From contig NZ_JAHBRX010000002.1 in NCBI RefSeq assembly GCF_018398335.1, forward strand, positions 248,001-312,000: a stretch of 64,000 bases of DNA, written 5' to 3'. Under the pieces are notes generated by a model. The model was not told the origin of the DNA. It did not search any database and worked only from the letters and a program-made list of their open reading frames with translations. The position numbers and the translations under genes were made by a program. The stretch comes from Chelatococcus sp. HY11. Lineage in GTDB: Bacteria; Pseudomonadota; Alphaproteobacteria; Rhizobiales; Beijerinckiaceae. Positions 1-64,000 of the stretch are shown piece by piece (within the stretch, counting starts at the first letter, position 1; the number at the start of each line of letters is the position of its first letter).

Positions 1-1087
1 TGGCGGCGATGCCATCCGGAAGGGCCTGATTCAGACAACCGATCAACGCATCGTATGTCCGCATCACGGCGACGAAGCGGTTGCCCATGGCCGCCGGATA
101 TTCGGCGTTCATTACGGTTCCGGGGGGCGCGTAAGCCTTGATCGGCCGCATGATGCCGCCGTTGATCGGGATGTCCGGCTCCATGGTCTGGATGTAATTG
201 GTGAGGCCAAGGCACAGAAATGGATGCGTGCGGCTGCCAGTCGCGAAATTGAAGGCGGCGTGCACTTGCGGTGAGGAACCGGAATAGTCCACCTCCGCCT
301 CATCGCCCCGGATGGTGAGGCGGCAGTGGATGTGCACGGCAGCCCCGGAGTCGTCCCCTTCGATATAGTCGGTAAACGTGTATGTACCATCCTTCAAGGC
401 GCTGATGACCCGTCGGGCTTTTATCTCTGTATGGGTCATCACATCATCGACGCCGCGATGGAAGGTCTCGACCCCGACTTTGGCGCAGAGCTCATTGATG
501 CGCAGATCGAGAAGGCGCATCGCCGCCATCAGCGCTTCGAGATCGCCCCAGACGGCATCCCCTATGCGCGAATTATCCTTCAGGATATTAACGACATCCT
601 GGTTGATGACCCCGGCCTTGACGAGTTTCGTCGGCCGCAGACGCAAACCTTCCTGAAAACATTCGAATAGATCGGGGGAAATACTTCCCGGAACGGCGCC
701 GCCGATATCGGACGCGTGCACGAAAGACCAGGCGAAGCAGGCAAGCTTGCCATCCACAAAGATAGGGCGCGCCAGATGGATATCCATCATATGCGTAACG
801 AGCCCCCAGGTACTAAAGGGGTCGTTCGAAATGAGCACGTCGCCCGGTGCGAGCTCGTCTTCCGGGAAATGCTGAGTCAGTCCGGCAATCGTCTGGCCGC
901 TGCCAGAAACCACGCCTGTCAGCATGGGATAGGCAAAGAACTCACCCGAGACACGGGCGACCGCGACCTGGAAGTCCTGCGTCTGCTTGACGAAGGTCGT
1001 GTGCGCTGTGCGATAGGCAACCGTGGCGGCTTCTTCCGCGATCGCCGTGAAACGGTTCTTCATGATTTCCGTCTGGACCGGATCCAT
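1..1087 (-). CDS. hyuB: Hydantoinase B / oxoprolinase subunit, 3' part missing
   Basis: Reading back from 1087 the frame is open to the window edge (362 codons), so the C-terminal part lies outside. It begins MDPVQTEIMKNRF and closely follows the start of the complete HyuB at 30926, including RTAHTTFVK, SNDPFSTWGLVTHMMD and FVHASDIGGAVPGS. HyuB proteins pair with HyuA to hydrolyse lactam or hydantoin rings using ATP. Only 4 bases separate it from the end of the upstream hyuA, so the two are cotranscribed. The actual substrate cannot be read from the sequence. Confidence 0.9.
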   Translation of the reverse strand, partial: MDPVQTEIMKNRFTAIAEEAATVAYRTAHTTFVKQTQDFQVAVARVSGEFFAYPMLTGVVSGSGQTIAGLTQHFPEDELAPGDVLISNDPFSTWGLVTHMMDIHLARPIFVDGKLACFAWSFVHASDIGGAVPGSISPDLFECFQEGLRLRPTKLVKAGVINQDVVNILKDNSRIGDAVWGDLEALMAAMRLLDLRINELCAKVGVETFHRGVDDVMTHTEIKARRVISALKDGTYTFTDYIEGDDSGAAVHIHCRLTIRGDEAEVDYSGSSPQVHAAFNFATGSRTHPFLCLGLTNYIQTMEPDIPINGGIMRPIKAYAPPGTVMNAEYPAAMGNRFVAVMRTYDALIGCLNQALPDGIAA

Positions 1088-1091
1088 GGTG

Positions 1092-3137
1092 TCAGTCCTT
1101 CACGAGTTCGAGGTCGCCAAGGGCGCCGACACGGGCGCCGTAGCCGGGCGGGACGAGGATGGTGGCGAGATCCTGCTGGATGATCGCGGGTCCTGCCCCC
1201 GCCCAGTGGGAAGACAGGTCGCTCCACGCATAGACCGGCACATCCGGGAGCCAGCGCCCCCCTGATCTGACGCTCCGACGCTCGACGGGTTCGGGTTCCG
1301 TCCCCGCGCCCGCCAGCGCGATCGCGCCGGGCTTGGCCTGACGCCCGAGCGTGCGCACGCGCAACGTGTCGATGCTCACGGGGGCGCCGGGATTGGCATG
1401 GCCGAACAGACGCTCGTGCTCGGCGTGGAACGCCGCCGCGATCGCGTCGAGCCCACCGCCAGCGGCCACGACCGTCGACAGGTCGATCGACAAGGTGAAG
1501 GATTGCGCCGTGTAGCGCATGTCCGCGAGATGGATGAATTCCGTCTCCTTGACCTGGCCCTCGTGGCTTTGGCGTTTCAGCCAGTCGCGCCCTTCCTCCG
1601 CCAGCGTGGCGAAAACACTGAAAATGTCGGCTTGTGCGAGGGGCTGGCCCTGAACGGTGCGCACGGCATCATGCATGAGATCCGACACGAGCCCGCCAAA
1701 GGCGCAGAAAACCGAGGGCAGGCGAGGGACTACCATGCGACCGATATTGATCTCGCTGGCGAGGATGGGCCCATGAACACCGCCGGCACCGCCGAAGATC
1801 ATCAGCGTGAGATCTGAAGCCCCGACACCCAGGCGAGCGAGGAAGGGGGAGATCTTGGCGAGCATGTTGGACGTCGCGACGTCGATCGCGCTTTCCGCCG
1901 CCGCCACCACATCCGTGCCAAGCGCCTCCGCTATCGGCGCGAAAGCCTTCTCCGCCAAGGCACGGTCAAGCGCCACGCGCCCGCCGAGCAGCCCCTTCGG
2001 AGAGAGGTAATTGGTGATAAGATAGGCATCGGATAACGTCGGTGCCGTTCCGCCGAGGCCGTAGCAAGCCGGTCCCGGCAGGGAGCCGGCGCTGCGCGGA
2101 CCGACCTTCAGCACGCCGCCGTCGAGCCACACGATGGAACCGCCACCCGCGCCGATCGCCTCGACGGCCGTCACCGGCATCATGAGCGGAAAATCTCCGA
2201 CCTCCGCCTGCGCGGTGATCATCGGTCGTCCGCCATCGATCAACGAGACGTCGGCTGAGGTACCGCCCATGTCGAAGGTCAGGATGCGATCAAGCCCGAG
2301 GTAGCGGCCAAGCGTCTGTGCTGCGGTTACGCCAGCGGCTGGCCCGGAGAGCAGGGTATGGATCGGCAACTCCCGCGCTTCAGCCGCGGACATGATGCCG
2401 CCGTTCGATTTTGTGATGTAAAGCTTCGCATTAGGATAGTTTTCCCCAAGAAAATCGTCGATATCCTTGAGATAACCCTCCATAAGACGCTTCACATAGA
2501 CATTGAGCAGCGTGAGCATCGCCCGCTCATATTCGGACTGCTGAGGCCACACCTCATGCGAAGCCATGATCTCGACGTCCGGAAACCGGCCCCGGATCAG
2601 CGCGACGGCCTGCCGTTCATGCGCAGGATTGCGGTGGGCATGCAGGAAGCACAGGCCGATGGTGGTGAGCCCGCGGGCGATGGCCGTCTCGACGGCCGTG
2701 ATGAGCTCGGCCTCGTCCAGCGACGCATCTTCGGATCCGTCCGATAGTATTCGCTCTGTAATCGCAAATACATTCTCGCGGGGCACGAGCGGAGTTGTGC
2801 GCCGATTGAACAGATCGACCGGCTTATCGAGCCGCAGGCGCGCTATGCCGAGAAGGTCGCGATAACCCTTGGTCGTAATCAGCGCGATCGGTGGCTCGGA
2901 CCGCTCGATGACCGCGTTCGTGCTGACCGTCGTGCCATGCACCACAAGGATCGGGCTGTCATGGGCCACGCCATAGCGAGCGACGAGATCCCGGACACCC
3001 TGTTTCACCGTATCGGCGAAGTTAGGCCGCGAGGTCGGGGCCTTGTGACTGCCGATATCGACGTACCCGTCACCCTCGTCCTTCCAGATGGCAAAGTCGG
3101 TAAACGTACCACCAATATCGACGCCAATTCTCAGCAT
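1092..3137 (-). CDS. hyuA: Hydantoinase/oxoprolinase subunit A (ATP-dependent)
   Basis: The 681-residue protein has the actin-like ATPase signature GVDIGGTFTD at residues 5-14, HGTTVSTNAV from 68, a SNGG motif near 244, SGPAAG at 264 and DMGGTSADVSL at 289, all typical of HyuA/oxoprolinase. I chose the ATG at 3137 because the conserved fold starts at once and GAGAGTGGA lies just upstream; a longer reading from 3188 adds 17 unrelated residues. It probably activates a cyclic amide for the HyuB partner at 1-1087. It is divergent from the IclR gene at 3282, its likely regulator. It is a paralogue of the HyuA at 28887. Confidence 0.92.
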   Translation of the reverse strand: MLRIGVDIGGTFTDFAIWKDEGDGYVDIGSHKAPTSRPNFADTVKQGVRDLVARYGVAHDSPILVVHGTTVSTNAVIERSEPPIALITTKGYRDLLGIARLRLDKPVDLFNRRTTPLVPRENVFAITERILSDGSEDASLDEAELITAVETAIARGLTTIGLCFLHAHRNPAHERQAVALIRGRFPDVEIMASHEVWPQQSEYERAMLTLLNVYVKRLMEGYLKDIDDFLGENYPNAKLYITKSNGGIMSAAEARELPIHTLLSGPAAGVTAAQTLGRYLGLDRILTFDMGGTSADVSLIDGGRPMITAQAEVGDFPLMMPVTAVEAIGAGGGSIVWLDGGVLKVGPRSAGSLPGPACYGLGGTAPTLSDAYLITNYLSPKGLLGGRVALDRALAEKAFAPIAEALGTDVVAAAESAIDVATSNMLAKISPFLARLGVGASDLTLMIFGGAGGVHGPILASEINIGRMVVPRLPSVFCAFGGLVSDLMHDAVRTVQGQPLAQADIFSVFATLAEEGRDWLKRQSHEGQVKETEFIHLADMRYTAQSFTLSIDLSTVVAAGGGLDAIAAAFHAEHERLFGHANPGAPVSIDTLRVRTLGRQAKPGAIALAGAGTEPEPVERRSVRSGGRWLPDVPVYAWSDLSSHWAGAGPAIIQQDLATILVPPGYGARVGALGDLELVKD

Positions 3138-3245
3138 TCGTCCACTCTCGCCATTTGGCTGGTCACGTCGTGCCTCAAAGTTGAGCACGCCAAATCATGC
3201 ACTTGACGACTAACCAACATTGCGTGCAGCATATTTGTCAATACC

Positions 3246-3262
3246 GTTGCTGTATATGGAAC
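3246..3262. promoter_or_regulatory. Candidate IclR operator between hyuA and iclR
   Basis: The sequence GTTGC-TGTATAT-GGAAC is an imperfect 17-bp dyad (one mismatched pair between the 5-base arms) with an AT-rich centre. It lies 20 bases before the iclR start and inside the 144-bp divergent spacer. IclR proteins usually bind such dyads near their own promoter. The assignment is inferred from place and form only. Confidence 0.35.
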
Positions 3263-3281
3263 ACTTCGAACCGAGGGGTCG

Positions 3282-4109
3282 ATGAGTTCACTGGACAACG
3301 CGTTACGCATTCTTTCTCTTCTCAACGCCCAGCACCCTGTTCTCAGGGTGGGGGAGGTCGCGCGACACGTGGGTCTGCCTAAGACCTCCGTCTCGCGACT
3401 GCTCAAGGCGATGGGCGAGAGCGGGCTGTTGGAGCGCGAAAGCGGGAGCTTCGGCTACATAGCCGGGCCGCGTGCGCTCGTTCTCGGGGAGCTTTATCTG
3501 ACGCAGCATGGCCTGTTGACGGCGATGGAACACGTATCCGACAAGCTGACGAACGAATTCGGCTTTGTCGGCTACATCAGCAAGCTCGAAAAAGATGGGC
3601 TATTCATCGTCCGTCGCAAGCATGGCAGCTATCCGTTGCGGCTTATCCGCGATGTCGGGCAGCATGCGCCCGCATTCCAGACCGCCAGCGGTCGTGCATT
3701 GCTTGCTCAATTGCCGGAGGCAAAGGCACTTGATCTCGTCGCGACAGACCCGGTCTGGATGGATCGTCCCGACGAAGTGCGCCGAATTCTCGCGGAGATC
3801 CGCGAGCGCGGGGTGAGTCTGGCGATCAGCACGGGCACGCCGGGGGTCGCCGCAACGGCGGCGGCCGTCAGCCATGCGAGCCAGGGAGAAATTTTCGCCT
3901 TCTCCATTTCCTATCCGATCGCAGCGACCGACGAGGCCATGCGGCTCGATATGGCACGCCGTGTCTGGGAAGAGGCCCAGGCGCTTGGGCGCAGTTATGG
4001 AGATCCATTGTGGGTGAGGCGGAGCGCCGGCCCGCCGGATTTTAGCCGGGCAGTGCGCTTGGCGGAGGAGCAATCCGGCGAAGTCCGGACCCTCGCAGGA
4101 GCCGAATAA
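3282..4109 (+). CDS. IclR-family transcriptional regulator
   Basis: The 275-residue protein has an N-terminal winged helix (about 1-65, with VGEVARHVGLPKTSVSRLLKAM as the helix-turn-helix) and a C-terminal effector domain (about 80-255, with the conserved AFQTASGRALLAQLPE segment). GAGGGG stands 4 bases before the ATG. The gene is divergent from hyuAB and 15 bases before the binding-protein gene of a transporter, so it probably controls both in response to the imported compound or its product. IclR proteins can repress or activate; the sequence does not say which. Confidence 0.93.
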   Translation: MSSLDNALRILSLLNAQHPVLRVGEVARHVGLPKTSVSRLLKAMGESGLLERESGSFGYIAGPRALVLGELYLTQHGLLTAMEHVSDKLTNEFGFVGYISKLEKDGLFIVRRKHGSYPLRLIRDVGQHAPAFQTASGRALLAQLPEAKALDLVATDPVWMDRPDEVRRILAEIRERGVSLAISTGTPGVAATAAAVSHASQGEIFAFSISYPIAATDEAMRLDMARRVWEEAQALGRSYGDPLWVRRSAGPPDFSRAVRLAEEQSGEVRTLAGAE

Positions 4110-4124
4110 GAGGGGACTAACACG

Positions 4125-5201
4125 ATGACAGATAACAGGTTTTCTCGACGTAGTGTTCTGCGGGGTGCTGGCGCGGTTGCAGGCGCCGGCGCCATCGGCG
4201 GGTTTGGGATGACGTCCGCCAAGGCGGCGAAAGATCTTCGCGTGCTCATGGCCGGCGGCACATGGGGCGAGTGGGTCAACAAGACCTTCGCCGATCCCTT
4301 CGCGAAAGCGAAGGGCATCGAGTTCGTGTGGAAGCATGGGATCGGCCAGGAGCCGATCGTGATGGCCCAGCGCGTTCGCCCGCAATGGGATCTCAGCCAT
4401 TCCAGCCAGACCAAAGCCGGCCAGCTCGTGGCCATGGGCCTCTATCGTCCCTGGACGGCGGACCGCATTCCCAATATCGAGAAAGTCCATCCATCGTTCC
4501 GCTACGAGCAACTCGTCGGCAAGTGCCACACGCCCTACGGCCTTTGCGTCAACACCAAGAGAATTACCCGTCCAGTCGATTCCTGGCTCGACATGTGGGA
4601 TCCGGCCTTCAAGGGCAAGGTCGCCTTCCCGGCATGGAACTGGCAGGGCGAGGAAGTCTTCCATGCAATCAATATCGCCCTTGGCGGCTCCGTCGAGAAC
4701 ATCGAGCCCGGCATTGCCAAGTTCAAGACGCTGTTTAAGGACAACCAGTGCAAGATCATCAACAATGTCGAGCACACCAAGCAACTGCTGACGGCGGATG
4801 AAGTCTGGATCGCGCCCTACTTCGGCGCGCGTACGGAACAAGCGGCGGCGGCAGGCGCCCCCGTCGAATTCGTGATCCCGAAAGAAGGCGGGTTGTCCTG
4901 GATCTGGAACATGGCGCTCGTCGCCAACCGTCCCAAGGACAGCCTCGAACTTGCCGATGCGTTCATGAACACGACGCTTGAAGCCGAGGCGCAGATCGCT
5001 TTCGCGCGGCTGACAGGCTATCCGCCGACGAATATGGAAGCGATGCGGAATCTTCCGCCTGACCTCAAGAAGCTCGAGCTCAGCGAAGCGGACGTGGAGC
5101 TTCTCGGAAAATTGCAGCGCAACACTGACTACATGGCGATGTTTGCTTTCCGCGACCAATACGTCGAGCGCTGGAACAAGGAAGTTCTTCAAGCGGCCTA
5201 G
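4125..5201 (+). CDS. Tat-exported ABC substrate-binding protein, polyamine/opine type
   Basis: The 358-residue protein starts with a twin-arginine signal (SRRSVLRG at residues 7-14, then an Ala/Gly-rich stretch ending TSAKA) and continues as a PotD/PotF-like periplasmic binding protein (SBP_bac_8 type), with the familiar AFPAWNWQGEE and GGLSWIWNMALVANRP segments. It is the first transporter gene after the IclR regulator; ATPase and permeases follow on the same strand. The ligand is unknown: polyamine-like, opine-like or small amide compounds all fit this family. Export in folded form by Tat is unusual but not rare for the family. Confidence 0.88.
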   Translation: MTDNRFSRRSVLRGAGAVAGAGAIGGFGMTSAKAAKDLRVLMAGGTWGEWVNKTFADPFAKAKGIEFVWKHGIGQEPIVMAQRVRPQWDLSHSSQTKAGQLVAMGLYRPWTADRIPNIEKVHPSFRYEQLVGKCHTPYGLCVNTKRITRPVDSWLDMWDPAFKGKVAFPAWNWQGEEVFHAINIALGGSVENIEPGIAKFKTLFKDNQCKIINNVEHTKQLLTADEVWIAPYFGARTEQAAAAGAPVEFVIPKEGGLSWIWNMALVANRPKDSLELADAFMNTTLEAEAQIAFARLTGYPPTNMEAMRNLPPDLKKLELSEADVELLGKLQRNTDYMAMFAFRDQYVERWNKEVLQAA

Positions 5202-5216
5202 CCGCAATTTGCCAAT

Positions 5217-5234
5217 CAGGCTCCGCGGGGCCTG
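5217..5234 (+). other. Stem-loop after the binding-protein gene
   Basis: CAGGCTC-CGCG-GGGCCTG can form a 7-bp stem (one G-U pair) 15 bases after the stop codon of the binding-protein gene and before the ATPase gene. There is no T-run, so it is more likely an RNA-end-protecting element that keeps binding protein in excess over ATPase than a full terminator. Confidence 0.35.
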
Positions 5235-5320
5235 CGTGAAGCATTCATCAGATCCGCCCTGTCGGGCCGTCCCGCCGGCGGCTCCGCGATCGTGGAACTT
5301 TGCCCGGAGACATTGCCACT

Positions 5321-6403
5321 ATGCCTGTCCTCCAGCTCGAGAGTATCGTCAAACGCTACGGCCCCGTCACAGCGCTGGGGCCTGTCGATATCGAGGTCCA
5401 CAAAGGTGAACTCCTCACGCTGCTTGGCCCCTCCGGCTGTGGCAAGACGACGACGCTCCATATCATCGCCGGGCTGACCCAGCCGACCGAGGGACGACTT
5501 CTGCTGGCGGGACGCGACATCACGCGTCTCGCGCCGCCCTACCGCGACATCGGTCTCGTCTTCCAGAATTATGCGCTTTTCCCCCATAGGACGATCGCTG
5601 AGAACATCGCCTTCGGGCTGCGCATGCGCAAGGTGCCGAAGCCCGACATCACGCGCCGTGTGCGGACGATGCTCGACGTCGTCGGCCTGCCGAATGTCGA
5701 GGATCGCTATCCGCATCAACTGTCCGGAGGTCAGCGTCAGCGCGTTGCCCTGGCCCGCGCCCTGGTGATCGAGCCGCCGATCCTGCTTCTCGATGAGCCG
5801 TTGTCGAATCTCGACGCCCTGCTGCGAAAGCGGATGCGCCTCGAACTCCGCGATATCCAGCAGCGCCTCGGTATGACGACGGTGTTCGTGACCCACGACC
5901 AGGACGAGGCCTTCGAAATGTCTGACCGCGTCATCCTGATGAATGCGGGCGGCATCGAGCAGGTTGGGTCGCCTGAGGAGCTCTACGATGCGCCCTCGAC
6001 GCGGTTCGCGGCTGAGTTCATCGGCGAGGCGAGTCTCATGGAAGGTGAGGTGGCTGGCATCGACGGTGACCAAGTCATGGTCGCCGTCGATGAATTGCAT
6101 GTCGCCGCTAGGGCGGTGCGGCCTGGCCTCAAGAGGGGCGGCAGGGCGGTGCTGATGATCCGCCCTGAGCGGATCGAACTGGCCGATCCGGACACGCCGG
6201 GCGCGATTGCGCTGAAAGTTGCGAAGCGGGTGTTCCAGGGCGATCGCATCCTGTTTGATCTGCGCACCGGGCGGGGGCAGTCCCTCCATTGCTCCGCTCC
6301 CAATCTCGAGCGCTTTCGGGCAATCGAGACGGGCGTTCCCGTCCATGCGAGCCTGAACGAGTGCCGTGCCATCCCGGTCGAGGCGCCAGGAAATCCGGCC
6401 TGA
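5321..6403 (+). CDS. ABC transporter ATPase, PotA-like
   Basis: The 360-residue protein has Walker A GPSGCGKT at residues 36-43, a Q-loop in VFQNYALFPH, the signature LSGGQRQRVALARAL, Walker B LLLDEPLSNLDA and an H-loop VTHDQDEA. The extra 120 C-terminal residues form the regulatory OB (TOBE) domain seen in spermidine/putrescine and iron-type importers. The ATG at 5321 is preferred: GGAGA lies 10 bases ahead, while an upstream TTG at 5300 has no such site. Its TGA stop is the first base group of the 17-bp repeat ladder that leads to the permease gene. Confidence 0.92.
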   Translation: MPVLQLESIVKRYGPVTALGPVDIEVHKGELLTLLGPSGCGKTTTLHIIAGLTQPTEGRLLLAGRDITRLAPPYRDIGLVFQNYALFPHRTIAENIAFGLRMRKVPKPDITRRVRTMLDVVGLPNVEDRYPHQLSGGQRQRVALARALVIEPPILLLDEPLSNLDALLRKRMRLELRDIQQRLGMTTVFVTHDQDEAFEMSDRVILMNAGGIEQVGSPEELYDAPSTRFAAEFIGEASLMEGEVAGIDGDQVMVAVDELHVAARAVRPGLKRGGRAVLMIRPERIELADPDTPGAIALKVAKRVFQGDRILFDLRTGRGQSLHCSAPNLERFRAIETGVPVHASLNECRAIPVEAPGNPA

Positions 6404-6499
6404 GATGAAATCCGGCCTGAAATGAAATTGGATCTGACAGCAAGCCCAACCTGACATGAAACCGAGCCTGACATGACACGGAGCCTGACATGATCCGCG
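6398..6499 (+). repeat. Six 17-bp tandem repeats linking ATPase stop to permease start
   Basis: The consensus is gCCTGAcATGAaanccg. Copies start at 6398, 6415, 6432, 6449, 6466 and 6483. The first holds the TGA of the ATPase gene and the last the ATG of the permease gene. All copies but the third keep both TGA and ATG one base apart. Each ATG opens a short frame: copies 1, 4 and 5 encode six residues, and each of these stops at a TGA that overlaps the next ATG (21 bases minus 4 gives the 17-bp period). Ribosomes could thus pass from gene to gene by repeated stop and restart. Confidence 0.9.
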
Positions 6500-7347
6500 A
6501 TCCCGAGGCCAGGACCGGCGCCTTCGCGAGCATCCTGCTGAGCCCCATCACTGTATTGTATCTGCTCTTTTTGCTCGCACCGATAAGCTACTTTCTGGCC
6601 GTCAGCTTCTTCAAATATTCCCCGGCCGAACTGTTCATTCCAGGTTTTACGACGGAAAATTACAGCCGTCTTCTCTTCGACAGCTACTACCGCAATGTCA
6701 TCTACTCAACATTCCGTATCGCCGCCGTCGTCACGCTCATTTCGCTCGTCTTCGCCTATGCGCTCGCCTATTTCCTGGCGCGTATGACAAGCGGCTGGCG
6801 CAGCCTGCTGATGTTCCTCATCGTCGCTCCACTGATGACCGGGATTATCGTACGTACCTATGGCTGGATCGTGCTGCTCGGCAGTGACGGCCTGATCAAC
6901 CGGCTGATGATGCTCGTCGGGCTCGTCGACAGCCCTGCCGCGCTCCTGCACCGCGAGGGAACAGTCATTGTCGCGCTCGTTCATATCATGCTGCCCTACA
7001 TGGTGTTTCCGATATTCTCCTCGCTGACGAGCCAGGATCCGCATCTCGTTCCGGCGGCTAGCACGCTCGGCGCGCGGCCGCTCCGCGCCTTCCTTGAGGT
7101 CACCCTGCCGCTCAGCCGCTCTGGCATCGTCATGGGCTCGGCGCTGGTCTTCACCCTGACCGCGGGCTCAGTCGTCACGCCGCAGCTCCTTGGCGGCCGC
7201 GACGTCACGATGATGGGGCAGACGATCTACAATCTCGTTCTGTCGACCTTCAATTGGCCTCTGGGCGCGGCAGTGGCTGCCCTGCTCGTCCTCACCCAGT
7301 TCCTGGTCATTTCCCTCTATTTCCGGAAAACACGCGGTGCACACTGA
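6490..7347 (+). CDS. ABC transporter permease, PotB-like
   Basis: The 285-residue membrane protein has about six hydrophobic segments and the cytoplasmic EAA loop (AASTLGARPLRAFLEVTLPLS) that docks on the ATPase. It belongs to the inner-membrane half of spermidine/putrescine-type importers. Its ATG lies in the last copy of the 17-bp repeat array, with GGAG eight bases upstream, and it overlaps the start of the next permease by 11 bases, so translation is probably coupled in both directions. Confidence 0.92.
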   Translation: MIRDPEARTGAFASILLSPITVLYLLFLLAPISYFLAVSFFKYSPAELFIPGFTTENYSRLLFDSYYRNVIYSTFRIAAVVTLISLVFAYALAYFLARMTSGWRSLLMFLIVAPLMTGIIVRTYGWIVLLGSDGLINRLMMLVGLVDSPAALLHREGTVIVALVHIMLPYMVFPIFSSLTSQDPHLVPAASTLGARPLRAFLEVTLPLSRSGIVMGSALVFTLTAGSVVTPQLLGGRDVTMMGQTIYNLVLSTFNWPLGAAVAALLVLTQFLVISLYFRKTRGAH

Positions 7348-8215
7348 TATCGAGACATCGCCTTTGCGACCGGTACCGGTCGCGGCGCAAGCGGTCGGTC
7401 AGCGTCCTGTCGAGCCTAAGATCGACCTTCTGCCGATCGGCAGGCGCGCCTACGGTTTGCTGATCACGCTTCTGTATATCTTCTTGCTGCTGCCGATCCT
7501 GATCATCGTCTTTGCCTCGTTCAGCCCGGATCAACGCAATACCTACGCGCTCTCCAACGCTTCGCTGCATTGGTACAGGGAGTTCTTCGCGAGCAACAAC
7601 TTTACCTCAGCTTTCCAGTTCAGCCTGTGGCTCGCGCTTGTCGCGGCGGTTCTGGCGACGATTATCGGCTTCATCACGGCTTATGGCATCGTCCGGTTCA
7701 CCGGACGCGGCCGGAATCTGGCCCAGTCCCTCGTCATGCTGCCGATGATGGTGCCCCATATCCTGATCAGCCTGTCGCTCCTGTTGCTGCTGACGGTGTT
7801 GCCGCTCATGGAACTGTCCGCGCTGATCATCGGGCATGTGCTGATCTGCCTGCCCTTTACGATCGCCGGCATCATCGCAAGTCTGGAAGGTGTCGATCCT
7901 GATCTGGAGGCGGCCGCATGGACGCTGGGCGCCCCTCGGTGGCGTGTCTTGATCGAGGTCACGCTGCCGCTCATCGCGCCTGGCGTGCTCTCCGCATTGA
8001 TCTTCGCCTTCATCATCTCATTCGGCGATGTCTATATCGCGCTATTTCTGTCGGGACCTGGGGTTACCACGCTCCCCGTCGAGATATTCTCATATATTCA
8101 ATGGGAAAGCTCGCCCGTCATCGCCGCGATTACCACACTGCAGATCGTTCTCATCGTGCTGTTCGGCCTTTTTGTCGAACGGCTGGTCGGGCTGAGGACG
8201 GCGATGCGCCTCTAG
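7337..8215 (+). CDS. ABC transporter permease, PotC-like
   Basis: The 292-residue protein has a 30-residue polar N-terminus, about six membrane segments and an EAA loop (AAWTLGAPRWRVLIEVTLPLI). It is the second permease of the polyamine/opine-type importer. The start is a GTG at 7337, inside the end of the preceding permease gene; no strong ribosome site is visible, which fits translational coupling. The AstE-like gene follows after 37 bases. Confidence 0.9.
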   Translation: MHTDIETSPLRPVPVAAQAVGQRPVEPKIDLLPIGRRAYGLLITLLYIFLLLPILIIVFASFSPDQRNTYALSNASLHWYREFFASNNFTSAFQFSLWLALVAAVLATIIGFITAYGIVRFTGRGRNLAQSLVMLPMMVPHILISLSLLLLLTVLPLMELSALIIGHVLICLPFTIAGIIASLEGVDPDLEAAAWTLGAPRWRVLIEVTLPLIAPGVLSALIFAFIISFGDVYIALFLSGPGVTTLPVEIFSYIQWESSPVIAAITTLQIVLIVLFGLFVERLVGLRTAMRL

Positions 8216-8252
8216 CCCGCCGTCTCCATCACAGAAGAAGGATGCTACCGGC

Positions 8253-9233
8253 ATGAAAACCATCAAGATCGGCTCGATAACGGCCGACGCGCCAGGGCGA
8301 TATGAGGGGACGCTCACGACAGGCATGATGCCCGACGGCGCGGCGGTGGATATACCTGTCGTCGTCATACGTGGCGCGAGCGACGGCCCGGTTCTATGGC
8401 TGCATGGCTGTGTCCACGGCAATGAATATTGCGGGACATTTTCCATTCACACCTTTCTCAACTCGCTTTCGCCCGATGCGGTCAAGGGCGCGATTGTCGC
8501 GCTGCCCATCCTCAATCTCACGGCGTTCCGCACCCTGCGCCGCGTCAGCCCGTTCGAGGGCTTCAACAACGGCGACATGAACCGTTGCTTTCCCGGCAAT
8601 CCAGGAGGTGGCTTCACCGAGCAGGTCGCGGCCGCCATCTATGCGCCGCTGAAGGAGCACGCGACACATCTCGTCGATTTCCACACGGCTTTCACCGCGA
8701 CGACGCGCTGGGCGCTCTACGCGGATATCGAGGGCGAGGTCGGCCGCGTCGGCTATGACATGGCGAAAGCCTTTGGCTATGCGCATACCTTGCCAACCCC
8801 CTCCGGGACGCTCGTCGGCTCCGCGATGATGACGGCCGGAGCCGATGGCATCCCGAGCTTCATCGTGGAGGCCGGCGGCCTCGGTCCGGCTTTCACGCGA
8901 GATCAGCTCGACGACGTGGCGGAGCGGCTGCGCAATCTCGGTCGCGCGATCGGGCTGCTCGAAGGCCCGGTGACGGACTATGGCCCGCTGACGCTGTTCT
9001 CGAACTTCCACTGGGCCACGGCTCCGCGCGGCGGACTGTTCCGGCCCAAGGTCAAGTGCGGCGAACCGATCACCAAGGGCGATGTGGTCGGCACCTATAC
9101 CGACCAATTCGGGGAGCCCAATGGGGACGTCCACGCCCCGGCGAGCGGCATCGTGCTCGCGCATAACCCCGGACCGATCATCCCCCAGGGCGATGTGCTC
9201 ATTCACATCGGCCTTGATCCCAGACAGGCATGA
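8253..9233 (+). CDS. Succinylglutamate desuccinylase/aspartoacylase-family deacylase 1
   Basis: The 326-residue protein is an M14-type zinc hydrolase. Metal ligands are visible as H55 and E58 in HGCVHGNE and H144 in VDFHT; the catalytic glutamate is probably in FIVEAGG. The C-terminal part has the barrel-sandwich segment PASGIVLAHNPGPI usual in AstE-like proteins. It has no signal peptide, so it acts in the cytoplasm on something the upstream transporter brings in, probably by splitting an N-acyl amide. AAGAAGG precedes the ATG. It is followed by a close paralogue. Confidence 0.88.
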   Translation: MKTIKIGSITADAPGRYEGTLTTGMMPDGAAVDIPVVVIRGASDGPVLWLHGCVHGNEYCGTFSIHTFLNSLSPDAVKGAIVALPILNLTAFRTLRRVSPFEGFNNGDMNRCFPGNPGGGFTEQVAAAIYAPLKEHATHLVDFHTAFTATTRWALYADIEGEVGRVGYDMAKAFGYAHTLPTPSGTLVGSAMMTAGADGIPSFIVEAGGLGPAFTRDQLDDVAERLRNLGRAIGLLEGPVTDYGPLTLFSNFHWATAPRGGLFRPKVKCGEPITKGDVVGTYTDQFGEPNGDVHAPASGIVLAHNPGPIIPQGDVLIHIGLDPRQA

Positions 9234-9241
9234 GGGCAGTC

Positions 9242-10225
9242 ATGACGCAGGAAATCATCATTGGCTCGGCGCGCTCCTCGGCCCCCGGCAAGGTCACCGG
9301 CCGTTTACATATTGGCGATGCGCCAGACGGCTCGCCGGTCGAGATCCCCGTGGTCATCATCCAGGGCGCGAAGCCGGGCAAGGTTCTCTGGCTTCACGGC
9401 TGCGTGCACGGGAATGAGTATTGCGGCACCTACATCATCCACGAGCTTCTCGGCGCGCTCGATCCCGCGCAGCTTGCGGGAACGGTGGTGGCTTTGCCGA
9501 TCCTCAACCTGCCCGCGTTCCAGGCGCGCCAGCGGACGAGCCCGTTCGAGCTCTATCACGGCGGCGATATGAACAGGCAGTTCCCGGGCGATCCGAACGG
9601 CACGCACACCCAGCAAATGGCAGCGAAGATCTATGAGCCGCTGAAGACATATGCCGATGTTCTCGTGGATTTCCACACGGCAATGACGCCCGATGTACGC
9701 TGGGCGTTGTATCCAAAAGTCGGCGGCGAGGTGGAGGCGCTGTCGGAAAAAGTCGCGCGCGCCTTCGGGCTGCGTGACACCTTGCCCGCTCCGCCGACGA
9801 TCCTGAACGGCTCCGCGATGATGACCGCCGCCAAGGATGGCATCGCGAGCTACATCGTCGAATGCGGCGGCAAGATGCGCGGCTTCACCGACGAATCCGT
9901 CACAGATTCGGTCGCCAGGCTCAAGAATGTGATGGTGGCGCTTGGCATGATCGAGGGGACCGTGAGGGATCACGGCCACCTCAACTATTTCTCGAACTTC
10001 GCCTGGGTGACCGCGACGCGCGGCGGGTTATTCGAAAAATCGGTGTCCTGCGGCGATCGGATCGAGGTCGGCACGGTCCTTGGCCGCTACTATGACGCGT
10101 GGGGCAATGACAAGGGCGAGGCAACGAGCCCGCAACCGGGGATCGTGCTCGCAATCCACCCTGGACCGGTCATGGCGACCGGCGAGACGCTGGTGCATAT
10201 CGGGCTCGATCCGCGCCCGGTCTGA
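9242..10225 (+). CDS. Succinylglutamate desuccinylase/aspartoacylase-family deacylase 2
   Basis: This tandem paralogue (327 residues) keeps the zinc motif LHGCVHGNEYCG, the FHT ligand and the C-terminal SPQPGIVLAIHPGPV segment. The ATG at 9242 has GAGGG at good distance; an ATG at 9230 that overlaps the previous stop would add four residues. Two adjacent copies suggest that they act on two related substrates, on two acyl groups of one compound, or form a mixed oligomer. Both are fully intact, with no missing ligand. Confidence 0.87.
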   Translation: MTQEIIIGSARSSAPGKVTGRLHIGDAPDGSPVEIPVVIIQGAKPGKVLWLHGCVHGNEYCGTYIIHELLGALDPAQLAGTVVALPILNLPAFQARQRTSPFELYHGGDMNRQFPGDPNGTHTQQMAAKIYEPLKTYADVLVDFHTAMTPDVRWALYPKVGGEVEALSEKVARAFGLRDTLPAPPTILNGSAMMTAAKDGIASYIVECGGKMRGFTDESVTDSVARLKNVMVALGMIEGTVRDHGHLNYFSNFAWVTATRGGLFEKSVSCGDRIEVGTVLGRYYDAWGNDKGEATSPQPGIVLAIHPGPVMATGETLVHIGLDPRPV

Positions 10226-10231
10226 ACGAGG

Positions 10232-10265
10232 CACCACTGTGTGCTCAGATCGGCACGCAGTGGTG
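10232..10265. terminator. Candidate terminator hairpin between convergent operons
   Basis: CACCACTG (10232-10239) and CAGTGGTG (10258-10265) form an 8-bp perfect stem with an 18-base loop, 7 bases after the last deacylase gene and 46 bases from the end of the opposing operon. The T-run is weak (GTCGGGTTT), so termination is plausible but not certain. Confidence 0.4.
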
Positions 10266-10311
10266 TCGGGTTTGCGCCAGTCGTCACGTTTCGTTCAGGT
10301 GGCAAAACTGC

Positions 10312-10833
10312 TCATTTGCAGAAGTCGGCGCAGCCTGCCTGCCAGAAGGGCGCGCCTGCGGACGGTTGCGGCACGCTCGGGCGCTCCTTGCGGCCGGGCA
10401 GGTCGGAAGGTGTCGGGAGCACCCAATCCCACCAGCCATGGGCGCATTGGGACCGCCAGGCCATCTGGTCGGAAATCGTGGTGCCTTCCCGGGCCAATGC
10501 CGCATCGAGCGCGTCCACGGTCTGTCTGAGCCGCGCATCGTGGCTGTCGGTCGGCGCGTTGGCATAATCGTAGAACGCTTCCGTGAACGCTTCCATCTCC
10601 CGCGCGATATGGGGCCATTCGGCGCGGGCGAGATGCCAGGCGTCCATCCATTCAGTCACCACCGTCTCGACAGCCTCCGCCTTTGGCTTGTCCTTCACCT
10701 TGCGTGCGGTCGTCAGCATATGGCGCATCAGTTCAGCACGGGCGTGGGCATGGCGGGCGGCGAGCGCCGCCGCCTGCATCGCAGCGATCGCCGCACCGGC
10801 TTCGCGCTGAAGGTCCTCGACAAAATGCGCCAT
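10312..10833 (-). CDS. Protein of unknown function, helical
   Basis: I do not recognise this 173-residue protein. The first 60 residues are Ala/Arg-rich and strongly helical; the middle has DAWHLARAEWPHIAREM; the end has a Trp/Cys-bearing stretch (QCAHGWWDW, then GCADFCK). There is no signal peptide or membrane segment. The ATG at 10833 follows GAGGACGG. It is the last gene of the nucleoside-hydrolase operon, 34 bases after the hydrolase. A real gene is likely because the frame keeps the local codon bias, but no function can be given. Confidence 0.65.
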   Translation of the reverse strand: MAHFVEDLQREAGAAIAAMQAAALAARHAHARAELMRHMLTTARKVKDKPKAEAVETVVTEWMDAWHLARAEWPHIAREMEAFTEAFYDYANAPTDSHDARLRQTVDALDAALAREGTTISDQMAWRSQCAHGWWDWVLPTPSDLPGRKERPSVPQPSAGAPFWQAGCADFCK

Positions 10834-10867
10834 GGTATCGTCCGTCCTCGATGCTATGCGGGATGTC

Positions 10868-11794
10868 TCAGGGCAAGGTCGCGATGAGCCGCGTTACGCG
10901 CTCAAACAGTTCGTGTGCCTCCACCTCCGCGATGACATGCGCGTTGGCGGGGCGCTTCAGGCGCCCGTTCCAATCGATGGTGGTGCGCCCGCGCATGGGC
11001 CCGTCCTCGGTGGCGATCGCGACATGGCAATCGCGGCCTGAGAACAGTTCTGGCCAGAGCAGATAGGCAATGACGCAGGGGTCGTGCATGGGGTGGCCGA
11101 CGGTGCCGAGGCTGCCGGGCCGGGGGCGTGTCAGCATGCCGTGAATGGAACGGCCGGCGGCCGTCCCGAGCGTTGCGAAGCCCGCGATCTGCTCATGGGT
11201 CGCGATCGCCTTCAGGGTGACGCCTAGCCCCATCATAACGATCGGCCGCCCGCAGTCGAACACGATCGCGGCCGCATGGGGATCGACATGCATGTTGAAT
11301 TCGGCCGCCGGCGTGATGTTGCCGAGGCCGATGGCACCACCCATCAGCACGATCCGGCGGATCTTCGGCAGAATGTCGGGCGCCAGCCGAAAGGCCAGGG
11401 CGAGATTGGTGAGAGGCCCAAGCGGGCATAGCGTCAGCCCATCCGCCGCAGCGCGCAGCCGGCGGATGATCGCGTCCACCGCGTGACCCGCGTCCGCTTC
11501 GCGCGACGGCGGCGGCAACCCGGACCCATCGAGGCCATCCGGTCCGCAGACGAATTCGGCGGTCTCGAGCGCGACGATCAGCGGCCGTTCGGCCCCGCGA
11601 TAGACCGGGATGTCGGCGCGGCCCGCGAGATCGAGCACCCGTAGGGCATTCACCGTCGTCTGCGCCACCGGCACATTGCCGGCGACCGTCGTGACGCAGT
11701 CGAGCGTCAGCTGTTCGCGGGCAGCGACAGCCAGCAGGATGGCGACAGCGTCATCCTGGCCGGGGTCGGTATCGATGATGATGGTTTCGCTCAC
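10868..11794 (-). CDS. Nucleoside hydrolase (inosine-uridine preferring type)
   Basis: The 308-residue protein starts with the calcium site DTDPGQDDA (residues 8-16) that marks the nucleoside N-ribohydrolase family, and keeps the late HPMHDPCVIAYLL segment that supplies the remaining ligand and catalytic side chains. The family splits the N-glycosidic bond of nucleosides to base plus ribose. The start is a GTG. The gene lies behind a ribose-type ABC transporter with a sugar kinase upstream, so the released pentose is probably phosphorylated by the operon's own kinase. Confidence 0.92.
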   Translation of the reverse strand: MSETIIIDTDPGQDDAVAILLAVAAREQLTLDCVTTVAGNVPVAQTTVNALRVLDLAGRADIPVYRGAERPLIVALETAEFVCGPDGLDGSGLPPPSREADAGHAVDAIIRRLRAAADGLTLCPLGPLTNLALAFRLAPDILPKIRRIVLMGGAIGLGNITPAAEFNMHVDPHAAAIVFDCGRPIVMMGLGVTLKAIATHEQIAGFATLGTAAGRSIHGMLTRPRPGSLGTVGHPMHDPCVIAYLLWPELFSGRDCHVAIATEDGPMRGRTTIDWNGRLKRPANAHVIAEVEAHELFERVTRLIATLP

Positions 11795-11827
11795 GGCTCA
11801 CGTCTCGTTGCGGCGGCGGCAAAGGTC

Positions 11828-12604
11828 TCAGGCGGCGCGCGCATTGCCGCTCATGATGAGATGGGTGAGGTCGTCCGCTGTCAGGTCCCCAAGCGGCCGG
11901 TCGACGAATTTGCGTCCCGCCCCCATGATGACCACGCGGTCGGCGAGCGCGACGACGTCGCGCATATTGTGGCTGATGAGGATCACGGTGTGACCGCCCG
12001 CCTTCAAGGTACGGATGAGGTCGAGCACGAGCGCGGTTTCCTTCACCCCAAGCGCCGCCGTCGGTTCGTCCATGATGATGATGTCGGCATTCCAGCGCAG
12101 CGCGCGCGAGATGGCGACTGCCTGCCGCTGGCCGCCGGAAAGGCGCTCGACGGGACGCGTCATGTCCTGGATGGCGACGGAGAGACGCGAGAGGTACCGG
12201 CGTGATTCCTCGATCATCTTCGCCTTGTCGAGGACGCGCAGAAACGGAAGGACGAACGGCCGCGTCAGCTCCGACCCCATGAACACGTTCTGGGCAATTG
12301 ACAGGCGGGGCGCGAGCGCGAGGTCCTGATAGATCGTCGCCAGCCCGTGCTCCAAAGCGTCATGGGGCGATGCAAAGCGCACCTCCTTGCCGCGTATGGC
12401 CATCGTGCCGGATGTCGGCTCCTCCGCACCCGAGATGACCTTGATAAGGCTCGACTTGCCGGCGCCATTATCGCCGCAGATGGCGACGACTTCACCCGCA
12501 TGGATATCGAGATCGACATCACGCACGGCCACCACCGGACCATAGTTCTTGCCAATGCCGCGCAGGGACAGGAGAGGAGAGGCGTTCGCCGCAGCATCGG
12601 TCAT
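11828..12604 (-). CDS. ABC transporter ATPase, single-domain sugar type (FrcA-like)
   Basis: The 258-residue ATPase has Walker A GDNGAGKSS from residue 44, signature LSGGQRQAV and Walker B IIIMDEPTAAL. Sugar importers of the ribose family mostly have a double ATPase; this one is a single domain, as in the fructose importer FrcA of rhizobia, and would work as a homodimer. It is 98 bases behind the binding-protein gene, with a hairpin between them. Confidence 0.92.
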   Translation of the reverse strand: MTDAAANASPLLSLRGIGKNYGPVVAVRDVDLDIHAGEVVAICGDNGAGKSSLIKVISGAEEPTSGTMAIRGKEVRFASPHDALEHGLATIYQDLALAPRLSIAQNVFMGSELTRPFVLPFLRVLDKAKMIEESRRYLSRLSVAIQDMTRPVERLSGGQRQAVAISRALRWNADIIIMDEPTAALGVKETALVLDLIRTLKAGGHTVILISHNMRDVVALADRVVIMGAGRKFVDRPLGDLTADDLTHLIMSGNARAA

Positions 12605-12665
12605 CGTCTTGCTCTCGGATCAGAGGAAATTCGAGGAGATACGTGATGAGAAAACAGTCGTCCGG

Positions 12666-12693
12666 CCACCCGCGCCCCTTATGACGCGGGTGG
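12666..12693 (-). other. Hairpin between binding-protein and ATPase genes
   Basis: CCACCCGCG and CGCGGGTGG form a 9-bp perfect stem with a 10-base loop, 10 bases after the stop of the binding-protein gene on the minus strand. There is no T-run. It probably slows 3'-to-5' decay and keeps binding-protein mRNA in excess. Confidence 0.45.
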
Positions 12694-12702
12694 CGCGGGA
12701 CC

Positions 12703-13644
12703 TTATTTAAGGAACTGCTTCACGTTGTTCTTGTCGACGAGCACCGCATCGACGAACAAGTACGGGCCGCTCGTCACCGTTTCCTTCGGCTTCTTGTCCA
12801 CGACGATCGCCTGCACGGCGTCGACGGCCTGCTTGCCCATCTCCTCGAAGGGAATGGACACGCTGGCGACCAGCGTCGACTGCGGGTCGTTGATGCGCTC
12901 GTAGGTCTCCTTGCCTCCGTCCACGGAAATCAGCGGAATGTCGCCCTTCTTCACGCCCTGCGCCTGCAGGAGATCGTCGATGATATAGGCCTGTCCGTCG
13001 AAGGAGGCCCAGATGCCGTTGATCTTGCCCTGGTTCTGGAGAAGGAGAGCCTGCATGCCGGCGCGCACGTCATCCCGCCAGCTCTGGGTGCGCGCCATGG
13101 AGAACTTGCCGAGTTCCTTCACGCCCTGGTTCTCGGAGAGAACGACGTCAAGGATTTTGCCACGGATGCGCGACGCGATGTTCAGGTCGAAACGGGCCGT
13201 GACGATATTGCCCTGGAAGCCGAGCTGGCCGAGCAGGTAGAGCGCGGCCTCGGCGCCGATCTTGTACTCATTGCTCTGGATATCGAACAGCGCATAGGGG
13301 CTGACGCCGGACTGCACCGTGATGACCGGGATGCCGGCATCCTTGGCCGCCTTGAATTGCGCGTCCGCCTCGACGGGCTTGCCCATCGCCACGATGATGG
13401 CATCAACCTTCTTCGCGATGAGCGCGTCGAACTGCTCGGCATGTTTTGGAAGCGCGCCCTCGGAGTTGAGCAGCGTGACGTTCCAGCCCTTTTCCTTGGC
13501 CGCCGCGGCGGCCGCGTTGGCGACGCGCGCATGGGTTTCCGACGTGAACTGGAAGCCGATGACGCCGAGCTCGAAGGCCTTGGCGCCGTGGCCGAGCGCC
13601 AGCAGTGCGGCGGCGGATATGACGAGTTTTTTCAATCCAAACAT
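12703..13644 (-). CDS. Sugar/nucleoside-type ABC substrate-binding protein
   Basis: The 313-residue protein has a Sec signal peptide (KKLVISAAALLALGHGAKA, residues 5-23) and then the ribose/LacI-like periplasmic fold (Peripla_BP_4), with an N-terminal FTSETHARVANAAAAAAKEKGW and the hinge SVDGGKETYERI. The ATG at 13644 follows GAGGGG; a longer reading from 13692 is not needed. In this operon it most probably binds a nucleoside or pentose. It lies between permease and ATPase genes. Confidence 0.9.
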   Translation of the reverse strand: MFGLKKLVISAAALLALGHGAKAFELGVIGFQFTSETHARVANAAAAAAKEKGWNVTLLNSEGALPKHAEQFDALIAKKVDAIIVAMGKPVEADAQFKAAKDAGIPVITVQSGVSPYALFDIQSNEYKIGAEAALYLLGQLGFQGNIVTARFDLNIASRIRGKILDVVLSENQGVKELGKFSMARTQSWRDDVRAGMQALLLQNQGKINGIWASFDGQAYIIDDLLQAQGVKKGDIPLISVDGGKETYERINDPQSTLVASVSIPFEEMGKQAVDAVQAIVVDKKPKETVTSGPYLFVDAVLVDKNNVKQFLK

Positions 13645-13701
13645 CTGTGGTCCCCTCACTCTTACCTTGTTGTCACTGTTCCGAGTTCTCAATACCTACG
13701 T

Positions 13702-13731
13702 ATTCAGACCTTGCGAATTCAGACCTTGAAG
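13702..13731 (-). repeat. 15-bp tandem duplication over the permease stop codon
   Basis: ATTCAGACCTTGCGA (13702-13716) and ATTCAGACCTTGAAG (13717-13731) share their first 12 bases. On the coding (minus) strand the unit reads AAGGTCTGAAT, so the duplication copies the last two codons and the TGA; since 15 is a multiple of three, a second stop follows in frame. Confidence 0.85.
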
Positions 13732-14705
13732 GCGGCCTTCTTCATGGCGCTCGCCGAGAAGGCGACCGAGCCGATGATGATGATGCCGAGCACGATGTCC
13801 TGCACGTAGTAGGGCGCGCCCAGGAGGACGAGCCCGTTGCCGAGCACCTTGAGCACGATGGCGGCAAAGACCGTGCCGCCGATGTTGGGCTTGCCGGGCT
13901 CGAACATCGTCATGCCGAGAAGGACGGCCGCGATCGCGTAGAGAAGGTAGTCGCCGGCCATGTTCGGCGCCGCCGAAGACAGGTTGGACGCAAGGAGCAC
14001 CGCCGTGATCCCGGCGAGGAGGCCAGACAGCAGGAGGCCGATCCGCTTCATCCGCGCTGTGGCGATGCCCGCCAGCCGCGCGGCCTCGTCGGCTTCGCCC
14101 GTCGCCACCATGTGGGCGCCCGTCCTGGTCCATTTCACGAGGCCGTAAGCGAACAGCGAGACGCCGGCAAGCCAGAGCACGAGATTGGGCAGGCCAAAGG
14201 TCGTGCCCCGCGCGAGCCCCGTGAAACCGACCGGCCAGCGGCCGACGAAGGCGACGCCCTGGGTGATCATGAAGGCGAGCCCCTTGGCGACGGCAGCTGT
14301 GCCGAGCGTCATGATCAGGGATGGCACACGCAAGCGCGTCACGCCGAAGCCGTTGATGGCGCCGAGCAGCGCGCCGCACGCAAGGGCGGCCGCGACAGCG
14401 GCGAGCGGTGGATATTGGGCCTGCACGAGCCAGCCCGCCACAACGGCGGAAAGGCTCGCCATTTCGGCGATCGACAGGTCGAGCTCCGCGACCGTGAAGG
14501 CGAGCGTGAAGCCCAGCGCTAGTATCGCGAGAAAGCTCGTGTCCTTGATGACGTTGACGATGTTGACCGGCGTTGCGAAATTCGGCGCGAAGATTACGAA
14601 GAAGGCGATCAGGATCACTCCGGCAATCGCCGTGCCATAGCGGCCGACGACTTCACTCAGAATGGCCCGGCGGCTTTGGGGCGACTGCACGGTCGTCACG
14701 CTCAT
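13719..14705 (-). CDS. ABC transporter permease, ribose type (RbsC-like)
   Basis: The 328-residue protein has about eight to ten membrane segments and the BPD_transp_2 pattern, with FTVAELDLSIAEMASLSAVV near residue 70 and the late NIGGTVFAAIVLKVLGNGLVLLG stretch. The ATG at 14705 is five bases from the end of the SDR gene; a much longer frame upstream is just the SDR gene read out of phase. It would form the channel for the binding protein at 12703 and the ATPase at 11828. Confidence 0.92.
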   Translation of the reverse strand: MSVTTVQSPQSRRAILSEVVGRYGTAIAGVILIAFFVIFAPNFATPVNIVNVIKDTSFLAILALGFTLAFTVAELDLSIAEMASLSAVVAGWLVQAQYPPLAAVAAALACGALLGAINGFGVTRLRVPSLIMTLGTAAVAKGLAFMITQGVAFVGRWPVGFTGLARGTTFGLPNLVLWLAGVSLFAYGLVKWTRTGAHMVATGEADEAARLAGIATARMKRIGLLLSGLLAGITAVLLASNLSSAAPNMAGDYLLYAIAAVLLGMTMFEPGKPNIGGTVFAAIVLKVLGNGLVLLGAPYYVQDIVLGIIIIGSVAFSASAMKKAAFKV

Positions 14706-14710
14706 TGTCG

Positions 14711-15490
14711 TCAGTCTCCACGGGCGATCGTCGAAATCGGCGAAAGAATTTCTATGCCGCCTGTAATAGGGATCAGGGCGCCTGTCACGAAGGCGGCGGC
14801 TGGCGATAACAGGAAAGCGATGACCTCCGCCACATCTTCCGGCCGCCCAAGACGGCCGAGCGGAGTGCGAGCCGCCGCGCCCGCGACAAGGCCATTGAAC
14901 TGGGCCGCGAAACCATTGCGCACCATCGGCGTGTCGATGATGCCCGGCGCTACCGCGTTGACGCGAATACCCTGCGGACCAAGCTGCTGCGCCATGCCAC
15001 GCGTCAATGTGGCGACGCCACCCTTGGCGGAGCCATAGGCCAGATTGGCGCCGCCGTTGGAATGGGCGATCGACGAGATATGGACGATCGCGCCGCCGTC
15101 GCCTTGAGCCACGATCTGCCGGGTGACGGCCTTGGAGATGCGAAACACCGCGGACAGATTGATGTCGACAAGCTTGTCCCACTCATCATCGTCCATCTCG
15201 ACCATCGGCACGGCGCGGGAGGCGCCGGCGCCCGTCACGAGATTGTCGATCCGCCCGAGGCGCTCCACGGCGAAGGAGACGAGTTTGGCGGGCCACTGCC
15301 GGTCCTGCACGTCACCGGCCAGAAAGACGGCTTCGCCGCCGGCCTGGTCGATGCTGCGCGCCAGCGCCTCAAGGCCGTCGGCATCGCGATCGGACAGGAC
15401 GAGCCTGTGTCCCGCGCGGGCGAGCAAATGGGCGAGGGTGCTCCCGATGCCGCCGGCGGCACCCGTGATGAGCGTGACGGGAGCCGTCAT
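14711..15490 (-). CDS. Short-chain dehydrogenase/reductase
   Basis: The 259-residue protein is a classical SDR: cofactor motif TGAAGGIG at residues 9-16, NLVTGAGA near 83, catalytic Asn111, Ser139/140, Tyr152 and Lys156 (YGSAK), and the PGIIDTPM segment. It oxidises or reduces a hydroxyl/keto pair with NAD(P). It is cotranscribed with the BtpA gene (3 bases away) and the permease (5 bases away), so its substrate is probably the sugar or polyol moiety imported by this operon. Confidence 0.92.
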   Translation of the reverse strand: MTAPVTLITGAAGGIGSTLAHLLARAGHRLVLSDRDADGLEALARSIDQAGGEAVFLAGDVQDRQWPAKLVSFAVERLGRIDNLVTGAGASRAVPMVEMDDDEWDKLVDINLSAVFRISKAVTRQIVAQGDGGAIVHISSIAHSNGGANLAYGSAKGGVATLTRGMAQQLGPQGIRVNAVAPGIIDTPMVRNGFAAQFNGLVAGAAARTPLGRLGRPEDVAEVIAFLLSPAAAFVTGALIPITGGIEILSPISTIARGD

Positions 15491-15492
15491 GA

Positions 15493-16305
15493 TCAGCTCG
15501 CCTTCCTGTTTTCATAGGCGCGCACGAAAGCCTGCGCCCGCGCCGGTTCGACAGCATTGAGCGTCTGCCGGTCCTTCTTGATCGACGTGCCGACGATGAA
15601 GATGTCCGCCACCTCGGCGAGGCGCGCGATGTTCTCCTCGGCGACGCCGGTGCCGACGGCGACCGGCGTGTCGGGGACCTGCCGCGCGACGCGCTCGATG
15701 AGAGAGACATCGGCTTCCTTGCCTGCGGCCGGGCCGCTGACACAGACCACATCGGCGAGGCCGATGAAGACGGCGCCGGATGCCTGCTGCTCGACAGGCC
15801 GGGTGTCGATGTTGATTGAGAAGCCCGGCGTGACGTTGCAGATGATGCGGATATTCCCGGCGTCCAGATTGGCGCGGAGCCTGAGCGCGCGGGCACCATC
15901 GGGGGTCATCGTTCCGATGTCGCCGACGAGAGAGCCTGTGAGAAAGGCACGCACGAAACGCCCGCCCGTGGCATGGGCCACGGCGATCGAGGCCGGCGGA
16001 TCGATCAGCATGTTGACGCCATGCGGCAGCTTTGTCTGCGCCTGGCATTCCGCGATCACGTCCGTCATCGCCGTGATCACCTCGATCGGCATATTCGCCT
16101 CGTAGGGCATATCGGATTCGTTCGTGTAAAGGAGGGCGCTGAAGCCGGCGTCCTCCAGGATCTTCGCTTCCTCACGGGCCTGGGCCACGATCTTGCGCAT
16201 GCCGCCGGCGCGATCGTAGAGCGGCGTGCCGGGCAGGGCGAGCGTGTGGACGCAGCCGATCAGCAGGTGATCCAGGCCATATTCGTCACGAACGAGGGTC
16301 TTCAT
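15493..16305 (-). CDS. BtpA/SgcQ-family protein
   Basis: The 270-residue protein has the BtpA (TIM-barrel) pattern: GCVHTLALPGTPLY near the start, AKILEDAGFSALLYTNESDMP, GVNMLIDPP, and at the end VAVGTGVAEENIARLAEVADIFIVGTSIKKD, a phosphate-binding-like loop. The family was named for a photosystem I biogenesis protein in cyanobacteria, but in other bacteria it sits in sugar operons (SgcQ) and its reaction is not established. Its place between a kinase and an SDR suggests action on a phosphorylated sugar. It overlaps the kinase stop by four bases. Confidence 0.88.
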   Translation of the reverse strand: MKTLVRDEYGLDHLLIGCVHTLALPGTPLYDRAGGMRKIVAQAREEAKILEDAGFSALLYTNESDMPYEANMPIEVITAMTDVIAECQAQTKLPHGVNMLIDPPASIAVAHATGGRFVRAFLTGSLVGDIGTMTPDGARALRLRANLDAGNIRIICNVTPGFSINIDTRPVEQQASGAVFIGLADVVCVSGPAAGKEADVSLIERVARQVPDTPVAVGTGVAEENIARLAEVADIFIVGTSIKKDRQTLNAVEPARAQAFVRAYENRKAS

Positions 16306-17852
16306 GGGGATGGGTCCTTGGTATCAGTCAGAGGAGATGCATGAACGCCCGGCAGCGTCTCGGACTGGCGAGAAAGGGCTGCGAGCTCACGCGAAATGGG
16401 GGCAAGGGCCTGCTCGCTCTGCCTGAACAGGGCGAACAACCGGCCATAGACCGCCGCGCGGGCCGGGTCCGGCTCGTGGCGGCTTGCGACGGACACCAGC
16501 GCGTCCTGCGCTTCGGCGAGCGAGGTGAATTGGCCTATTCCGGTCCAGGCCACGATCGCGGCGCCGAGGAGGCCCGGCTCCTTCGACGCGCCGACGACAA
16601 CCGGCCGGCCGCAGACATCGGCCTTGACCTGCCGCCACGCCGGGTTCGCGGCGGCCCCGCCGCCAAAGCGGATTTCCGTGACCTTCAGGCCGGCGGCCTG
16701 CTCCGCTCTTTCGAGCACGATACGATTGAGGAAGGCGATGCCCTCCAGCACGGCCCAGGCGACGTCGGTGGCGCCGTGCTGGCGATTGAGGCCGACCAGC
16801 GCGCCGCGCAAGGTCGGGTCCCAATAGGGAACACGCTCACCTTGCAGATAGGGCAGGAAGACGAGCGGCTGCGGATGCCGGCGCCCGGCCAGCAGAGCGT
16901 CCATCGCCTTGCCGACTCCGGAATAATCGCCGTCGATCCGCCCGAGCAACGAGAGCAGCCACGCGACCGTATCAGCCCCGTTCTGGCTCGGGCCGCCGAG
17001 CTGGTGAAGGCCGCGCCAATCGACGGTCAGGAGGCCCTCCGCCTCGGCCGGCGTCTCGCTGATCAGCCCCAGCACCTCCGTGGTGCCGGAAATGTTGTAG
17101 GCATAGCCCACGCGCAGCGCGCCGAGCCCAGCAGCCGCCGCCCAGGTGTCGCTGGAGCAGCAGAACACCGGTACTCCAGCGAGCTGATCAAGCGGTGAGG
17201 GCAGGCCGTCGAGAACGCGGCCGACCTCGTCACAGGGCTCGATCGCACGTGGCAGAAGGGTTGTGGACGCGCCGACGGCTGACAACAGGTCGGCGCCTCC
17301 AATGGTCTCGGCGGAGGCCATGAGCCGCGCCATGGACACCGGATCACCCGCCTCGACGCCGGTGAGGCGAAAGTTGAGATAATCCTTGGGTTCAAGGACA
17401 CGCGCGAGGCTGCGGAAAGTCGCCTCCTCCTGCTCGCGCAGCCAGGCGAGGCGGGCGAGCGGATGAAAGGCGTTGATCCTGGCCGTCTCCGGATGGAGGC
17501 CCGGGAGAGAGCCCTGCAGGCGCTTGGCCGTCGCATCGGCCCGTGTGTCCTTCCAGGTCATGGCCTGCCGCAACTGGCGGCCGTCCCGTCCCAGGAAAAC
17601 CTGCGTGCGCGTCACCCCACAGATAGCAATGCCGGCGATGCTCGCGAACAGCCCAGGTTCCTCATCGGCGAGCCGGTGACAGGCCTCGATCAGGGTCCGC
17701 CACCAGTCGTTGGCGTCGACCTCCGACCAGCCGAGGCGGTCGATGATCGTCGGCCCGAATATCGCGCATTCGGCGTGGGTCGTGCCCTTGGCGTCGATGA
17801 GAGCGGCGCGGAAGCTCGTGCCGCCGAGATCAAAGGCGAGGACGACGCTCAT
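16302..17852 (-). CDS. FGGY-family carbohydrate kinase
   Basis: The 516-residue protein has the two-lobed FGGY fold: LAFDLGGTSFRAALID at residues 4-19 for ATP binding, GVTRTQVFLGRDG and MTWKDTRAD in the first lobe, and RFGGGAAANPAWRQVKAD in the second. It transfers phosphate from ATP to a sugar or polyol, like xylulokinase. In this operon the acceptor is probably the pentose freed by the nucleoside hydrolase or a derivative made by the SDR. ATGA overlaps couple it to the regulator upstream and BtpA gene downstream. Confidence 0.92.
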   Translation of the reverse strand: MSVVLAFDLGGTSFRAALIDAKGTTHAECAIFGPTIIDRLGWSEVDANDWWRTLIEACHRLADEEPGLFASIAGIAICGVTRTQVFLGRDGRQLRQAMTWKDTRADATAKRLQGSLPGLHPETARINAFHPLARLAWLREQEEATFRSLARVLEPKDYLNFRLTGVEAGDPVSMARLMASAETIGGADLLSAVGASTTLLPRAIEPCDEVGRVLDGLPSPLDQLAGVPVFCCSSDTWAAAAGLGALRVGYAYNISGTTEVLGLISETPAEAEGLLTVDWRGLHQLGGPSQNGADTVAWLLSLLGRIDGDYSGVGKAMDALLAGRRHPQPLVFLPYLQGERVPYWDPTLRGALVGLNRQHGATDVAWAVLEGIAFLNRIVLERAEQAAGLKVTEIRFGGGAAANPAWRQVKADVCGRPVVVGASKEPGLLGAAIVAWTGIGQFTSLAEAQDALVSVASRHEPDPARAAVYGRLFALFRQSEQALAPISRELAALSRQSETLPGVHASPLTDTKDPSP

Positions 17853-18589
17853 ATCGTCCCTCGTAGGGTGTCCTGCATGTCGGTATCGACCTGTCGACGA
17901 ATGGTGAAGCGGTAGATATCACCTCGGATCAGGTTGTCGCTGACTTCAATGACCGCGCCCTCGCGGTCACGGGCCACGCGATGCGAGCGGAACACCGCAC
18001 TGCCGACGGGGATGTCGAGATAAATCGCGTCCTGCGCCCCGACCTGGCAAGGCTCCAGGGTTTCCTCGATTGTCGCCACGCGTATGCCGTTGTGGTCCGC
18101 AAGAAGTCCATAGAGCGAGGCGTTCTCCAGCATCCCAGCGGTGATGCCCTTGACGAGCGACCGGTCGAGCAGCGAGCGCTGCAGGACGGCGGGTTGCCCG
18201 TCCAGCTTGCGCAGGCGGGTGAGTTCCACGACGCCTGCTCTCGCCATCGGGAGGCCGAACAGCGCTGTGTCGGCGGGCGTCGCCATGCGGGTTTCCATGG
18301 CAACGACATGGGTGGTGGGAACGCGGCCCGCGAGGCGCGCTTCCGTGTGGAAGTCGACGATACTGCCGAGGTTCTTCGCGATGTGAGGGGGTTTGTAGAA
18401 GGTGCCCTTGCCTTGCCGGCGCTCGATAAGCCCCTCATTCTCAAGCTGCTTGAGAGCGGCGCGGATCGTGGTGCGGCTCGCGCCATAGCGCTGACAGAGC
18501 TCATTTTCTGATGCTATGGCGCGCGTCAGATCACCGGCTGCCTGGAGGCTTCCTCGCAGATCATGCGCGATTTCCTGATAGCGTATCAA
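17849..18589 (-). CDS. GntR/HutC-family regulator with UTRA domain
   Basis: The 246-residue protein has a winged helix in residues 3-70 (SENELCQRYGASRTTIRAALKQLENEGLIERRQGKGTF spans it) and a UTRA ligand domain from about 95, ending RSHRVARDREGAVIEVSDNLIRGDIYRF. It must start at TTG 18589: an in-frame TGA lies eight codons upstream and no ATG or GTG comes between that TGA and the conserved helix. A GAGGG precedes it. As first gene of the operon it probably represses its own transcription until a sugar-like ligand binds. Confidence 0.9.
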   Translation of the reverse strand: MIRYQEIAHDLRGSLQAAGDLTRAIASENELCQRYGASRTTIRAALKQLENEGLIERRQGKGTFYKPPHIAKNLGSIVDFHTEARLAGRVPTTHVVAMETRMATPADTALFGLPMARAGVVELTRLRKLDGQPAVLQRSLLDRSLVKGITAGMLENASLYGLLADHNGIRVATIEETLEPCQVGAQDAIYLDIPVGSAVFRSHRVARDREGAVIEVSDNLIRGDIYRFTIRRQVDTDMQDTLRGTI

Positions 18590-18622
18590 CCGCCGGCCCT
18601 CTGAATTATTTCAAGCATAAAA

Positions 18623-18640
18623 GATACAAATTCGATACAA
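18623..18640. promoter_or_regulatory. Candidate GntR operator: two GATACAA repeats
   Basis: GATACAA occurs at 18623-18629 and 18634-18640, 11 bases apart, so both face the same side of the helix, 34-51 bases before the regulator's TTG start. On the transcribed strand this is TTGTATC-GAAT-TTGTATC in an AT-rich patch. HutC-type regulators often bind TTGTAT-like half-sites. The role is inferred. Confidence 0.35.
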
Positions 18641-18742
18641 GTCAAGAGGCCATCTGCGCGCTTTCGGACGGCCGCGCGGCAGGCAAAGCCGGGAATCGGT
18701 CGCGATGGGCCTTGACGGTCCGGTCCGCTTGAGTCAAAAAAT

Positions 18743-18763
18743 AACCGGAACGCAATTCCGGTT
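18743..18763. promoter_or_regulatory. Perfect palindrome directly before iclR start
   Basis: AACCGGAA-CGCAA-TTCCGGTT is an 8-bp perfect dyad flanked by A6 on the left and T6 on the right. It ends five bases before the ATG at 18769. As DNA the core GGAA-N5-TTCC is a plausible IclR operator. As RNA it would be a hairpin like a bidirectional terminator and would hide any ribosome site. Either way it should limit expression of the downstream regulator. Confidence 0.5.
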
Positions 18764-18768
18764 TTTTC

Positions 18769-19584
18769 ATGCGCACTGCTGTCGATCGAATATTTGATCT
18801 TTTGGGCGCCCTTACCGAGCGGGCCTCCGGCGTGTCCCTGCAGGAGGCCGCACAAGCGTCGCGATTGTCCAAGCCAACGGCGCATCGGCTCCTGACAGAC
18901 ATGATAGGCCGCGGCATCGTCCGCCAGGACAAGGCAAGTGGCAACTACGCCTTGACGTTGGAGCTCGCGCTCATCGCCTTCAAGCAACTGGGCGAACTCG
19001 GTTTCCTCGACATCTGCCAGCCGACCCTCGACGAACTGGCGGCGCTCTCGGGCGAACTGGTGCGGCTCGCCTGGCGTGACCACGATCGTCTCGTCATCCT
19101 GAGCGAGGCGCAAGGCGCGAAGCCGGGCTTGCGTTTCGATGCCAATCTCGGCCGCCCGGTGGTGCTGCACACCATGGCCGCGGGCAAGGTTTTCCTGGCC
19201 TCTCAGCCACGCGCAGAGGCACTGCGTCTCGTGCGCAAGCAGGGACTGATGGGCAGCCCGGATACCGGCCCCAACGCCATCCAGTCCGAGGATGAACTTG
19301 CGCTCGAACTGTCGCGGGTGGAACGCCAGGGCTACGCGCTCGCCTATGATGAAGGCGACCTCGGCGCGGCGGCCATTGCGGTGCCGATCCTCGATCCGAA
19401 GACGCATGTCTTTCTCGGCAGCGTCGCCATCGTTGGCCCGACCGTCCGGTGGACCAAGGCCAAGCTCAGCGAACTGGCTCCGTCCTTGAACGAGGCCGCG
19501 GCGGCGATCGCCGGCAAGGCGGCCATCGCTCCCTTCTGCCGCCGTATCGCGGAAGCCAACACACGGACATCAAGGGCGGGATGA
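18769..19584 (+). CDS. IclR-family transcriptional regulator
   Basis: The 271-residue protein has an IclR winged helix (residues 4-65; VSLQEAAQASRLSKPTAHRLL) and effector domain (about 75-260). The start at 18769 is fixed by an in-frame TAA nine codons upstream and by the helix starting at residue 4. No Shine-Dalgarno sequence exists, because a palindrome occupies the space, so a leaderless transcript is possible. It overlaps the permease gene by four bases and should control the NMT1-type transporter operon behind it. Confidence 0.92.
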   Translation: MRTAVDRIFDLLGALTERASGVSLQEAAQASRLSKPTAHRLLTDMIGRGIVRQDKASGNYALTLELALIAFKQLGELGFLDICQPTLDELAALSGELVRLAWRDHDRLVILSEAQGAKPGLRFDANLGRPVVLHTMAAGKVFLASQPRAEALRLVRKQGLMGSPDTGPNAIQSEDELALELSRVERQGYALAYDEGDLGAAAIAVPILDPKTHVFLGSVAIVGPTVRWTKAKLSELAPSLNEAAAAIAGKAAIAPFCRRIAEANTRTSRAG

Positions 19585-20351
19585 TGACAAGCCGGAACTT
19601 CCCGAACCTCGCCATCATGACCGCCGTCGGTCTTGTGCTGGTGTGGGAGGCAGGCGTCCGGGCTCTTGATATTCCCGCCTATCTCTTGCCGTCACCCAGC
19701 GCAATCGTCGGAAGCCTGGCGACCCATTGGGCGCATGTGGCTGCCAATGCCATTCCGACAACCGTCAACATGGTAGGGGGCTTCCTGTTGAGCGCGGTCG
19801 TCGGCATTCCGCTTGCCATGGCGCTGGCCTATTCCGCACTGTTCGAGCGCGCCGTTTATCCAATCGTCGTTTTTTTGCAGATCGTGCCGAAGATTGCGAT
19901 CGCGCCCTTGTTCATCATCTGGTTTGGCTTCGGGACGATGCCAAAGCTGCTGCTGGTCTTCCTGCTGACGTTCTTTCCGATTATCGTGAACGCGGTCGTC
20001 GGCTTCAAGACGGTCGATCCCGGCATCATGGAATTCGCGCGCGCCACTGGTGCCAAGGGTCTGCGAACATTCATGCGGATCCAGTTTCCGAGCGCGCTGC
20101 CCTCCATCTTCACAGGTCTCAAGGTCGCCGCCGCGCTGGCCTCGACGGCGGCGGTGGTCGCGGAATTCGTCTCGTCCGACAACGGGCTCGGTTATCTCAT
20201 CATTACTTACAATGGCCAGTTGATGACGGCGATGGTCTTCGCCACGATCCTTGTCCTCGGTGTCATAGGGCTCGGATTTTACTATCTCATCGAACTGCTT
20301 GAAAAAATTGTTCTTCCTTGGCACGTCGCGAGACTGAGCCACGGCACATAG
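19581..20351 (+). CDS. ABC transporter permease, SsuC/TauC type
   Basis: The 256-residue permease has about six membrane segments and the EAA loop (ARATGAKGLRTFMRIQFPSALPSI) of nitrate/sulfonate/taurine/pyrimidine-precursor importers. The ATG at 19581 overlaps the stop of the IclR gene (ATGATGA), so translation is coupled; an ATG three bases later is equally possible. Just after its stop codon the six bases TAGACC are repeated twice. Confidence 0.9.
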   Translation: MMTSRNFPNLAIMTAVGLVLVWEAGVRALDIPAYLLPSPSAIVGSLATHWAHVAANAIPTTVNMVGGFLLSAVVGIPLAMALAYSALFERAVYPIVVFLQIVPKIAIAPLFIIWFGFGTMPKLLLVFLLTFFPIIVNAVVGFKTVDPGIMEFARATGAKGLRTFMRIQFPSALPSIFTGLKVAAALASTAAVVAEFVSSDNGLGYLIITYNGQLMTAMVFATILVLGVIGLGFYYLIELLEKIVLPWHVARLSHGT

Positions 20352-20412
20352 ACCTAGACCATAAGAAGACGTCAACGGCTCCAACGCGAGCTTCACATGG
20401 GGAGGAATTGAC

Positions 20413-21393
20413 ATGACGATGAAGCGTATCATTGGCATTGCCGCAGGTTTGGCGGTGTCAATTGTGGTTGGGCTTGGCTCCGCTTCGGCCGCAGACAAGG
20501 CAAGCCTCAGGCTCAACTGGCAGCTCCTTGGTTTTCACGCGCCATTTTACTACGGCGTGGAAAAGGGATTCTACCGCGACGAGGGTATCGATCTCACAAT
20601 CAACGAAGGGCGAGGTGGCGCGGCGACCGCGCAAGCGCTGGGCGCCAACAGCGATACTTTCGGCATCGTCGATGCGGGCACTGTCATCGTGAGCGTATCG
20701 AAAGGTATTCCGATCAAGACCGTGATGTCGCTGATGAACAGCGGCATCTTTGCCGTCGTCGCGCGCAAGGACGCCAATATTCAGACGGCGAAGGATCTTG
20801 AGGGCAAGACGATTTCCATCACCGCGGGCGATGCGCTGACCGCCCTGTTTCCGGCCGTCGTGGCCGCCAACAAGCTCGATGCCAGCAAGATCAAGCTCGT
20901 CAATGTGGATGCGGCGGCGAAGGTCGTCGCCGTGCTCGAAAAGCGCGCCGACGCGACGCTTGGCAGCGTCGATGCCCAGTCCTTCGTGATGGAGGCGCAA
21001 GGCGTGCCGGCTTCGGTGCTGTCCTTTGACGACCTCGGCGTCAAGCTCGTCGGCCTCACCCTTGTCACAAACGATCAGACGGCCGCGAAGTCGCCCGACC
21101 TCGTCAAGCGTTTTGCCCGCGCGACGCAAAAGACCTTCGCTGCGGCGGCAAAGGACCCGGACGGTGTCGTCGCCGCCGCGCTGAAGAGCAAGCCGGTCCT
21201 CGATCCCAAGATCCTGCGCCAGCAGATGGATGTCTCGCTCGAAAAAATGGAATCCCCCAATACAAAGGGCAAGCCGATCGGTGTCGGGTCCGAGGCGGAC
21301 TGGGCCAATACGCTCAAGCTGCTGAAGACCTACCAGGGCGTCGAGACCGACAAGCCCGCGACGGCCTTCTTCACAAACGCCTACGTCGAATAG
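20413..21393 (+). CDS. ABC substrate-binding protein, NMT1/THI5/SsuA type
   Basis: The 326-residue protein has a Sec signal peptide (ending GSASAADKA near residue 27) and the NMT1 fold, with LNWQLLGFHAPFYYGVEKGFYRDEGIDL at the start of the mature part, the standard hallmark of this family. GGGGAGGA lies eight bases ahead of ATG. Ligands in the family include taurine, sulfonates, thiamine-precursor pyrimidines and riboflavin; nothing here decides between them. Confidence 0.92.
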   Translation: MTMKRIIGIAAGLAVSIVVGLGSASAADKASLRLNWQLLGFHAPFYYGVEKGFYRDEGIDLTINEGRGGAATAQALGANSDTFGIVDAGTVIVSVSKGIPIKTVMSLMNSGIFAVVARKDANIQTAKDLEGKTISITAGDALTALFPAVVAANKLDASKIKLVNVDAAAKVVAVLEKRADATLGSVDAQSFVMEAQGVPASVLSFDDLGVKLVGLTLVTNDQTAAKSPDLVKRFARATQKTFAAAAKDPDGVVAAALKSKPVLDPKILRQQMDVSLEKMESPNTKGKPIGVGSEADWANTLKLLKTYQGVETDKPATAFFTNAYVE

Positions 21394-21400
21394 CACGGCC

Positions 21401-22198
21401 ATGGTGCCCGCACATATTGCGCTCTCGGATGTGGGCAAGACCTTCATCCGCGGCCTTCAGCAGACGGTCGCGCTGCAGAACGTCGACCTCGATATTCGCG
21501 AGGGCGAGTTCGTGGCGGTGGTCGGTCCGTCCGGTTGCGGCAAGAGCACGCTCCTGCGGCTCGTGACGGGACTGACACCCGCGACGGAGGGTGTGGTACG
21601 TGTTGCGGGGGAGGTCGTCAACGGTCCCCGCTCCGACACCGGCATCGTCTTCCAGCGTGCGACGCTGGTGGACTGGCGCGACATTCTCGGCAACGTACTG
21701 CTGCAGATCCAGTTGCGCGGGCTCAACGTGAAGTCTTATCGCGCCCGCGCCGAGAGCCTGCTCGACGCGGTGGGTCTCAGCCAGTTCATGGATCGCTATC
21801 CCTTCGAGTTGTCGGGCGGGATGCAGCAACGCGCGGCCATCGCGCGTGGCCTCATCCACCAGCCGACCATTCTCCTGATGGACGAGCCCTTCGGCGCGCT
21901 CGATGCTCTCACCCGCGAGCAGATGCGGTTGGATCTCGAGACTTTGTGGACCCGTGACCGCATGACGGTGTTCTTCATCACCCATTCTATCGACGAGGCG
22001 GTGCTGCTCGCCGACAGGGTCATTGTCATGAGCCCGCGTCCCGGCACGATCGACAGCGTGTTCAAGGTCGATCTACCGCGACCGCGTGGCCTTGGAGCGC
22101 GCGTCGATCCGCGCTTCGCGGATCTCGTCGACAAGATTACACGCATCTTTCTCGAACGGGGCGTGTTTGACGAGCACAGACCATCCCTCGTGGCGTAA
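21401..22198 (+). CDS. ABC transporter ATPase, SsuB/TauB type
   Basis: The 265-residue ATPase has Walker A GPSGCGKST from residue 42, Q-loop VFQRATLVDWRD, signature LSGGMQQRAAIARGL, Walker B ILLMDEPFGALDAL and H-loop ITHSIDEAV. It is 7 bases behind the binding-protein gene and completes the importer begun at 19581. Confidence 0.92.
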   Translation: MVPAHIALSDVGKTFIRGLQQTVALQNVDLDIREGEFVAVVGPSGCGKSTLLRLVTGLTPATEGVVRVAGEVVNGPRSDTGIVFQRATLVDWRDILGNVLLQIQLRGLNVKSYRARAESLLDAVGLSQFMDRYPFELSGGMQQRAAIARGLIHQPTILLMDEPFGALDALTREQMRLDLETLWTRDRMTVFFITHSIDEAVLLADRVIVMSPRPGTIDSVFKVDLPRPRGLGARVDPRFADLVDKITRIFLERGVFDEHRPSLVA

Positions 22199-22303
22199 CG
22201 ATCACCCCAACTGCTTTTATCGGCACGGATGGCGCTTTTCTTCAATGCCCATTCAAGAAGATTGATGGTAATTCACGCGCGCAATATTTCCGGAGCACGG
22301 AAC

Positions 22304-22885
22304 ATGCAGCAGGATAAGGTTCTTATTATCGTCGGAGATGCGACGGAGACGCTCGATACGCTTTATCCACACTTGCGCTTGCAGGAAGATGACTTCCTGC
22401 CCGTCGTCGCCGGCCCGCAGAAGCGCCTGTTCCAGATGGTTCTGCACGAGGTCCGTCCGGGCTGGACCATCACCCGGGAGTGGGAGGGCTACCAGATCGA
22501 AGCGGACGTCGCCTTCCGCGATATCGATCCCGCCGACTACTCCGGGATTTTTTTCAGTGGCGGACGGGCGCCCGAATACATTCGTGATGATGATGATCTC
22601 ATCCGCATCACCCAGCATTTCTTTGATGCGGGCAAGCCGATCGCCAGCGTCTGCCATGGCGTCGAGATCCCCGCCCGCGCCGACAGGGTGCGTGGGCGGC
22701 GCATGTCCTGCGTGCGCAAATGCCGTTTCGACCTGGAGGTCTGTGGCGGCATCTTCGTGGACGAGCCTTATGTCATCGACGGCAACCTGGTCAGCGGGCG
22801 CACCTGGCACGACCATGCCTTCGTCATGCGCGCCTTTCTCGCGATGCTGCGCGACGCGCGCGAGCAGCGCCGTGTCACCGCCTGA
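22304..22885 (+). CDS. DJ-1/PfpI-family protein
   Basis: The 193-residue protein has the class I glutamine-amidotransferase-like fold of DJ-1/PfpI: Glu15 in VGDATETLDT, the FFSGGRAPEYIRDD turn, and the nucleophile elbow Cys117-His118 in ASVCHGVE. The family includes glyoxalase/deglycase, isocyanide hydratase and amidase-like enzymes. ATG at 22304 has GGAG eight bases ahead; an upstream frame start at 22229 has none. It is 105 bases behind the transporter ATPase on the same strand, so it may process the imported compound. Confidence 0.88.
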   Translation: MQQDKVLIIVGDATETLDTLYPHLRLQEDDFLPVVAGPQKRLFQMVLHEVRPGWTITREWEGYQIEADVAFRDIDPADYSGIFFSGGRAPEYIRDDDDLIRITQHFFDAGKPIASVCHGVEIPARADRVRGRRMSCVRKCRFDLEVCGGIFVDEPYVIDGNLVSGRTWHDHAFVMRAFLAMLRDAREQRRVTA

Positions 22886-22898
22886 GGCCGATCAGGCG
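22879..22898. terminator. Hairpin made of two convergent stop codons
   Basis: CGCCTGA (22879-22885) and TCAGGCG (22892-22898) form a 7-bp stem around GGCCGA. Each arm carries the stop codon of one of the two convergent genes. It could terminate both, but there is no T-run. Confidence 0.35.
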
Positions 22899-23857
22899 CG
22901 CTCTACGGTCAGCCAGATCAGATCCTTCGAGGCATAGGTCGCGTCCCATACGGCGCGGCCGATAGCCGGAAGCTTCGCCCTGTCCTCGGCGATCACGCCG
23001 CCGAGAAGGGGCGCGCGGATCGTTTCCTTGGTCGCGCCATATTGCACCACGAGTTTCTGGCCCGTGCGCTGCGAAAAGCGGAGACGGCCAATGGGCGCGA
23101 AGCGGATTTCCTCGGTGACGTGAACAGGCGCGGTCGTCGTCAGCGGCGTCCAGGCGAACATCGATTCGCCCGTCACCATCGGATGTTCCTGCAGCATGGT
23201 GAAGGGCAGGGCATCAAGGAGGTCGCGGCAAAGCTCCGGGTTCTGCTCGACCGCAAGCCAGGCGTGCACGCTGACGCCGAGCGGCTGCCAGGTCAGCTTG
23301 ATGAAGGTCTCGCTCGGAGTGAACCCATCGACGATCGCGGCGGCATCGCGCGCGGCCCGCGCGTCGGCGGCACGGGCCTCCGCATCATCGGGATAGCGAT
23401 AGTGTTCGCCGAGATTCCACGGGAAATAATGATAGACCCAGCAGTAAAGCCTGTTCGCGTAGCGCAGGTAAGCTGAGAGCAGCGCGTCGGTTTCATCGGG
23501 CGTTGCTTCCCTCAGAACCGGGCGCATCGCGTCGCCCAGCCGCTCCAGCGTCGGAAAGCCGCTATAGCCGAGGTAATTCGTATAGGGTGGCAGCATCTCG
23601 TCTGCCATGATCGCGATATTGAGATCGCTTCGTTTCTGTCGCGCCAGACGCAGCAGCGGATAGAGCGCATACATGGAACAATCGCGCATCATGCCGGCCG
23701 CGATGTCCCAGGTGCCGAAATACTGTCCGTAGGCGCCGGCCTTGTCGTCGAGCCGACCTTCGCGCAGCTTCTTTGTCTCCTGCGGCTCCTGCTTCATGAT
23801 CGAGGCTGTTTCGGCATCGATCATCGCCACAACGGCCTGCACTTCGCTCGTGCTCAT
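22892..23857 (-). CDS. Unknown protein, possible cucumopine-synthase-like fold
   Basis: I do not recognise this 321-residue protein with certainty. Residues 1-200 are helical with many aromatic residues (GTWDIAAGMMRDCSMYALYPLL; ANRLYCWVYHYFPWNLGEHY). The last 90 (from PVHVTEEIRFAPIGRLRF) look beta-rich, like the cyclophilin-like DUF3830 fold found in cucumopine synthase, which joins such a domain to a helical bundle. That link is a guess from memory of the family layout. No signal peptide or membrane segment is present. It is divergent from a TrmB-like regulator, which probably controls it. Confidence 0.6.
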   Translation of the reverse strand: MSTSEVQAVVAMIDAETASIMKQEPQETKKLREGRLDDKAGAYGQYFGTWDIAAGMMRDCSMYALYPLLRLARQKRSDLNIAIMADEMLPPYTNYLGYSGFPTLERLGDAMRPVLREATPDETDALLSAYLRYANRLYCWVYHYFPWNLGEHYRYPDDAEARAADARAARDAAAIVDGFTPSETFIKLTWQPLGVSVHAWLAVEQNPELCRDLLDALPFTMLQEHPMVTGESMFAWTPLTTTAPVHVTEEIRFAPIGRLRFSQRTGQKLVVQYGATKETIRAPLLGGVIAEDRAKLPAIGRAVWDATYASKDLIWLTVERA

Positions 23858-23910
23858 CGCCGCATCGCTCCATTCCCATTCTGGACAGTCCTTGCTTCGT
23901 AGCCACCACC

Positions 23911-23941
23911 ATCATAATAGTCAATAATTGAATAATATGAT
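23911..23941. promoter_or_regulatory. 31-bp nested dyad in the divergent spacer (TrmB operator candidate)
   Basis: ATCATA (23911-23916) and TATGAT (23936-23941) are perfect inverted arms, and CAATAATTG (23922-23930) is a second dyad with exactly the same centre, 23926. A wider pair GCCACCA (23902) and TGGTGGC (23951) encloses it with a slightly shifted centre. The patch is far more AT-rich than its surroundings. It is the best place for the regulator at 24022 to act. Confidence 0.45.
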
Positions 23942-24021
23942 CCGTGACCTTGGTGGCCACGCACGAGCCGTGCTAGGGCAGGCCAGGGACAACAAGCGGC
24001 AACGATAAGGCGAGGACGGAT

Positions 24022-24966
24022 ATGGCGTTGGAGCGCGGCCTGCAGGACGTTCAACGTGATCTGGTCGCGGTGGGTTTCTCCGACCATGAGGCGAAGGTCT
24101 ATGTCGCCCTCGTCTCCATTGGCCCGGCGACCGCCTACGAACTCGCGCGCCAGGCTGGGCTACCGGTTCCCAATACCTACAATGTCATCCGTGGCCTCAT
24201 GAAGCGGGCCGCGACGACCCAGATCTCGGCGCGTCCAGCCCGCTACGTCGCCGTTCCGCCGGATCAGTTCTTCGGCACTCTCGCCAGCGAGACCCAAAAG
24301 CGATGCGACGCGCTGGTCAGCCGCCTGTCGACCCTGAGCGCCCCCGCCAACGCGGATTACGTGGAAATGCTCGAGGGCTGGGCGACCATCGAACGCCGGC
24401 TGATCGCCCTGATCGCGGGCTCGACACGCCAGCTCGTGCTGCGCAGCCCCTCGACGCTCGCGCCTGAAGTCTGGGACGAATTGCGCAAGGCCGTTGATCG
24501 CAATGTCGAATGCCTGTTCGTATATTACGGCGAAAAGCCCGATCTGCCGGATCTGCCTCACGTCAGGCTGTGGCCGCATGAGGGCAACGGCGCGAGCCTC
24601 GGCCCCGACTTCTTCACCATCTGCGCGGACTTCGGCAGCGCCCTCATCCATTCTCAGGACAGACAGGAAGGGGCCTTTTCGGAGAACCGTTCCTTCGTCT
24701 ATCTTGCCGGCGTATTCCTGCGGCACGAGCTTTATCTCGCCGAGATCATGATGCGCTTCGAAGGGGAAGTGGAAGAGGCCTTCGGCCCGGCGCTCTACAA
24801 GCTCCGCCAGTCGTTCGGTATGATTCCGCTCGGCGAGGAAATTCGCTCCTTCGTGCGCAGCCGGCTCCCCTACGAGCCCGCCTTCGAGCCGGATCGGGAG
24901 GATTTCTCCCCCGCCAAGCGCGTTCCGAAGCCAGAGCCGCGCAAGCGGAAGGCCAAGGCCGGCTAA
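24022..24966 (+). CDS. TrmB-family transcriptional regulator
   Basis: The 314-residue protein has a TrmB-type winged helix at residues 8-75 (LVAVGFSDHEAKVYVALVSIGPATAYELARQAGLPVPNTYNVIRGL spans it) followed by a PLD-like ligand domain from about 115 (YVEMLEGWATIERRLIALIAGSTRQLVLRSP). The end is Lys/Arg/Pro-rich. TrmB regulators, common in archaea for sugar uptake and less so in proteobacteria, sense small ligands. It faces away from the gene at 22892 and precedes a peptide-type importer by 540 bases. Confidence 0.85.
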   Translation: MALERGLQDVQRDLVAVGFSDHEAKVYVALVSIGPATAYELARQAGLPVPNTYNVIRGLMKRAATTQISARPARYVAVPPDQFFGTLASETQKRCDALVSRLSTLSAPANADYVEMLEGWATIERRLIALIAGSTRQLVLRSPSTLAPEVWDELRKAVDRNVECLFVYYGEKPDLPDLPHVRLWPHEGNGASLGPDFFTICADFGSALIHSQDRQEGAFSENRSFVYLAGVFLRHELYLAEIMMRFEGEVEEAFGPALYKLRQSFGMIPLGEEIRSFVRSRLPYEPAFEPDREDFSPAKRVPKPEPRKRKAKAG

Positions 24967-25413
24967 GACAGTAGACACTCAGAAGCGAGCATCCGTTCCG
25001 GTCTCGCGTCATCGTGTAAGCTGCAGCGCACAAGCCGCGCGCTTTTCCCGTTCCGCCGATGTGGGAAGGCCGCTCGTCTTTCGCCCTCTCCCTCGCGGGG
25101 AGAGGGCTGGGGTGAGGGGACATGGTTTTCCGGCGGGCTTCCCCCTCACCCGCGCCTGCGGCGCGACCTCTCCCCGCCAGGGAGAGGTTAGCAAGGGATG
25201 ACCGTCCCTTATCATCCCGGCCGCCTCTGGCCGCCCCCGCCGCTGGGGATGGCGCGCGTGGCTCCATGTTTCCCGCGATGCTCTTGCCCCTCGCTCCGTT
25301 AAAACCCTCCGGCGAACCGGGCTTCGCCAGAACGTACGCATAGCTGCCAACGTCCCATCCGACGCAAAGAAGCGATCGCGTGCATTTGCCACGCGCCGGC
25401 GTCTATTTTTCTC
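24967..25413. other. Gene-free stretch with a palindromic repeat
   Basis: No credible gene is seen here on either strand. The centre (25084-25188) is a palindromic repeat described separately. The rest is ordinary high-GC spacer. A candidate promoter for the next operon lies at the right edge. Confidence 0.7.
25084..25188. repeat. Dispersed palindromic repeat, CCCTCTCC family, copy 1
   Basis: Two hairpins, CCCTCTCCCTCGCGGGGAG(AGGG) and ACCTCTCCCCGCCAGGGAG(AGGT), are bracketed by inner arms GGGGTGAGGGG and CCCCCTCACCC that can pair with each other, giving a cloverleaf. Related copies are at 35575-35682 and, degenerate and translated, at 49696-49823. Such elements are widespread REP-like sequences in alphaproteobacteria. 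Confidence 0.75.
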
Positions 25414-25443
25414 TTGAAAGAATATTCAGTCTCTGACTACTAA
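25414..25443 (+). promoter_or_regulatory. Candidate sigma-70 promoter for the peptide transporter operon
   Basis: TTGAAA at 25414-25419 and TACTAA at 25438-25443 are separated by 18 bases, in a short AT-rich patch 64 bases before the start of the binding-protein gene. The spacing and boxes suit a housekeeping promoter. Confidence 0.4.
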
Positions 25444-25507
25444 TGGGGCCAAGGGAACATTCGCTGGCCCGGGCGTAGCGGGCAGATCGTCCTTTCGGGA
25501 GGTGATC

Positions 25508-27043
25508 ATGGTGACAACGATTTCGAAATTGGCCGGCGCCGCGCCGGGATCCTTGCGATCACTGACCGTCGCGGCCTGGCTTGGTGCGTCGCTCGCCGGG
25601 GCTCTTGCCTCCAGCGCTTCGGCGGAGACGCTGACCATCGCGCTATCATCGACTGTGAACACCCTGGACCCCACCCAGGCACAGGTCGTCGGCACGGATG
25701 TCAGCGTTGCGACGCATCTCTATTCTCCCCTCGTGGCGCGTGGCCCGGATGGCAAGCTTTATGGCGTGCTCGCCGAGAACTGGCAGCCGGAAGGGGATTC
25801 CGCCTGGCTGTTCAATCTGAAGCCAGGCGTCACCTTCCCGGGCGGCGAACCGCTGGATGCCGAGGCGGTTAAATGGAACATCGACCGCATCCGCAATCCC
25901 GAGACGAAGTCACGCAACCGCTCATGGTTCGACCCGGTCTCGGAGGTCGAGGTGGTGAGCCCGACCCAGGTCCGCATCAAGACCAAGGGTCCATACCCCA
26001 CCTTGCCTGATCAGCTGTCGATGATCTTCTTCCTCTCGCCCGAATGGATGAAGACCCATAATCCGGCAACCGAGGCCTACGGCACCGGCCCCTACAAGCT
26101 GAAGCAGTTCGTCGCCGGCGACCGGCTGGTCCTTGAGCCGAACGACAAGGCGGTTCTTGAGAAGCCGACGTTCGACGAAGTGACCATGCGGGTCATTCCC
26201 GAGGCCTCGGCGCGTGTCGCCGGTATCCTCGCGGGTGAGGTCGATCTTGCTTTCGACCTGCCGCTGGAAGACGTCGAGCGCATCAAGAAGAGCGGACGCG
26301 CGGACGCTGGCTGGGTACCGAGCAGCCGCTCGATGGTCGTGCGCATGAATACCTTGAAGGCGCCGCTCGCCGGCAACACGAAGCTCCGGCAGGCGCTTAA
26401 CTACGCGGTCGACAAGGAAGGCATGGTGGAGGCGATGCTCGGCGGGCTTGGCACCGTCAGCCAGTGCCAGATCCTCACACCGGCCTACTTCGGCTTCAAC
26501 CAGGATCTGAAGCCCTATCCCTATGATCCTGCCAAAGCCAAGCAACTGCTGAAGGAAGCGGGCGTGACGACCCCGTTGAAGATCGAGCTCGAAGTCCCGC
26601 TCAACCGCTATTTCATGGCGAGCGAGATCGGACAGATCGTCGCCGGCCAGCTGCAGGAAGTGGGCGTCGAGGCGACCATCAAGGAGATGGATTTCGGCGC
26701 CTGGGTCAAGACCTACGCGGGCCGGGACATGGGCCAGATGGCGCTGCTGGGCCAGGCCTGGCCGACGCTTGATGCCGATGGCATGCTGGGCCTCTACGCC
26801 GCAGCGAACCCGACCGCCTATTTCGACGACAAGCCCTTCGACGAAGCCCTCAAGGCTGGTCGCGGCACGACCGATCCCGCCAAGCGTCTAGAAGCCTACA
26901 AGACCGCGACGGGGCGTATGTGCGAGGAAGCTCCCGTGATCTTCCTCTTCGCGCAGCCCTTTACCTACGGCACGTCGAAGAAAGTGACATGGAAGGCGCG
27001 CGGCGACGACTGGGTGCGCGCGACCGACGTGGTGAAGAAGTAA
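25508..27043 (+). CDS. Peptide/opine-type ABC substrate-binding protein (SBP_bac_5)
   Basis: The 511-residue protein has a signal peptide (SLTVAAWLGASLAGALASSASA, cleavage before ETLTIAL) and the DppA/OppA-like fold: NTLDPTQAQVVGTDVSVATHLYSPLV, the ATP-independent SBP_5 hallmark LNYAVDKEGMVEAML near the middle, and FFLSPEW. GGGAGG lies five bases ahead of ATG 25508. It heads an operon with two permeases but no ATPase gene; it must borrow one or two ATPases encoded elsewhere. The HyuAB neighbours suggest small cyclic or N-acylated peptides as ligands. Confidence 0.9.
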   Translation: MVTTISKLAGAAPGSLRSLTVAAWLGASLAGALASSASAETLTIALSSTVNTLDPTQAQVVGTDVSVATHLYSPLVARGPDGKLYGVLAENWQPEGDSAWLFNLKPGVTFPGGEPLDAEAVKWNIDRIRNPETKSRNRSWFDPVSEVEVVSPTQVRIKTKGPYPTLPDQLSMIFFLSPEWMKTHNPATEAYGTGPYKLKQFVAGDRLVLEPNDKAVLEKPTFDEVTMRVIPEASARVAGILAGEVDLAFDLPLEDVERIKKSGRADAGWVPSSRSMVVRMNTLKAPLAGNTKLRQALNYAVDKEGMVEAMLGGLGTVSQCQILTPAYFGFNQDLKPYPYDPAKAKQLLKEAGVTTPLKIELEVPLNRYFMASEIGQIVAGQLQEVGVEATIKEMDFGAWVKTYAGRDMGQMALLGQAWPTLDADGMLGLYAAANPTAYFDDKPFDEALKAGRGTTDPAKRLEAYKTATGRMCEEAPVIFLFAQPFTYGTSKKVTWKARGDDWVRATDVVKK

Positions 27044-27053
27044 GGCCCGCGCG

Positions 27054-27974
27054 ATGTCCCGCTACGTCATTGAGCGTCTAGGTGAAGCGCTCGTTGCGGT
27101 GTGGGGCATCGTGACGATCGTCTTCGTCGTCACCCGCATGCTGGGCGACCCGGCCGTCCTTCTCCTCCCCCTCGGGACGCCGGAAGCCCAGGTGGCGGCG
27201 CTCCGGGCCGAACTCGGCCTGGAGCGCCCCATGATCATCCAGTATCTGGATTTTCTCATCCGCGCCGTGCAGGGCGACTTCGGCCTGTCCTACCAGTTCT
27301 TCCGCCCGGCGATGGACCTTGTGCTGGAGCGTCTGCCGGCGACCGCGATCCTCGCTGGCACATCCATCGTGCTCGGCGTGATCATCGGCTCGCTGGCGGG
27401 CTTCGTCGCCGCCGTCAAACGCGGTTCGTTTCTCGAATTTCTCGCCATGACGGTGGCCCTCTTGGGGCAGGCGACACCGGTGTTCTGGCTCGGCATCATG
27501 CTGATCCTGTATTTCGGCGTGAACCTTGGCTGGTTGCCGACCGGCGGTTGGGACAGCCTGGCCTCCCTCGTCCTGCCCGTGCTGACGCTCTCGATCTTCG
27601 TCGCCGCCACCGTCTCGCGGCTGTTCCGCTCCAGCATGCTCGACGCCCTGTCGGAGGATTATGTCCGCACGGCACGCGCCAAGGGGCTCCCGCCGGGAAC
27701 GGTCTATACCCGCCATGCCGGACGCAACGCCCTCATTCCCGTGGTCACGATGGTCGCCATTCTCACCGCCGAACTCCTCGGCGGCTCAGCCGTGACCGAG
27801 ACGGTGTTCTCCTGGCCCGGTGTCGGCCGGCTGTTGCTGCAAGCCATCGAGAACAAGGATTTCCCTGTCATTCAGGCCGGCGTTTTCCTGATCGCCGTGA
27901 TCTTCGTCGGCACGAATTTGCTGATCGACCTCATCTATCCGCTTCTCGACCCGCGCATCCGGGTGACGCGATGA
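27054..27974 (+). CDS. Peptide-type ABC permease (DppB-like)
   Basis: The 306-residue permease has an N-terminal membrane helix, the long periplasmic loop and the cytoplasmic EAA segment RTARAKGLPPGTVYTRHAGRNALIPVV of DppB/OppB proteins, with FSWPGVGRLLLQAIENKDFPVIQ near the end. It is 10 bases after the binding-protein gene and overlaps the next permease by ATGA. Confidence 0.93.
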   Translation: MSRYVIERLGEALVAVWGIVTIVFVVTRMLGDPAVLLLPLGTPEAQVAALRAELGLERPMIIQYLDFLIRAVQGDFGLSYQFFRPAMDLVLERLPATAILAGTSIVLGVIIGSLAGFVAAVKRGSFLEFLAMTVALLGQATPVFWLGIMLILYFGVNLGWLPTGGWDSLASLVLPVLTLSIFVAATVSRLFRSSMLDALSEDYVRTARAKGLPPGTVYTRHAGRNALIPVVTMVAILTAELLGGSAVTETVFSWPGVGRLLLQAIENKDFPVIQAGVFLIAVIFVGTNLLIDLIYPLLDPRIRVTR

Positions 27975-28825
27975 TCGTCGCGCTTCGCAAAGTTCGCACA
28001 TTCGCCGGTGGTCACAGCGGCTGGATCGGCCTCGTCCTCCTGGCGGCTGTAATCCTCATCGTGATTCTCGCCCCATTCTTTGGCCTGCCGGATCCCGTCC
28101 GCAACAATCTACGCGGCCGCTTCGCGCCGCCGTCGCTCAACTTCCTCGATCTGACGAGCTATCCGCTCGGCGGCGATCATCTCGGGCGCGATCTCTTCAG
28201 CCGGATCGTCTATGGCGGCCGGGTGAGCCTCATGATTGGCGCGCTCGCCGTCGGGCTCGGCGGCGTGATCGGTGTTATCGTCGGCTTGTTCGCCGGCTTC
28301 TACAAGGGCTGGGTCGACCGCGTGCTGATGCGGCTGGTCGATGTACAGCTGTCGATCCCGCTGATGCTGCTCGCGCTTCTCGTCGTGGCTGCGCTCGGCC
28401 CGAGCCTGCAGAACCTCATCATCGTACTCGCCCTGACGAGCTGGGTTCGCTACGCCCGCGTGGTGCGCGGACAGGTGCTGGCGGTGCGCGAGCGCGAATT
28501 CGTCCAGTCGGCCTATGCGATCGGCGTCGGCAATCTGCGCATCATCTTCGTCCACATCCTTCCGAACGTGCTGACGCCGGTGCTGGTCATCGCGACGCTC
28601 GAGCTGGCGCGCGTCATCATCCTCGAGGCCGGCATGAGCTTCCTCGGCCTCGGCGTGCAGCCGCCATGGCCGAGCTGGGGGCGGATGCTCGCGGAGGGCC
28701 GCAACTACATGGGCACCTATCCCGAGGTCTCGGTCTTTCCCGGCCTCGCGCTCTTCATCACCGCGCTTGCCGTCAATCTTTCCGGAGACTGGCTGCGCGA
28801 CCGGCTCGATCCCAAGTTGCGATGA
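27971..28825 (+). CDS. Peptide-type ABC permease (DppC-like)
   Basis: The 284-residue permease shows the DppC pattern: one N-terminal helix (IGLVLLAAVILIVILAPFFG), PLGGDHLGRDLFSRIVYGGRVSL before the second, and LEAGMSFLGLGVQPPWPSWGRML near the end. The ATG at 27971 overlaps the preceding stop; a longer frame upstream is the shadow of the DppB gene. No ATPase follows, which is unusual for this family; hyuA begins 61 bases later. Confidence 0.93.
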   Translation: MIVALRKVRTFAGGHSGWIGLVLLAAVILIVILAPFFGLPDPVRNNLRGRFAPPSLNFLDLTSYPLGGDHLGRDLFSRIVYGGRVSLMIGALAVGLGGVIGVIVGLFAGFYKGWVDRVLMRLVDVQLSIPLMLLALLVVAALGPSLQNLIIVLALTSWVRYARVVRGQVLAVREREFVQSAYAIGVGNLRIIFVHILPNVLTPVLVIATLELARVIILEAGMSFLGLGVQPPWPSWGRMLAEGRNYMGTYPEVSVFPGLALFITALAVNLSGDWLRDRLDPKLR

Positions 28826-28886
28826 TCCTGGCCCATGGATTTTGACCATGATTGGCCCCATCGCGTCGTTGAACAGGAATTGTGAA

Positions 28887-30920
28887 ATGCTTCGCATCGG
28901 CATCGATATTGGTGGCACCTTCACCGATTTCGTCGCCTGGCGTTCCGCCGGCGGCGAAACGGTGTCCTTCAAGGTGCCGTCCACCCCGCCGAACTATGCC
29001 GAGGGCTTCAAGGTGGGCCTGACGGAAATGCTCGGGCGCGTTGGCGCCGGCGCGGACGAGGACATCATGATCGTCCACGGTACCACCGTCAGCACCAATA
29101 CCGTTATCGAACGCTCGGCACCGCCGATCGCGCTGCTAACGACGGCCGGCTTCCGCGACGTGCTCAACCTCCAGCGCCTGCGCCTGAAGCAGCCAACCGA
29201 CATCTTCAACCAGCGCGTGCCGGCGCTGGTGCCGCGCCATCTTGTTTTCGAGATCGACGAGCGGCTGATGGCCAACGGCTCGGTGCGCAAGCCGGTCGAT
29301 CTCGATGGCGTGCGCCGGGCGGCCCGCACTGCGCAGGAGCGGGGCGCGACAGGCTTCGCGATCGCCTTCTACCACAGCTATCGCAACCCCGACCATGAAC
29401 TGGCGGCACGCGAGGCGATCCGCGACGAGCTCGGCGACGTCGATGTATCGCTCTCAAGCGAGATCTGGCCGCAGATCGGCGAATACGAGCGGGCCGTCGT
29501 GGCCGTGCTCAACGCCTTCGTGAAGCCGAAGATGAACACCTATATCGCCGATATCGAGGCGTTCCTGGCCAAAACCCTGCCGAAGGCGAGCCTGTTCATC
29601 ACGCGCTCGAACGGCGGGGCGATGGCGGCGGCCGAGGCCCGTCAGTTCCCCGTGCAGACCCTTCTCTCCGGCCCCGCCTCCGGCGTCACCGCCGCGCTGG
29701 CGGTGGCCGAGCGGCTCGGCGGCGGGCAGTTCCTGACCTTTGACATGGGCGGCACCTCGACGGACGTCTCGCTGATCCGCAACGCGACCGCGACCGTCTC
29801 CTCGAGCGCGGAAGTCGGTGATTTCCCCCTCAGCATGCCGGTCACGGAAATCGAGGCGATCGGCGCCGGCGGTGGTTCCATCATCTCGCTCGATGGGCGC
29901 GTGCTGCGCGTTGGCCCGCGCAGCGCCGGCGCGCGACCGGGGCCGGCCTGCTTCGGCCATGGCGGCACCGAGCCGGCGGTGTCCGACGCCTATCTCCTGT
30001 GCGGCTATCTCAATCCCGACAACTTCCTGGGCGGCCGCATGCGGCTCGACCGCGCCGCAGCCGAACGGGCGATGCAGCCTGTCTGCGATGCGGCGGGGCT
30101 CGACATGGGGGCCGCCGCCGAGGCCGCGCTCACGGTCGCGACCTCCAACATGGTGGCGCGCGTGCTGCCCTATCTCGCCCGCCACGGCGTGGACCCGGAA
30201 GACGTGACGCTCGTCGTCTATGGCGGCGCCGGCTCGCTGCACGGCCCGCTGCTCGCCCGCGAGATGGGCATCGGCCAGGTGCTCATTCCGCCGACGCCCT
30301 CGGTGTTCTGCGCCTCGGGCGGTCTCGTCACCCAACTCGTCCATGACACGGTAGCCACCGTCCACGGCCAGACGATCGATGCCGGCGTTCTCAAGGCGCA
30401 ATTCGCCGATATCGAGACCCGCGCCCGGGCGTGGCTGGCGGGACAGATCGCGCCGGAGCTCCTCGTCAAGGTGGCGATCGAGCGTTTCGTGGAAATGCGC
30501 TACCGCGGCCAATCCTTCCAGCTGCAGGTCAATGTTCCCGAGGATGTGCTCGCCGACGGCGATCTCGGACGCCTCGCAGGAGCCTTCCACGCCGAGCATG
30601 ACCGGCTCTACAGCCATTCCGACCCCGGTGCCGAAGTCGAATATCTGCAGTTGCGCGTGCGCATTTCCGGCGCGCTGCCGGCGCCCGGCGCCGACGAGGC
30701 GAAGCTGCGCGGCATGCCCGTCGAGCAGGCGGGCAGCCGGCCGATCCGCATCGCCGACAGCTGGCGCGAGGCGCCGGTGTTCGACCGCGCGCGCCTCGCC
30801 GCTGGCTCGCGCATTCCGGGCCCCGCCATGATCGAGCAGGACGACACAACGATCCTCGTGCCGCCCGATTTTACCGCCGTCGTCAACGACTTCGGCGATC
30901 TCATCCTGTCCCGCGAGTAA
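28887..30920 (+). CDS. hyuA: Hydantoinase/oxoprolinase subunit A, second copy
   Basis: The 677-residue protein begins LRIGIDIGGTFTDFVAW and keeps VHGTTVSTNTVIERSAPPIALL, FITRSNGGAMAAAEA, LLSGPASGV and FDMGGTSTDVSLI, so all ATPase motifs of HyuA are intact. The ATG at 28887 is chosen because the fold starts at once and CAGGA precedes it. It is cotranscribed with the permeases upstream and HyuB five bases downstream. Compared with the copy at 1092 it is the same length and similar throughout, so the two loci are paralogous and probably differ in substrate. Confidence 0.93.
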   Translation: MLRIGIDIGGTFTDFVAWRSAGGETVSFKVPSTPPNYAEGFKVGLTEMLGRVGAGADEDIMIVHGTTVSTNTVIERSAPPIALLTTAGFRDVLNLQRLRLKQPTDIFNQRVPALVPRHLVFEIDERLMANGSVRKPVDLDGVRRAARTAQERGATGFAIAFYHSYRNPDHELAAREAIRDELGDVDVSLSSEIWPQIGEYERAVVAVLNAFVKPKMNTYIADIEAFLAKTLPKASLFITRSNGGAMAAAEARQFPVQTLLSGPASGVTAALAVAERLGGGQFLTFDMGGTSTDVSLIRNATATVSSSAEVGDFPLSMPVTEIEAIGAGGGSIISLDGRVLRVGPRSAGARPGPACFGHGGTEPAVSDAYLLCGYLNPDNFLGGRMRLDRAAAERAMQPVCDAAGLDMGAAAEAALTVATSNMVARVLPYLARHGVDPEDVTLVVYGGAGSLHGPLLAREMGIGQVLIPPTPSVFCASGGLVTQLVHDTVATVHGQTIDAGVLKAQFADIETRARAWLAGQIAPELLVKVAIERFVEMRYRGQSFQLQVNVPEDVLADGDLGRLAGAFHAEHDRLYSHSDPGAEVEYLQLRVRISGALPAPGADEAKLRGMPVEQAGSRPIRIADSWREAPVFDRARLAAGSRIPGPAMIEQDDTTILVPPDFTAVVNDFGDLILSRE

Positions 30921-30925
30921 CTGCC

Positions 30926-32905
30926 ATGGATCCCGTCCGCACCGCCATCATGAACAATCGCTTCACGGCGATCGTCGAGGAAGCCTCGGCCGTTCTGCAC
31001 CGCACGGCGCATACCACCTTCGTCAAGCTCGTGCAGGACTATCAATGCGCGTTGGCGACGCCCGATGGCGACATTTTCGCCTATCCGAGCCAGTCCGGCG
31101 TCACCGTGTTCATCGGCCTGCCCCTGCAGGAAACGCTGGACCGCATCGGCCGCGAGAATTTCGAACCGGGCGATTGCTACATCACCAACGACCCGTTCTT
31201 CACGGACGGGCTGGTCACGCACATGATGGACGTGACCATGATCTATCCGATCTTCCGTGACGGCGAATTGCTGGCCTTCGGCTGGTCCTTCGTCCACGCG
31301 TCCGACATCGGCGGCGCCGTGCCGGGCAGCATCTCGCCGGCTTTCACTGAGTCCTTCCAGGAGGGGCTTCGGGTGCGGCCGATCAAGCTGTTCCGCCGGG
31401 GTGAGCTCAACCCGGACGCCAAGAACATCTTCCTCGACAATAGCCGCATTCCCGAGGAGATGTGGGGCGACTTCCAGGCGATGCTGTCGGCTCTCAAGAG
31501 CATGGACCGGCGCCTCAACCAGCTCTGCGACCGTTATGACGTCGAGACCGTGCGCACTGGCATGAAGGAGGTCATCGACTTCGCCGAGCTGAAGGCCCGG
31601 TCCGTCATCGCGCGTATTCCCGACGGCGAATACACCTTCTCGGACTATCTCGAAGGGCTGGAGGAAAACCAGCACGCCCATGTCATCACGACCATGCGCG
31701 TGAGGGGGGAGGAAATCGAGCTCGATTTCACCGGCACCGATCCGCAGGTGGCGGCCGCCTATAACTTCATCATCGGCGATCGCACGCATCCCTACGTGAC
31801 CCAGGCGCTCACCTATTACATGATGAGCCTTGAGCCGAGCGCGCCGAAGAACGCGGGGCTGCTCAGGCCCATCACCATGAAGGCGCCGCGCGGCACGGTC
31901 ATCAACGCCGAATTCCCGGCGGCCATGGGCTCGCGCGTGGCGGCGGGCACACGCGTGTTCGACACCGTGCTCGGCTGCCTCAACCAGGCCCTTCCGGATG
32001 GCCTTATGGCGGCGGGGGCCGGCATGGTCGGCATCATCGTCGTCAATGCCCGTGACCCCTCGACCGGCCGGCCGCGCGTGAGCGTGCTGAACCCGATCAT
32101 TGGCGGCGGCGGCGGACGCACGGGTCTGGACGGCATCGACGGCGTCGACGGCCGCTCCGGCGCGCTCAAAAGCATCCCGACCGAGGTGATCGAGGTCGAG
32201 ACGGTGATGCATATGCGCGCCTGCCACCTCGTGCCCGACACCCAGTCGGCCGGCCAGTGGCGCAGCGGCGCGGCGCTGGTGATGGAGATCGAGAACACTG
32301 GGCTTGAAGCCAGCATGACCGTGCGCGGCATGAACCGCTTCAACTTCCGACCATGGGGCTTCCGTGGCGGGCATTTCGGCAAGCTTGGCGAAGTCATCTT
32401 CAAGCCGGCCGGCAAGCCCGAGGAATCGATCGGCAAGATCCGCGTGCTGCAGATGAAGCGCGGCGACGCGGTGCGGATCATCACGCCGTCGGGCGGCGGT
32501 TTCGGCGACCCCTTCGCGCGCGACCCGGAGCTCGTGCGCCGCGATGTTGAGGCCGAGCTCCTCAGCGCCGCCGAGGCGAAGGCCCGCTATGGCGTCATTG
32601 CCACGGCCGAGGCTGTCGACGCGGCGGCCACCGAGACAGAGCGCGCGTCACGGCTTCACGGCGAGATGCCGCAGTTCGCCTTCGGTCCGGAGCGCGAGCG
32701 CTACAACGAGATCTGGACGCCGGCGATCCGTTCCTTCCTCGCGGGCGAAGTCCTGCGGCGGCCGAAGTCCTATCGCCATCTCATCATCGAACACGTGCGT
32801 GAGGTGCTGACAGTCGCCGGAAAGCCCGTTTCAGAAGCCGACGTGCTCGCGGCGATTACCGACGCCGAAGCCATCGTCGCGGGGATTACGCCAAAGGCGG
32901 CTTGA
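30926..32905 (+). CDS. hyuB: Hydantoinase/oxoprolinase subunit B, second copy
   Basis: The complete 659-residue HyuB begins MDPVRTAIMNNRFTAIVEEA and has the family features TNDPFFTDGLVTHMMD, SFVHASDIGGAVPGS, DFTGTDPQVAAAYNF, and IGGGGGRTGLDG. Near the C-terminus VRIITPSGGGFGDPFARDP is conserved and marks the end of the core; about 120 extra residues follow. It forms the catalytic partner of the HyuA before it. Substrate remains unknown (hydantoin, oxoproline, N-methylhydantoin and acetone-type carboxylation are all within the superfamily). Confidence 0.93.
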   Translation: MDPVRTAIMNNRFTAIVEEASAVLHRTAHTTFVKLVQDYQCALATPDGDIFAYPSQSGVTVFIGLPLQETLDRIGRENFEPGDCYITNDPFFTDGLVTHMMDVTMIYPIFRDGELLAFGWSFVHASDIGGAVPGSISPAFTESFQEGLRVRPIKLFRRGELNPDAKNIFLDNSRIPEEMWGDFQAMLSALKSMDRRLNQLCDRYDVETVRTGMKEVIDFAELKARSVIARIPDGEYTFSDYLEGLEENQHAHVITTMRVRGEEIELDFTGTDPQVAAAYNFIIGDRTHPYVTQALTYYMMSLEPSAPKNAGLLRPITMKAPRGTVINAEFPAAMGSRVAAGTRVFDTVLGCLNQALPDGLMAAGAGMVGIIVVNARDPSTGRPRVSVLNPIIGGGGGRTGLDGIDGVDGRSGALKSIPTEVIEVETVMHMRACHLVPDTQSAGQWRSGAALVMEIENTGLEASMTVRGMNRFNFRPWGFRGGHFGKLGEVIFKPAGKPEESIGKIRVLQMKRGDAVRIITPSGGGFGDPFARDPELVRRDVEAELLSAAEAKARYGVIATAEAVDAAATETERASRLHGEMPQFAFGPERERYNEIWTPAIRSFLAGEVLRRPKSYRHLIIEHVREVLTVAGKPVSEADVLAAITDAEAIVAGITPKAA

Positions 32906-32916
32906 GACCGATACAA

Positions 32917-32993
32917 GCCCGCGGAGCGGGCGCGTGATAGGCGTATGAGCCTAAGCATCATCCAGGGCGCGGCCAGACGCCACGCCCTGGATG
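32917..32993 (+). terminator. Hairpins after hyuB
   Basis: GCCCGC-GGA-GCGGGC (32917-32931) lies 11 bases after the stop. A stronger stem, CATCCAGGGCG (32959-32969) with CGCCCTGGATG (32983-32993), is 11 bp and perfect. Neither has a T-run. They probably end or stabilise the transporter-hyuAB message. Confidence 0.4.
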
Positions 32994-33186
32994 AGCGTTC
33001 CAAACATATGCGTGACGCTCGACCCGGTCGTCTCAGTCCAACCCTCGGTCTCTCGGAGACCTCTTTGTTTGTTCACCGGTTTTGTCCGAGAACTTTACGC
33101 AGTTCCGGGGCGGATGCTGTAAAGGTCTTGCCGAACGACTGGGCAAGGCCGCAAGCTCACGCGGTGAAACGGCGAGGAGTGCCATC

Positions 33187-34392
33187 ATGTCGAACAGGCC
33201 AGACGAGCGTCTCGATCGCCGCGACTTCATGATCGCATCGATCGCAGCGGTCGGCACATCAGCTGCTCTCGCAGCCAGCGCCGGTTCCGCGCAAGCCCAA
33301 GCCCCGGCGGCGACCCCGGTCAGCCCGACATCGGGCGCGCCATTGGCCACGGTCTATACTGGCGATACGATCCAGGGAAAAAGGGTCGTCAGCACGCTCG
33401 ACGTCAACGACCTGGAGCCGGGCAAGAAGCACCTTCTGTATTTCCAGGGCGTGGAGATGCCTACGGGACAGCACTGGTACGTATCAGTGACGGTCGCCAA
33501 GGGCGCAAGGCCGGGCAAGCGCGTCGTTCTGGTCAGTGGCGTGCACGGCGATGAGATGAGCTCCATCCATACGGTCCAGACCGTCATGAACCAGCTCGAT
33601 CCGGCGCAGATGTCGGGCACGGTGATGGCGGTGACGGACGTGTCCCGCCCGGCGTTGGAAAGCATGCAGCGCAGATGGCCCAATTTTGGCAGAGGCAATG
33701 ATCTGATCGACATGAACCGGGAATGGCCTGGAAACGAGAACGGCGCCAGCGCGCCCAGCCGGCACGCCGGGCTTCTGTTCAACCGGCTGCTGAGGCCGAA
33801 CGCCGACGCGGCGATCGACTTCCATACCGGGACCACCGGCTTCGATGTCACCGCATTCAACATCGGCGGCATGGACGTGCCCGAGATCAGGGCGATGTTG
33901 GAACTCTATCCCGTCGGCCAGATCTTCGACAACCACGTGTATCCCGGCGTCCTGCATAATGCCTTCGTCGACGAGGGCATCCCGGCCTTCACACCCGAGA
34001 TCGGCGCAGCGCGCGTCCTGAACCCCGCGATGATCTCTCTGTTCGTGGAAGGCACGATGAACGTCCTCAAGCATCACGGAATCGTGGCCGGACCAATGGG
34101 GCGCACGGCCAAGGACGTGAATGTCTTTATCGGCAACAGCGCGCTGCCTGTTCTCGCAACTGAGGGAGGGCTCGTCGAATATCTGGTCAAGCTCGACGAC
34201 AAGGTCGCGGCCGGACAGAAGCTGGCCATCCAGCGGAACAGTTTTGGCGAGGTGGTCGCCGAATATACGACCAGCGTGGCCGGAGCGATAACCGGCCTGC
34301 GCAGCGACGCGATGGCGGAACCGGGAAATCCCCTGGCATTCATCCTTTTCCAGAAGCCCACGCCGGACGACAGCGAAAATTATCCTGAGTGA
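33187..34392 (+). CDS. Tat-exported succinylglutamate desuccinylase/aspartoacylase-like enzyme
   Basis: The 401-residue protein has a twin-arginine signal (DRRDFMIASIAAVGTSAALAA, cleavage near AQAQ, residue 39), then an AstE-like zinc hydrolase: His and Glu in SGVHGDEMSS, His in DFHTGTTGFD. Export by Tat means that it works folded and zinc-loaded in the periplasm, before transport. This distinguishes it from the two cytoplasmic paralogues at 8253 and 9242. GCGAGGAG precedes ATG 33187; an in-frame reading from 33082 would bury the signal. The gene end carries a 17-bp duplication over its stop codon. Confidence 0.87.
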   Translation: MSNRPDERLDRRDFMIASIAAVGTSAALAASAGSAQAQAPAATPVSPTSGAPLATVYTGDTIQGKRVVSTLDVNDLEPGKKHLLYFQGVEMPTGQHWYVSVTVAKGARPGKRVVLVSGVHGDEMSSIHTVQTVMNQLDPAQMSGTVMAVTDVSRPALESMQRRWPNFGRGNDLIDMNREWPGNENGASAPSRHAGLLFNRLLRPNADAAIDFHTGTTGFDVTAFNIGGMDVPEIRAMLELYPVGQIFDNHVYPGVLHNAFVDEGIPAFTPEIGAARVLNPAMISLFVEGTMNVLKHHGIVAGPMGRTAKDVNVFIGNSALPVLATEGGLVEYLVKLDDKVAAGQKLAIQRNSFGEVVAEYTTSVAGAITGLRSDAMAEPGNPLAFILFQKPTPDDSENYPE

Positions 34393-34420
34393 AGCCAGGA
34401 CTTGAGTGAAGCCAGGGCTC
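34387..34420. repeat. 17-bp tandem duplication over the AstE-like gene's stop codon
   Basis: GAGTGAAGCCAGGACTT (34387-34403) and GAGTGAAGCCAGGGCTC (34404-34420) match at 15 of 17 bases. The first holds the TGA stop of the deacylase gene. The period equals that of the array at 6398, but the sequence is unrelated. Confidence 0.85.
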
Positions 34421-34444
34421 GCGGATTTTATACGGAACCACCGC

Positions 34445-34589
34445 GTCATTCCGGGGCGGGCCTTAAGTCCCGAGCCCGGAAACCATGAATACGACGGTCA
34501 ACCAGTGTGCCCAGTCCGACGTGTCCTATCGTCAGACCTGGCTGGTTATGGATTCCGGGCTGCTCGCGGATGCGAGGCCCTGGAATGAC
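34445..34589. repeat. Dispersed palindromic repeat, GTCATTCC family, copy 1
   Basis: The 145-bp element is bounded by GTCATTCC and GGAATGAC. It contains GGGGCGGGC, CCCGAGCC and CATGAATACGACGG. The same layout recurs at 42978-43124 with clear sequence similarity. The two halves can pair to a long imperfect stem. It fills most of the 225-bp gap between two genes that converge. Confidence 0.8.
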
Positions 34590-34617
34590 GGCGGCTTCCA
34601 TCCAAACTCAGCAAGCC

Positions 34618-35457
34618 TCAGCACACCGTCCGGAAGCGCTCGACGCAGGTGGCGAGGACCTCCTCGCCCGGGCGCTTCCACCAGTTCTCGGCGGAGAAGA
34701 TCTCCACTTCCTGGTGACCGTGGAAGCCGGCCGCCTCGATCATGGCCCGGATGCCCTTGAGGTCGATGACGCCGTCGCCCATCATGCCACGGTCGAGCAG
34801 GAGATCGCGCGTCGGCACCAGCCAGTCGCAGATATGATGCGCGAGGATACGTCGCATGGCGCCGGCCCGCGCGATCTGTCGGGCGAGATCTGGATCCCAC
34901 CACACGTGGTAGACATCGATGGCGACGCCGACGCCATCCCCCAAAAGCGCGCAGATGTCGAGCGCCTGGCCGAGGGTGTTCACGCAGGCGCGGTCCGCCG
35001 CATACATGGGGTGCAGGGGCTCGATGGCGAGCGGCATGCCGGCGGCGCGGGCATGCGGCAGGATGGCGGCGATACCGTCGGCCACCATCTCGCGGGCCTG
35101 GACGATGTCGCGTGAACTCTCCGGCAAGCCGCCCACGACCAGCACGAGACAGTCGGCGCGGAGCGCGCAGGCTTCGTCGATGGCCCGCTTGTTGTCGTCA
35201 ATGGCGGCAGCGCGCCCCGATGGATCCGCCGCCGGAAACATGCCGCCGCGGCAAAGGCCCGTGACCTTGAGATCGTTGCTCGCGACGATACGGGCCGCCT
35301 CGTCGAGGCCGATTTTCGCGACCTGATCACGCCACGGCGCAATCGCCGTGATCCCCTGCGCGAGACAGGCATCGACCGCCTGGCGCATATCCCATTGCTG
35401 ACGCACGGTCGCGAGATTGATGGACAGACCTTCCACGGGCACGTTTCTCTCCCTCAT
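34618..35457 (-). CDS. Sugar phosphate isomerase/epimerase-like TIM-barrel protein
   Basis: The 279-residue protein has the AP-endonuclease-2/xylose-isomerase-like barrel: LSINLATVRQQWDMRQAVDAC at the start, LAIEPLHPMYA with the first metal Glu, VGVAIDVYHVWWDPDL with Asp and His, and HGHQEVEIFSAENWW near the end. I use ATG 35457; ATG 35484 would add nine residues, and neither has a clear ribosome site. It most likely belongs functionally with the DUF993 and Gfo/Idh/MocA genes upstream on the same strand, though 394 bases of repeats intervene. Confidence 0.87.
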   Translation of the reverse strand: MRERNVPVEGLSINLATVRQQWDMRQAVDACLAQGITAIAPWRDQVAKIGLDEAARIVASNDLKVTGLCRGGMFPAADPSGRAAAIDDNKRAIDEACALRADCLVLVVGGLPESSRDIVQAREMVADGIAAILPHARAAGMPLAIEPLHPMYAADRACVNTLGQALDICALLGDGVGVAIDVYHVWWDPDLARQIARAGAMRRILAHHICDWLVPTRDLLLDRGMMGDGVIDLKGIRAMIEAAGFHGHQEVEIFSAENWWKRPGEEVLATCVERFRTVC

Positions 35458-35574
35458 TGCGGCTCGCGCCGCTTGTCGTTGCATTCATGTGTGGCAAACG
35501 CGGCTGCTGGTTCGATGGCGACCTCATCAATGTCAGTCGGCTGGCCCGCTTTGCGACGTGCGGTCGTTAGCGTT

Positions 35575-35682
35575 CCCTCTCCCTTGAGGGAGAGGGACAG
35601 GGTGAGGGCAGCGCCCTCGCGGCGGAGCGCACACTCAACCGGCTCTTCGAGCCGACCTCTCCCTGCCGGGGAGAGGTGAGGG
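35575..35682. repeat. Dispersed palindromic repeat, CCCTCTCC family, copy 2
   Basis: It opens with CCCTCTCCCTTGAGGGAG(AGGG), then ACAGGGTGAGGG, and closes with ACCTCTCCCTGCCGGGGAG(AGGT)GAGGG. Form and length match the copy at 25084-25188. Confidence 0.75.
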
Positions 35683-35704
35683 CGCCCGGCAAAAGGCCCT
35701 AGAG

Positions 35705-35849
35705 TCAATCGACATTCAAGTATTGCCAAGCGATACCACCGTCATCACCGGGCTTGTCCCGGTGATCCCGACCGGAAGGGCGCCTCGATCCATCGGGATG
35801 GCCGGGACGAGCCCGGCCATGACAACCGAGAATGCTGAATGTCGATTGA
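35705..35849. repeat. 145-bp element with 14-bp perfect terminal inverted repeats
   Basis: TCAATCGACATTCA (35705-35718) and TGAATGTCGATTGA (35836-35849) are exact inverse copies. Between them lies a GTCATSRCCGGG-family palindrome (arms 35741-35767 and 35797-35823) related to the one at 48267-48353. The right end stops two bases before the stop codon of the DUF993 gene. CCTA occurs just outside both ends. It resembles a small non-autonomous mobile element. Confidence 0.6.
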
Positions 35850-35851
35850 AC

Positions 35852-37057
35852 CTATTCCACGCCCGCCACGGCAAGCACCTTGCGCATGCGTGCGGCCGCC
35901 AGATCCGGGTCCTTCAGGCAGCGGGCGGCATCGGCCAGCCGGAAGAGCTCGGCCAGATGCACGATGGAGCGGGCGCTTTGCTGTCCGCCGAGCATCGTGA
36001 AATGGTCCTGCAGGCCATTGAGATAGGCGAGGAAGACGACGCCTGTCTTGTAGAAGCGGGTCGGCGCCTTGAAGATATGGCGCGACAGCGGAACCGTCGG
36101 CGCCAGAATGTCGTGGAAGCCAGCTTCGTCACCCGCGCCGAGCCGCGCAAGGCCAGCCGAGGCCGCCGGTGCGATCGCGTCGAAAATGCCGAGCAACGCG
36201 TGGGAATAGCCTTGCTCATCGCCGGCGATCAATTCGGCATAGTTGAAGTCGTCGCCCGTATACATGCGCACGCCTGCGGTGGCGTTTCCGGCCGCCATGA
36301 GCCGGCGCATGCGGATCTCCTTGTCCTTCGAAAGGAGGGAGATCTTGATGCCGTCGACCTTGTCCGCATGGCTCGCGATGACGTCGAGGCAGGTCGTCAT
36401 CGCCGCGTCATGGTCGCCAGAGCCCCAATAGCCTTCCAGCGCCGGATCGAACATCTCGCCGAGCCAATGCAGTATGACTGGTTCCTTGACCTGCGCGAGA
36501 ATGCGTCCGTAAACGCGGGCGTAGTCGTCCGGACCCTTCGCCGCCTTGGCGAGTGCCCGGCTCGCCATCAGGATGATGCGTCCGCCCATAGCCTCGATCG
36601 TCTCGATCTGCTCTTCATAGGCGCGGATCACGTCGTCGATCGTCACGTCCGGGGAGGGGATGAGCTGATCCGTGCCGGCACCGACGGCGATCAGCGCGCC
36701 GGGACGGCCGCGCGCCGCCTCGAGCGAATGCCGGATGAGCGTCTGGGCGTTCGACCAGTCGAGGCCCATGCCGCGCTGGGCGGTGTCCATGGCTTCGGCG
36801 ACGCCGAAGCCGAGGTCCCAGAGATAGTGTCGGAAGGCGATCGTCTTGTCCCAGTCGATCGCGATGTCGAGCCACGGATCATTATTAGCCAATGGATCCG
36901 CGACCACATGCACAGCCGCGTAGGCGATGCGGTTGAAGTGGGGAGCCGCGCCCGACGCCAGAGCGGGCAGGGGGGCGTTGCGGACCGTGTAGGTCTCGAG
37001 GCCGCCGTCGAGCCGGGGAAGTGTGATTTTGGGGAGGGTAAGGCTTGCCATGACCAT
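35852..37057 (-). CDS. DUF993-family dihydrodipicolinate-synthase-like protein
   Basis: The 401-residue protein matches the DUF993 type, a TIM-barrel group annotated as dihydrodipicolinate-synthase-like: NRIAYAAVHVVADPL, DWDKTIAFRHYLWDLGFGVAEAMDTAQRG near the start, VIRAYEEQIETIEAMGGRIILMASRALA, EPVILHWLGEMFDP and DGIKISLLSKDKEI with a lysine at the Schiff-base position. The aldol reaction it may run is not known. The start at 37057 overlaps the stop of the oxidoreductase gene (ATGA); a second ATG lies at 37051. Confidence 0.87.
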   Translation of the reverse strand: MVMASLTLPKITLPRLDGGLETYTVRNAPLPALASGAAPHFNRIAYAAVHVVADPLANNDPWLDIAIDWDKTIAFRHYLWDLGFGVAEAMDTAQRGMGLDWSNAQTLIRHSLEAARGRPGALIAVGAGTDQLIPSPDVTIDDVIRAYEEQIETIEAMGGRIILMASRALAKAAKGPDDYARVYGRILAQVKEPVILHWLGEMFDPALEGYWGSGDHDAAMTTCLDVIASHADKVDGIKISLLSKDKEIRMRRLMAAGNATAGVRMYTGDDFNYAELIAGDEQGYSHALLGIFDAIAPAASAGLARLGAGDEAGFHDILAPTVPLSRHIFKAPTRFYKTGVVFLAYLNGLQDHFTMLGGQQSARSIVHLAELFRLADAARCLKDPDLAAARMRKVLAVAGVE

Positions 37058-38226
37058 CACCGTGCCTGCGCCAGCGTTTCGACCGGCGGCACGTCGAGCC
37101 AGCGGCGCTCCGCCCAGCTCTTCAGGCCGAGCTCGGCCAGTTGCACGCCCTTCACGCCCTGCATGAGGTCGAATTTCCACGGCGTGTCGGCCACCACATG
37201 GCGGATGAAATCCTCCCACTGGGCCTTGAAGCCGTTGTCGTAGGTCTGGTTGTCCGGCACCTCGTCCCACTGTTCGGCGAACTGCATGGTCTGCGGCTGA
37301 TCGGGGTTCCACACCGGCCGCGGCGTGTTCACGCGGTGCTGCGTGAAGCAGCGAGTGAGGCCGGCAACGGCCGAACCATGGGTGCCATCGACCTGGAAGG
37401 TGACGAGATCGTCGCGCTTTACACGCACGGCCCAGGACGAATTGATCTGGGCGATGATGCCCCCTTCGAGCTCGAAGGTGGCGTAAGCCGCGTCGTCGGC
37501 ATCGGCAGTATAGGGCTTTCCGTCCTCGCCGATGCGCGTCGGGATGTGGGTCGCGCCGAGGCAGCTTACCGCCTTCACCTCGCCGAAGAGATTATCGAGG
37601 ACGTAGCGCCAATGGCAGAGCATGTCGAGGATGATGCCGCCGCCATCGCCCTTGCGGTAGTTCCAGCTCGGCCGCTGCGCCGGCTGCCCCCAGTCGCCCT
37701 CGAACACCCAGTAGCCGAACTCGCCGCGGACCGAGAGGATGCGGCCGAAGAAGCCGGCTTCGTTGAGCATCTTGATCTTGCGCAGACCCGGTAGATAGAG
37801 CTTGTCCTGGACCACGCCGTTCTTGACGCCGCGCGCGCAGGCAAGCTGCGCGACGGCGAGTGCTTCCTCGATCGTCTCGGCGATCGGCTTTTCCGAATAG
37901 ACATGCTTGCCGGCCTCGATCGCCCGGGTCAGCAGGCCCGCGCGCATGACGGTGGAACCCGCATCGAAGAAGACAGTGTCCTCAGGGTTCGCCAGCGCGC
38001 CGTCGAGATCCGTCGAGGTGCGGGAGATGCCGTGCTTTTTGGCGATCTCGGCAATCTTCTCGCCGTTGCGTCCCACAAGGATCGGATCGGGCATCACCCG
38101 ATCGCCGTTTGGCAAGGCCACGCCGCCCTGATCGCGAATGGCACAGATCGACCGGACAAGATGCTGATTATAGCCCATGCGACCGGTGATGCCGTGCATG
38201 ATAAGACCGAGACGCTGTACCGCCAT
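37057..38226 (-). CDS. Gfo/Idh/MocA-family oxidoreductase
   Basis: The 389-residue protein has a Rossmann start (GITGRMGYN, residues 12-20), the sugar-dehydrogenase motif VYSEKPIAET near residue 120, and an alpha/beta C-terminal substrate domain (DGGGIILDMLCHWRYVLDNLFGEV). The family oxidises or reduces sugars or inositols with NAD(P). GAAGGGG precedes the ATG at 38226. With the DUF993 and isomerase genes it forms a set that recurs in sugar-degrading bacteria, probably oxidation, isomerisation and aldol cleavage of a sugar acid. Confidence 0.9.
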   Translation of the reverse strand: MAVQRLGLIMHGITGRMGYNQHLVRSICAIRDQGGVALPNGDRVMPDPILVGRNGEKIAEIAKKHGISRTSTDLDGALANPEDTVFFDAGSTVMRAGLLTRAIEAGKHVYSEKPIAETIEEALAVAQLACARGVKNGVVQDKLYLPGLRKIKMLNEAGFFGRILSVRGEFGYWVFEGDWGQPAQRPSWNYRKGDGGGIILDMLCHWRYVLDNLFGEVKAVSCLGATHIPTRIGEDGKPYTADADDAAYATFELEGGIIAQINSSWAVRVKRDDLVTFQVDGTHGSAVAGLTRCFTQHRVNTPRPVWNPDQPQTMQFAEQWDEVPDNQTYDNGFKAQWEDFIRHVVADTPWKFDLMQGVKGVQLAELGLKSWAERRWLDVPPVETLAQAR

Positions 38227-38272
38227 GGTGTTTCCCCTTCTCATCGCCTTAGGGAAGGCGACTTTTAAGTAA

Positions 38273-38292
38273 CTGTATGGTTACAAATACAG
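38273..38292. promoter_or_regulatory. Candidate operator upstream of the oxidoreductase gene
   Basis: CTGTAT-GGTTACAA-ATACAG is a 20-bp dyad with perfect 6-bp arms, 46 bases before the oxidoreductase start in an otherwise GC-rich spacer. No regulator gene stands next to this operon, so the protein that binds must be encoded elsewhere. Confidence 0.4.
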
Positions 38293-38514
38293 CATGGGTG
38301 GACTGTCCCGTCAAGGGCTCACGAGCCTGGGGTGCGGCTATCGGCGACCTGTGGACGTTGCAGAAACGTGACGAAATGTCGAAATCGTCATAACTCCGCC
38401 ATCAACAATCCTTTCGGTGGCGACGACTGATTGACAGCGGCACATCTCCTGCGGCTCGCTGATCCTGAACACCTCTCGTCGTTCACCCCTCAACAACACT
38501 CCGAAAGGGGCCCT

Positions 38515-39627
38515 ATGCCCGCTCGCTGCTCGTTGTTCCGGTTCGTTGCCTTTGCTTGCCCGCTTCTGACCGTCGTCGGCATCGCCAATCTTCCGAATGC
38601 GGCCCTCGCCGATCCGCGCGATATCGCGGTTGAGGTTCGCAATCTGAGCGAGCCCGTCCGGTGCGCCGAGAAGGACAATGTCTATCTCCCGTTCCAGGCG
38701 GCGGAGAAGGGGCCGATGCCGCGCAGTTTCCGGATCGAGGTGCTGCACCCTGCCTATATCGGCACACTGGCGGCCGACCGGCAGGCCCCTGACTGGGCGC
38801 AGTGCGACATGACTGCGGATCCTGTCTTCCTGGGGCACCCCCGCGAGACGACGCTGATCGATAACGACAGGTTTCGGCTGATTGCCTATTCCTATCCGTC
38901 CCTCTGGCGGCCAAGCACCGTCCCCGTGGTGATCGGCGACAAGCGCGAGGAGGGCGTCCATCTTCTTCAGCTCTGGGCGAAGGAGAAGAACGGCCAGTCT
39001 GAAGAAGTGGTGGTCGTCTATCCGCAGGATGGCTATTGGCGCGGCCGGCCCTTAAGCCCGAAGCACCTCGGCAACAGTGCCTATGGCACGTCTTTCCTCG
39101 TCGGTCCGGTGGAGACCGAAGGCAGGCCGATCGTTGCCCTGAAGACCCTGTCTTTTGACCCCGCAACAGGCGATTTCCGCATGGAGTTCGCGCGCGGCGG
39201 ATCAGGTGCGCTTGCCATCATCGCGCTGGATCAGGACAGGCTGGTGCTGTCCGTCAATTTTGACGGTGCCGTGCCGGACGACCACCCCTTCGCCGCGCTG
39301 CGTTCTATGTATGTCACCGAGACGAATGCCGACGCGGCTCGTGTCGCCTGGGTTCATCAGGACGGCAAGGGCTGGGGCGAGGAACAGGTCATGACCTTCA
39401 AGCGGGCCGCGACGCCTGAGTTCTGGCTCGGCCGGACGCTACCCTCGCGCCATAACACCAGCGCGCCCGACGTCGCCTTGAGCCAGTTTCGGGCGGCCAC
39501 GGTGGAGGCGGCCACGCCGAAGCCAACCCTGACCTCGGGCGAGCCCGCGCGTTCGGACAAGGACGCGCCGAAAGCCGAGGCACCGAAGGCCATGGTACCG
39601 AAGGCTTTGGCACCGATCACCCGCTGA
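38515..39627 (+). CDS. Secreted protein of unknown function
   Basis: I do not recognise this 370-residue protein. It has a Sec signal peptide (LFRFVAFACPLLTVVGIANLPNAALA, cleavage before DPRD). The mature part appears all-beta, with VVVVYPQDGYWRG and RLVLSVNFDGAVPDDHPF. The last 30 residues are low-complexity with repeated APKA/VPKA units (from KDAPKAEAPKA). GAAAGGGG lies just ahead of ATG 38515. It is 46 bases before the GH3 glucosidase gene, so both may be cotranscribed and act in the periplasm. Confidence 0.72.
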   Translation: MPARCSLFRFVAFACPLLTVVGIANLPNAALADPRDIAVEVRNLSEPVRCAEKDNVYLPFQAAEKGPMPRSFRIEVLHPAYIGTLAADRQAPDWAQCDMTADPVFLGHPRETTLIDNDRFRLIAYSYPSLWRPSTVPVVIGDKREEGVHLLQLWAKEKNGQSEEVVVVYPQDGYWRGRPLSPKHLGNSAYGTSFLVGPVETEGRPIVALKTLSFDPATGDFRMEFARGGSGALAIIALDQDRLVLSVNFDGAVPDDHPFAALRSMYVTETNADAARVAWVHQDGKGWGEEQVMTFKRAATPEFWLGRTLPSRHNTSAPDVALSQFRAATVEAATPKPTLTSGEPARSDKDAPKAEAPKAMVPKALAPITR

Positions 39628-39673
39628 TCAAGGCATTCTGCATAACAGGGACCGCGGCAAGCGGCATCACGTC

Positions 39674-41956
39674 ATGACGCATGGCTGTAAGACCGGGAGC
39701 ATGACCGCGGCGTTGGTGGCGGTCGCCCTCACATTCCCGGCACAGGCGCAGATGCCGGGGCCGCAGCAACCGCCCGCCGCCTCCGCACAGGTCAGCGTCC
39801 AGAACGTGCCCGAGCGCGCCTCGGCGCGGGTCGAGGATCTTCTTGCGCGGATGACGATCGCCGAAAAAGTCGGCCAGCTCGTGCTTCTGTCGAGCAATCG
39901 CGCCGTCACCGGTCCCTACACCACGCCTGACGTCACCGGCTCGCTCGAAAGGGGGGAGCTCGGCGGCATCTTCAACACCTATGACGTGGCGTTCACCCGG
40001 CAATTGCAGGAAACGGCGGTCAAGCGTACCCGCCTCGGCATCCCGCTTCTCTTCGGCTTCGATGTTCTGCACGGCCACCGGACGATTTTTCCGATTCCGC
40101 TGGGACAGGCCGCCAGCTTCGATCTCGCGGCCATCGAGGGCGCGGAGCGCATCGCCGGGCGGGAAGCCGCCGCCGCTGGAATCAACTGGGTCTATGCGCC
40201 GATGCTGGACGTGACGCGTGATCCACGCTGGGGACGCATCGCGGAAGGGGCGGGCGAATCGCCCTGGCTGGGGGGGCAGATCGGTGCCGCCCGTGTCCGC
40301 GGATTCCAGGGCGAGCGGCTGGACGCCGACGATTCCGTCGCGGCCTGCGTCAAGCATTTCGGCGCGAATGGGGCCGTCGAATCGGGCCGCGACTACACGG
40401 CCGGCTCTCTCTCCGAGCGCGCGCTGCGCGAGACCTATCTGCCGCCCTTCAAGGCGACCGTCGCGGCCGGCGTGCGCTGCTTCATGGCGGCGTTCAACAC
40501 CTTCGATGGGGTGCCCGGGGTCGCCAACCGCCATCTGCTCACGGATATCCTGCGCAAGGAATGGGGGTTCCCGGGCATTGTCGTCAGTGACTTCGGCGCG
40601 GTCGAGGAACTCGTCACGCATGGGGTTGTGGCCGACCGCGAGGAGGCCGCGAGCCGCGCTCTCAAAGCCGGCACAGACATCGAGATGCAGGGCGAGGCCT
40701 TCCGCCGCGACCTGCCGCGCCTTGTCGCGGAGGGCACCGTGCCGATGGCGGTCCTCGACGCGGCCGTGCGGCGCGTCCTCATGCTCAAGGAAGAGCTGGG
40801 GCTGTTCGACAAACCCTTCGGGCGCATGGACGAAGCGCGGGAACGCGCGACCCTGTTCGCCCCGGCCCATCGTCAGGCGTCACTCGAACTCGCCGAAAAG
40901 TCGCTCGTTCTCCTGAAGAACGACCGCCGGATCCTGCCTTTCCCATCGGATGTACGGCGCATCGCGGTCATCGGCCCCCTGGCGGACGACCGCGCGGATA
41001 CGCTCGGCCCCTGGGCGGCGAACGGTCAGCCGGAGGATGCCATCACGCTGGCGGCGGGACTGCGGCAGGTGCTGCCGAAGGCCGTGGTCGAGGTCGTCTC
41101 GGCTGGCGGCGTCAATGGCAGTTCGCCTGAGGAGCGCGCGGCGGCCGTCGCCGTGGCGCGCACCGCCGATGTCGTCGTGCTCGCGCTCGGCGAGAAGTCG
41201 ACCCAGAGCGGCGAGGCCGCCAGCCGCGCCGACCTCGGGCTCCCCGGCGACCAGATGGCGCTCGCCCGTGACGTACTCGCCGTGGGCAAGCCGACGGCGG
41301 TCGTGCTGTTCCACGGCAGGCCGCTTGCACTGACGTCCCTGGTCGAGGAGGCGCCGGCCATCCTCTCGGCGTGGTTCCCGGGTTCCATGGGCGGGCTTGC
41401 CATCGCACGCACGCTGATCGGCGAGAACGAACCCCGTGGCCGCCTGCCCGTGACCTTTCCGCGCTCGGTGGGGCAGATCCCGCTTTACCACGACCACCTG
41501 CGCACCGGACGGCCGCCGACCAACCCGCCACGCCCCTATACGGCGAGCTATCTCGACGAGAGCACGGATCCGCTCTTCCCCTTCGGCTACGGGTTGAGCT
41601 ACACCGACTTCGCTTTCTCACCACCCCGCATGGCACCCATCGTCAAAAGCGGTGAGCCCATCGCGGTCGCGGTGGATGTCACCAACACCGGGCGGCGGCC
41701 GGGCACGGCGCTGGTGCAGCTCTACATCAATCAGCCCGTTGCCGAAGTTTCAAGACCCGTCAAGGAGTTGCGCGGTTTTCATCATGTCGCGCTGGAACCG
41801 GGCGAGACGCGTACGGTCACGCTGTCGCTCAAAGCGGAAGATCTTGCTTACTGGCACGCGGACGGGCGCTGGGCGACCGACGCCGGGCGTTTTCGCGTGA
41901 TGACCGGCGCCAATTCCGCCGATCTCCAGGACGTGGAATTCACGCTGCAACACTGA
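39674..41956 (+). CDS. bglX: GH3 beta-glucosidase, periplasmic (BglX-like)
   Basis: The 760-residue protein has a signal peptide (MTAALVAVALTFPAQA) and the full GH3 layout: an N-terminal barrel (about 45-370) with VLHGHRTIFPIPL, KHFGANGAVESGRDY and the catalytic nucleophile Asp306 in VVSDFGAVEE; a middle alpha/beta domain; and a C-terminal fibronectin III-like domain (about 650-750, ending LQDVEFTL). It should release glucose from beta-glucosides in the periplasm. Length agrees with E. coli BglX. Confidence 0.92.
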   Translation: MTHGCKTGSMTAALVAVALTFPAQAQMPGPQQPPAASAQVSVQNVPERASARVEDLLARMTIAEKVGQLVLLSSNRAVTGPYTTPDVTGSLERGELGGIFNTYDVAFTRQLQETAVKRTRLGIPLLFGFDVLHGHRTIFPIPLGQAASFDLAAIEGAERIAGREAAAAGINWVYAPMLDVTRDPRWGRIAEGAGESPWLGGQIGAARVRGFQGERLDADDSVAACVKHFGANGAVESGRDYTAGSLSERALRETYLPPFKATVAAGVRCFMAAFNTFDGVPGVANRHLLTDILRKEWGFPGIVVSDFGAVEELVTHGVVADREEAASRALKAGTDIEMQGEAFRRDLPRLVAEGTVPMAVLDAAVRRVLMLKEELGLFDKPFGRMDEARERATLFAPAHRQASLELAEKSLVLLKNDRRILPFPSDVRRIAVIGPLADDRADTLGPWAANGQPEDAITLAAGLRQVLPKAVVEVVSAGGVNGSSPEERAAAVAVARTADVVVLALGEKSTQSGEAASRADLGLPGDQMALARDVLAVGKPTAVVLFHGRPLALTSLVEEAPAILSAWFPGSMGGLAIARTLIGENEPRGRLPVTFPRSVGQIPLYHDHLRTGRPPTNPPRPYTASYLDESTDPLFPFGYGLSYTDFAFSPPRMAPIVKSGEPIAVAVDVTNTGRRPGTALVQLYINQPVAEVSRPVKELRGFHHVALEPGETRTVTLSLKAEDLAYWHADGRWATDAGRFRVMTGANSADLQDVEFTLQH

Positions 41957-41986
41957 GATCGATCAGGACGGGCGAAAATCTTGATC

Positions 41987-42532
41987 CTATCGCCAGGATG
42001 CGGCTGACTTCGGCAGCCGGCCTTCGGGATCGATCACCGTAAGCTTTGGACCTTCCCGGACGTTCCAGCGCCAGAGTGCGACACAACTGCCGCCGGGCGA
42101 CATGAAGGACGGATAGATCACGCCGTCGAACCCGTCCGCCACCAGGCGCTGATGTAACTGATGTGTCGCGGGGATTTCTCCCCGGTCGAGCATGGCGCGC
42201 CACTGGCATTTATGGATCGTCTCGTCGACGTGATTGGCAGCGAGGCCGGTGGCGTCGCAAAGGTCGGCCAACCTCGCACCGCTGAGACTGATCTGCGCGA
42301 TCGTCGCGGGGTGCTGGACAAAGCCCTGATTGTATTCCGCCCAGGCGGTCGACAGCTCACGCGCGGCATAGAGAGCCGGCACGCCGACCGGATTCCAACG
42401 GCCGCCAAATTGCGCCGCGCCTTCTCCAGACAACGGCGCGTGAGCCCAGCGGGGCACGTAGGCACGCCATAGAATGAGCACGGTATCCGTCGCCGGTGCG
42501 GACCTGTCAGGCATAGACCCCTGATCAGGCAT
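41987..42532 (-). CDS. RES-domain toxin (NAD-depleting type)
   Basis: The 181-residue protein has the RES pattern: LWRAY near residue 21 with the conserved Arg, GGRWNPVGVPALYAARELSTAWAEY around 43-67 with the conserved Glu/Tyr, and DGVIYPSF later. Studied RES toxins phosphorolyse NAD+ and stop growth. The start at 42532 overlaps the end of the antitoxin gene; a second ATG 18 bases further on (42514) arises from an 18-bp duplication. It completes a RES-Xre toxin-antitoxin module. Confidence 0.88.
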   Translation of the reverse strand: MPDQGSMPDRSAPATDTVLILWRAYVPRWAHAPLSGEGAAQFGGRWNPVGVPALYAARELSTAWAEYNQGFVQHPATIAQISLSGARLADLCDATGLAANHVDETIHKCQWRAMLDRGEIPATHQLHQRLVADGFDGVIYPSFMSPGGSCVALWRWNVREGPKLTVIDPEGRLPKSAASWR

Positions 42533-42540
42533 AGACCCCG
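42505..42540 (-). repeat. 18-bp tandem duplication over antitoxin stop and toxin start
   Basis: TGTCAGGCATAGACCCCT (42505-42522) and GATCAGGCATAGACCCCG (42523-42540) share 15 consecutive bases. On the coding strand each unit reads GGGGTCTATGCCTGA, holding ATG and TGA, so the toxin has two ATG choices in one frame and the antitoxin stop is next to both. Confidence 0.85.
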
Positions 42541-42896
42541 GAGCGCACCGCCTCCAGATAGGCGAGGACCTTGTCGGCCTTCCCCTCGCGCACGAGATCA
42601 TAGGCCGTCTTGCCGGCCCAGCCGGGAATGGGCTGATGCTTGAACCAGAGGGCGGCGCGCTCGTCGCCGCCGGCCATCTCGGAAGCCATTGCGACGATCC
42701 GCGCAACGGGGCTCAGGGCCTGGTCAACCTTGCGCGCACCGCTTTTGGCGGTGAGGGTGTTGCGGGCGACGCCCGCGAGCGCCGCCAGTTCCGTCAATGT
42801 CACGCCGAGCAAGGCGGCGATACGACGCGCCGACAGGAAGGGCGCGTCACCCTCGCGGAAGCGGGTCACCGCGATTTCCAGGGCAGCGGCGTTCAT
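42525..42896 (-). CDS. Xre-family antitoxin with MbcA/ParS-type C-terminus
   Basis: The 123-residue protein has a helix-turn-helix-like N-terminus (SARRIAALLGVTLTELAALAGV) and a C-terminal DUF2384 domain (WFKHQPIPGWAGKTAYDLVREGKADKVLAYLEAV), which neutralises RES toxins by covering their active site. The ATG at 42896 has GGAGG eight bases ahead, so longer readings from 42923 or 42926 are rejected. Antitoxin precedes toxin, as usual, and probably represses the pair. Confidence 0.9.
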   Translation of the reverse strand: MNAAALEIAVTRFREGDAPFLSARRIAALLGVTLTELAALAGVARNTLTAKSGARKVDQALSPVARIVAMASEMAGGDERAALWFKHQPIPGWAGKTAYDLVREGKADKVLAYLEAVRSGVYA

Positions 42897-42977
42897 GACA
42901 GCCTCCGAGCGCGAATTGATCATCATGCGCTCAAAATAAGATCAATCGACGCGCAGTGCAAGCTTAGGAAGCGCTTG

Positions 42978-43124
42978 GTCATTCCGGGGCGGGCTAAAGG
43001 CCCGAGCCTGGAGCCCATGAACACGACGGCAAACCAGGAGAAGGTCCCATCTGACGTGTTTTCTTATCCAAGCTCGTAATTCATGGGTTCCAGGCTCCTC
43101 GCTGACGCGAGGGCCCGGAATGAC
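42978..43124. repeat. Dispersed palindromic repeat, GTCATTCC family, copy 2
   Basis: The 147-bp element is bounded by GTCATTCC and GGAATGAC and contains GGGGCGGGC, GGCCCGAGCC, CATGAACACGACGG and CATGGGTTCCAGGCTCC. It parallels the copy at 34445-34589 over its whole length. It fills the space between the toxin-antitoxin pair and the quinone oxidoreductase gene. Confidence 0.8.
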
Positions 43125-43155
43125 CGGCCTGGATTGCGTGTGAAACCAGCGTGAT

Positions 43156-44136
43156 CTAGGCATTGGTCAGGACGATCTTGCCGATATGTTCGCTCGTTTC
43201 CATCAAGGCATGCGCCTTGGCCGCCTCGGCCAAGGGAAATGTCTTGAAGACCAGCGGTTTGATGCGCCCCTCGGCAATCAGCGGCCACACCCTGGCTTCC
43301 AGCGCCACGGCGATCGCCCCCTTGTCGGCGATGGAGCGGGCACGCAGTGTCGCGCCGATCCAGGTGAGGCGCTTGGTCATCAGCTTGGTGAAGTCAGCCT
43401 CGATCTTCGCCCCGCCCATGAAGGCGATCTGCGCGAGCCGCCCGTCAAAGGCCAGCACGTCGATATTGCGCGGGGTGTAGCTGCCACCGACCATGTCGAG
43501 AATGACATCCACGCCGCGACGGTCGGTCTCCGCCTTCACCCGCGCCACGAAATCCTCGTCGCGGTAGTTGATCGCCACATCCGCGCCGAGATCCTTGCAG
43601 GCAGCGCATTTCTCGGCGCTGCCCGCCGTCGCGAAGACCCGCGCGCCGAAGGCACTCGCCAACTGGATCGCCGTCGTGCCGATGCCGCTCGTGCCGCCAT
43701 GGACGAGGAAACTCTCGCCCGGCTGCAGCTTTGCGCGGTCAAAGACATTGCTCCACACCGTGAAGAAGGTCTCGGGCAGGGCGGCGGCCTCGATCATGGA
43801 GAGGCCACCGGGAACCGGCAGTACCTGGGGTTCCGGCGCAAGGCAATATTCGGCATAACCGCCACCAGCGACCAGTGCGCATACCGCGTCGCCCGGCCGG
43901 AAGCGCCGGCAATCCGGACCAACGGCAACGACCGTGCCAGCACATTCGAGGCCCGGGATGTCCGGCGCGCCGGGCGGCGGCGGATAGCCCCCCTTACGTT
44001 GCACGACATCCGGACGGTTGACGCCGGCCGCCTCGACCCGAATGAGCACCTCGCCGTCGCCCAGCTGGGGCAGGGGGCGCGCCTCGGGTTTCAACACCTC
44101 GGGCGGGCCAAAGCCATCGGTGGCGATCGCTATCAT
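43156..44136 (-). CDS. NAD(P)H quinone oxidoreductase, PIG3-like zinc-free MDR
   Basis: The 326-residue protein has the medium-chain dehydrogenase fold without structural zinc: VLIRVEAAGVNRPDVVQRKGGYPPPPG and DIPGLECAGTVVAVG in the catalytic domain, and VHGGTSGIGTTAIQLASAFG as NADPH site. It resembles PIG3-type quinone reductases. The conserved start is at ATG 44136; a frame open up to 44268 adds an unrelated 44 residues. It lies 148 bases after fdsD on the same strand. Confidence 0.9.
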   Translation of the reverse strand: MIAIATDGFGPPEVLKPEARPLPQLGDGEVLIRVEAAGVNRPDVVQRKGGYPPPPGAPDIPGLECAGTVVAVGPDCRRFRPGDAVCALVAGGGYAEYCLAPEPQVLPVPGGLSMIEAAALPETFFTVWSNVFDRAKLQPGESFLVHGGTSGIGTTAIQLASAFGARVFATAGSAEKCAACKDLGADVAINYRDEDFVARVKAETDRRGVDVILDMVGGSYTPRNIDVLAFDGRLAQIAFMGGAKIEADFTKLMTKRLTWIGATLRARSIADKGAIAVALEARVWPLIAEGRIKPLVFKTFPLAEAAKAHALMETSEHIGKIVLTNA

Positions 44137-44284
44137 GGTCGCGGGCAATGCAACGGTCTCGTACAAAGCGGGGGCTCCGGATTTTTCTGCGAGCTGATGA
44201 TAGAGCCCGCGCCGGGACTTGGCCAAATCTTTGATGGCGAAGTCCTTGGCCGCTCCCAACTCTCTCAAGCCTTGGGATGTCCCC

Positions 44285-44515
44285 TCAGGATCCAGCGGCG
44301 TCCACGGGCTTCAGCATCCGCACGGCGGCGGCGGCGAGGGGATCGAGCGCGGTGGCCGCCCCGTTCCCTTCGAGCTCAATGATCGCGTTGCGCATGCGCG
44401 GTTCCCAGAACAACTGGAGATGCTCGGCAATGGCGGCCGGCGCCGTCTCGGCGCCCTGCGCCTTGAAGAAGGCGGCAATCTGGTTGGCCATGCGGACGAG
44501 CGTATCAGGCGACAT
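44285..44515 (-). CDS. fdsD: Formate dehydrogenase subunit delta
   Basis: The 76-residue protein (MSPDTLVRMANQIAAFFKAQ, later WEPRMRNAIIELEGNG) matches FdsD, the small subunit found only with soluble NAD-dependent molybdenum formate dehydrogenases, where it is needed for cofactor insertion or assembly. The ATG at 44515 overlaps the end of fdhD by 11 bases, and GAGGATGG lies ahead. Alternative ATGs at 44524 and 44536 have poor spacing. Confidence 0.9.
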   Translation of the reverse strand: MSPDTLVRMANQIAAFFKAQGAETAPAAIAEHLQLFWEPRMRNAIIELEGNGAATALDPLAAAAVRMLKPVDAAGS

Positions 44516-45347
44516 CGAATTGGCCATCCTCAGCACGGGCGTCGAGACGCGTGAAATCGATACGGCCCGGGTGCGTCACCACCTCGAAGCCATCCTCCCG
44601 CGCGACGGCGACCAAGGTCATGCCCGCCACCTCGGCGCTGCGGATGGCGAGCGCCGTCGGCGCCGAGACCGCGACGATGACCGGCGCGCCGGCGATCGCG
44701 GCCTTCTGCACCATCTCCACGGAGAGACGGCTTGTAACCATGATGAAACCGGTGGCGGGGTCGATACCCGAACGGGCGAGCGCCCCGACGAGCTTATCGA
44801 GCGCATTGTGCCGGCCGACATCCTCGCGCAGCGTGAGGACGCCCGTCGGCGTGGCGAAGGCGGCGCCATGAACGGCGCGGGTGGCGCGGTTAAGCACCTG
44901 GGCCTTGGGCAGACGGCGCAGTGCGTTGGCGATCACATCCGCCTTCACGCGCCGACCGTCGGGCGCGAGCGCGGGGAGGGGGCGCATGGCCTCGGCCAGG
45001 CTCTCGATGCCGCACAGGCCGCAACCCACCGGACCGGCCATCGCCCGCCGGCGGCTGACGAAGGCCGTGCCGCGCGGCGATGCGAGCCGCATTTGGATGT
45101 CGAGCCCGAGTTCCGTCTCCACGACAGCGATGTGTTCGATCTCGGAGGCCGCGGTGACGATACCCTCCGTCAGGCTGAACCCGATGGCGAAATCCTCGAG
45201 GTCGCGCGGGGTCGCCATCATCACGGCCTGGGTGCTGCCACCATAGGTCAAGGCGATCGCCGTCTCCTCGGCCACCTCTCGCTCAGCGTCTCTCGCGATG
45301 CCGTCGTGCCATCGCACCACAGCGCGCATCTGCGTCGGTGCAACCAC
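44505..45347 (-). CDS. fdhD: Formate dehydrogenase accessory sulfurtransferase
   Basis: The 280-residue protein has the FdhD sulfur-carrying Cys109-x-x-Cys112 (VGCGLCGIES) and DFAIGFSLTEGIV, VGRHNALDKL. It delivers sulfur to the bis-MGD molybdenum cofactor of formate dehydrogenase before insertion (FdsC in this operon type). The start is a GTG with GGAG nine bases ahead; it lies seven bases after fdsA. Confidence 0.93.
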   Translation of the reverse strand: MVAPTQMRAVVRWHDGIARDAEREVAEETAIALTYGGSTQAVMMATPRDLEDFAIGFSLTEGIVTAASEIEHIAVVETELGLDIQMRLASPRGTAFVSRRRAMAGPVGCGLCGIESLAEAMRPLPALAPDGRRVKADVIANALRRLPKAQVLNRATRAVHGAAFATPTGVLTLREDVGRHNALDKLVGALARSGIDPATGFIMVTSRLSVEMVQKAAIAGAPVIVAVSAPTALAIRSAEVAGMTLVAVAREDGFEVVTHPGRIDFTRLDARAEDGQFDVA

Positions 45348-45353
45348 GTCCCG

Positions 45354-48233
45354 CTACTCCGCTGCATCCAGCCGGTGCGTGATGCGGCGGCTCTGGGCCG
45401 CATGCTCGCTATAGCTTTGTTGCCAGTCACTCGGCCCGTTCGAGGGCATGACCTCCACGGCCGTGACCTTGTACTCCGGGCAATTGGTAGCCCAGTCGGA
45501 ATAGTCTGACGTGACCACATTGGCCTGCGTCAAGGGATGATGGAAGGTCGTATAGACAACGCCCGGCGCCACGCGGTCGGTGATCGTCGCGCGCAGTGCC
45601 GTCTCGCCAGCCCGGCTTGCGAGCCGCACGAAATCACCCTCGCGGATGCCGCGGTTCTCGGCGTCATGCGGGTGGATCTCCAGCAGGTCCTCCTCATGCC
45701 AGATCACGTTCGCGGTACGACGCGTCTGCGCCCCGACGTTGTACTGGCTGAGGATGCGCCCGGTGGTGAGCAGCAGCGGAAAGCGTGGACCGGTCTTCTC
45801 GTCCGTCGCCAGATATTCGGTGATCATGAACAAGCCCTGGCCACGCACGAAGCCGGCCGCGTGCATCACGGGCGTGCCCTCCGGCGCCTTGTCGTTGCAG
45901 GGCCATTGCACGGAGCCGAGCGCCTCGAGCTTGGCGTAAGAGACACCAGCGAAACTCGGCGTCGTCGCGGCGATCTCGTCCATGATCTCGCCGGGGTGCG
46001 TATAAGTCCACGACAGTCCCATCGCCTGCGCGAGGCGCTGGGTCACCTCCCAGTCCGCATAGCCGTTCTTCGGCGTCATCACCTTGCGCACGCGCTGGAT
46101 GCGCCGCTCCGCGTTGGTGAAGGTGCCGTCCTTCTCCAGGAAGGTCGAGCCCGGCAGGAAGACATGTGCGTAGTTGGCCGTCTCGTTCAGGAAGAGATCA
46201 TGGACCACCACGCATTCCATGGCGCTAAGGCCCGCGGTGACATGATGCGTGTTGGGATCGGACTGGACGATATCCTCCCCCTGGACGTAGAGGCCCTTGA
46301 ACGAGCCGTCGAGCGCGGCATCGAACATGTTCGGGATCCGGAGACCCGGCTCGTTGTCGAGCTTGACGCCCCAAAGCTTCTCGAAGATGTCGCGCGTGGC
46401 GTCGTCCGAGATGTGGCGATAGCCGGGCAGCTCGTGGGGGAACGAGCCCATGTCGCAGGAGCCCTGGACGTTGTTCTGGCCCCGCAGCGGGTTCACGCCC
46501 ACGCCGGGCCGGCCGAGGTTGCCCGTCGCCATGGCGAGATTGGCGATCGCCATCACGGTGGTCGAGCCCTGGCTGTGCTCGGTGACCCCCAGGCCGTAAT
46601 AGATCGCGCCATTGCCGCCGGTCGCGTAAAGCCGCGCGGCGCCACGGATGGTGTCGGCCGGCACGCCGGAGATCGCCTCCACGGCCTCGGGACTGTTGCG
46701 CGCCTCGGCGACGAAGGACGCCCAATGCTCGAAGGCGCTCCAGTCGCAGCGCTCCCGCACAAAGGCTTCATCGAAGAGGCCTTCGGTGACAATCACATGG
46801 GCGATCGCCGTCAGCACCGCGACATTGGTGCCGGGCTTCAGCGGCAGATGATAAGCGGCCTCCACATGCGGGGTGCGCACGAGATCGATGCGGCGCGGGT
46901 CGATAACGATGAGCTTCGCGCCTTCCCGCAGGCGCCTCTTGAGCCGAGAGCCGAAAACCGGATGGCCATCGGTCGGATTGGCGCCGATCACCATGACGAT
47001 GTCGCTGTGCTCGACGGAATCGAAATCCTGGGTGCCGGCCGATGTGCCGAAGGCCGTCTTCAGGCCGTAGCCGGTAGGCGAATGGCAAACCCGGGCGCAG
47101 GTGTCGACATTGTTATTGCCGAAGCCGGCGCGCACCAGCTTCTGGACGAGATAGGTCTCCTCATTGGTGCAGCGAGAGGAGGTGATCCCGCCGACCGAGG
47201 CCCGGCCGTAAGTCGTCTGGATGCGGCGGAATTCGCTTGCCACATGCGTCAATGCCTCATCCCAGCTCACCTCGCGCCAGGGATCGGTGATCTTTTCGCG
47301 GATCATCGGGTTGAGGATGCGGTCGCGGTGCGTGGTGTAGCCCCAGGCAAAGCGTCCCTTGACGCAGGAATGGCCGCGATTGGCCTTGCCGTCTTTCCAG
47401 GGCACCATGCGCACCACTTCCTCGCCGCGCATCTCGGCCTTGAAGGTGCAGCCGACGCCGCAATAGGCGCAAGTCGTCACCACCGAATGCTCGGGCTGGC
47501 CGATCGCTATGACGGACTTCTCGGTCAAGGTCGCCGTCGGGCAGGCCTGCACGCAGGCGCCGCAGGACACGCATTCGGAACCGAGGAAGCTCTCATGCAT
47601 GCCGGGTGACACCCGGCTGTCAAAGCCGCGCCCCTCGATCGTCAGGGCGAAGGTGCCCTGCACCTCCTCACAAGCCCGCACACAGCGCGAGCAGACGATG
47701 CATTTCGAGGGATCGTAGGTGAAATAGGGGTTGGACTCATCCTTGGGCAGGAAGCGGTCGTTGACCGCGCCGGCGCGGCTCGCGATCACATGGTTCTCGC
47801 CCTCGTAGCCGTAGCGAACCTCGCGCAGGCCCACCGCCCCGGCCATGTCCTGCAACTCGCAATCGCCATTGGCCGCGCAGGTCAGGCAATCGAGCGGGTG
47901 GTCGGAGATATAGAGCTCCATCACCCCCTTGCGGATCTGCGCCAAGCGCTCGGTCTGGGTGCGCACAACCATGCCGGATGCCACCGGCGTGGTGCAGGAG
48001 GCCGGCGTTCCGCGCATCCCATCGACCTCAACGAGGCACATGCGGCAGGAGCCAAAGGCATCGACCATGTCGGTCGCGCAGAGCTTCGGGATCTGCGTCC
48101 CCATCTCCATCGCCGCGCGCATGATCGAAGTGCCGACCGGAACCTCGACGCTGCGTCCATCGATGGTGAGACTGACCGTGGCCTCCGAACGCGCGGCGGG
48201 CGTGCCGTAGTCGGTTTCGGGGACGAGGGTCAT
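45354..48233 (-). CDS. fdsA: NAD-dependent formate dehydrogenase subunit alpha
   Basis: The 959-residue subunit oxidises formate to CO2. From the N-terminus: a 2Fe-2S domain with Cys52, 63, 66 and 80; a His/Cys 4Fe-4S site with His112 and Cys116, 119, 125; two ferredoxin 4Fe-4S motifs (178/181/184/188 and 221/224/227/231); a 4Fe-4S next to the active site (255, 258, 262, 290); then the bis-MGD domain. The molybdenum ligand is Cys383 in RVCHSPTG, not selenocysteine. All ligands are present. It lies after fdsB with a repeat in the spacer. Confidence 0.95.
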   Translation of the reverse strand: MTLVPETDYGTPAARSEATVSLTIDGRSVEVPVGTSIMRAAMEMGTQIPKLCATDMVDAFGSCRMCLVEVDGMRGTPASCTTPVASGMVVRTQTERLAQIRKGVMELYISDHPLDCLTCAANGDCELQDMAGAVGLREVRYGYEGENHVIASRAGAVNDRFLPKDESNPYFTYDPSKCIVCSRCVRACEEVQGTFALTIEGRGFDSRVSPGMHESFLGSECVSCGACVQACPTATLTEKSVIAIGQPEHSVVTTCAYCGVGCTFKAEMRGEEVVRMVPWKDGKANRGHSCVKGRFAWGYTTHRDRILNPMIREKITDPWREVSWDEALTHVASEFRRIQTTYGRASVGGITSSRCTNEETYLVQKLVRAGFGNNNVDTCARVCHSPTGYGLKTAFGTSAGTQDFDSVEHSDIVMVIGANPTDGHPVFGSRLKRRLREGAKLIVIDPRRIDLVRTPHVEAAYHLPLKPGTNVAVLTAIAHVIVTEGLFDEAFVRERCDWSAFEHWASFVAEARNSPEAVEAISGVPADTIRGAARLYATGGNGAIYYGLGVTEHSQGSTTVMAIANLAMATGNLGRPGVGVNPLRGQNNVQGSCDMGSFPHELPGYRHISDDATRDIFEKLWGVKLDNEPGLRIPNMFDAALDGSFKGLYVQGEDIVQSDPNTHHVTAGLSAMECVVVHDLFLNETANYAHVFLPGSTFLEKDGTFTNAERRIQRVRKVMTPKNGYADWEVTQRLAQAMGLSWTYTHPGEIMDEIAATTPSFAGVSYAKLEALGSVQWPCNDKAPEGTPVMHAAGFVRGQGLFMITEYLATDEKTGPRFPLLLTTGRILSQYNVGAQTRRTANVIWHEEDLLEIHPHDAENRGIREGDFVRLASRAGETALRATITDRVAPGVVYTTFHHPLTQANVVTSDYSDWATNCPEYKVTAVEVMPSNGPSDWQQSYSEHAAQSRRITHRLDAAE

Positions 48234-48266
48234 GGCCGTTGCTCCACGGATATCTTATGCTCTGCC

Positions 48267-48353
48267 GTCATGGCCGGGCTTGTCCCGGCCATCTCGATCG
48301 GAGAAGCGTTGTGACCTTCAAGTCGGGATGGCCGGGACAAGCCCGGCCATGAC
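48267..48353. repeat. GTCATGGCCGGG palindrome with 27-bp perfect arms inside the fds operon
   Basis: Arms 48267-48293 and 48327-48353 are perfect inverse copies over 27 bases with a 33-base loop; each arm can also fold on itself (CCGGGCTTGTCCCGG). It fills most of the 130-bp spacer between fdsB and fdsA. A related but less perfect copy is at 35741-35823. Confidence 0.85.
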
Positions 48354-48363
48354 ATTGCGCCGC

Positions 48364-50073
48364 TCATTCCGCCGCCTCCATCCTGCCACCAGGCGGAAAA
48401 ATGCCGAAATCTTGCGGGAAATGGGTCAGCGCGCTCATCACGGGGTAGGGCGTGAAGCCTCCGAGCGCGCAGAGCGAGCCGAATTTCATGGTCTCGCAGA
48501 GATCGGCGAGGAGCGTCGCATTCGCCTCGACATCGCGCCCGGCGATGATGAGATCCACCACCTCGACGCCACGGGTCGAGCCGATGCGGCAGGGGGTGCA
48601 CTTGCCGCAGCTCTCGATGGCACAGAATTCCATCGCGAAGCGCGCCTGCCGCGCCATCTCCACGGTGTCGTCGAAGACGACGATGCCGCCATGGCCGATC
48701 AGCCCGTCGCGCGCGGCGAAGGCCTCATAGTCGAAGGGCGTGTCGAACAGGGCAGGGGGGAAATAGGCGCCGAGCGGCCCGCCGACCTGCGCGGCCTTGA
48801 TGGGCCGGCCCGTGGCCGTGCCGCCCCCGATGTCCTCGACCAATTCGCCGAGGCTCACGCCGAAACCGGTTTCGAACAGCCCGCCGTGCCGGACATTGCC
48901 CGCGAGCTGGGCCGCCATGGTCCCGCGCGAGCGGCCGAAGCCCACAGCCGCGTAGGCAGCCGCGCCTTCCGCCAGGATGAACGGTACCGAGGCGAGCGTG
49001 AGCAGGTTGTTGATGACGGTCGGCGCGCCGAAGAGCCCCTTGATGGCGGGTAGTGGCGGCTTGGCCCGCACCTGCCCGCGCCGGCCCTCGATCGATTCGA
49101 GGAGCGCCGTTTCCTCGCCGCAGACATAGGCGCCGGCACCGATCCTGAGCTCGACGGTGAAGGCGCGCCCGGAGCCGAGAATGTCATCGCCGAGAAGGCC
49201 AGCACTCTCGGCGATGGCCAAGGCCTTCGCCATCACGTCGTTGGCATGGGGATATTCCGAGCGGCTGTAGATATAGCCGTGGCTGGCACCCACCGCGAAC
49301 CCGGCGATGATCATGCCCTCGATGAGCACGAAGGGGTCGCCCTCCATCAGCATGCGGTCGGCGAAGGTGCCGCTGTCGCCCTCATCGGCGTTGGTGACGA
49401 CGAATTTGCGCGGGCCGTCCGCTGCGAGCACGGTCTTCCACTTGATGCCCGTGGGAAAGCCCGCGCCGCCGCGCCCACGCAGGCCCGATTGCGTCACGTG
49501 GTCGACGATTGCTTCCGGCGTCAGCGCCAAGGCAGCCGCAAGTCCTTTCAGACCGCCTGCCGCTCTGTAGTCCTCCAGAGATAGCGGATCGACCACGCCG
49601 CAACGCGCGAAGGTGAAGCGTGTCTGGCGCTTGAGAAAGGGAATGTCCTCGGTCAGGCCAAGGTATAGGGGATGCGCGGTGAAAGGCGCGGCCGCCCGAT
49701 CCCTCCCCTCCAGGGGAGAGTGGATCCGCGCGGAGCTCGGAGACGGGTGGGGTTCTTCGGGAGAGGGCCCAGCCCCACCCCCTCCGTTGCGCGCGGGCCC
49801 CTCCCCCTGAGGGAAGGGATCGGCCGGCGCGCTCGCCAGACCCGCTACCAGCCCCGGAACGTCCGCCGGCGCCACTGGCCCGAAAGCGACCCGGCCGGCC
49901 GGCGTTTCCACCTCGATGAGCGGCTCCAGCCAGTAGAGGCCGCGCGAGCCGTTGCGGACGAGCGTGATGGCAAGGCCCTGCTTGCCGGCCTCGGCGGCGA
50001 TCGCTGCGGCCACCTCATCCGCGCCGACCGCCAGCGCACCCGAATCGCCAGGAACGAATATCCGCACCGTCAT
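48364..50073 (-). CDS. fdsB: NAD-dependent formate dehydrogenase subunit beta, with inserted repeat peptide
   Basis: The 569-residue subunit carries FMN and a 4Fe-4S cluster and reduces NAD+. An N-terminal thioredoxin-like part (1-80) is followed by the NuoF-like core from about 134: LRGRGGAGFPTGIKW for FMN, GAYVCGEETALLESIEG for NAD, and ESCGKCTPCRIGSTRG plus a later Cys for the cluster. Residues 85-127 are Pro/Gly/Ser-rich, are encoded by a palindromic repeat with 9-bp inverted ends, and seem foreign to the family. The frame stays open. Start at 50073 overlaps fdsG. Confidence 0.93.
   Translation of the reverse strand: MTVRIFVPGDSGALAVGADEVAAAIAAEAGKQGLAITLVRNGSRGLYWLEPLIEVETPAGRVAFGPVAPADVPGLVAGLASAPADPFPQGEGPARNGGGGAGPSPEEPHPSPSSARIHSPLEGRDRAAAPFTAHPLYLGLTEDIPFLKRQTRFTFARCGVVDPLSLEDYRAAGGLKGLAAALALTPEAIVDHVTQSGLRGRGGAGFPTGIKWKTVLAADGPRKFVVTNADEGDSGTFADRMLMEGDPFVLIEGMIIAGFAVGASHGYIYSRSEYPHANDVMAKALAIAESAGLLGDDILGSGRAFTVELRIGAGAYVCGEETALLESIEGRRGQVRAKPPLPAIKGLFGAPTVINNLLTLASVPFILAEGAAAYAAVGFGRSRGTMAAQLAGNVRHGGLFETGFGVSLGELVEDIGGGTATGRPIKAAQVGGPLGAYFPPALFDTPFDYEAFAARDGLIGHGGIVVFDDTVEMARQARFAMEFCAIESCGKCTPCRIGSTRGVEVVDLIIAGRDVEANATLLADLCETMKFGSLCALGGFTPYPVMSALTHFPQDFGIFPPGGRMEAAE
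49696..49823. repeat. REP-like palindromic element embedded in fdsB
   Basis: CCGATCCCT (49696-49704) and AGGGATCGG (49815-49823) are perfect inverted ends. Inside lie two CCCTCCCC/GGGGAGAG-type hairpins and the pair GGGTGGGG and CCCCACCC, the same plan as the repeats at 25084 and 35575. It is read through in frame as part of fdsB. Confidence 0.75.
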
Positions 50074-50585
50074 GCCTCCACCTCGGCGACCAGGGCGCGA
50101 GCCTTTGCCGCGTCGAGGCGACCGACGACCCGCCCGTCGACCATGGCGGCCGGAGCGACAGCGCAAAGGCCGAGGCAATAGACCGGCTCAAGGGTCACCC
50201 GGCCATCAGCGGTCGTTTCCCCCATAGTAATGCCGAGCCCGGCTTCCACCAGGCTTTCGACATGGTTGCCGCCCATCGATTGACACGCCTCCGCGCGGCA
50301 CAGCTTCACAACGTGTCGTCCCGCCGGCTGGCTGCGGAAATCATGGTAAAACGTGACCACGCCGTGGATTTCGGCGCGTGAGCGGTTGAGCTTGTCCGCC
50401 AGGATGGGCACCGCCGCCTGGGGAATGTATCCGAACGCGGACTGGACCGCGTGGAGGATGGGTAGAGCTGCGCCCTCGACGCCCTCGAAACGGGCGATGA
50501 TCGTCAACATCTCATCGCGCTGCGCGCCACTCAGATCCTTCGGCTTGACCGCGGAACGGCCTTCCCCGTGGCGCGACTGAGACAT
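50070..50585 (-). CDS. fdsG: NAD-dependent formate dehydrogenase subunit gamma
   Basis: The 171-residue NuoE-like subunit binds one 2Fe-2S cluster through Cys96, Cys101, Cys137 and Cys141 (LCRAEACQSMGG and YCLGLCAVAPA). It passes electrons beside the beta subunit. The conserved fold starts near residue 20 of the reading from ATG 50585; GGGGAGG lies 12 bases ahead. It is the first gene of the operon and overlaps fdsB by ATGA. Confidence 0.94.
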   Translation of the reverse strand: MSQSRHGEGRSAVKPKDLSGAQRDEMLTIIARFEGVEGAALPILHAVQSAFGYIPQAAVPILADKLNRSRAEIHGVVTFYHDFRSQPAGRHVVKLCRAEACQSMGGNHVESLVEAGLGITMGETTADGRVTLEPVYCLGLCAVAPAAMVDGRVVGRLDAAKARALVAEVEA

Positions 50586-50919
50586 GATGAACCGTAACCT
50601 CCCCTGGATCCCGCCTAAGTTTGGATCCCGCACTGAATCTTCTACTATCATTCTAAAGTAAGAGGGCAAGCCTGACCAATCCGCGAAGGAGCAAATGCGA
50701 CCTGAAGCCGCTGGTAGTCCGGCCGATCGCGATATCTCTCGCCGGCTCAACGCGTTACACGCGTCACACTCTGCGCATGCCGCGACATTTCCGGCCCCGC
50801 AAGCGGGAACTCGGCCGTTCACCCGTTGTTTTCGCTGACATCCGCTTCTTCATCGTCCAGAATTGGCGGCACCTGGGGAAAGCGGTCCCGGAACATCGAT
50901 TGTCTGCCGAGGAGCCATC
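50586..50919. other. Divergent spacer between fds and mat operons
   Basis: The 334-bp gap holds no gene. Near fdsG the ten bases TGGATCCCGC occur twice, at 50605-50614 and 50622-50631, with a 17-bp period, and an AT-rich patch follows (50634-50662) that may hold the fds promoter. The mat promoter should lie in the right half, but I see no clear boxes. Confidence 0.5.
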
Positions 50920-52278
50920 ATGCCGACGTCGTTCTTCAACGACCTGTTGCAAACGCTGACCAACCGGGGCCGCACATTCCTTGGCCTTCCGCCGGATCCG
51001 GCACTGACGGCCGATCCGAGCGCACTCGCGGAGCAGCTGCTTTCGGAGCGCGGCGAGGCATCGGGTGTGGCGCTGGCCCAAACCTTGCTCGAGAGCTATG
51101 CCGCCGCGTCACCGGAGGTGCGGCTTGGTTTTCTGCGCGTCCTGGCCGAGCGTTTCGGCGCCGATCGCGCCAAACTCGACCGGGCGCTGGAAGCCTTCCG
51201 AGCCAATCCGGACGACGATACCATTCATGGCCTCCACAACGCGGCGGAGGCCCGGCGGCAGGAACTCATCCGCCGGCTCAACCTGGCGCCCGGCGGCACG
51301 GCGGCCCTCGTCAGGATGCGCGAGGACATTCTCGAGCATCTGCGGGACGAGCCGGCGCTCAGATCCGTCGACAGCGATTTCCGGCATCTCTTCTCGTCGT
51401 GGTTCAACCGCGGCTTCCTGGTGCTGCGGCCGATCGAGTGGAGTTCGCCGGCGCATATCCTCGAGAAGATCATCCGCTATGAAGCCGTGCACGCGATCAG
51501 CGACTGGGATGACCTGCGCGGACGCCTCGAGCCGGCGGACAGGCGCTGCTTTGCCTTCTTCCACCCTCAGCTCGGCGATGAGCCGCTGATCTTCGTCGAA
51601 GTCGCGTTGACGCGTGAGATCCCGGGGGCGATCGCGCCGCTTCTTGCCCAGAAGCGTCAGCCGATCCGCGCCGAGGAGGCGACGACGGCGGTGTTCTATT
51701 CCATCTCCAACACCCAGAAGGGCCTTGCCGCCATCTCCTTCGGGCATTTCCTGATCAAGCAGGTGGTTCAGGACCTGAAGCGCGATCTTCCCAATCTCAA
51801 GACGTTCGTGACCCTCTCACCGGTTCCGGGCTTCGCCGGCTGGCTGAACCGCGAACGCCAGGCAGAGGTTTCCGACGTGCTCGACGAGGGGGACAAGGCG
51901 GTGCTCGCCGCCCTCGACGAACCCGGCTGGCATGAGGACAAGGACAAGTTGCCCGCCCTGCGCAAAGTGATGCTGCAGGTCGCCGCCCATTATTTCCTGA
52001 AGGCCAAGAGCGCACGGGGCACACCTGTCGACCCGGTCGCGCGCTTTCACCTCGGAAACGGCGCACGGCTGGAAAAACTCGACTTCCTTGGCGATCCCTC
52101 GCCCAAGGGGCTGAAACAGTCCCACGGACTGATGGTGAACTACCTTTATGCCCTTGACGATATCGAAGCCAACCACGAAGCCTATGCGCGCGCCGGCGAC
52201 ATCATCGCCGCGCCCGCCATTCGCAAGCTCCTCAAGGCCGACAAGCCGCAACGGGCGCTCGCCATGGTGACGGACTGA
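50920..52278 (+). CDS. matA: Malonyl-CoA decarboxylase
   Basis: The 452-residue protein has the two-domain malonyl-CoA decarboxylase layout: a helical N-terminal half (1-150) and a GNAT-like catalytic half with DLRGRLEPADRRCFAFFHPQL, FVTLSPVPGFAGWL, and the active-site region FHLGNGARLEKLDFLGDPSPKGL followed by QSHGLMVNYLY. It turns malonyl-CoA into acetyl-CoA and CO2. GAGGAG lies just ahead of ATG 50920. Malonyl-CoA synthetase follows after 38 bases, so the pair degrades malonate. Confidence 0.94.
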   Translation: MPTSFFNDLLQTLTNRGRTFLGLPPDPALTADPSALAEQLLSERGEASGVALAQTLLESYAAASPEVRLGFLRVLAERFGADRAKLDRALEAFRANPDDDTIHGLHNAAEARRQELIRRLNLAPGGTAALVRMREDILEHLRDEPALRSVDSDFRHLFSSWFNRGFLVLRPIEWSSPAHILEKIIRYEAVHAISDWDDLRGRLEPADRRCFAFFHPQLGDEPLIFVEVALTREIPGAIAPLLAQKRQPIRAEEATTAVFYSISNTQKGLAAISFGHFLIKQVVQDLKRDLPNLKTFVTLSPVPGFAGWLNRERQAEVSDVLDEGDKAVLAALDEPGWHEDKDKLPALRKVMLQVAAHYFLKAKSARGTPVDPVARFHLGNGARLEKLDFLGDPSPKGLKQSHGLMVNYLYALDDIEANHEAYARAGDIIAAPAIRKLLKADKPQRALAMVTD

Positions 52279-52316
52279 GGCTGTCAAAACAATAAAAGCG
52301 ATCGGAGCTTACGCCT

Positions 52317-53855
52317 ATGACCTCGCACCTGTTCTCCGGACTGATGGCCAAAGCGCCGGCGTCCGACAAGTCGTTCATCGCGGTGAGCGGCGGACGGACG
52401 ATCACCTATGGTGATCTCGCGAAGGAGAGCGCGCGATTGGCCGCGACGCTCGCCAGCCTTGGGGTTCAGCCCGGCGATCGGGTGGCGGTGCAGGTGGAGA
52501 AGAGCGCCGAAGCCATCGTGCTCTATCTCGCGACGGTGCGGGCGGGAGCCATCTTCCTGCCCCTCAACACCGCCTACACCCTGGCCGAACTCGACTATTT
52601 TCTTGGTGACGCCGAGCCGCGCCTCGTCGTGTGCGATCCGGCCAAATATGACGGCATCAAGGAACTCGCCGGCCGGCACGGCATCGCGGCGGTCGAGACG
52701 CTGGACGGTGAGGGCAGAGGCAGTCTCGTCGAGAAGGCTGCCGCGCTGTCGGAGGCCGCCGCCGCAGCCTTCGTCGATGTGCCGCGCGGCCCCGATGACC
52801 TCGCCGCCATCCTGTACACCTCTGGCACGACGGGGCGTTCCAAGGGTGCCATGCTGAGCCACGACAATCTCCTGTCGAACGCGCTGACACTGGTCGACTA
52901 CTGGCGTTTCACCGACAAGGACGTGCTGCTGCACGCGCTGCCGATCTTCCACACCCACGGCCTGTTCGTCGCCACCAACACCATCCTGGCAGCAGGCGCC
53001 TCGATGCTCTTCCTGCCCAAGTTCGATGCGGACAAGGTTATGGCGCTCCTGCCGGAAGCGACCAGCATGATGGGGGTGCCGACGTTCTACACCCGGCTTC
53101 TGCAGCATGACGGACTGACACGCGAGGCGACCGCCCACATCCGGCTGTTCGTCTCCGGCTCGGCGCCGCTCCTGGCCGAGACGCACCGCGACTGGCGCGA
53201 GCGCACCGGCCACGCCATTCTCGAGCGCTACGGCATGACTGAGACCAACATGAACACGTCGAACCCCTATGAGGGTGACCGTATCGCCGGCACGGTGGGT
53301 TACCCCTTGCCGGGGGTCGAGCTGCGCGTGGTGGACGCCGACACGCGCCAGGCCGTCGCCTCCGACGCCATTGGCGTGATCGAGGTGAGGGGACCCAATG
53401 TTTTCAAGGGTTACTGGCGAAATCCTGAGAAAACGAAAGAGGAGTTTCGCGCTGACGGCTTCTTCATCACGGGCGATCTCGGCAAGGTCGATACGGCCGG
53501 CTATGTCCATATCGTTGGGCGCGCCAAGGACCTGATCATCTCCGGCGGCTTCAACGTCTATCCGAAGGAAATCGAGGAGGCGATCGACGATCTGCCGGGG
53601 GTGGTGGAAAGCGCCGTCATCGGCCTGCCGCATCCGGATTTCGGCGAGGGCGTGGTCGCCACCGTCGTCGCTGATCCGAAAAACCCCGCCGATCCCAGCG
53701 CGATCGGCGCGGCACTCGCGGATCGCCTGGCTAAGTTCAAGCAGCCGAAACACATCTTCATCGTGGACGAACTGCCACGCAACACCATGGGCAAGGTTCA
53801 GAAAAACATACTCCGCCAGCGCTTCGCGGATATCTTCAAGAAGCCCGCCGGATAG
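52317..53855 (+). CDS. matB: Malonyl-CoA synthetase
   Basis: The 512-residue acyl-CoA ligase has the AMP-binding motif YTSGTTGRSKG (167-177), ERYGMTETNMNTSNP, the malonate-type GTVGYPLPGVELRV, and the C-terminal hinge DLGKVDTAGYVHIVGRAKDLIISGGFNVYP with catalytic Lys in GKVQKN. It joins malonate to CoA with ATP. No malonate transporter gene follows, so uptake is encoded elsewhere. CGGAG precedes ATG. Confidence 0.93.
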   Translation: MTSHLFSGLMAKAPASDKSFIAVSGGRTITYGDLAKESARLAATLASLGVQPGDRVAVQVEKSAEAIVLYLATVRAGAIFLPLNTAYTLAELDYFLGDAEPRLVVCDPAKYDGIKELAGRHGIAAVETLDGEGRGSLVEKAAALSEAAAAAFVDVPRGPDDLAAILYTSGTTGRSKGAMLSHDNLLSNALTLVDYWRFTDKDVLLHALPIFHTHGLFVATNTILAAGASMLFLPKFDADKVMALLPEATSMMGVPTFYTRLLQHDGLTREATAHIRLFVSGSAPLLAETHRDWRERTGHAILERYGMTETNMNTSNPYEGDRIAGTVGYPLPGVELRVVDADTRQAVASDAIGVIEVRGPNVFKGYWRNPEKTKEEFRADGFFITGDLGKVDTAGYVHIVGRAKDLIISGGFNVYPKEIEEAIDDLPGVVESAVIGLPHPDFGEGVVATVVADPKNPADPSAIGAALADRLAKFKQPKHIFIVDELPRNTMGKVQKNILRQRFADIFKKPAG

Positions 53856-53860
53856 TCCCA

Positions 53861-53877
53861 CGGCCGGGAGCCGGCCG
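53861..53877 (+). terminator. Hairpin after matB
   Basis: CGGCCGG-GAG-CCGGCCG is a 7-bp perfect GC stem five bases after the matB stop. There is no T-run. A second 9-bp stem (TGGATGGCG-CCCGA-CGCCATCCA) is at 53930-53952. Confidence 0.4.
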
Positions 53878-53952
53878 CCCACATAACAAGACCGCGGGCG
53901 GTGCCAAAGGACGGACATTTGAAGGATCGTGGATGGCGCCCGACGCCATCCA

Positions 53953-54262
53953 CCAGCGGGACAACACGCGACGCGAGTGGCGTGAACGCTAACGGGCGGT
54001 CACAACACGCTGCAATTCCTCATCTTTGACCCCGGAACCGTTCTTCGGCTTTCACCTCGCATCCATGGGCAGAGAGGCGAAAAAAATACACTTACGCCGG
54101 GATACTGATTTCGCATAAGCTGAATTATGGAACTTAAGAAGGAAATTGAGAGCCTGACTTTAGTCCATACCGTCCTGGAGGATCCGCGACCTTCATCGAA
54201 ATGGAAATAATCAATTATAACTAGTATGTTATGCGAAGAACCTGCTGTGGCTGATGTTCGCG
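53953..54262. other. Gene-free stretch with an AT-rich island
   Basis: The stretch has no recognised gene. From about 54076 to 54235 it is much richer in A and T than anything nearby. It contains a 27-codon frame (54127-54210, starting MELKKEIESL) without a ribosome site and a dyad ATAAC-TAGTAT-GTTAT at 54217-54232. This may be the remnant of a foreign segment; I see no further sign of what it was. Confidence 0.5.
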
Positions 54263-54826
54263 CTAGAAGCCGAAAGTCGCTTGCGCGGGCGGCGGCGGTG
54301 CAAGGTCATGCCCTTCAAGCGCTAGCATCCGGATCTTGGAATCGGCGCCTCCCGGGGCTGAGAAACCACCGACCTTTCCGCCCGCCGCCAAAACCCGATG
54401 GCAGGGAATGATCAGCGGCACCGGGTTCTTCGCCATGGCCTGGCCAACGTCGCGCGCCGTTTCAGGCCCCGTGCCTAGAGACTTGGCGATTGCGCCGTAG
54501 GTGGTCGTCTCGCCCCAGCGCAGCGCGCGCGTGGCCGCATAGATCGCGGTGAACAGCGGGTCCTGCTCGCCGAGGTCGAGGTTCACATCTGAAAAATCGA
54601 CGGACTCGCCCCTGAAGTATCGTCGTGCGGCGGCGATTGCCGCGACCACCATAGGCGGAGGCTCGCCGGGCAAGGCGTCGGCTGAACGCCTGAGAAGACC
54701 ACGTTCCGTCGCGGCGGCCGATTGTGCCGGCAAGTGAAAGCGTGTCACTCCGCTGTCGTTCCACGCGATGCCGCAAAAGCCGGCGGCAGTCTCGAAGATA
54801 AAATAGCGATGACGAGCCTGGCCCAT
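54263..54826 (-). CDS. ogt: Methylated-DNA-protein-cysteine methyltransferase
   Basis: The 187-residue protein has the Ogt/Ada C-terminal fold: TTTYGAIAKSLGTGPETARDVGQAM and the suicide-acceptor site PCHRV (residues 141-145, Cys142), then GGFSAPGG. It removes alkyl groups from O6 of guanine. The ATG at 54826 has AGGAG ahead; a TTG ten codons upstream is not needed. Confidence 0.93.
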   Translation of the reverse strand: MGQARHRYFIFETAAGFCGIAWNDSGVTRFHLPAQSAAATERGLLRRSADALPGEPPPMVVAAIAAARRYFRGESVDFSDVNLDLGEQDPLFTAIYAATRALRWGETTTYGAIAKSLGTGPETARDVGQAMAKNPVPLIIPCHRVLAAGGKVGGFSAPGGADSKIRMLALEGHDLAPPPPAQATFGF

Positions 54827-54901
54827 CGTCCCGTGCTCCTGCTCCAGTCTCCCCAAGATTGGCCTTCGGCCTCATCTGTTCAAGCAGGCAGGAGCGGCCG
54901 G

Positions 54902-55795
54902 TCAGGACGCCGCGCGCCACGCGATTGTCATCGACCCTGTCAGGCTCTCGTCCGGAGCGAGCCGCTTCAGGCCACCATCTCCCCGAAGATTATGGGCGTT
55001 GGCGGTATGGCTCATGGGCTCGAAGGCGAAGAACGGGACCGGATGGACCGGCGGTTCCAGCGGATCCGGCACAAAGATGAAGGAACGCCGCAGTTCTTCC
55101 GTCGCCGTGATGAGCGTCGTCACACCTGTGCTGGGCGCGGTGATCTCCGCCCGTCCATCCCAGCCCTCGAAACCGTTGTTGATCCGCCGTCCGGGCACGC
55201 CGCGCGGGTTCGTGAAATCAAGATCCACGGGCAGGGGCGCGCGCCGTGCGGGAAGCGAGAACTCCCCCTCCTCCCAGTAGTCCGACGCCGTCGTCTTGAT
55301 CGTCGTATCCGGATGGGCCGGCAAATACGGGTGCCAGCCGAAGCCGAAAGGCATGGCGCGCGCGCCACGATTGATGATCGTCATCGTCACAGTCAGAGCA
55401 GATCCCTCAATGGAGAAGGCCTGCTCCGCGTCGTACTGGAAGGCGCCCCCTGCCCGGCTCGTGCTGCGTAACACGGCGTGTGTCGCCGTTGCCTCGGCGA
55501 CGCTCCATGCGTTAAGCCAGCCGTCGCCATGCAGGACGAGCGGATCCCAATCCGTGTTCGGGGCGAATGTGTAGTCCTCGCCCTCGAAGGTGAAACCGTT
55601 GCCCGCGATCCGGTTGCCGAAGGGCAGCAGCGGATAGCACCCGGACCGGCGCGGCAGGCGTGGTGTGTCTTCGGCAGGCGGACGCAGAAGCGGAACCTCG
55701 CCGCGTGCGGTTTTCGCCACAAGCCGCCAGATGACGCCGCCGCTCGTATCGAGCGCCGCGAACAAAGATTCGCTCTCAAGCCGCACTTCACCCAT
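54902..55795 (-). CDS. Aldose 1-epimerase family protein
   Basis: The 297-residue protein has the beta-sandwich mutarotase pattern: SGCYPLLPFGNRIAGNGFTFEG near residue 50, LHGDGWLNAWSV with one catalytic His, FGFGWHPYLP with the second, and the late FEPMSHTANAHN. It interconverts alpha and beta forms of a sugar or a relative. It lies 75 bases upstream of ogt on the same strand. No sugar pathway adjoins. Confidence 0.9.
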   Translation of the reverse strand: MGEVRLESESLFAALDTSGGVIWRLVAKTARGEVPLLRPPAEDTPRLPRRSGCYPLLPFGNRIAGNGFTFEGEDYTFAPNTDWDPLVLHGDGWLNAWSVAEATATHAVLRSTSRAGGAFQYDAEQAFSIEGSALTVTMTIINRGARAMPFGFGWHPYLPAHPDTTIKTTASDYWEEGEFSLPARRAPLPVDLDFTNPRGVPGRRINNGFEGWDGRAEITAPSTGVTTLITATEELRRSFIFVPDPLEPPVHPVPFFAFEPMSHTANAHNLRGDGGLKRLAPDESLTGSMTIAWRAAS

Positions 55796-55993
55796 GGATC
55801 ACCTCTGCCTCACCGACCGCCGGCGAGCGCTGAGCGCGCGCCAGCCGAACATCGCAATGCCCGGATTGCGCGTCGAAGGCAATATGGATGGCACAAGCCC
55901 GCGAAGCATCGGCAGCTTCCGTTGACGCCCGGCCTGGAAAATGATCTATATGATTTATAACGTCTCGGAACGAGCGTATGGGGAGGAGCAACC

Positions 55994-57154
55994 ATGACAA
56001 TCAAGCACTATCTCACGTCCGCGACGGCCGGCCTGGCGCTGAGCCTGAGTGCGCTGACGGCCATGGCGGCCGACACGATCAAGATCGGCGTGATCGCCCC
56101 CTTGACCGGCGCCGGCGCTCCGTGGGGAATCGCGGCCGCTGAAGCGCCGAAGATCCTGGCGGCGGACATCAATGCCAAGGGCGGGCTGGCGGTCGGCGGC
56201 AAGACGTACAAGGTCGAGGTCGTGGCCTACGACGACCAGTACAAGGCCGCAGAAGCGGTCGCCGCCTATAACCGCCTGGTCAATCAGGACGGCGTCAAAT
56301 ACATGATCATCCTGAGTTCGGCGGCCACGATGGCGCTGAAACAGAACGTCGAGGACGACGAGGTGGTCGCGGTGACAGCCGCCTATACCGCCAAGGCGAT
56401 CGAGCCCACGACGAAATACATGTTCCGCATGTACAGCACGCCAGCCGACTACGTGCCCTCCTTCATTGCCTGGATGAAGGACAATGTGAAGGAGAAGCGC
56501 GTCGTCGTCGTCAATCCCAACGACGAGACGGGCTGGGATCAGACGCAGCTCAGCGAGAAGCTGTTCAAGGAGAACGGCTTCGAGGTTCTCGGCCATGAAT
56601 TGTTCGAGCGCGCCCAGAAGGACTTCCAGCCGCTCCTGACCAAGATCATCGCCATGAAGCCCGATATCATCGAGCTCGGCGGCACCTCGCCCGCCACCGC
56701 AGGCCTCATCATCCGCCAGGCGCGTGAGCTCGGTTATGACAAGCTGTTCAGCAAGACCGGCGGCGCAGGGCCAGCGGAGATCGTCGCGGGCGCGGGTGCC
56801 AAGGCGGCCGAAGGCGTCATCAACATGCTCTACGCCGACCCGGCCAACGAGGGGTACCGGCGCATCGCGGCCGCTTACAAGGCCTCTGTCGGCCAGGATC
56901 CGAACGAAATCTTGGTATCTTTCTACGATGGCGCGAATGTCCTCCTGAAGGCCATTCAGAAGTCGGGCGACCCGAGCGACACCGGCAAGGTGGCGGCAGC
57001 CTTTGCGTCCGTTCTCCCCACGCCATCCGTGCAGGGCGATCAATTGAGCCTCGGCGGCAAGGCAATCTCCGGCGTCGACAACCAGATCATGACAGTCAAC
57101 TACATCGGCGTCATTCGTGACGGCCAGCCAGTCGTGATCGGCAAGACGAAATAG
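55994..57154 (+). CDS. Branched-chain amino acid-type ABC substrate-binding protein
   Basis: The 386-residue protein has a Sec signal (TAGLALSLSALTAMA, cleavage before ADTIKIG) and the Peripla_BP_6 fold, with IGVIAPLTGAGAPWGIAAAEAPKILAADINAKGG and GGTSPATAGLIIRQARELGYDKL. GGGGAGGAG precedes ATG 55994. Liv-type importers also carry aromatic acids, amides and urea, so the ligand is open. An AT-rich tract with ATGATCTAT/ATGATTTAT direct repeats lies just upstream. Confidence 0.9.
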   Translation: MTIKHYLTSATAGLALSLSALTAMAADTIKIGVIAPLTGAGAPWGIAAAEAPKILAADINAKGGLAVGGKTYKVEVVAYDDQYKAAEAVAAYNRLVNQDGVKYMIILSSAATMALKQNVEDDEVVAVTAAYTAKAIEPTTKYMFRMYSTPADYVPSFIAWMKDNVKEKRVVVVNPNDETGWDQTQLSEKLFKENGFEVLGHELFERAQKDFQPLLTKIIAMKPDIIELGGTSPATAGLIIRQARELGYDKLFSKTGGAGPAEIVAGAGAKAAEGVINMLYADPANEGYRRIAAAYKASVGQDPNEILVSFYDGANVLLKAIQKSGDPSDTGKVAAAFASVLPTPSVQGDQLSLGGKAISGVDNQIMTVNYIGVIRDGQPVVIGKTK

Positions 57155-57175
57155 CGACAACAATTTGAAGCGTGC

Positions 57176-57199
57176 GGGGAGGCGCTCGGCGCCCTCCCC
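57176..57199 (+). other. Strong hairpin between binding-protein and permease genes
   Basis: GGGGAGGCGC and GCGCCCTCCCC pair over ten bases with one bulged C, with a TCG loop, 22 bases after the binding-protein stop. It is followed by a further 120 bases before livH. It should protect the 3' end of the binding-protein message. Confidence 0.45.
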
Positions 57200-57316
57200 C
57201 CGGGCCGCATCGGGCGAGAAGACCGATGTGTGCCGGTCTCGCCTTCGATTTCTGGGGAACGACGATATGTCATATCGGCGTGCTGACAGCCTGTATGTCC
57301 GGGGAGCAGGACCGCG

Positions 57317-58171
57317 ATGATCGAGCAGATGATCGTCAACGGTCTACTGGCTGGCTTTATCTATATCATCATGGCACTGGGATTTACGCTCATCTTCGGG
57401 ATCATGCGCATCGTGAACTTCGCCCACGGCGAATTTTACATGGCTGGCGCCGTGGTCGTGCTGTTCCTGTTTGGCGCTCTCGGCTGGAACTTCTTCCTCG
57501 CGGTCGTCATAGCCGGGTTCCTCGCGGCCGCATTGGGCATCGTCATCGAGCGGGTGCTGTTCCGGCCGCTCGTGGGCAATGAATTGCCAGGCATGATCAT
57601 GTCACTTGCCGTCGGCATCACCCTGCAGTCGATCGCCCTCATTCTTTTCGGACCGTCCGAGCAATCCGTTCAACGGCCATTCTCGGGCACCTGGCAGTTG
57701 GTCAACGCGGTTGTGCCATGGGACCGCACGGTGGTTGCCATCGCCGCGCTCGTCATTCTTGCGGCCTTCTATCTGTTCCTGAAGCACTCCCGGCTTGGCC
57801 TGGCCATGCAGGCGGTCGCGCAGGACCGCGAAACCTCGAGCCTGATGGGGGTTGAGTCAGGCCTCATCTATGCCTCCGCCTTCGGCATCGCCTGCGCCCT
57901 CGCCGGGCTCGCGGGCGGGCTGATGGCACCGATCTACACCATCGGCCCGTATATGGGAGAATTGCCCATGCTCAAGGCTTTCGTGGTCGTTATCCTCGGA
58001 GGTCTCGGCAGCGTTCCCGGTGCCGTCCTCGGTGGGCTGCTCATCGGCTTGTCCGAATCCGTATTGTCGACGCTGTTCAGCTCCACGACGGCGCTGATCG
58101 CCTCGTTCACGATCGTTCTTCTCATCGTGGTGATGCGGCCGACCGGCCTGTTGGGACGAGGCGCCCCATGA
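57317..58171 (+). CDS. livH: Branched-chain amino acid-type ABC permease (LivH-like)
   Basis: The 284-residue permease has the LivH pattern: IVNGLLAGFIYIIMALGFTLIFGIMRIVNFAHGEFYM at the start, AVAQDRETSSLMGVESGLIYASAFGIACALAGLAGG in the middle, and KAFVVVILGGLGSVPGAVLGGLLIG later. It forms half of the membrane channel and overlaps livM by ATGA. Confidence 0.94.
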   Translation: MIEQMIVNGLLAGFIYIIMALGFTLIFGIMRIVNFAHGEFYMAGAVVVLFLFGALGWNFFLAVVIAGFLAAALGIVIERVLFRPLVGNELPGMIMSLAVGITLQSIALILFGPSEQSVQRPFSGTWQLVNAVVPWDRTVVAIAALVILAAFYLFLKHSRLGLAMQAVAQDRETSSLMGVESGLIYASAFGIACALAGLAGGLMAPIYTIGPYMGELPMLKAFVVVILGGLGSVPGAVLGGLLIGLSESVLSTLFSSTTALIASFTIVLLIVVMRPTGLLGRGAP

Positions 58172-59091
58172 AGCGTCTCATCCTTCTCGCCGCGATCGTC
58201 CTTCTCGCCATGATCCCGTGGGTCGCAAACAACCGCTATGTGTTTCACATAGCCACCATGATCGCGATCATGGCGCCGCTCGCGCTCAGCATGAACCTCA
58301 TGCTGCGCATCGGCCAGTTGTCCATGGCCCATTCCGCCTTCATGGGCATCGGCGCCTATGCCAGCGCGCTCCTCACCATGCGGCTCGGGCTGCCTCCGCT
58401 CGCCTCGCTCCTCTCCGGCGGCGTGCTGGCGGCCCTCGCCGCGCTCGTGCTCGGTCCAGTTTTTCTGCGCATCAAGGGCGTCTATTTCGTGCTTCTGACC
58501 TATGCTTTCGGGCAGATCGTCAATCTCGTCTTCCAGGAATGGACGTCGCTGTTCGGCGGGAACAGCGGACTCTACGGCATTCCGAAGTTCTCGCTGGCCG
58601 GCTACCGTCTCACCGCTGTCTCGCAATACTACGTCTTCGCGCTGCTCTTCACCGTCCTCGCCTACTGGATGGTGCGGACGATCGAGCGCTCCGACATTGG
58701 CGCGATCCTGCAGTCCCTGAACGAAGACGAAATGCTCAGCCGATCGATCGGCGCCGATGCGCTGTCCTGGCGCATTGCGGTCTTCACGTTCAGCGCGGCG
58801 ATCGCTGGCATAAGCGGCGGCATCTACGCCTTCTATATCGGCTTTCTGTCGCCGCAGGCCTTCGGTTTCCAGCTCTCCGTCGATCTCGTCGTCATGAATG
58901 TCATCGGCGGAACGAGCGTCGCCCTTGGCCCCCTGCTTGGCGCGATCGTGGTCGTGCCGCTGCCGGAGCTGCTGCGTGAGGCCAAGCAGTATCAGCTTCT
59001 CATCTATGGGCTTTGCCTGATGGTCTTCCTCATCTTTATCAAGCAGGGGCTCGTTTCGCTGATCGACCGCCCACGAAGGAAGCCCGCATGA
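58168..59091 (+). CDS. livM: Branched-chain amino acid-type ABC permease (LivM-like)
   Basis: The 307-residue permease shows the LivM pattern: NLMLRIGQLSMAHSAFMGIGAYASALL, LRIKGVYFVLLTYAFGQIVNLVFQEW, NEDEMLSRSIGADALSWRIAVFTFSAAIAGISGGIYA, and MNVIGGTSVALGPLLGAIVVVPLPELLR. It overlaps both neighbours by four bases and pairs with LivH. Confidence 0.94.
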   Translation: MKRLILLAAIVLLAMIPWVANNRYVFHIATMIAIMAPLALSMNLMLRIGQLSMAHSAFMGIGAYASALLTMRLGLPPLASLLSGGVLAALAALVLGPVFLRIKGVYFVLLTYAFGQIVNLVFQEWTSLFGGNSGLYGIPKFSLAGYRLTAVSQYYVFALLFTVLAYWMVRTIERSDIGAILQSLNEDEMLSRSIGADALSWRIAVFTFSAAIAGISGGIYAFYIGFLSPQAFGFQLSVDLVVMNVIGGTSVALGPLLGAIVVVPLPELLREAKQYQLLIYGLCLMVFLIFIKQGLVSLIDRPRRKPA

Positions 59092-59849
59092 GCCCTCTGC
59101 TCGAGGTTCAGGGCCTCACGCGTCGCTTCGGCGGCCTGACGGCGGTCTCCGATGTCTCCTTCTCGGTGAGCGAAGGTGAGATCTTCGGCGTCATCGGCCC
59201 CAACGGAGCGGGCAAGACCACGCTGTTCAACGTCATCGCCGGCCATTACAAGCCGAGCGCCGGAACGGCCACGTTTTCCGGCCGGGGAATATCGGGTCGG
59301 AGAAGCGACGTGATAGCCCGCCTCGGCATCGCCAGGACATTTCAGGCCGTGCACCTCTTCGCCGGGGAAACGGTGGCTGAGAACCTGCGGCGCGCACGGG
59401 TCCTTTCGACCAGCCACGGTCCCTTCGCCTATCTCCGGTCGTTTGGAACAGGGCGCACGGAGCCACATCCGCAGGACGTCGCCACCTTCGTCGGTCTGGG
59501 CAATCTGCTCGATCAGACCGCCGGCGGTCTTGCCTACGGCTTGCAGAAAATGCTCGGTATTGGCATGGCGCTGATGGTCTCGCCGAAACTTCTGTTGATG
59601 GACGAGCCGGCCGCAGGCCTGAACCCCTCGGAAAAACGAGCAGCCAGCGCGCTGATCCGTCGGCTGCGCGATGAACGTGGCATCAGCATCCTGCTTGTGG
59701 AGCACGACATGCCTCTCGTCATGGGCGTGTGCGACCGCATCCTCGTCGTCAACCAGGGCAAGCCGATCGCGATCGGCTCACCTGACGCCATCAAGGCCGA
59801 TCCAGCGGTCATCGACGCCTATCTGGGGGATGACTATGAGTTTGCTTGA
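59088..59849 (+). CDS. livG: Branched-chain amino acid-type ABC ATPase (LivG-like)
   Basis: The 253-residue ATPase has Walker A GPNGAGKT (37-44), the Liv-specific Q-loop IARTFQAVHLF, a degenerate signature GGLAYGLQKML in place of LSGGQ-Q, Walker B LLLMDEPAAGLNP and H-loop VEHDM. The altered signature (AGGLAYG) is common in LivG proteins. ATG 59088 overlaps the livM stop. Confidence 0.93.
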   Translation: MSPLLEVQGLTRRFGGLTAVSDVSFSVSEGEIFGVIGPNGAGKTTLFNVIAGHYKPSAGTATFSGRGISGRRSDVIARLGIARTFQAVHLFAGETVAENLRRARVLSTSHGPFAYLRSFGTGRTEPHPQDVATFVGLGNLLDQTAGGLAYGLQKMLGIGMALMVSPKLLLMDEPAAGLNPSEKRAASALIRRLRDERGISILLVEHDMPLVMGVCDRILVVNQGKPIAIGSPDAIKADPAVIDAYLGDDYEFA

Positions 59850-60582
59850 GGTCGAGCGCCTGTCTGTCGACTACGCCGGCGTCCATGCCTTGCACCAGGT
59901 GTCGGCGAACATCCCCGAAAAAAACGTCGTCTCCATCATCGGCGCCAACGGGGCCGGCAAATCGACGCTGCTGAAGGCGATCGCGGGTGTCGTGAAGCCG
60001 AATGCCGGCGCTGTCCGTTTCGAAGGCGAGGACATCACCGCGCTCAAGCCCCATGAGCGCCTAGATCGCGGCATCGCGCTCTGCCCCGAGGGGCGCAGGC
60101 TGTTTCCGGAACTGACTGTCTATGAGAATATCCGCATGGGGGCCTATCGCGTCCGGGATCGCGCACGGTTTCGCAGCCGGCTCGACTTTCTGCATGCCGT
60201 CTTCCCGCGTGTCGCCGAGCGCGGCAATCAGGTCGCGGCCAGCCTCTCGGGCGGTGAGCAGCAGATGGTTGCCATCGCGCGGGCGCTGATGAGCCATCCG
60301 CGCCTGCTCATGCTGGATGAGCCGACGCTCGGCCTCGCGCCAAAACTGATCCACGAGGTCGCGCGTCTTGTCCGGACGATCAATAGCGAAGGCATCACCG
60401 TCGTCATCGTCGAGCAGAATGCAAAGCTGGCCCTGAAGATCTCCGATCAGGCCTATGTGCTCGAAACCGGTGCGGTGGTACTCGAAGGCAAGAGCAGCGA
60501 CTTGCTGGCGAGCAACAAGGTTCAACACGCCTATCTGGGAGGGGACAGTGCCGGACAGTCTGCCGACAACGGACATCTCTGA
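59836..60582 (+). CDS. livF: Branched-chain amino acid-type ABC ATPase (LivF-like)
   Basis: The 248-residue ATPase has Walker A GANGAGKS (36-43), CPEGRRLFPELTVYENIRMGAY, signature LSGGEQQMVAIARALM and Walker B LLMLDEPTLGLAP. It starts at 59836, 14 bases inside the end of livG, with GGGGGA ahead; an ATG at 59830 is an alternative. It dimerises with LivG to power the importer. Confidence 0.93.
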   Translation: MSLLEVERLSVDYAGVHALHQVSANIPEKNVVSIIGANGAGKSTLLKAIAGVVKPNAGAVRFEGEDITALKPHERLDRGIALCPEGRRLFPELTVYENIRMGAYRVRDRARFRSRLDFLHAVFPRVAERGNQVAASLSGGEQQMVAIARALMSHPRLLMLDEPTLGLAPKLIHEVARLVRTINSEGITVVIVEQNAKLALKISDQAYVLETGAVVLEGKSSDLLASNKVQHAYLGGDSAGQSADNGHL

Positions 60583-61411
60583 CGACGCAACCTACGAGAT
60601 CTACCAGCTCTGCTATGCGAGGGCGCCCGACCGGCGCGTACACGAGAACTTCCTGCGCCGCGACATGCATGATGGGCCGATGCCGCTCGACTTCAGCCTC
60701 TGGATCTTGCGCAACGCGGCGCGCACTGTCCTTGTCGATACCGGCTTTGGCGCCCGCGCCGCAGGGGAGCGAGGGCGGCCGCTCGATATCGACCCTTTGG
60801 AGGCGCTGCGGCTTGTCGGCATCGATCCGGATAGCATTGAGGACATCATCCTCACGCATCTTCACTACGATCATGCGGGGAACATCGATCGTTTCGTCAG
60901 AGCGCGCTTCCATGTGCAGGATGCGGAGGCCGCCTTCGCCACCGGACGGTGCATGTGCGAGCCGGCGCTTCGCTTCCCCTTCGACGTGGAAGATGTCGTC
61001 ACCTTCGTCCGGCACGTCTACGCGGAACGTATCCACTTCCACGACGGTGATGCCGCGCCGCTCCCCGGCATTTCGCTCCATTGCCTCCCCGGCCACAGCC
61101 AAGGGCTACAGGCGGTCAAGGTCATGACGCCGCGCGGCCCCGTGCTGCTAGCCTCGGACGTCAGCCATCTCTATGCCAATTTTCTTCGGCGCGCGCCCTT
61201 CGCCCTGACGGTGGACGCGGCCGCGACACTGCGCTCGTACGGCCGCATGCTCGAAATCGCGGGCGCAGTCGACCGGATCATCCCTGGCCACGACCCGTTG
61301 GTGCGCAAGCTTTATCCATCGGTCACGGTTAACGGCGTCACCCTGACGTCGCTGCATGAGGACCCAGCCATCCACGACATTTCGACGCTCAGGAACTTGA
61401 CGGCTGACTGA
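60548..61411 (+). CDS. MBL-fold metallohydrolase (lactonase-like)
   Basis: The 287-residue protein has the metallo-beta-lactamase metal site THLHYDHAGN (His104, His106, Asp108, His109), then CLPGHSQG, ASDVSHLY and IPGHDPLV for the remaining ligands. This order is that of the AHL-lactonase/hydrolase branch. The GTG at 60548 has a near-perfect GGGAGGGG ahead; the gene overlaps livF by 35 bases. It probably opens a lactone or ester of the imported compound. Confidence 0.88.
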   Translation: MPDSLPTTDISDDATYEIYQLCYARAPDRRVHENFLRRDMHDGPMPLDFSLWILRNAARTVLVDTGFGARAAGERGRPLDIDPLEALRLVGIDPDSIEDIILTHLHYDHAGNIDRFVRARFHVQDAEAAFATGRCMCEPALRFPFDVEDVVTFVRHVYAERIHFHDGDAAPLPGISLHCLPGHSQGLQAVKVMTPRGPVLLASDVSHLYANFLRRAPFALTVDAAATLRSYGRMLEIAGAVDRIIPGHDPLVRKLYPSVTVNGVTLTSLHEDPAIHDISTLRNLTAD

Positions 61412-61455
61412 TCATAGATGGCCGCCCTCCCCCTTCGATCTGGGCCTCCGACAGT

Positions 61456-62652
61456 CTACAGCGCGGCTTGGAGAATGTCGCGAACCTGCTGCGGTGACTC
61501 GACCCGACGCGGGTTCTGGTGGAAGAACCAATCTTCCTCGACGTCAGCGAGGATTGGCTCGAACGCCGCCGCCTCGATACCGATGTCGCTGAGCCGCGAC
61601 GGCGAACCGAGACGCGCGAAAAAACTGGCGCAGGCGCGCGCAGCCGCATCCGCTGTCTCCATCTGCCCTGCTTCATCGCCACCGAGCATTGCCGCAACCG
61701 CCGCCAGGCGTTCGCCTGTCGCCGGTCCGTTGAAACGTATGACATGCGGCAGCAGAACCGCATTGACCGTTCCGTTCGCGGTGTGATGGCGCGCGCCAAT
61801 GCAATGGCCGAGCGCCGAGGTGAGGCCACAGCTCGTCTGGTCGGTCCCCTGCCCGGTCAGCACGGCCGCAAGCAGCAGTGCGCCGCGAACGTCCGCGCCG
61901 TCCGCCGACGTGCCCAGACGTGGAAGATTGTCACGCAGCAGGCGCACGGCCTCCAGAAGCGACGCGTCGGCGAGCGGCTGGCGCATGTGGGATTCGAGCC
62001 CTTGAACCGCCATCGCGAAGGCATTCAGCGCGGCATCCCGGACGACAGCGACAGGTGTCGCGAGGGCAAGGCGCGGGTCCACAAAGATGGCCTGGGCGCG
62101 GGTGCGCGGATCCAGCATGGTGAGCCGCCGGCCGGTTCCAGGTTCGAGGACTGCGGTGCCCGCCTTGGCGATCGCGGTTGTTGGCGTCGTCGGCACAATG
62201 AATTGCGGCAGCTTCGACGCCTGGAGCCGCGGGCTCCGCGGCGGCTGACCGGGCGCGAAGCGCGTGACGAGAGCCTCGATCGGGCGGTCCTCGCCAAGCA
62301 GGATTGTTGCGCCGCGCGCCGTGACGATCGCGGATCCCCCACCGAGCGCGAGCACCGCGTCCGCGCGCGTCTCCCGCAGCATATCCCTGCCGGCGATGAT
62401 GGCCGGCAGGGGACTATGCGACGCGACTTCCATGAAGCTGCCCGCATGGAGGGTGCCGAGATGCCGCGCTATATGCGTAAGCCCTTGGGGATGTTGCGAC
62501 AGCGAGCGGCCGCAAAAGACGACGACACGCTTTACGCCTGACCGCTCCAGTTCCGGCCGCAGAGATTCGAGGCTATCCTCGCCGTAGTACAGGCGCATGG
62601 CTGGCGCAAAATGGCGGAACGACGGGGAAGTCTGCACGGCCTCGGCCTGCAT
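61456..62652 (-). CDS. Iron-containing alcohol dehydrogenase / maleylacetate reductase-like
   Basis: The 398-residue protein has the group III dehydrogenase fold: MRLYYGEDSLESL and VVVFCGRSLSQH at the start, LALGGGSAIVTARG for the nucleotide, VPTTPTTAIAKAG, and the metal site VRDAALNAFAMAV with a later GHCIGARHHTANGTVNAVLLPHVIRFN. AAGGAG lies before ATG 62652. It is convergent with the MBL gene and divergent from the CoA transferase. Maleylacetate reductase would indicate aromatic-ring degradation, but I cannot separate that from other members. Confidence 0.88.
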   Translation of the reverse strand: MQAEAVQTSPSFRHFAPAMRLYYGEDSLESLRPELERSGVKRVVVFCGRSLSQHPQGLTHIARHLGTLHAGSFMEVASHSPLPAIIAGRDMLRETRADAVLALGGGSAIVTARGATILLGEDRPIEALVTRFAPGQPPRSPRLQASKLPQFIVPTTPTTAIAKAGTAVLEPGTGRRLTMLDPRTRAQAIFVDPRLALATPVAVVRDAALNAFAMAVQGLESHMRQPLADASLLEAVRLLRDNLPRLGTSADGADVRGALLLAAVLTGQGTDQTSCGLTSALGHCIGARHHTANGTVNAVLLPHVIRFNGPATGERLAAVAAMLGGDEAGQMETADAAARACASFFARLGSPSRLSDIGIEAAAFEPILADVEEDWFFHQNPRRVESPQQVRDILQAAL

Positions 62653-62863
62653 GGCTGCGCTCCTTGGAATGCTCAACGATCATGTCAGAAATTTTATTAT
62701 TTCATCTAAATGATTTTATTTTTTTGTGAAAGACGTTTTATATATCCAGGCCTGCTCGGGCCATCGGTCGGGGGAATATCGCCGGACCGACAGCGGAGAA
62801 AAGCAGGCGGTGAAGCGGCGGCAGACCGAAGGCCGCGCAACAGGGTAGAGGGACGCACGAGAC
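62653..62863. promoter_or_regulatory. Divergent promoter region, AT-rich
   Basis: The 211-bp spacer between two divergent genes has an AT-rich centre (62689-62730) with TCAT-CTAA-ATGA, a short dyad at 62702-62713. Promoters for both genes should lie here. No regulator gene adjoins within the window. Confidence 0.4.
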
Positions 62864-64000
62864 ATGGTTCAGGCGACAGCCAGCGCAGGCACAGAGGGCC
62901 GCAAGGACAATCAGAGCCTTCCCCTCTCCGGGATAACGGTCATCGACCTGTCCCATGTCTACAACGGCCCCTATGCCACCTTTCTCATGGCCATGGCCGG
63001 GGCGGAGGTCATCAAGGTCGAGCCGCATCATGGGGAGCACCTGCGCAGCCGGGGCGACATGGGCGGTGCCGCGCTCCCCTTCGCCATGCTCAATTCCAAC
63101 AAGAAGCCGGTGACGCTCAACCTGAAATCCGAAAAGGGGCGCTCGCTTCTCAAGGAGATGTCCGCGCGCGCGGACATCCTCGTCGAGAATTTCGCTCCAG
63201 GCGTCATGGACCGGCTCGGTGTCGGCGCCGCGGAATTGCAGGCGATCAACCCCAGGCTGATCTACGGGTCGAGTTCGGGCTATGGCAAGACCGGCCCTTA
63301 CCGTGACTATCCGGCGATGGATCTTGTCATGCAGGCGATGTGCGGCGTGATCAACTCAACCGGCTATCCTGACCAGCCGCCGGTGAAATCCGGAGCGGCG
63401 ATGTGCGATTTCAGCGCCGGCATCCATCTCTATGCGGCGATCATGACGGCGCTCTATGAGCGCGAGCGCACGGGCAGAGGGCGCGTCGTCGAGGTCTCGA
63501 TGCAGGACGCGACCTATGCCTCGCTCGCCTCGAACCTCGGCATGCTCCACGCCCGAGGCGACGCGGCTCCCGCGCGCACCGGCAATCGCCATGGCGGGCT
63601 CGGCATATCGCCCTACAATGTCTATGCCACCACCGACGGCTATGTCGTTCTCAATGCGCCCGGCGACCACCATTTCCGTGCGATCCTGAAGGTGATGGGT
63701 CGGGAGGACCTCAAGGATGACCCGCGTTTCCTGAACCGTTCGTCACGGGTCGTGCATTTCGCGGATGTCGATGAACTCCTCGAGAGCTGGACGCGAACAA
63801 TGCCGAAGGCCGAGATCGCACGGCTGATGCTGGCGGCGGCGGTGCCTTGCGCACCCGTGCGCGAATTGTCGGAGGTCATCCTCGACGAAAACATGCATGC
63901 CCGTGGCAGCCTGCAGTGGATCGACCATCCCGAACTCGGGCGGGTCGTTCTGCCCCATTCACCCTTCGTCTTTGAAGGCGCGCCACGCCGGCCGATCGAG
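62864..64000 (+). CDS. Class III CoA transferase (CaiB/BaiF family), cut by window end
   Basis: From ATG 62864 (with TAGAGGGACG ahead) the frame is open to the edge, 379 codons. It has LSGITVIDLSHVYNGPYATFLMAMAGAEVIKVEP near residue 22, NLKSEKGRSLLKEMSARADILVENFAPG, and the catalytic Asp153 in PAMDLVMQAM. The family moves CoA from a donor acyl-CoA to a carboxylic acid through an aspartyl thioester. The last 20-60 residues are probably missing. It may activate the acid made by the neighbouring enzymes. Confidence 0.92.
   Translation, partial: MVQATASAGTEGRKDNQSLPLSGITVIDLSHVYNGPYATFLMAMAGAEVIKVEPHHGEHLRSRGDMGGAALPFAMLNSNKKPVTLNLKSEKGRSLLKEMSARADILVENFAPGVMDRLGVGAAELQAINPRLIYGSSSGYGKTGPYRDYPAMDLVMQAMCGVINSTGYPDQPPVKSGAAMCDFSAGIHLYAAIMTALYERERTGRGRVVEVSMQDATYASLASNLGMLHARGDAAPARTGNRHGGLGISPYNVYATTDGYVVLNAPGDHHFRAILKVMGREDLKDDPRFLNRSSRVVHFADVDELLESWTRTMPKAEIARLMLAAAVPCAPVRELSEVILDENMHARGSLQWIDHPELGRVVLPHSPFVFEGAPRRPIE

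Follow-up and report, generated by a model that had tools for sequence, protein, structure and literature searches.

A ladder of overlapping, very short reading frames occupies the junction between the ATPase gene and the first permease gene of an ABC transporter operon (binding protein, ATPase and two permeases) in the window, the 64,000-nucleotide stretch of DNA analysed here (G000:C2:248001-312000, from a 6.9-Mb genome). The ladder consists of six 17-bp units between the two genes, and we regard as evenly poised the proposal that it is a product of slippage whose 3k+2 period keeps the ATPase and the permease coupled by termination-reinitiation. As a repeat the array exceeds chance, and it probably originated by DNA slippage. 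The stop-start architecture recurs between unrelated gene pairs in the family.

The repeat array and its chain of reading frames

The operon genes and the elements of the junction are collected in Table 1, in which the ATPase start at 5321 is the call of a simple gene finder. By direct reading of the sequence the six-unit array spans 6390-6491, and Tandem Repeats Finder places period-17 arrays at 6390-6428 (score 71) and at 6398-6493 (5.6 copies, score 78). An earlier note on this DNA had described six 17-bp units with their frames and 4-nt overlaps, and direct reading, Tandem Repeats Finder and a chain script bear out that description in every detail. In the phase used there (start 6398) TGA-N-ATG stands in five of the six units, and the copy called damaged is unit 3, with AGCA. 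The arithmetic of the period also holds: because the unit is 17 bp long (3k+2) and carries ATGA, new copies are 6-codon frames that close on the next ATG, and the three perfect copies of the sibling genome G002 are alike in this respect.

Table 1. Genes, repeat units, mini-ORFs and Shine-Dalgarno-like motif at the junction (window positions)
Feature	Start	End	Strand	Remarks
Periplasmic binding protein (SBP_bac_8; top NCBIfam PotD, far under cut-off)	4125	5201	+	
ABC transporter ATPase (PotA/PhnT-like, under NCBIfam cut-offs)	5321	6403	+	Stop TGA 6401-6403
Repeat unit 1, GAAATCCGGCCTGAGAT	6390	6406	+	ATPase stop within; sequence reading, Tandem Repeats Finder
Mini-ORF a (MKSGLK*)	6405	6425	+	Opens +1 nt past ATPase stop
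Repeat unit 2, GAAATCCGGCCTGAAAT	6407	6423	+	Sequence reading, Tandem Repeats Finder
Mini-ORF b (MKLDLTASPT*)	6422	6454	+	4-nt overlap with a; TGA 1 nt ahead of ATG 6456
Repeat unit 3, GAAATTGGATCTGACAG	6424	6440	+	AGCA in place of ATGA of other copies; sequence reading, Tandem Repeats Finder
Repeat unit 4, CAAGCCCAACCTGACAT	6441	6457	+	Sequence reading, Tandem Repeats Finder
Mini-ORF c (MKPSLT*)	6456	6476	+	
Repeat unit 5, GAAACCGAGCCTGACAT	6458	6474	+	Sequence reading, Tandem Repeats Finder
Mini-ORF d (MTRSLT*)	6473	6493	+	4-nt overlaps with c and with permease start
Repeat unit 6, GACACGGAGCCTGACAT	6475	6491	+	Same letters in G002; sequence reading, comparison with G002
GGAG, Shine-Dalgarno-like	6480	6483	+	6 nt 5' of permease ATG; duplex energy -5.8 kcal/mol
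ABC permease 1 (PotB-like, under NCBIfam cut-off)	6490	7347	+	
ABC permease 2 (PotC-like, under NCBIfam cut-off)	7337	8215	+	

The chain script, which joins each stop to a start within -4 to +5 nt, reaches the permease ATG at 6490 from the ATPase stop by steps of +1, -4, +1, -4 and -4 nt. The stop-start spacing expected of a pair coupled by termination-reinitiation is present at every step in the window and in G002. Unit 3 lacks ATGA, yet the frame across it closes 1 nt before the next ATG. When the spacing was altered in the script, a period of 15 or 18 broke the window chain and a period of 16 did not, because the unit has a second TGA. Given the repeat and the number of substitutions, the intact chain at the window locus is not beyond chance: with substitutions placed at random it survived in 31% of simulations for G000, the window genome, and in 52% for G002. 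Selection at the window locus was dropped as a local argument on these figures. Retention of ATGA relative to unit divergence at this locus alone is neutral and not significant. The permease start has the strongest Shine-Dalgarno pairing among the five ladder starts (-5.8 versus +0.3 to -4.3 kcal/mol), and direct initiation at the permease is possible because the last copy has its own GGAG. Elsewhere in the window a 15-bp array (CCGAAGGCCATGGCA, 3.3 units, 39568-39616) lies within a predicted coding region.

A sibling species and distant orthologs

Four genomes represent the genus in the collection, and a close copy of the gene pair is found only in G002. Its junction holds three units that form a perfect ladder including the ATPase stop, with four ATGA overlaps 17 bp apart and all steps at -4. 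The array in the window is unlikely to be an artefact of assembly, since G002 carries these units in the same position. Alignment of the junction with a relative, which the earlier note had proposed, gives six units against three, a difference of exactly 51 bp, or whole units; near-identical head-to-tail units whose number varies by whole units between relatives are what is looked for in a slipped-strand array, and both are found here. Units 5 and 6 of the window match units 2 and 3 of G002 with 2 and 0 differences of 17 (by eye). The first ATGA of G002 is AGGA in the window, where the ATPase runs four codons longer, to the TGA of unit 1, and that TGA is one base ahead of the next ATG. Repeats kept in relatives without the stop-start overlap would, by the earlier note, have spoken against a relay; in G002, the sole sibling with the gene pair, the overlap is kept along with the repeats.

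In distant orthologs, at 63-74% identity over the permease, no repeat is visible. None was seen at seven ortholog junctions (L032-L038, from 17 related loci), one of which has a different gene order. Microvirga antarctica (L032; Methylobacteriaceae, Hyphomicrobiales per NCBI) has a single ATGA overlap at the junction, and G111 of the same family has the same sequence; a metagenome-assembled genome (L034) likewise has a single ATGA overlap, and Mesorhizobium microcysteis (L033) has TGAGATG. Protein searches for further orthologs, with E up to 1e-80 across 397 family genomes and up to 1e-60 across 397 order genomes, returned, beyond the window genome, G002, G111 and the 40%-identical G558. Because the distant orthologs have an ATGA or TGAGATG junction and no repeat, the array looks young and built on an ancestral overlap.

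Tandem arrays in the replicon

Tandem Repeats Finder was run over 1.6 Mb of the same replicon and gave 26 arrays of 13-18 bp in noncoding DNA or at junctions, distributed over periods of 13 (five), 14 (two), 15 (four), 16 (five), 17 (eight) and 18 bp (two), together with 46 coding arrays, 29 of them with a 15-bp or 21-bp period. A Markov-3 simulation of the 1.6-Mb scan gave 16 arrays with periods scattered over 15-30. Six of the eight period-17 noncoding arrays are not ATGA ladders and two are ATGA-phased. Because noncoding arrays are many, 17 bp is their commonest period and most of these are not start-phased, the 17-bp period of the ladder needs no translational explanation by itself, and the earlier view that the period is special to a relay is not supported.

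Array turnover between G000 and G002 was followed at ten arrays, among them the present locus, for which both flanks could be located in G002. An array at C2:221622 has 3.6 units in G000 and about 1.6 in G002; an 18-bp array at the junction of two minus-strand genes (C2:290503-290539, window 42503-42539) has two units against one; and a 15-bp array at a stop-start junction (C2:378728-378760) has two against three near G002:C2:1605457. The array at C2:75133 is the same in both genomes, and the remaining compared arrays no longer align as repeats. Slippage-like turnover is general in the replicon, because copy number differs by whole units at several arrays. The earlier suggestion that copy number sets the ATPase:permease ratio is not supported, copy number shifting at neighbouring arrays too. 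With its 3k period the array at C2:378728 gives in-frame alternative starts and not a ladder. Around C2:75133, 1.2 kb is 96.8% identical to G002 compared with 84-90% at the other array regions, perhaps through recent transfer or constraint.

Ladders in the genus, the family and viral contigs

Across the four genomes of the genus, three ATGA motifs at 17-bp spacing gave 13 matches and the reversed pattern none; spacings of 16, 14 and 15 bp gave 3, 12 and 54 matches, with 0, 0 and 1 in the reversed controls. The period-15 matches mostly resemble coding sequence, and three arrays (L572-L574) were left out of the counts. In G000 and G003 a 17-bp ladder lies directly 5' of the start of what we take, from its sequence, to be an ArgE/M20-like gene, and another lies directly 5' of the gene at G000:C2:519924. 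In G001 three 17-bp arrays are not ahead of a co-directional gene, and one match reflects an ordinary overlap that happens to have the right spacing. A 14-bp ladder 5' of what is presumably a glutathione-synthetase-like gene has three steps in G000 and two in G002 and G003. At the 14-bp ladder loci of three species (L562, L563 and L564, near 1433-1500) the upstream 50 nt are nearly identical too.

The family scan sought four intact ATGA motifs, and decayed ladders are invisible to its counts. It gave 17 matches at period 17 (13 of 397 genomes; reversed control 11 matches in 6 genomes), 14 at period 16 (9 of 342 genomes; control 0) and 45 at period 14 (31 of 342 genomes; control 64 matches in 11 genomes). 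By matches, start-phased arrays are not clearly commoner than the control at 14 and 17 bp, since the counts are 45 versus 64 and 17 versus 11; by genomes they are commoner, at 31 versus 11 for period 14 and 13 versus 6 for period 17. Nor is the scarcity of period 16 special to ATGA, because the reversed tetramer also has periods 17 and 14 and none of 16. In G120 (9.1 Mb) there are 21 matches to the reversed control AGTA x4 at period 14, which suggests long unrelated 14-bp arrays.

Merging left 14 arrays at period 17, 10 at period 16 and 38 at period 14; the period-14 matches with no locus of their own were second matches in an array or were retrieved separately. The period-14 and period-16 sets each contain a palindromic array that is counted on both strands. 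An array was assigned to a junction where its first TGA closes one ORF and its last ATG opens another, both at least 100 codons long, at least one side being backed by a simple hexamer gene finder. This holds for 6/14, 0/10 and 9/38 arrays at periods 17, 16 and 14 (5, 0 and 6 with the gene finder on both sides). Compared by Fisher tests with the period-16 sample of 10 arrays, periods 14 and 17 together gave 15/52 versus 0/10 for junctions (p = 0.10), 22/52 versus 0/10 for an upstream ORF of at least 100 codons closed by the first TGA (p = 0.010) and 20/52 versus 0/10 for an upstream ORF by the gene finder (p = 0.023); for the downstream start the figures are 26/52 versus 3/10 (p = 0.31). These values and those given below are uncorrected over several tests. 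Requiring the last ATG to open the gene can miss other layouts, because L571, a period-16 array of three copies where a gene ends, fails to fit: by our own reading a 300-codon ORF closes at copy 1 and the next frame opens at copy 2.

The junction pairs, named here from their translations, are presumably mtnA-mtnB (L189), NitT-type permease-ATPase (L198), DUF58-vWA (L199), dehydrogenase-AEC transporter (L200), two response regulators (L312), sensor kinase-response regulator (L317), RsbT-SpoIIE-like (L306) and others. Long frames arise spuriously in GC-rich DNA, which makes L295 and L303 doubtful. At L195 (G413:C1:4780308-4780362, minus strand) three identical 17-bp units stand between genes that we take to be dppB-like and dppC-like. 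The L195 ladder is seemingly a recent case.

In IMG/VR contigs, scanned for tandem-like arrays with ORFs of at least 60 codons at periods 11, 14, 17 and 20 versus 13, 16 and 19, junction arrays among the matches listed numbered 6/411 versus 1/267 (p = 0.25, a trend); upstream ORFs numbered 20 versus 7 (p = 0.16) and downstream ORFs 41 versus 32 (p = 0.45), again among the matches listed. Two of the period-14 cases prove to be repeats of period 7. Family and viral data pooled gave p = 0.04 (uncorrected; the viral part among the matches listed). Viral contigs were rejected as independent proof of a modulo-3 rule, the junction arrays among the matches listed being too few and the difference not significant.

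Unit identity and Shine-Dalgarno strength

Units of junction ladders are less alike than those of arrays at no gene boundary (median identity 0.69 versus 0.87, p = 0.030) and than those of all other arrays (p = 0.008), both one-sided and uncorrected; with period 16 left out the values are p = 0.067 and 0.016, respectively. Ascertainment is equal across arrays because all were found by intact ATGA. If ATGA is retained as the unit drifts, lower identity at junction ladders would be expected.

In 13 junction ladders the mean Shine-Dalgarno energy is -4.1 kcal/mol at the last start, -5.1 at the first and -3.7 at interior starts. Baseline starts average -4.9 (n=120) and, for -4 overlaps, -6.4 kcal/mol (n=11) in the family loci, and -6.7 (n=94, -4 overlap) and -6.0 kcal/mol (n=594 others) in the window replicon. 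The last ATG of ladders is marginally weaker (p = 0.036 versus the 11 overlap starts, 0.15 versus the 120 starts), a contrast inflated by the gene finder behind the baseline starts, which favours Shine-Dalgarno sequences. A weak last-ATG Shine-Dalgarno was set aside as a ladder signature, given the marginal p and the inflated baseline.

Discussion

The anatomy of the ladder, known here from sequence alone, is a variation on termination-reinitiation coupling. In the proposed mechanism slippage in an ancestor shared by G000 and G002 would have duplicated an ordinary ATGA overlap of ATPase and permease in tandem. At each step a terminating ribosome would then meet a start -4 to +1 nt away and could in this way arrive at the permease, with a fraction lost at every step; the GGAG of the last copy would permit direct permease initiation as well. 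The ladder would be kept mainly as the coupling-preserving form of the array and not for a tuned copy number. We infer all three elements of this scheme, namely slippage as the mutation, hand-over of ribosomes and purifying selection on ATGA. According to excerpts of PMC10666635, reinitiation in E. coli and Haloferax reporters requires short stop-start distances, 14 nt from stop to start in E. coli costs 40-80% of reinitiation and 38 nt (almost) all, and the final 15 nt of the upstream gene are enough for reinitiation. Because reinitiation falls with distance in these published excerpts, an insertion of 51 or 102 nt would be expected to uncouple the two genes if the steps were not short; since each ladder step is short, an insertion of 51-102 nt need not break coupling.

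It is quite plausible, although we lean somewhat against it, that the ladder is purely a by-product. On this view the junction was copied by slippage, the mini-ORFs follow from the arithmetic as side effects, and translation of the permease starts independently at its own GGAG. The predominance of period 17 among noncoding arrays that are mostly not ladders speaks for this account, as do the simulated chances of an intact chain, the -5.8 kcal/mol pairing ahead of the permease ATG and the missing ATGA of unit 3. A rough supply estimate (177 four-base overlaps of about 14 nt each, at the density of noncoding arrays) also predicts about 0.4 arrays of this kind per 1.6 Mb, and one is seen. What a pure by-product does not anticipate is that 3k+2 arrays recur at stop-to-start junctions with lower unit identity there, and that where ATGA is lost the frame still ends 1 nt before the next ATG.

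That selection acts on copy number to set the ATPase:permease ratio by stepwise loss appears improbable. The sibling species do differ, with six units against three, but arrays without a ladder change copy number too, and by our own reading some genes in the other ladder pairs have no evident need for a set ratio. Still less probable is an RNA-structure or protein-binding element such as a hairpin, terminator, promoter or known RNA family. Such an element might explain why the 3' half of the unit (CCTGACATGA) is less variable than the 5' half; against it, the array folds no better than shuffles (z = 0.51), has no Rfam match at the gathering threshold and contains no sigma-70-like site, and the sole terminator-like site lies within the ATPase gene. 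The RNA-element reading was rejected on the folding score and on the lack of an Rfam family and a sigma-70-like promoter. A broader form of the coupling proposal, in which ladders would be a recurrent undescribed intergenic class in this family of the Hyphomicrobiales, with 3k+2 ATGA duplication giving relay chains of frames of 5-6 codons, ATGA under selection and a copy number that evolves easily and so adjusts the subunit ratio, seems doubtful to us.

The ladder shares with variable-number tandem repeats and slipped-strand arrays a short unit whose copy number differs between relatives. Known variable-number repeats alter promoter spacing or coding frame; unlike them, the ladder repeat renews both a stop and a start with every copy. 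ATGA/TGATG termination-reinitiation coupling, as excerpts of PMC6728339 and PMC10666635 describe it, likewise has -4 or +1 nt junctions between co-directional frames, and the pair here codes for subunits of one transporter; there a single overlap is involved, and the ladder is a tandem chain of 3-6 units, mostly 6-codon frames. The short frame ORF27 of E. coli iraD, in the part of PMC5574718 available, also has a stop that overlaps the start of the regulated gene and drives its translation; it is a single 27-residue ORF with its own Shine-Dalgarno sequence in a 5' leader and is repressed by CsrA, whereas the ladder is repeated and lies between two genes. Coupling by single short ORFs is thus described, as far as excerpts of PMC5574718 and of a review (PMC12548453) go. 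The earlier note knew of no described case of a tandem stop-start chain, and a full-text search of open-licence literature, which omits most subscription papers, found none in the text it covers.

The natural three- and six-unit arrays at one gene pair in two sibling species make repeated reinitiation on very short operon frames directly testable, and independent ladders at other operon junctions add further test cases. If the relay works, simple slippage can widen an intergenic gap without uncoupling the genes, and annotation of intergenic repeats should check the period modulo 3. If it fails, ladders would be a clean case of a striking pattern produced by slippage and codon arithmetic.
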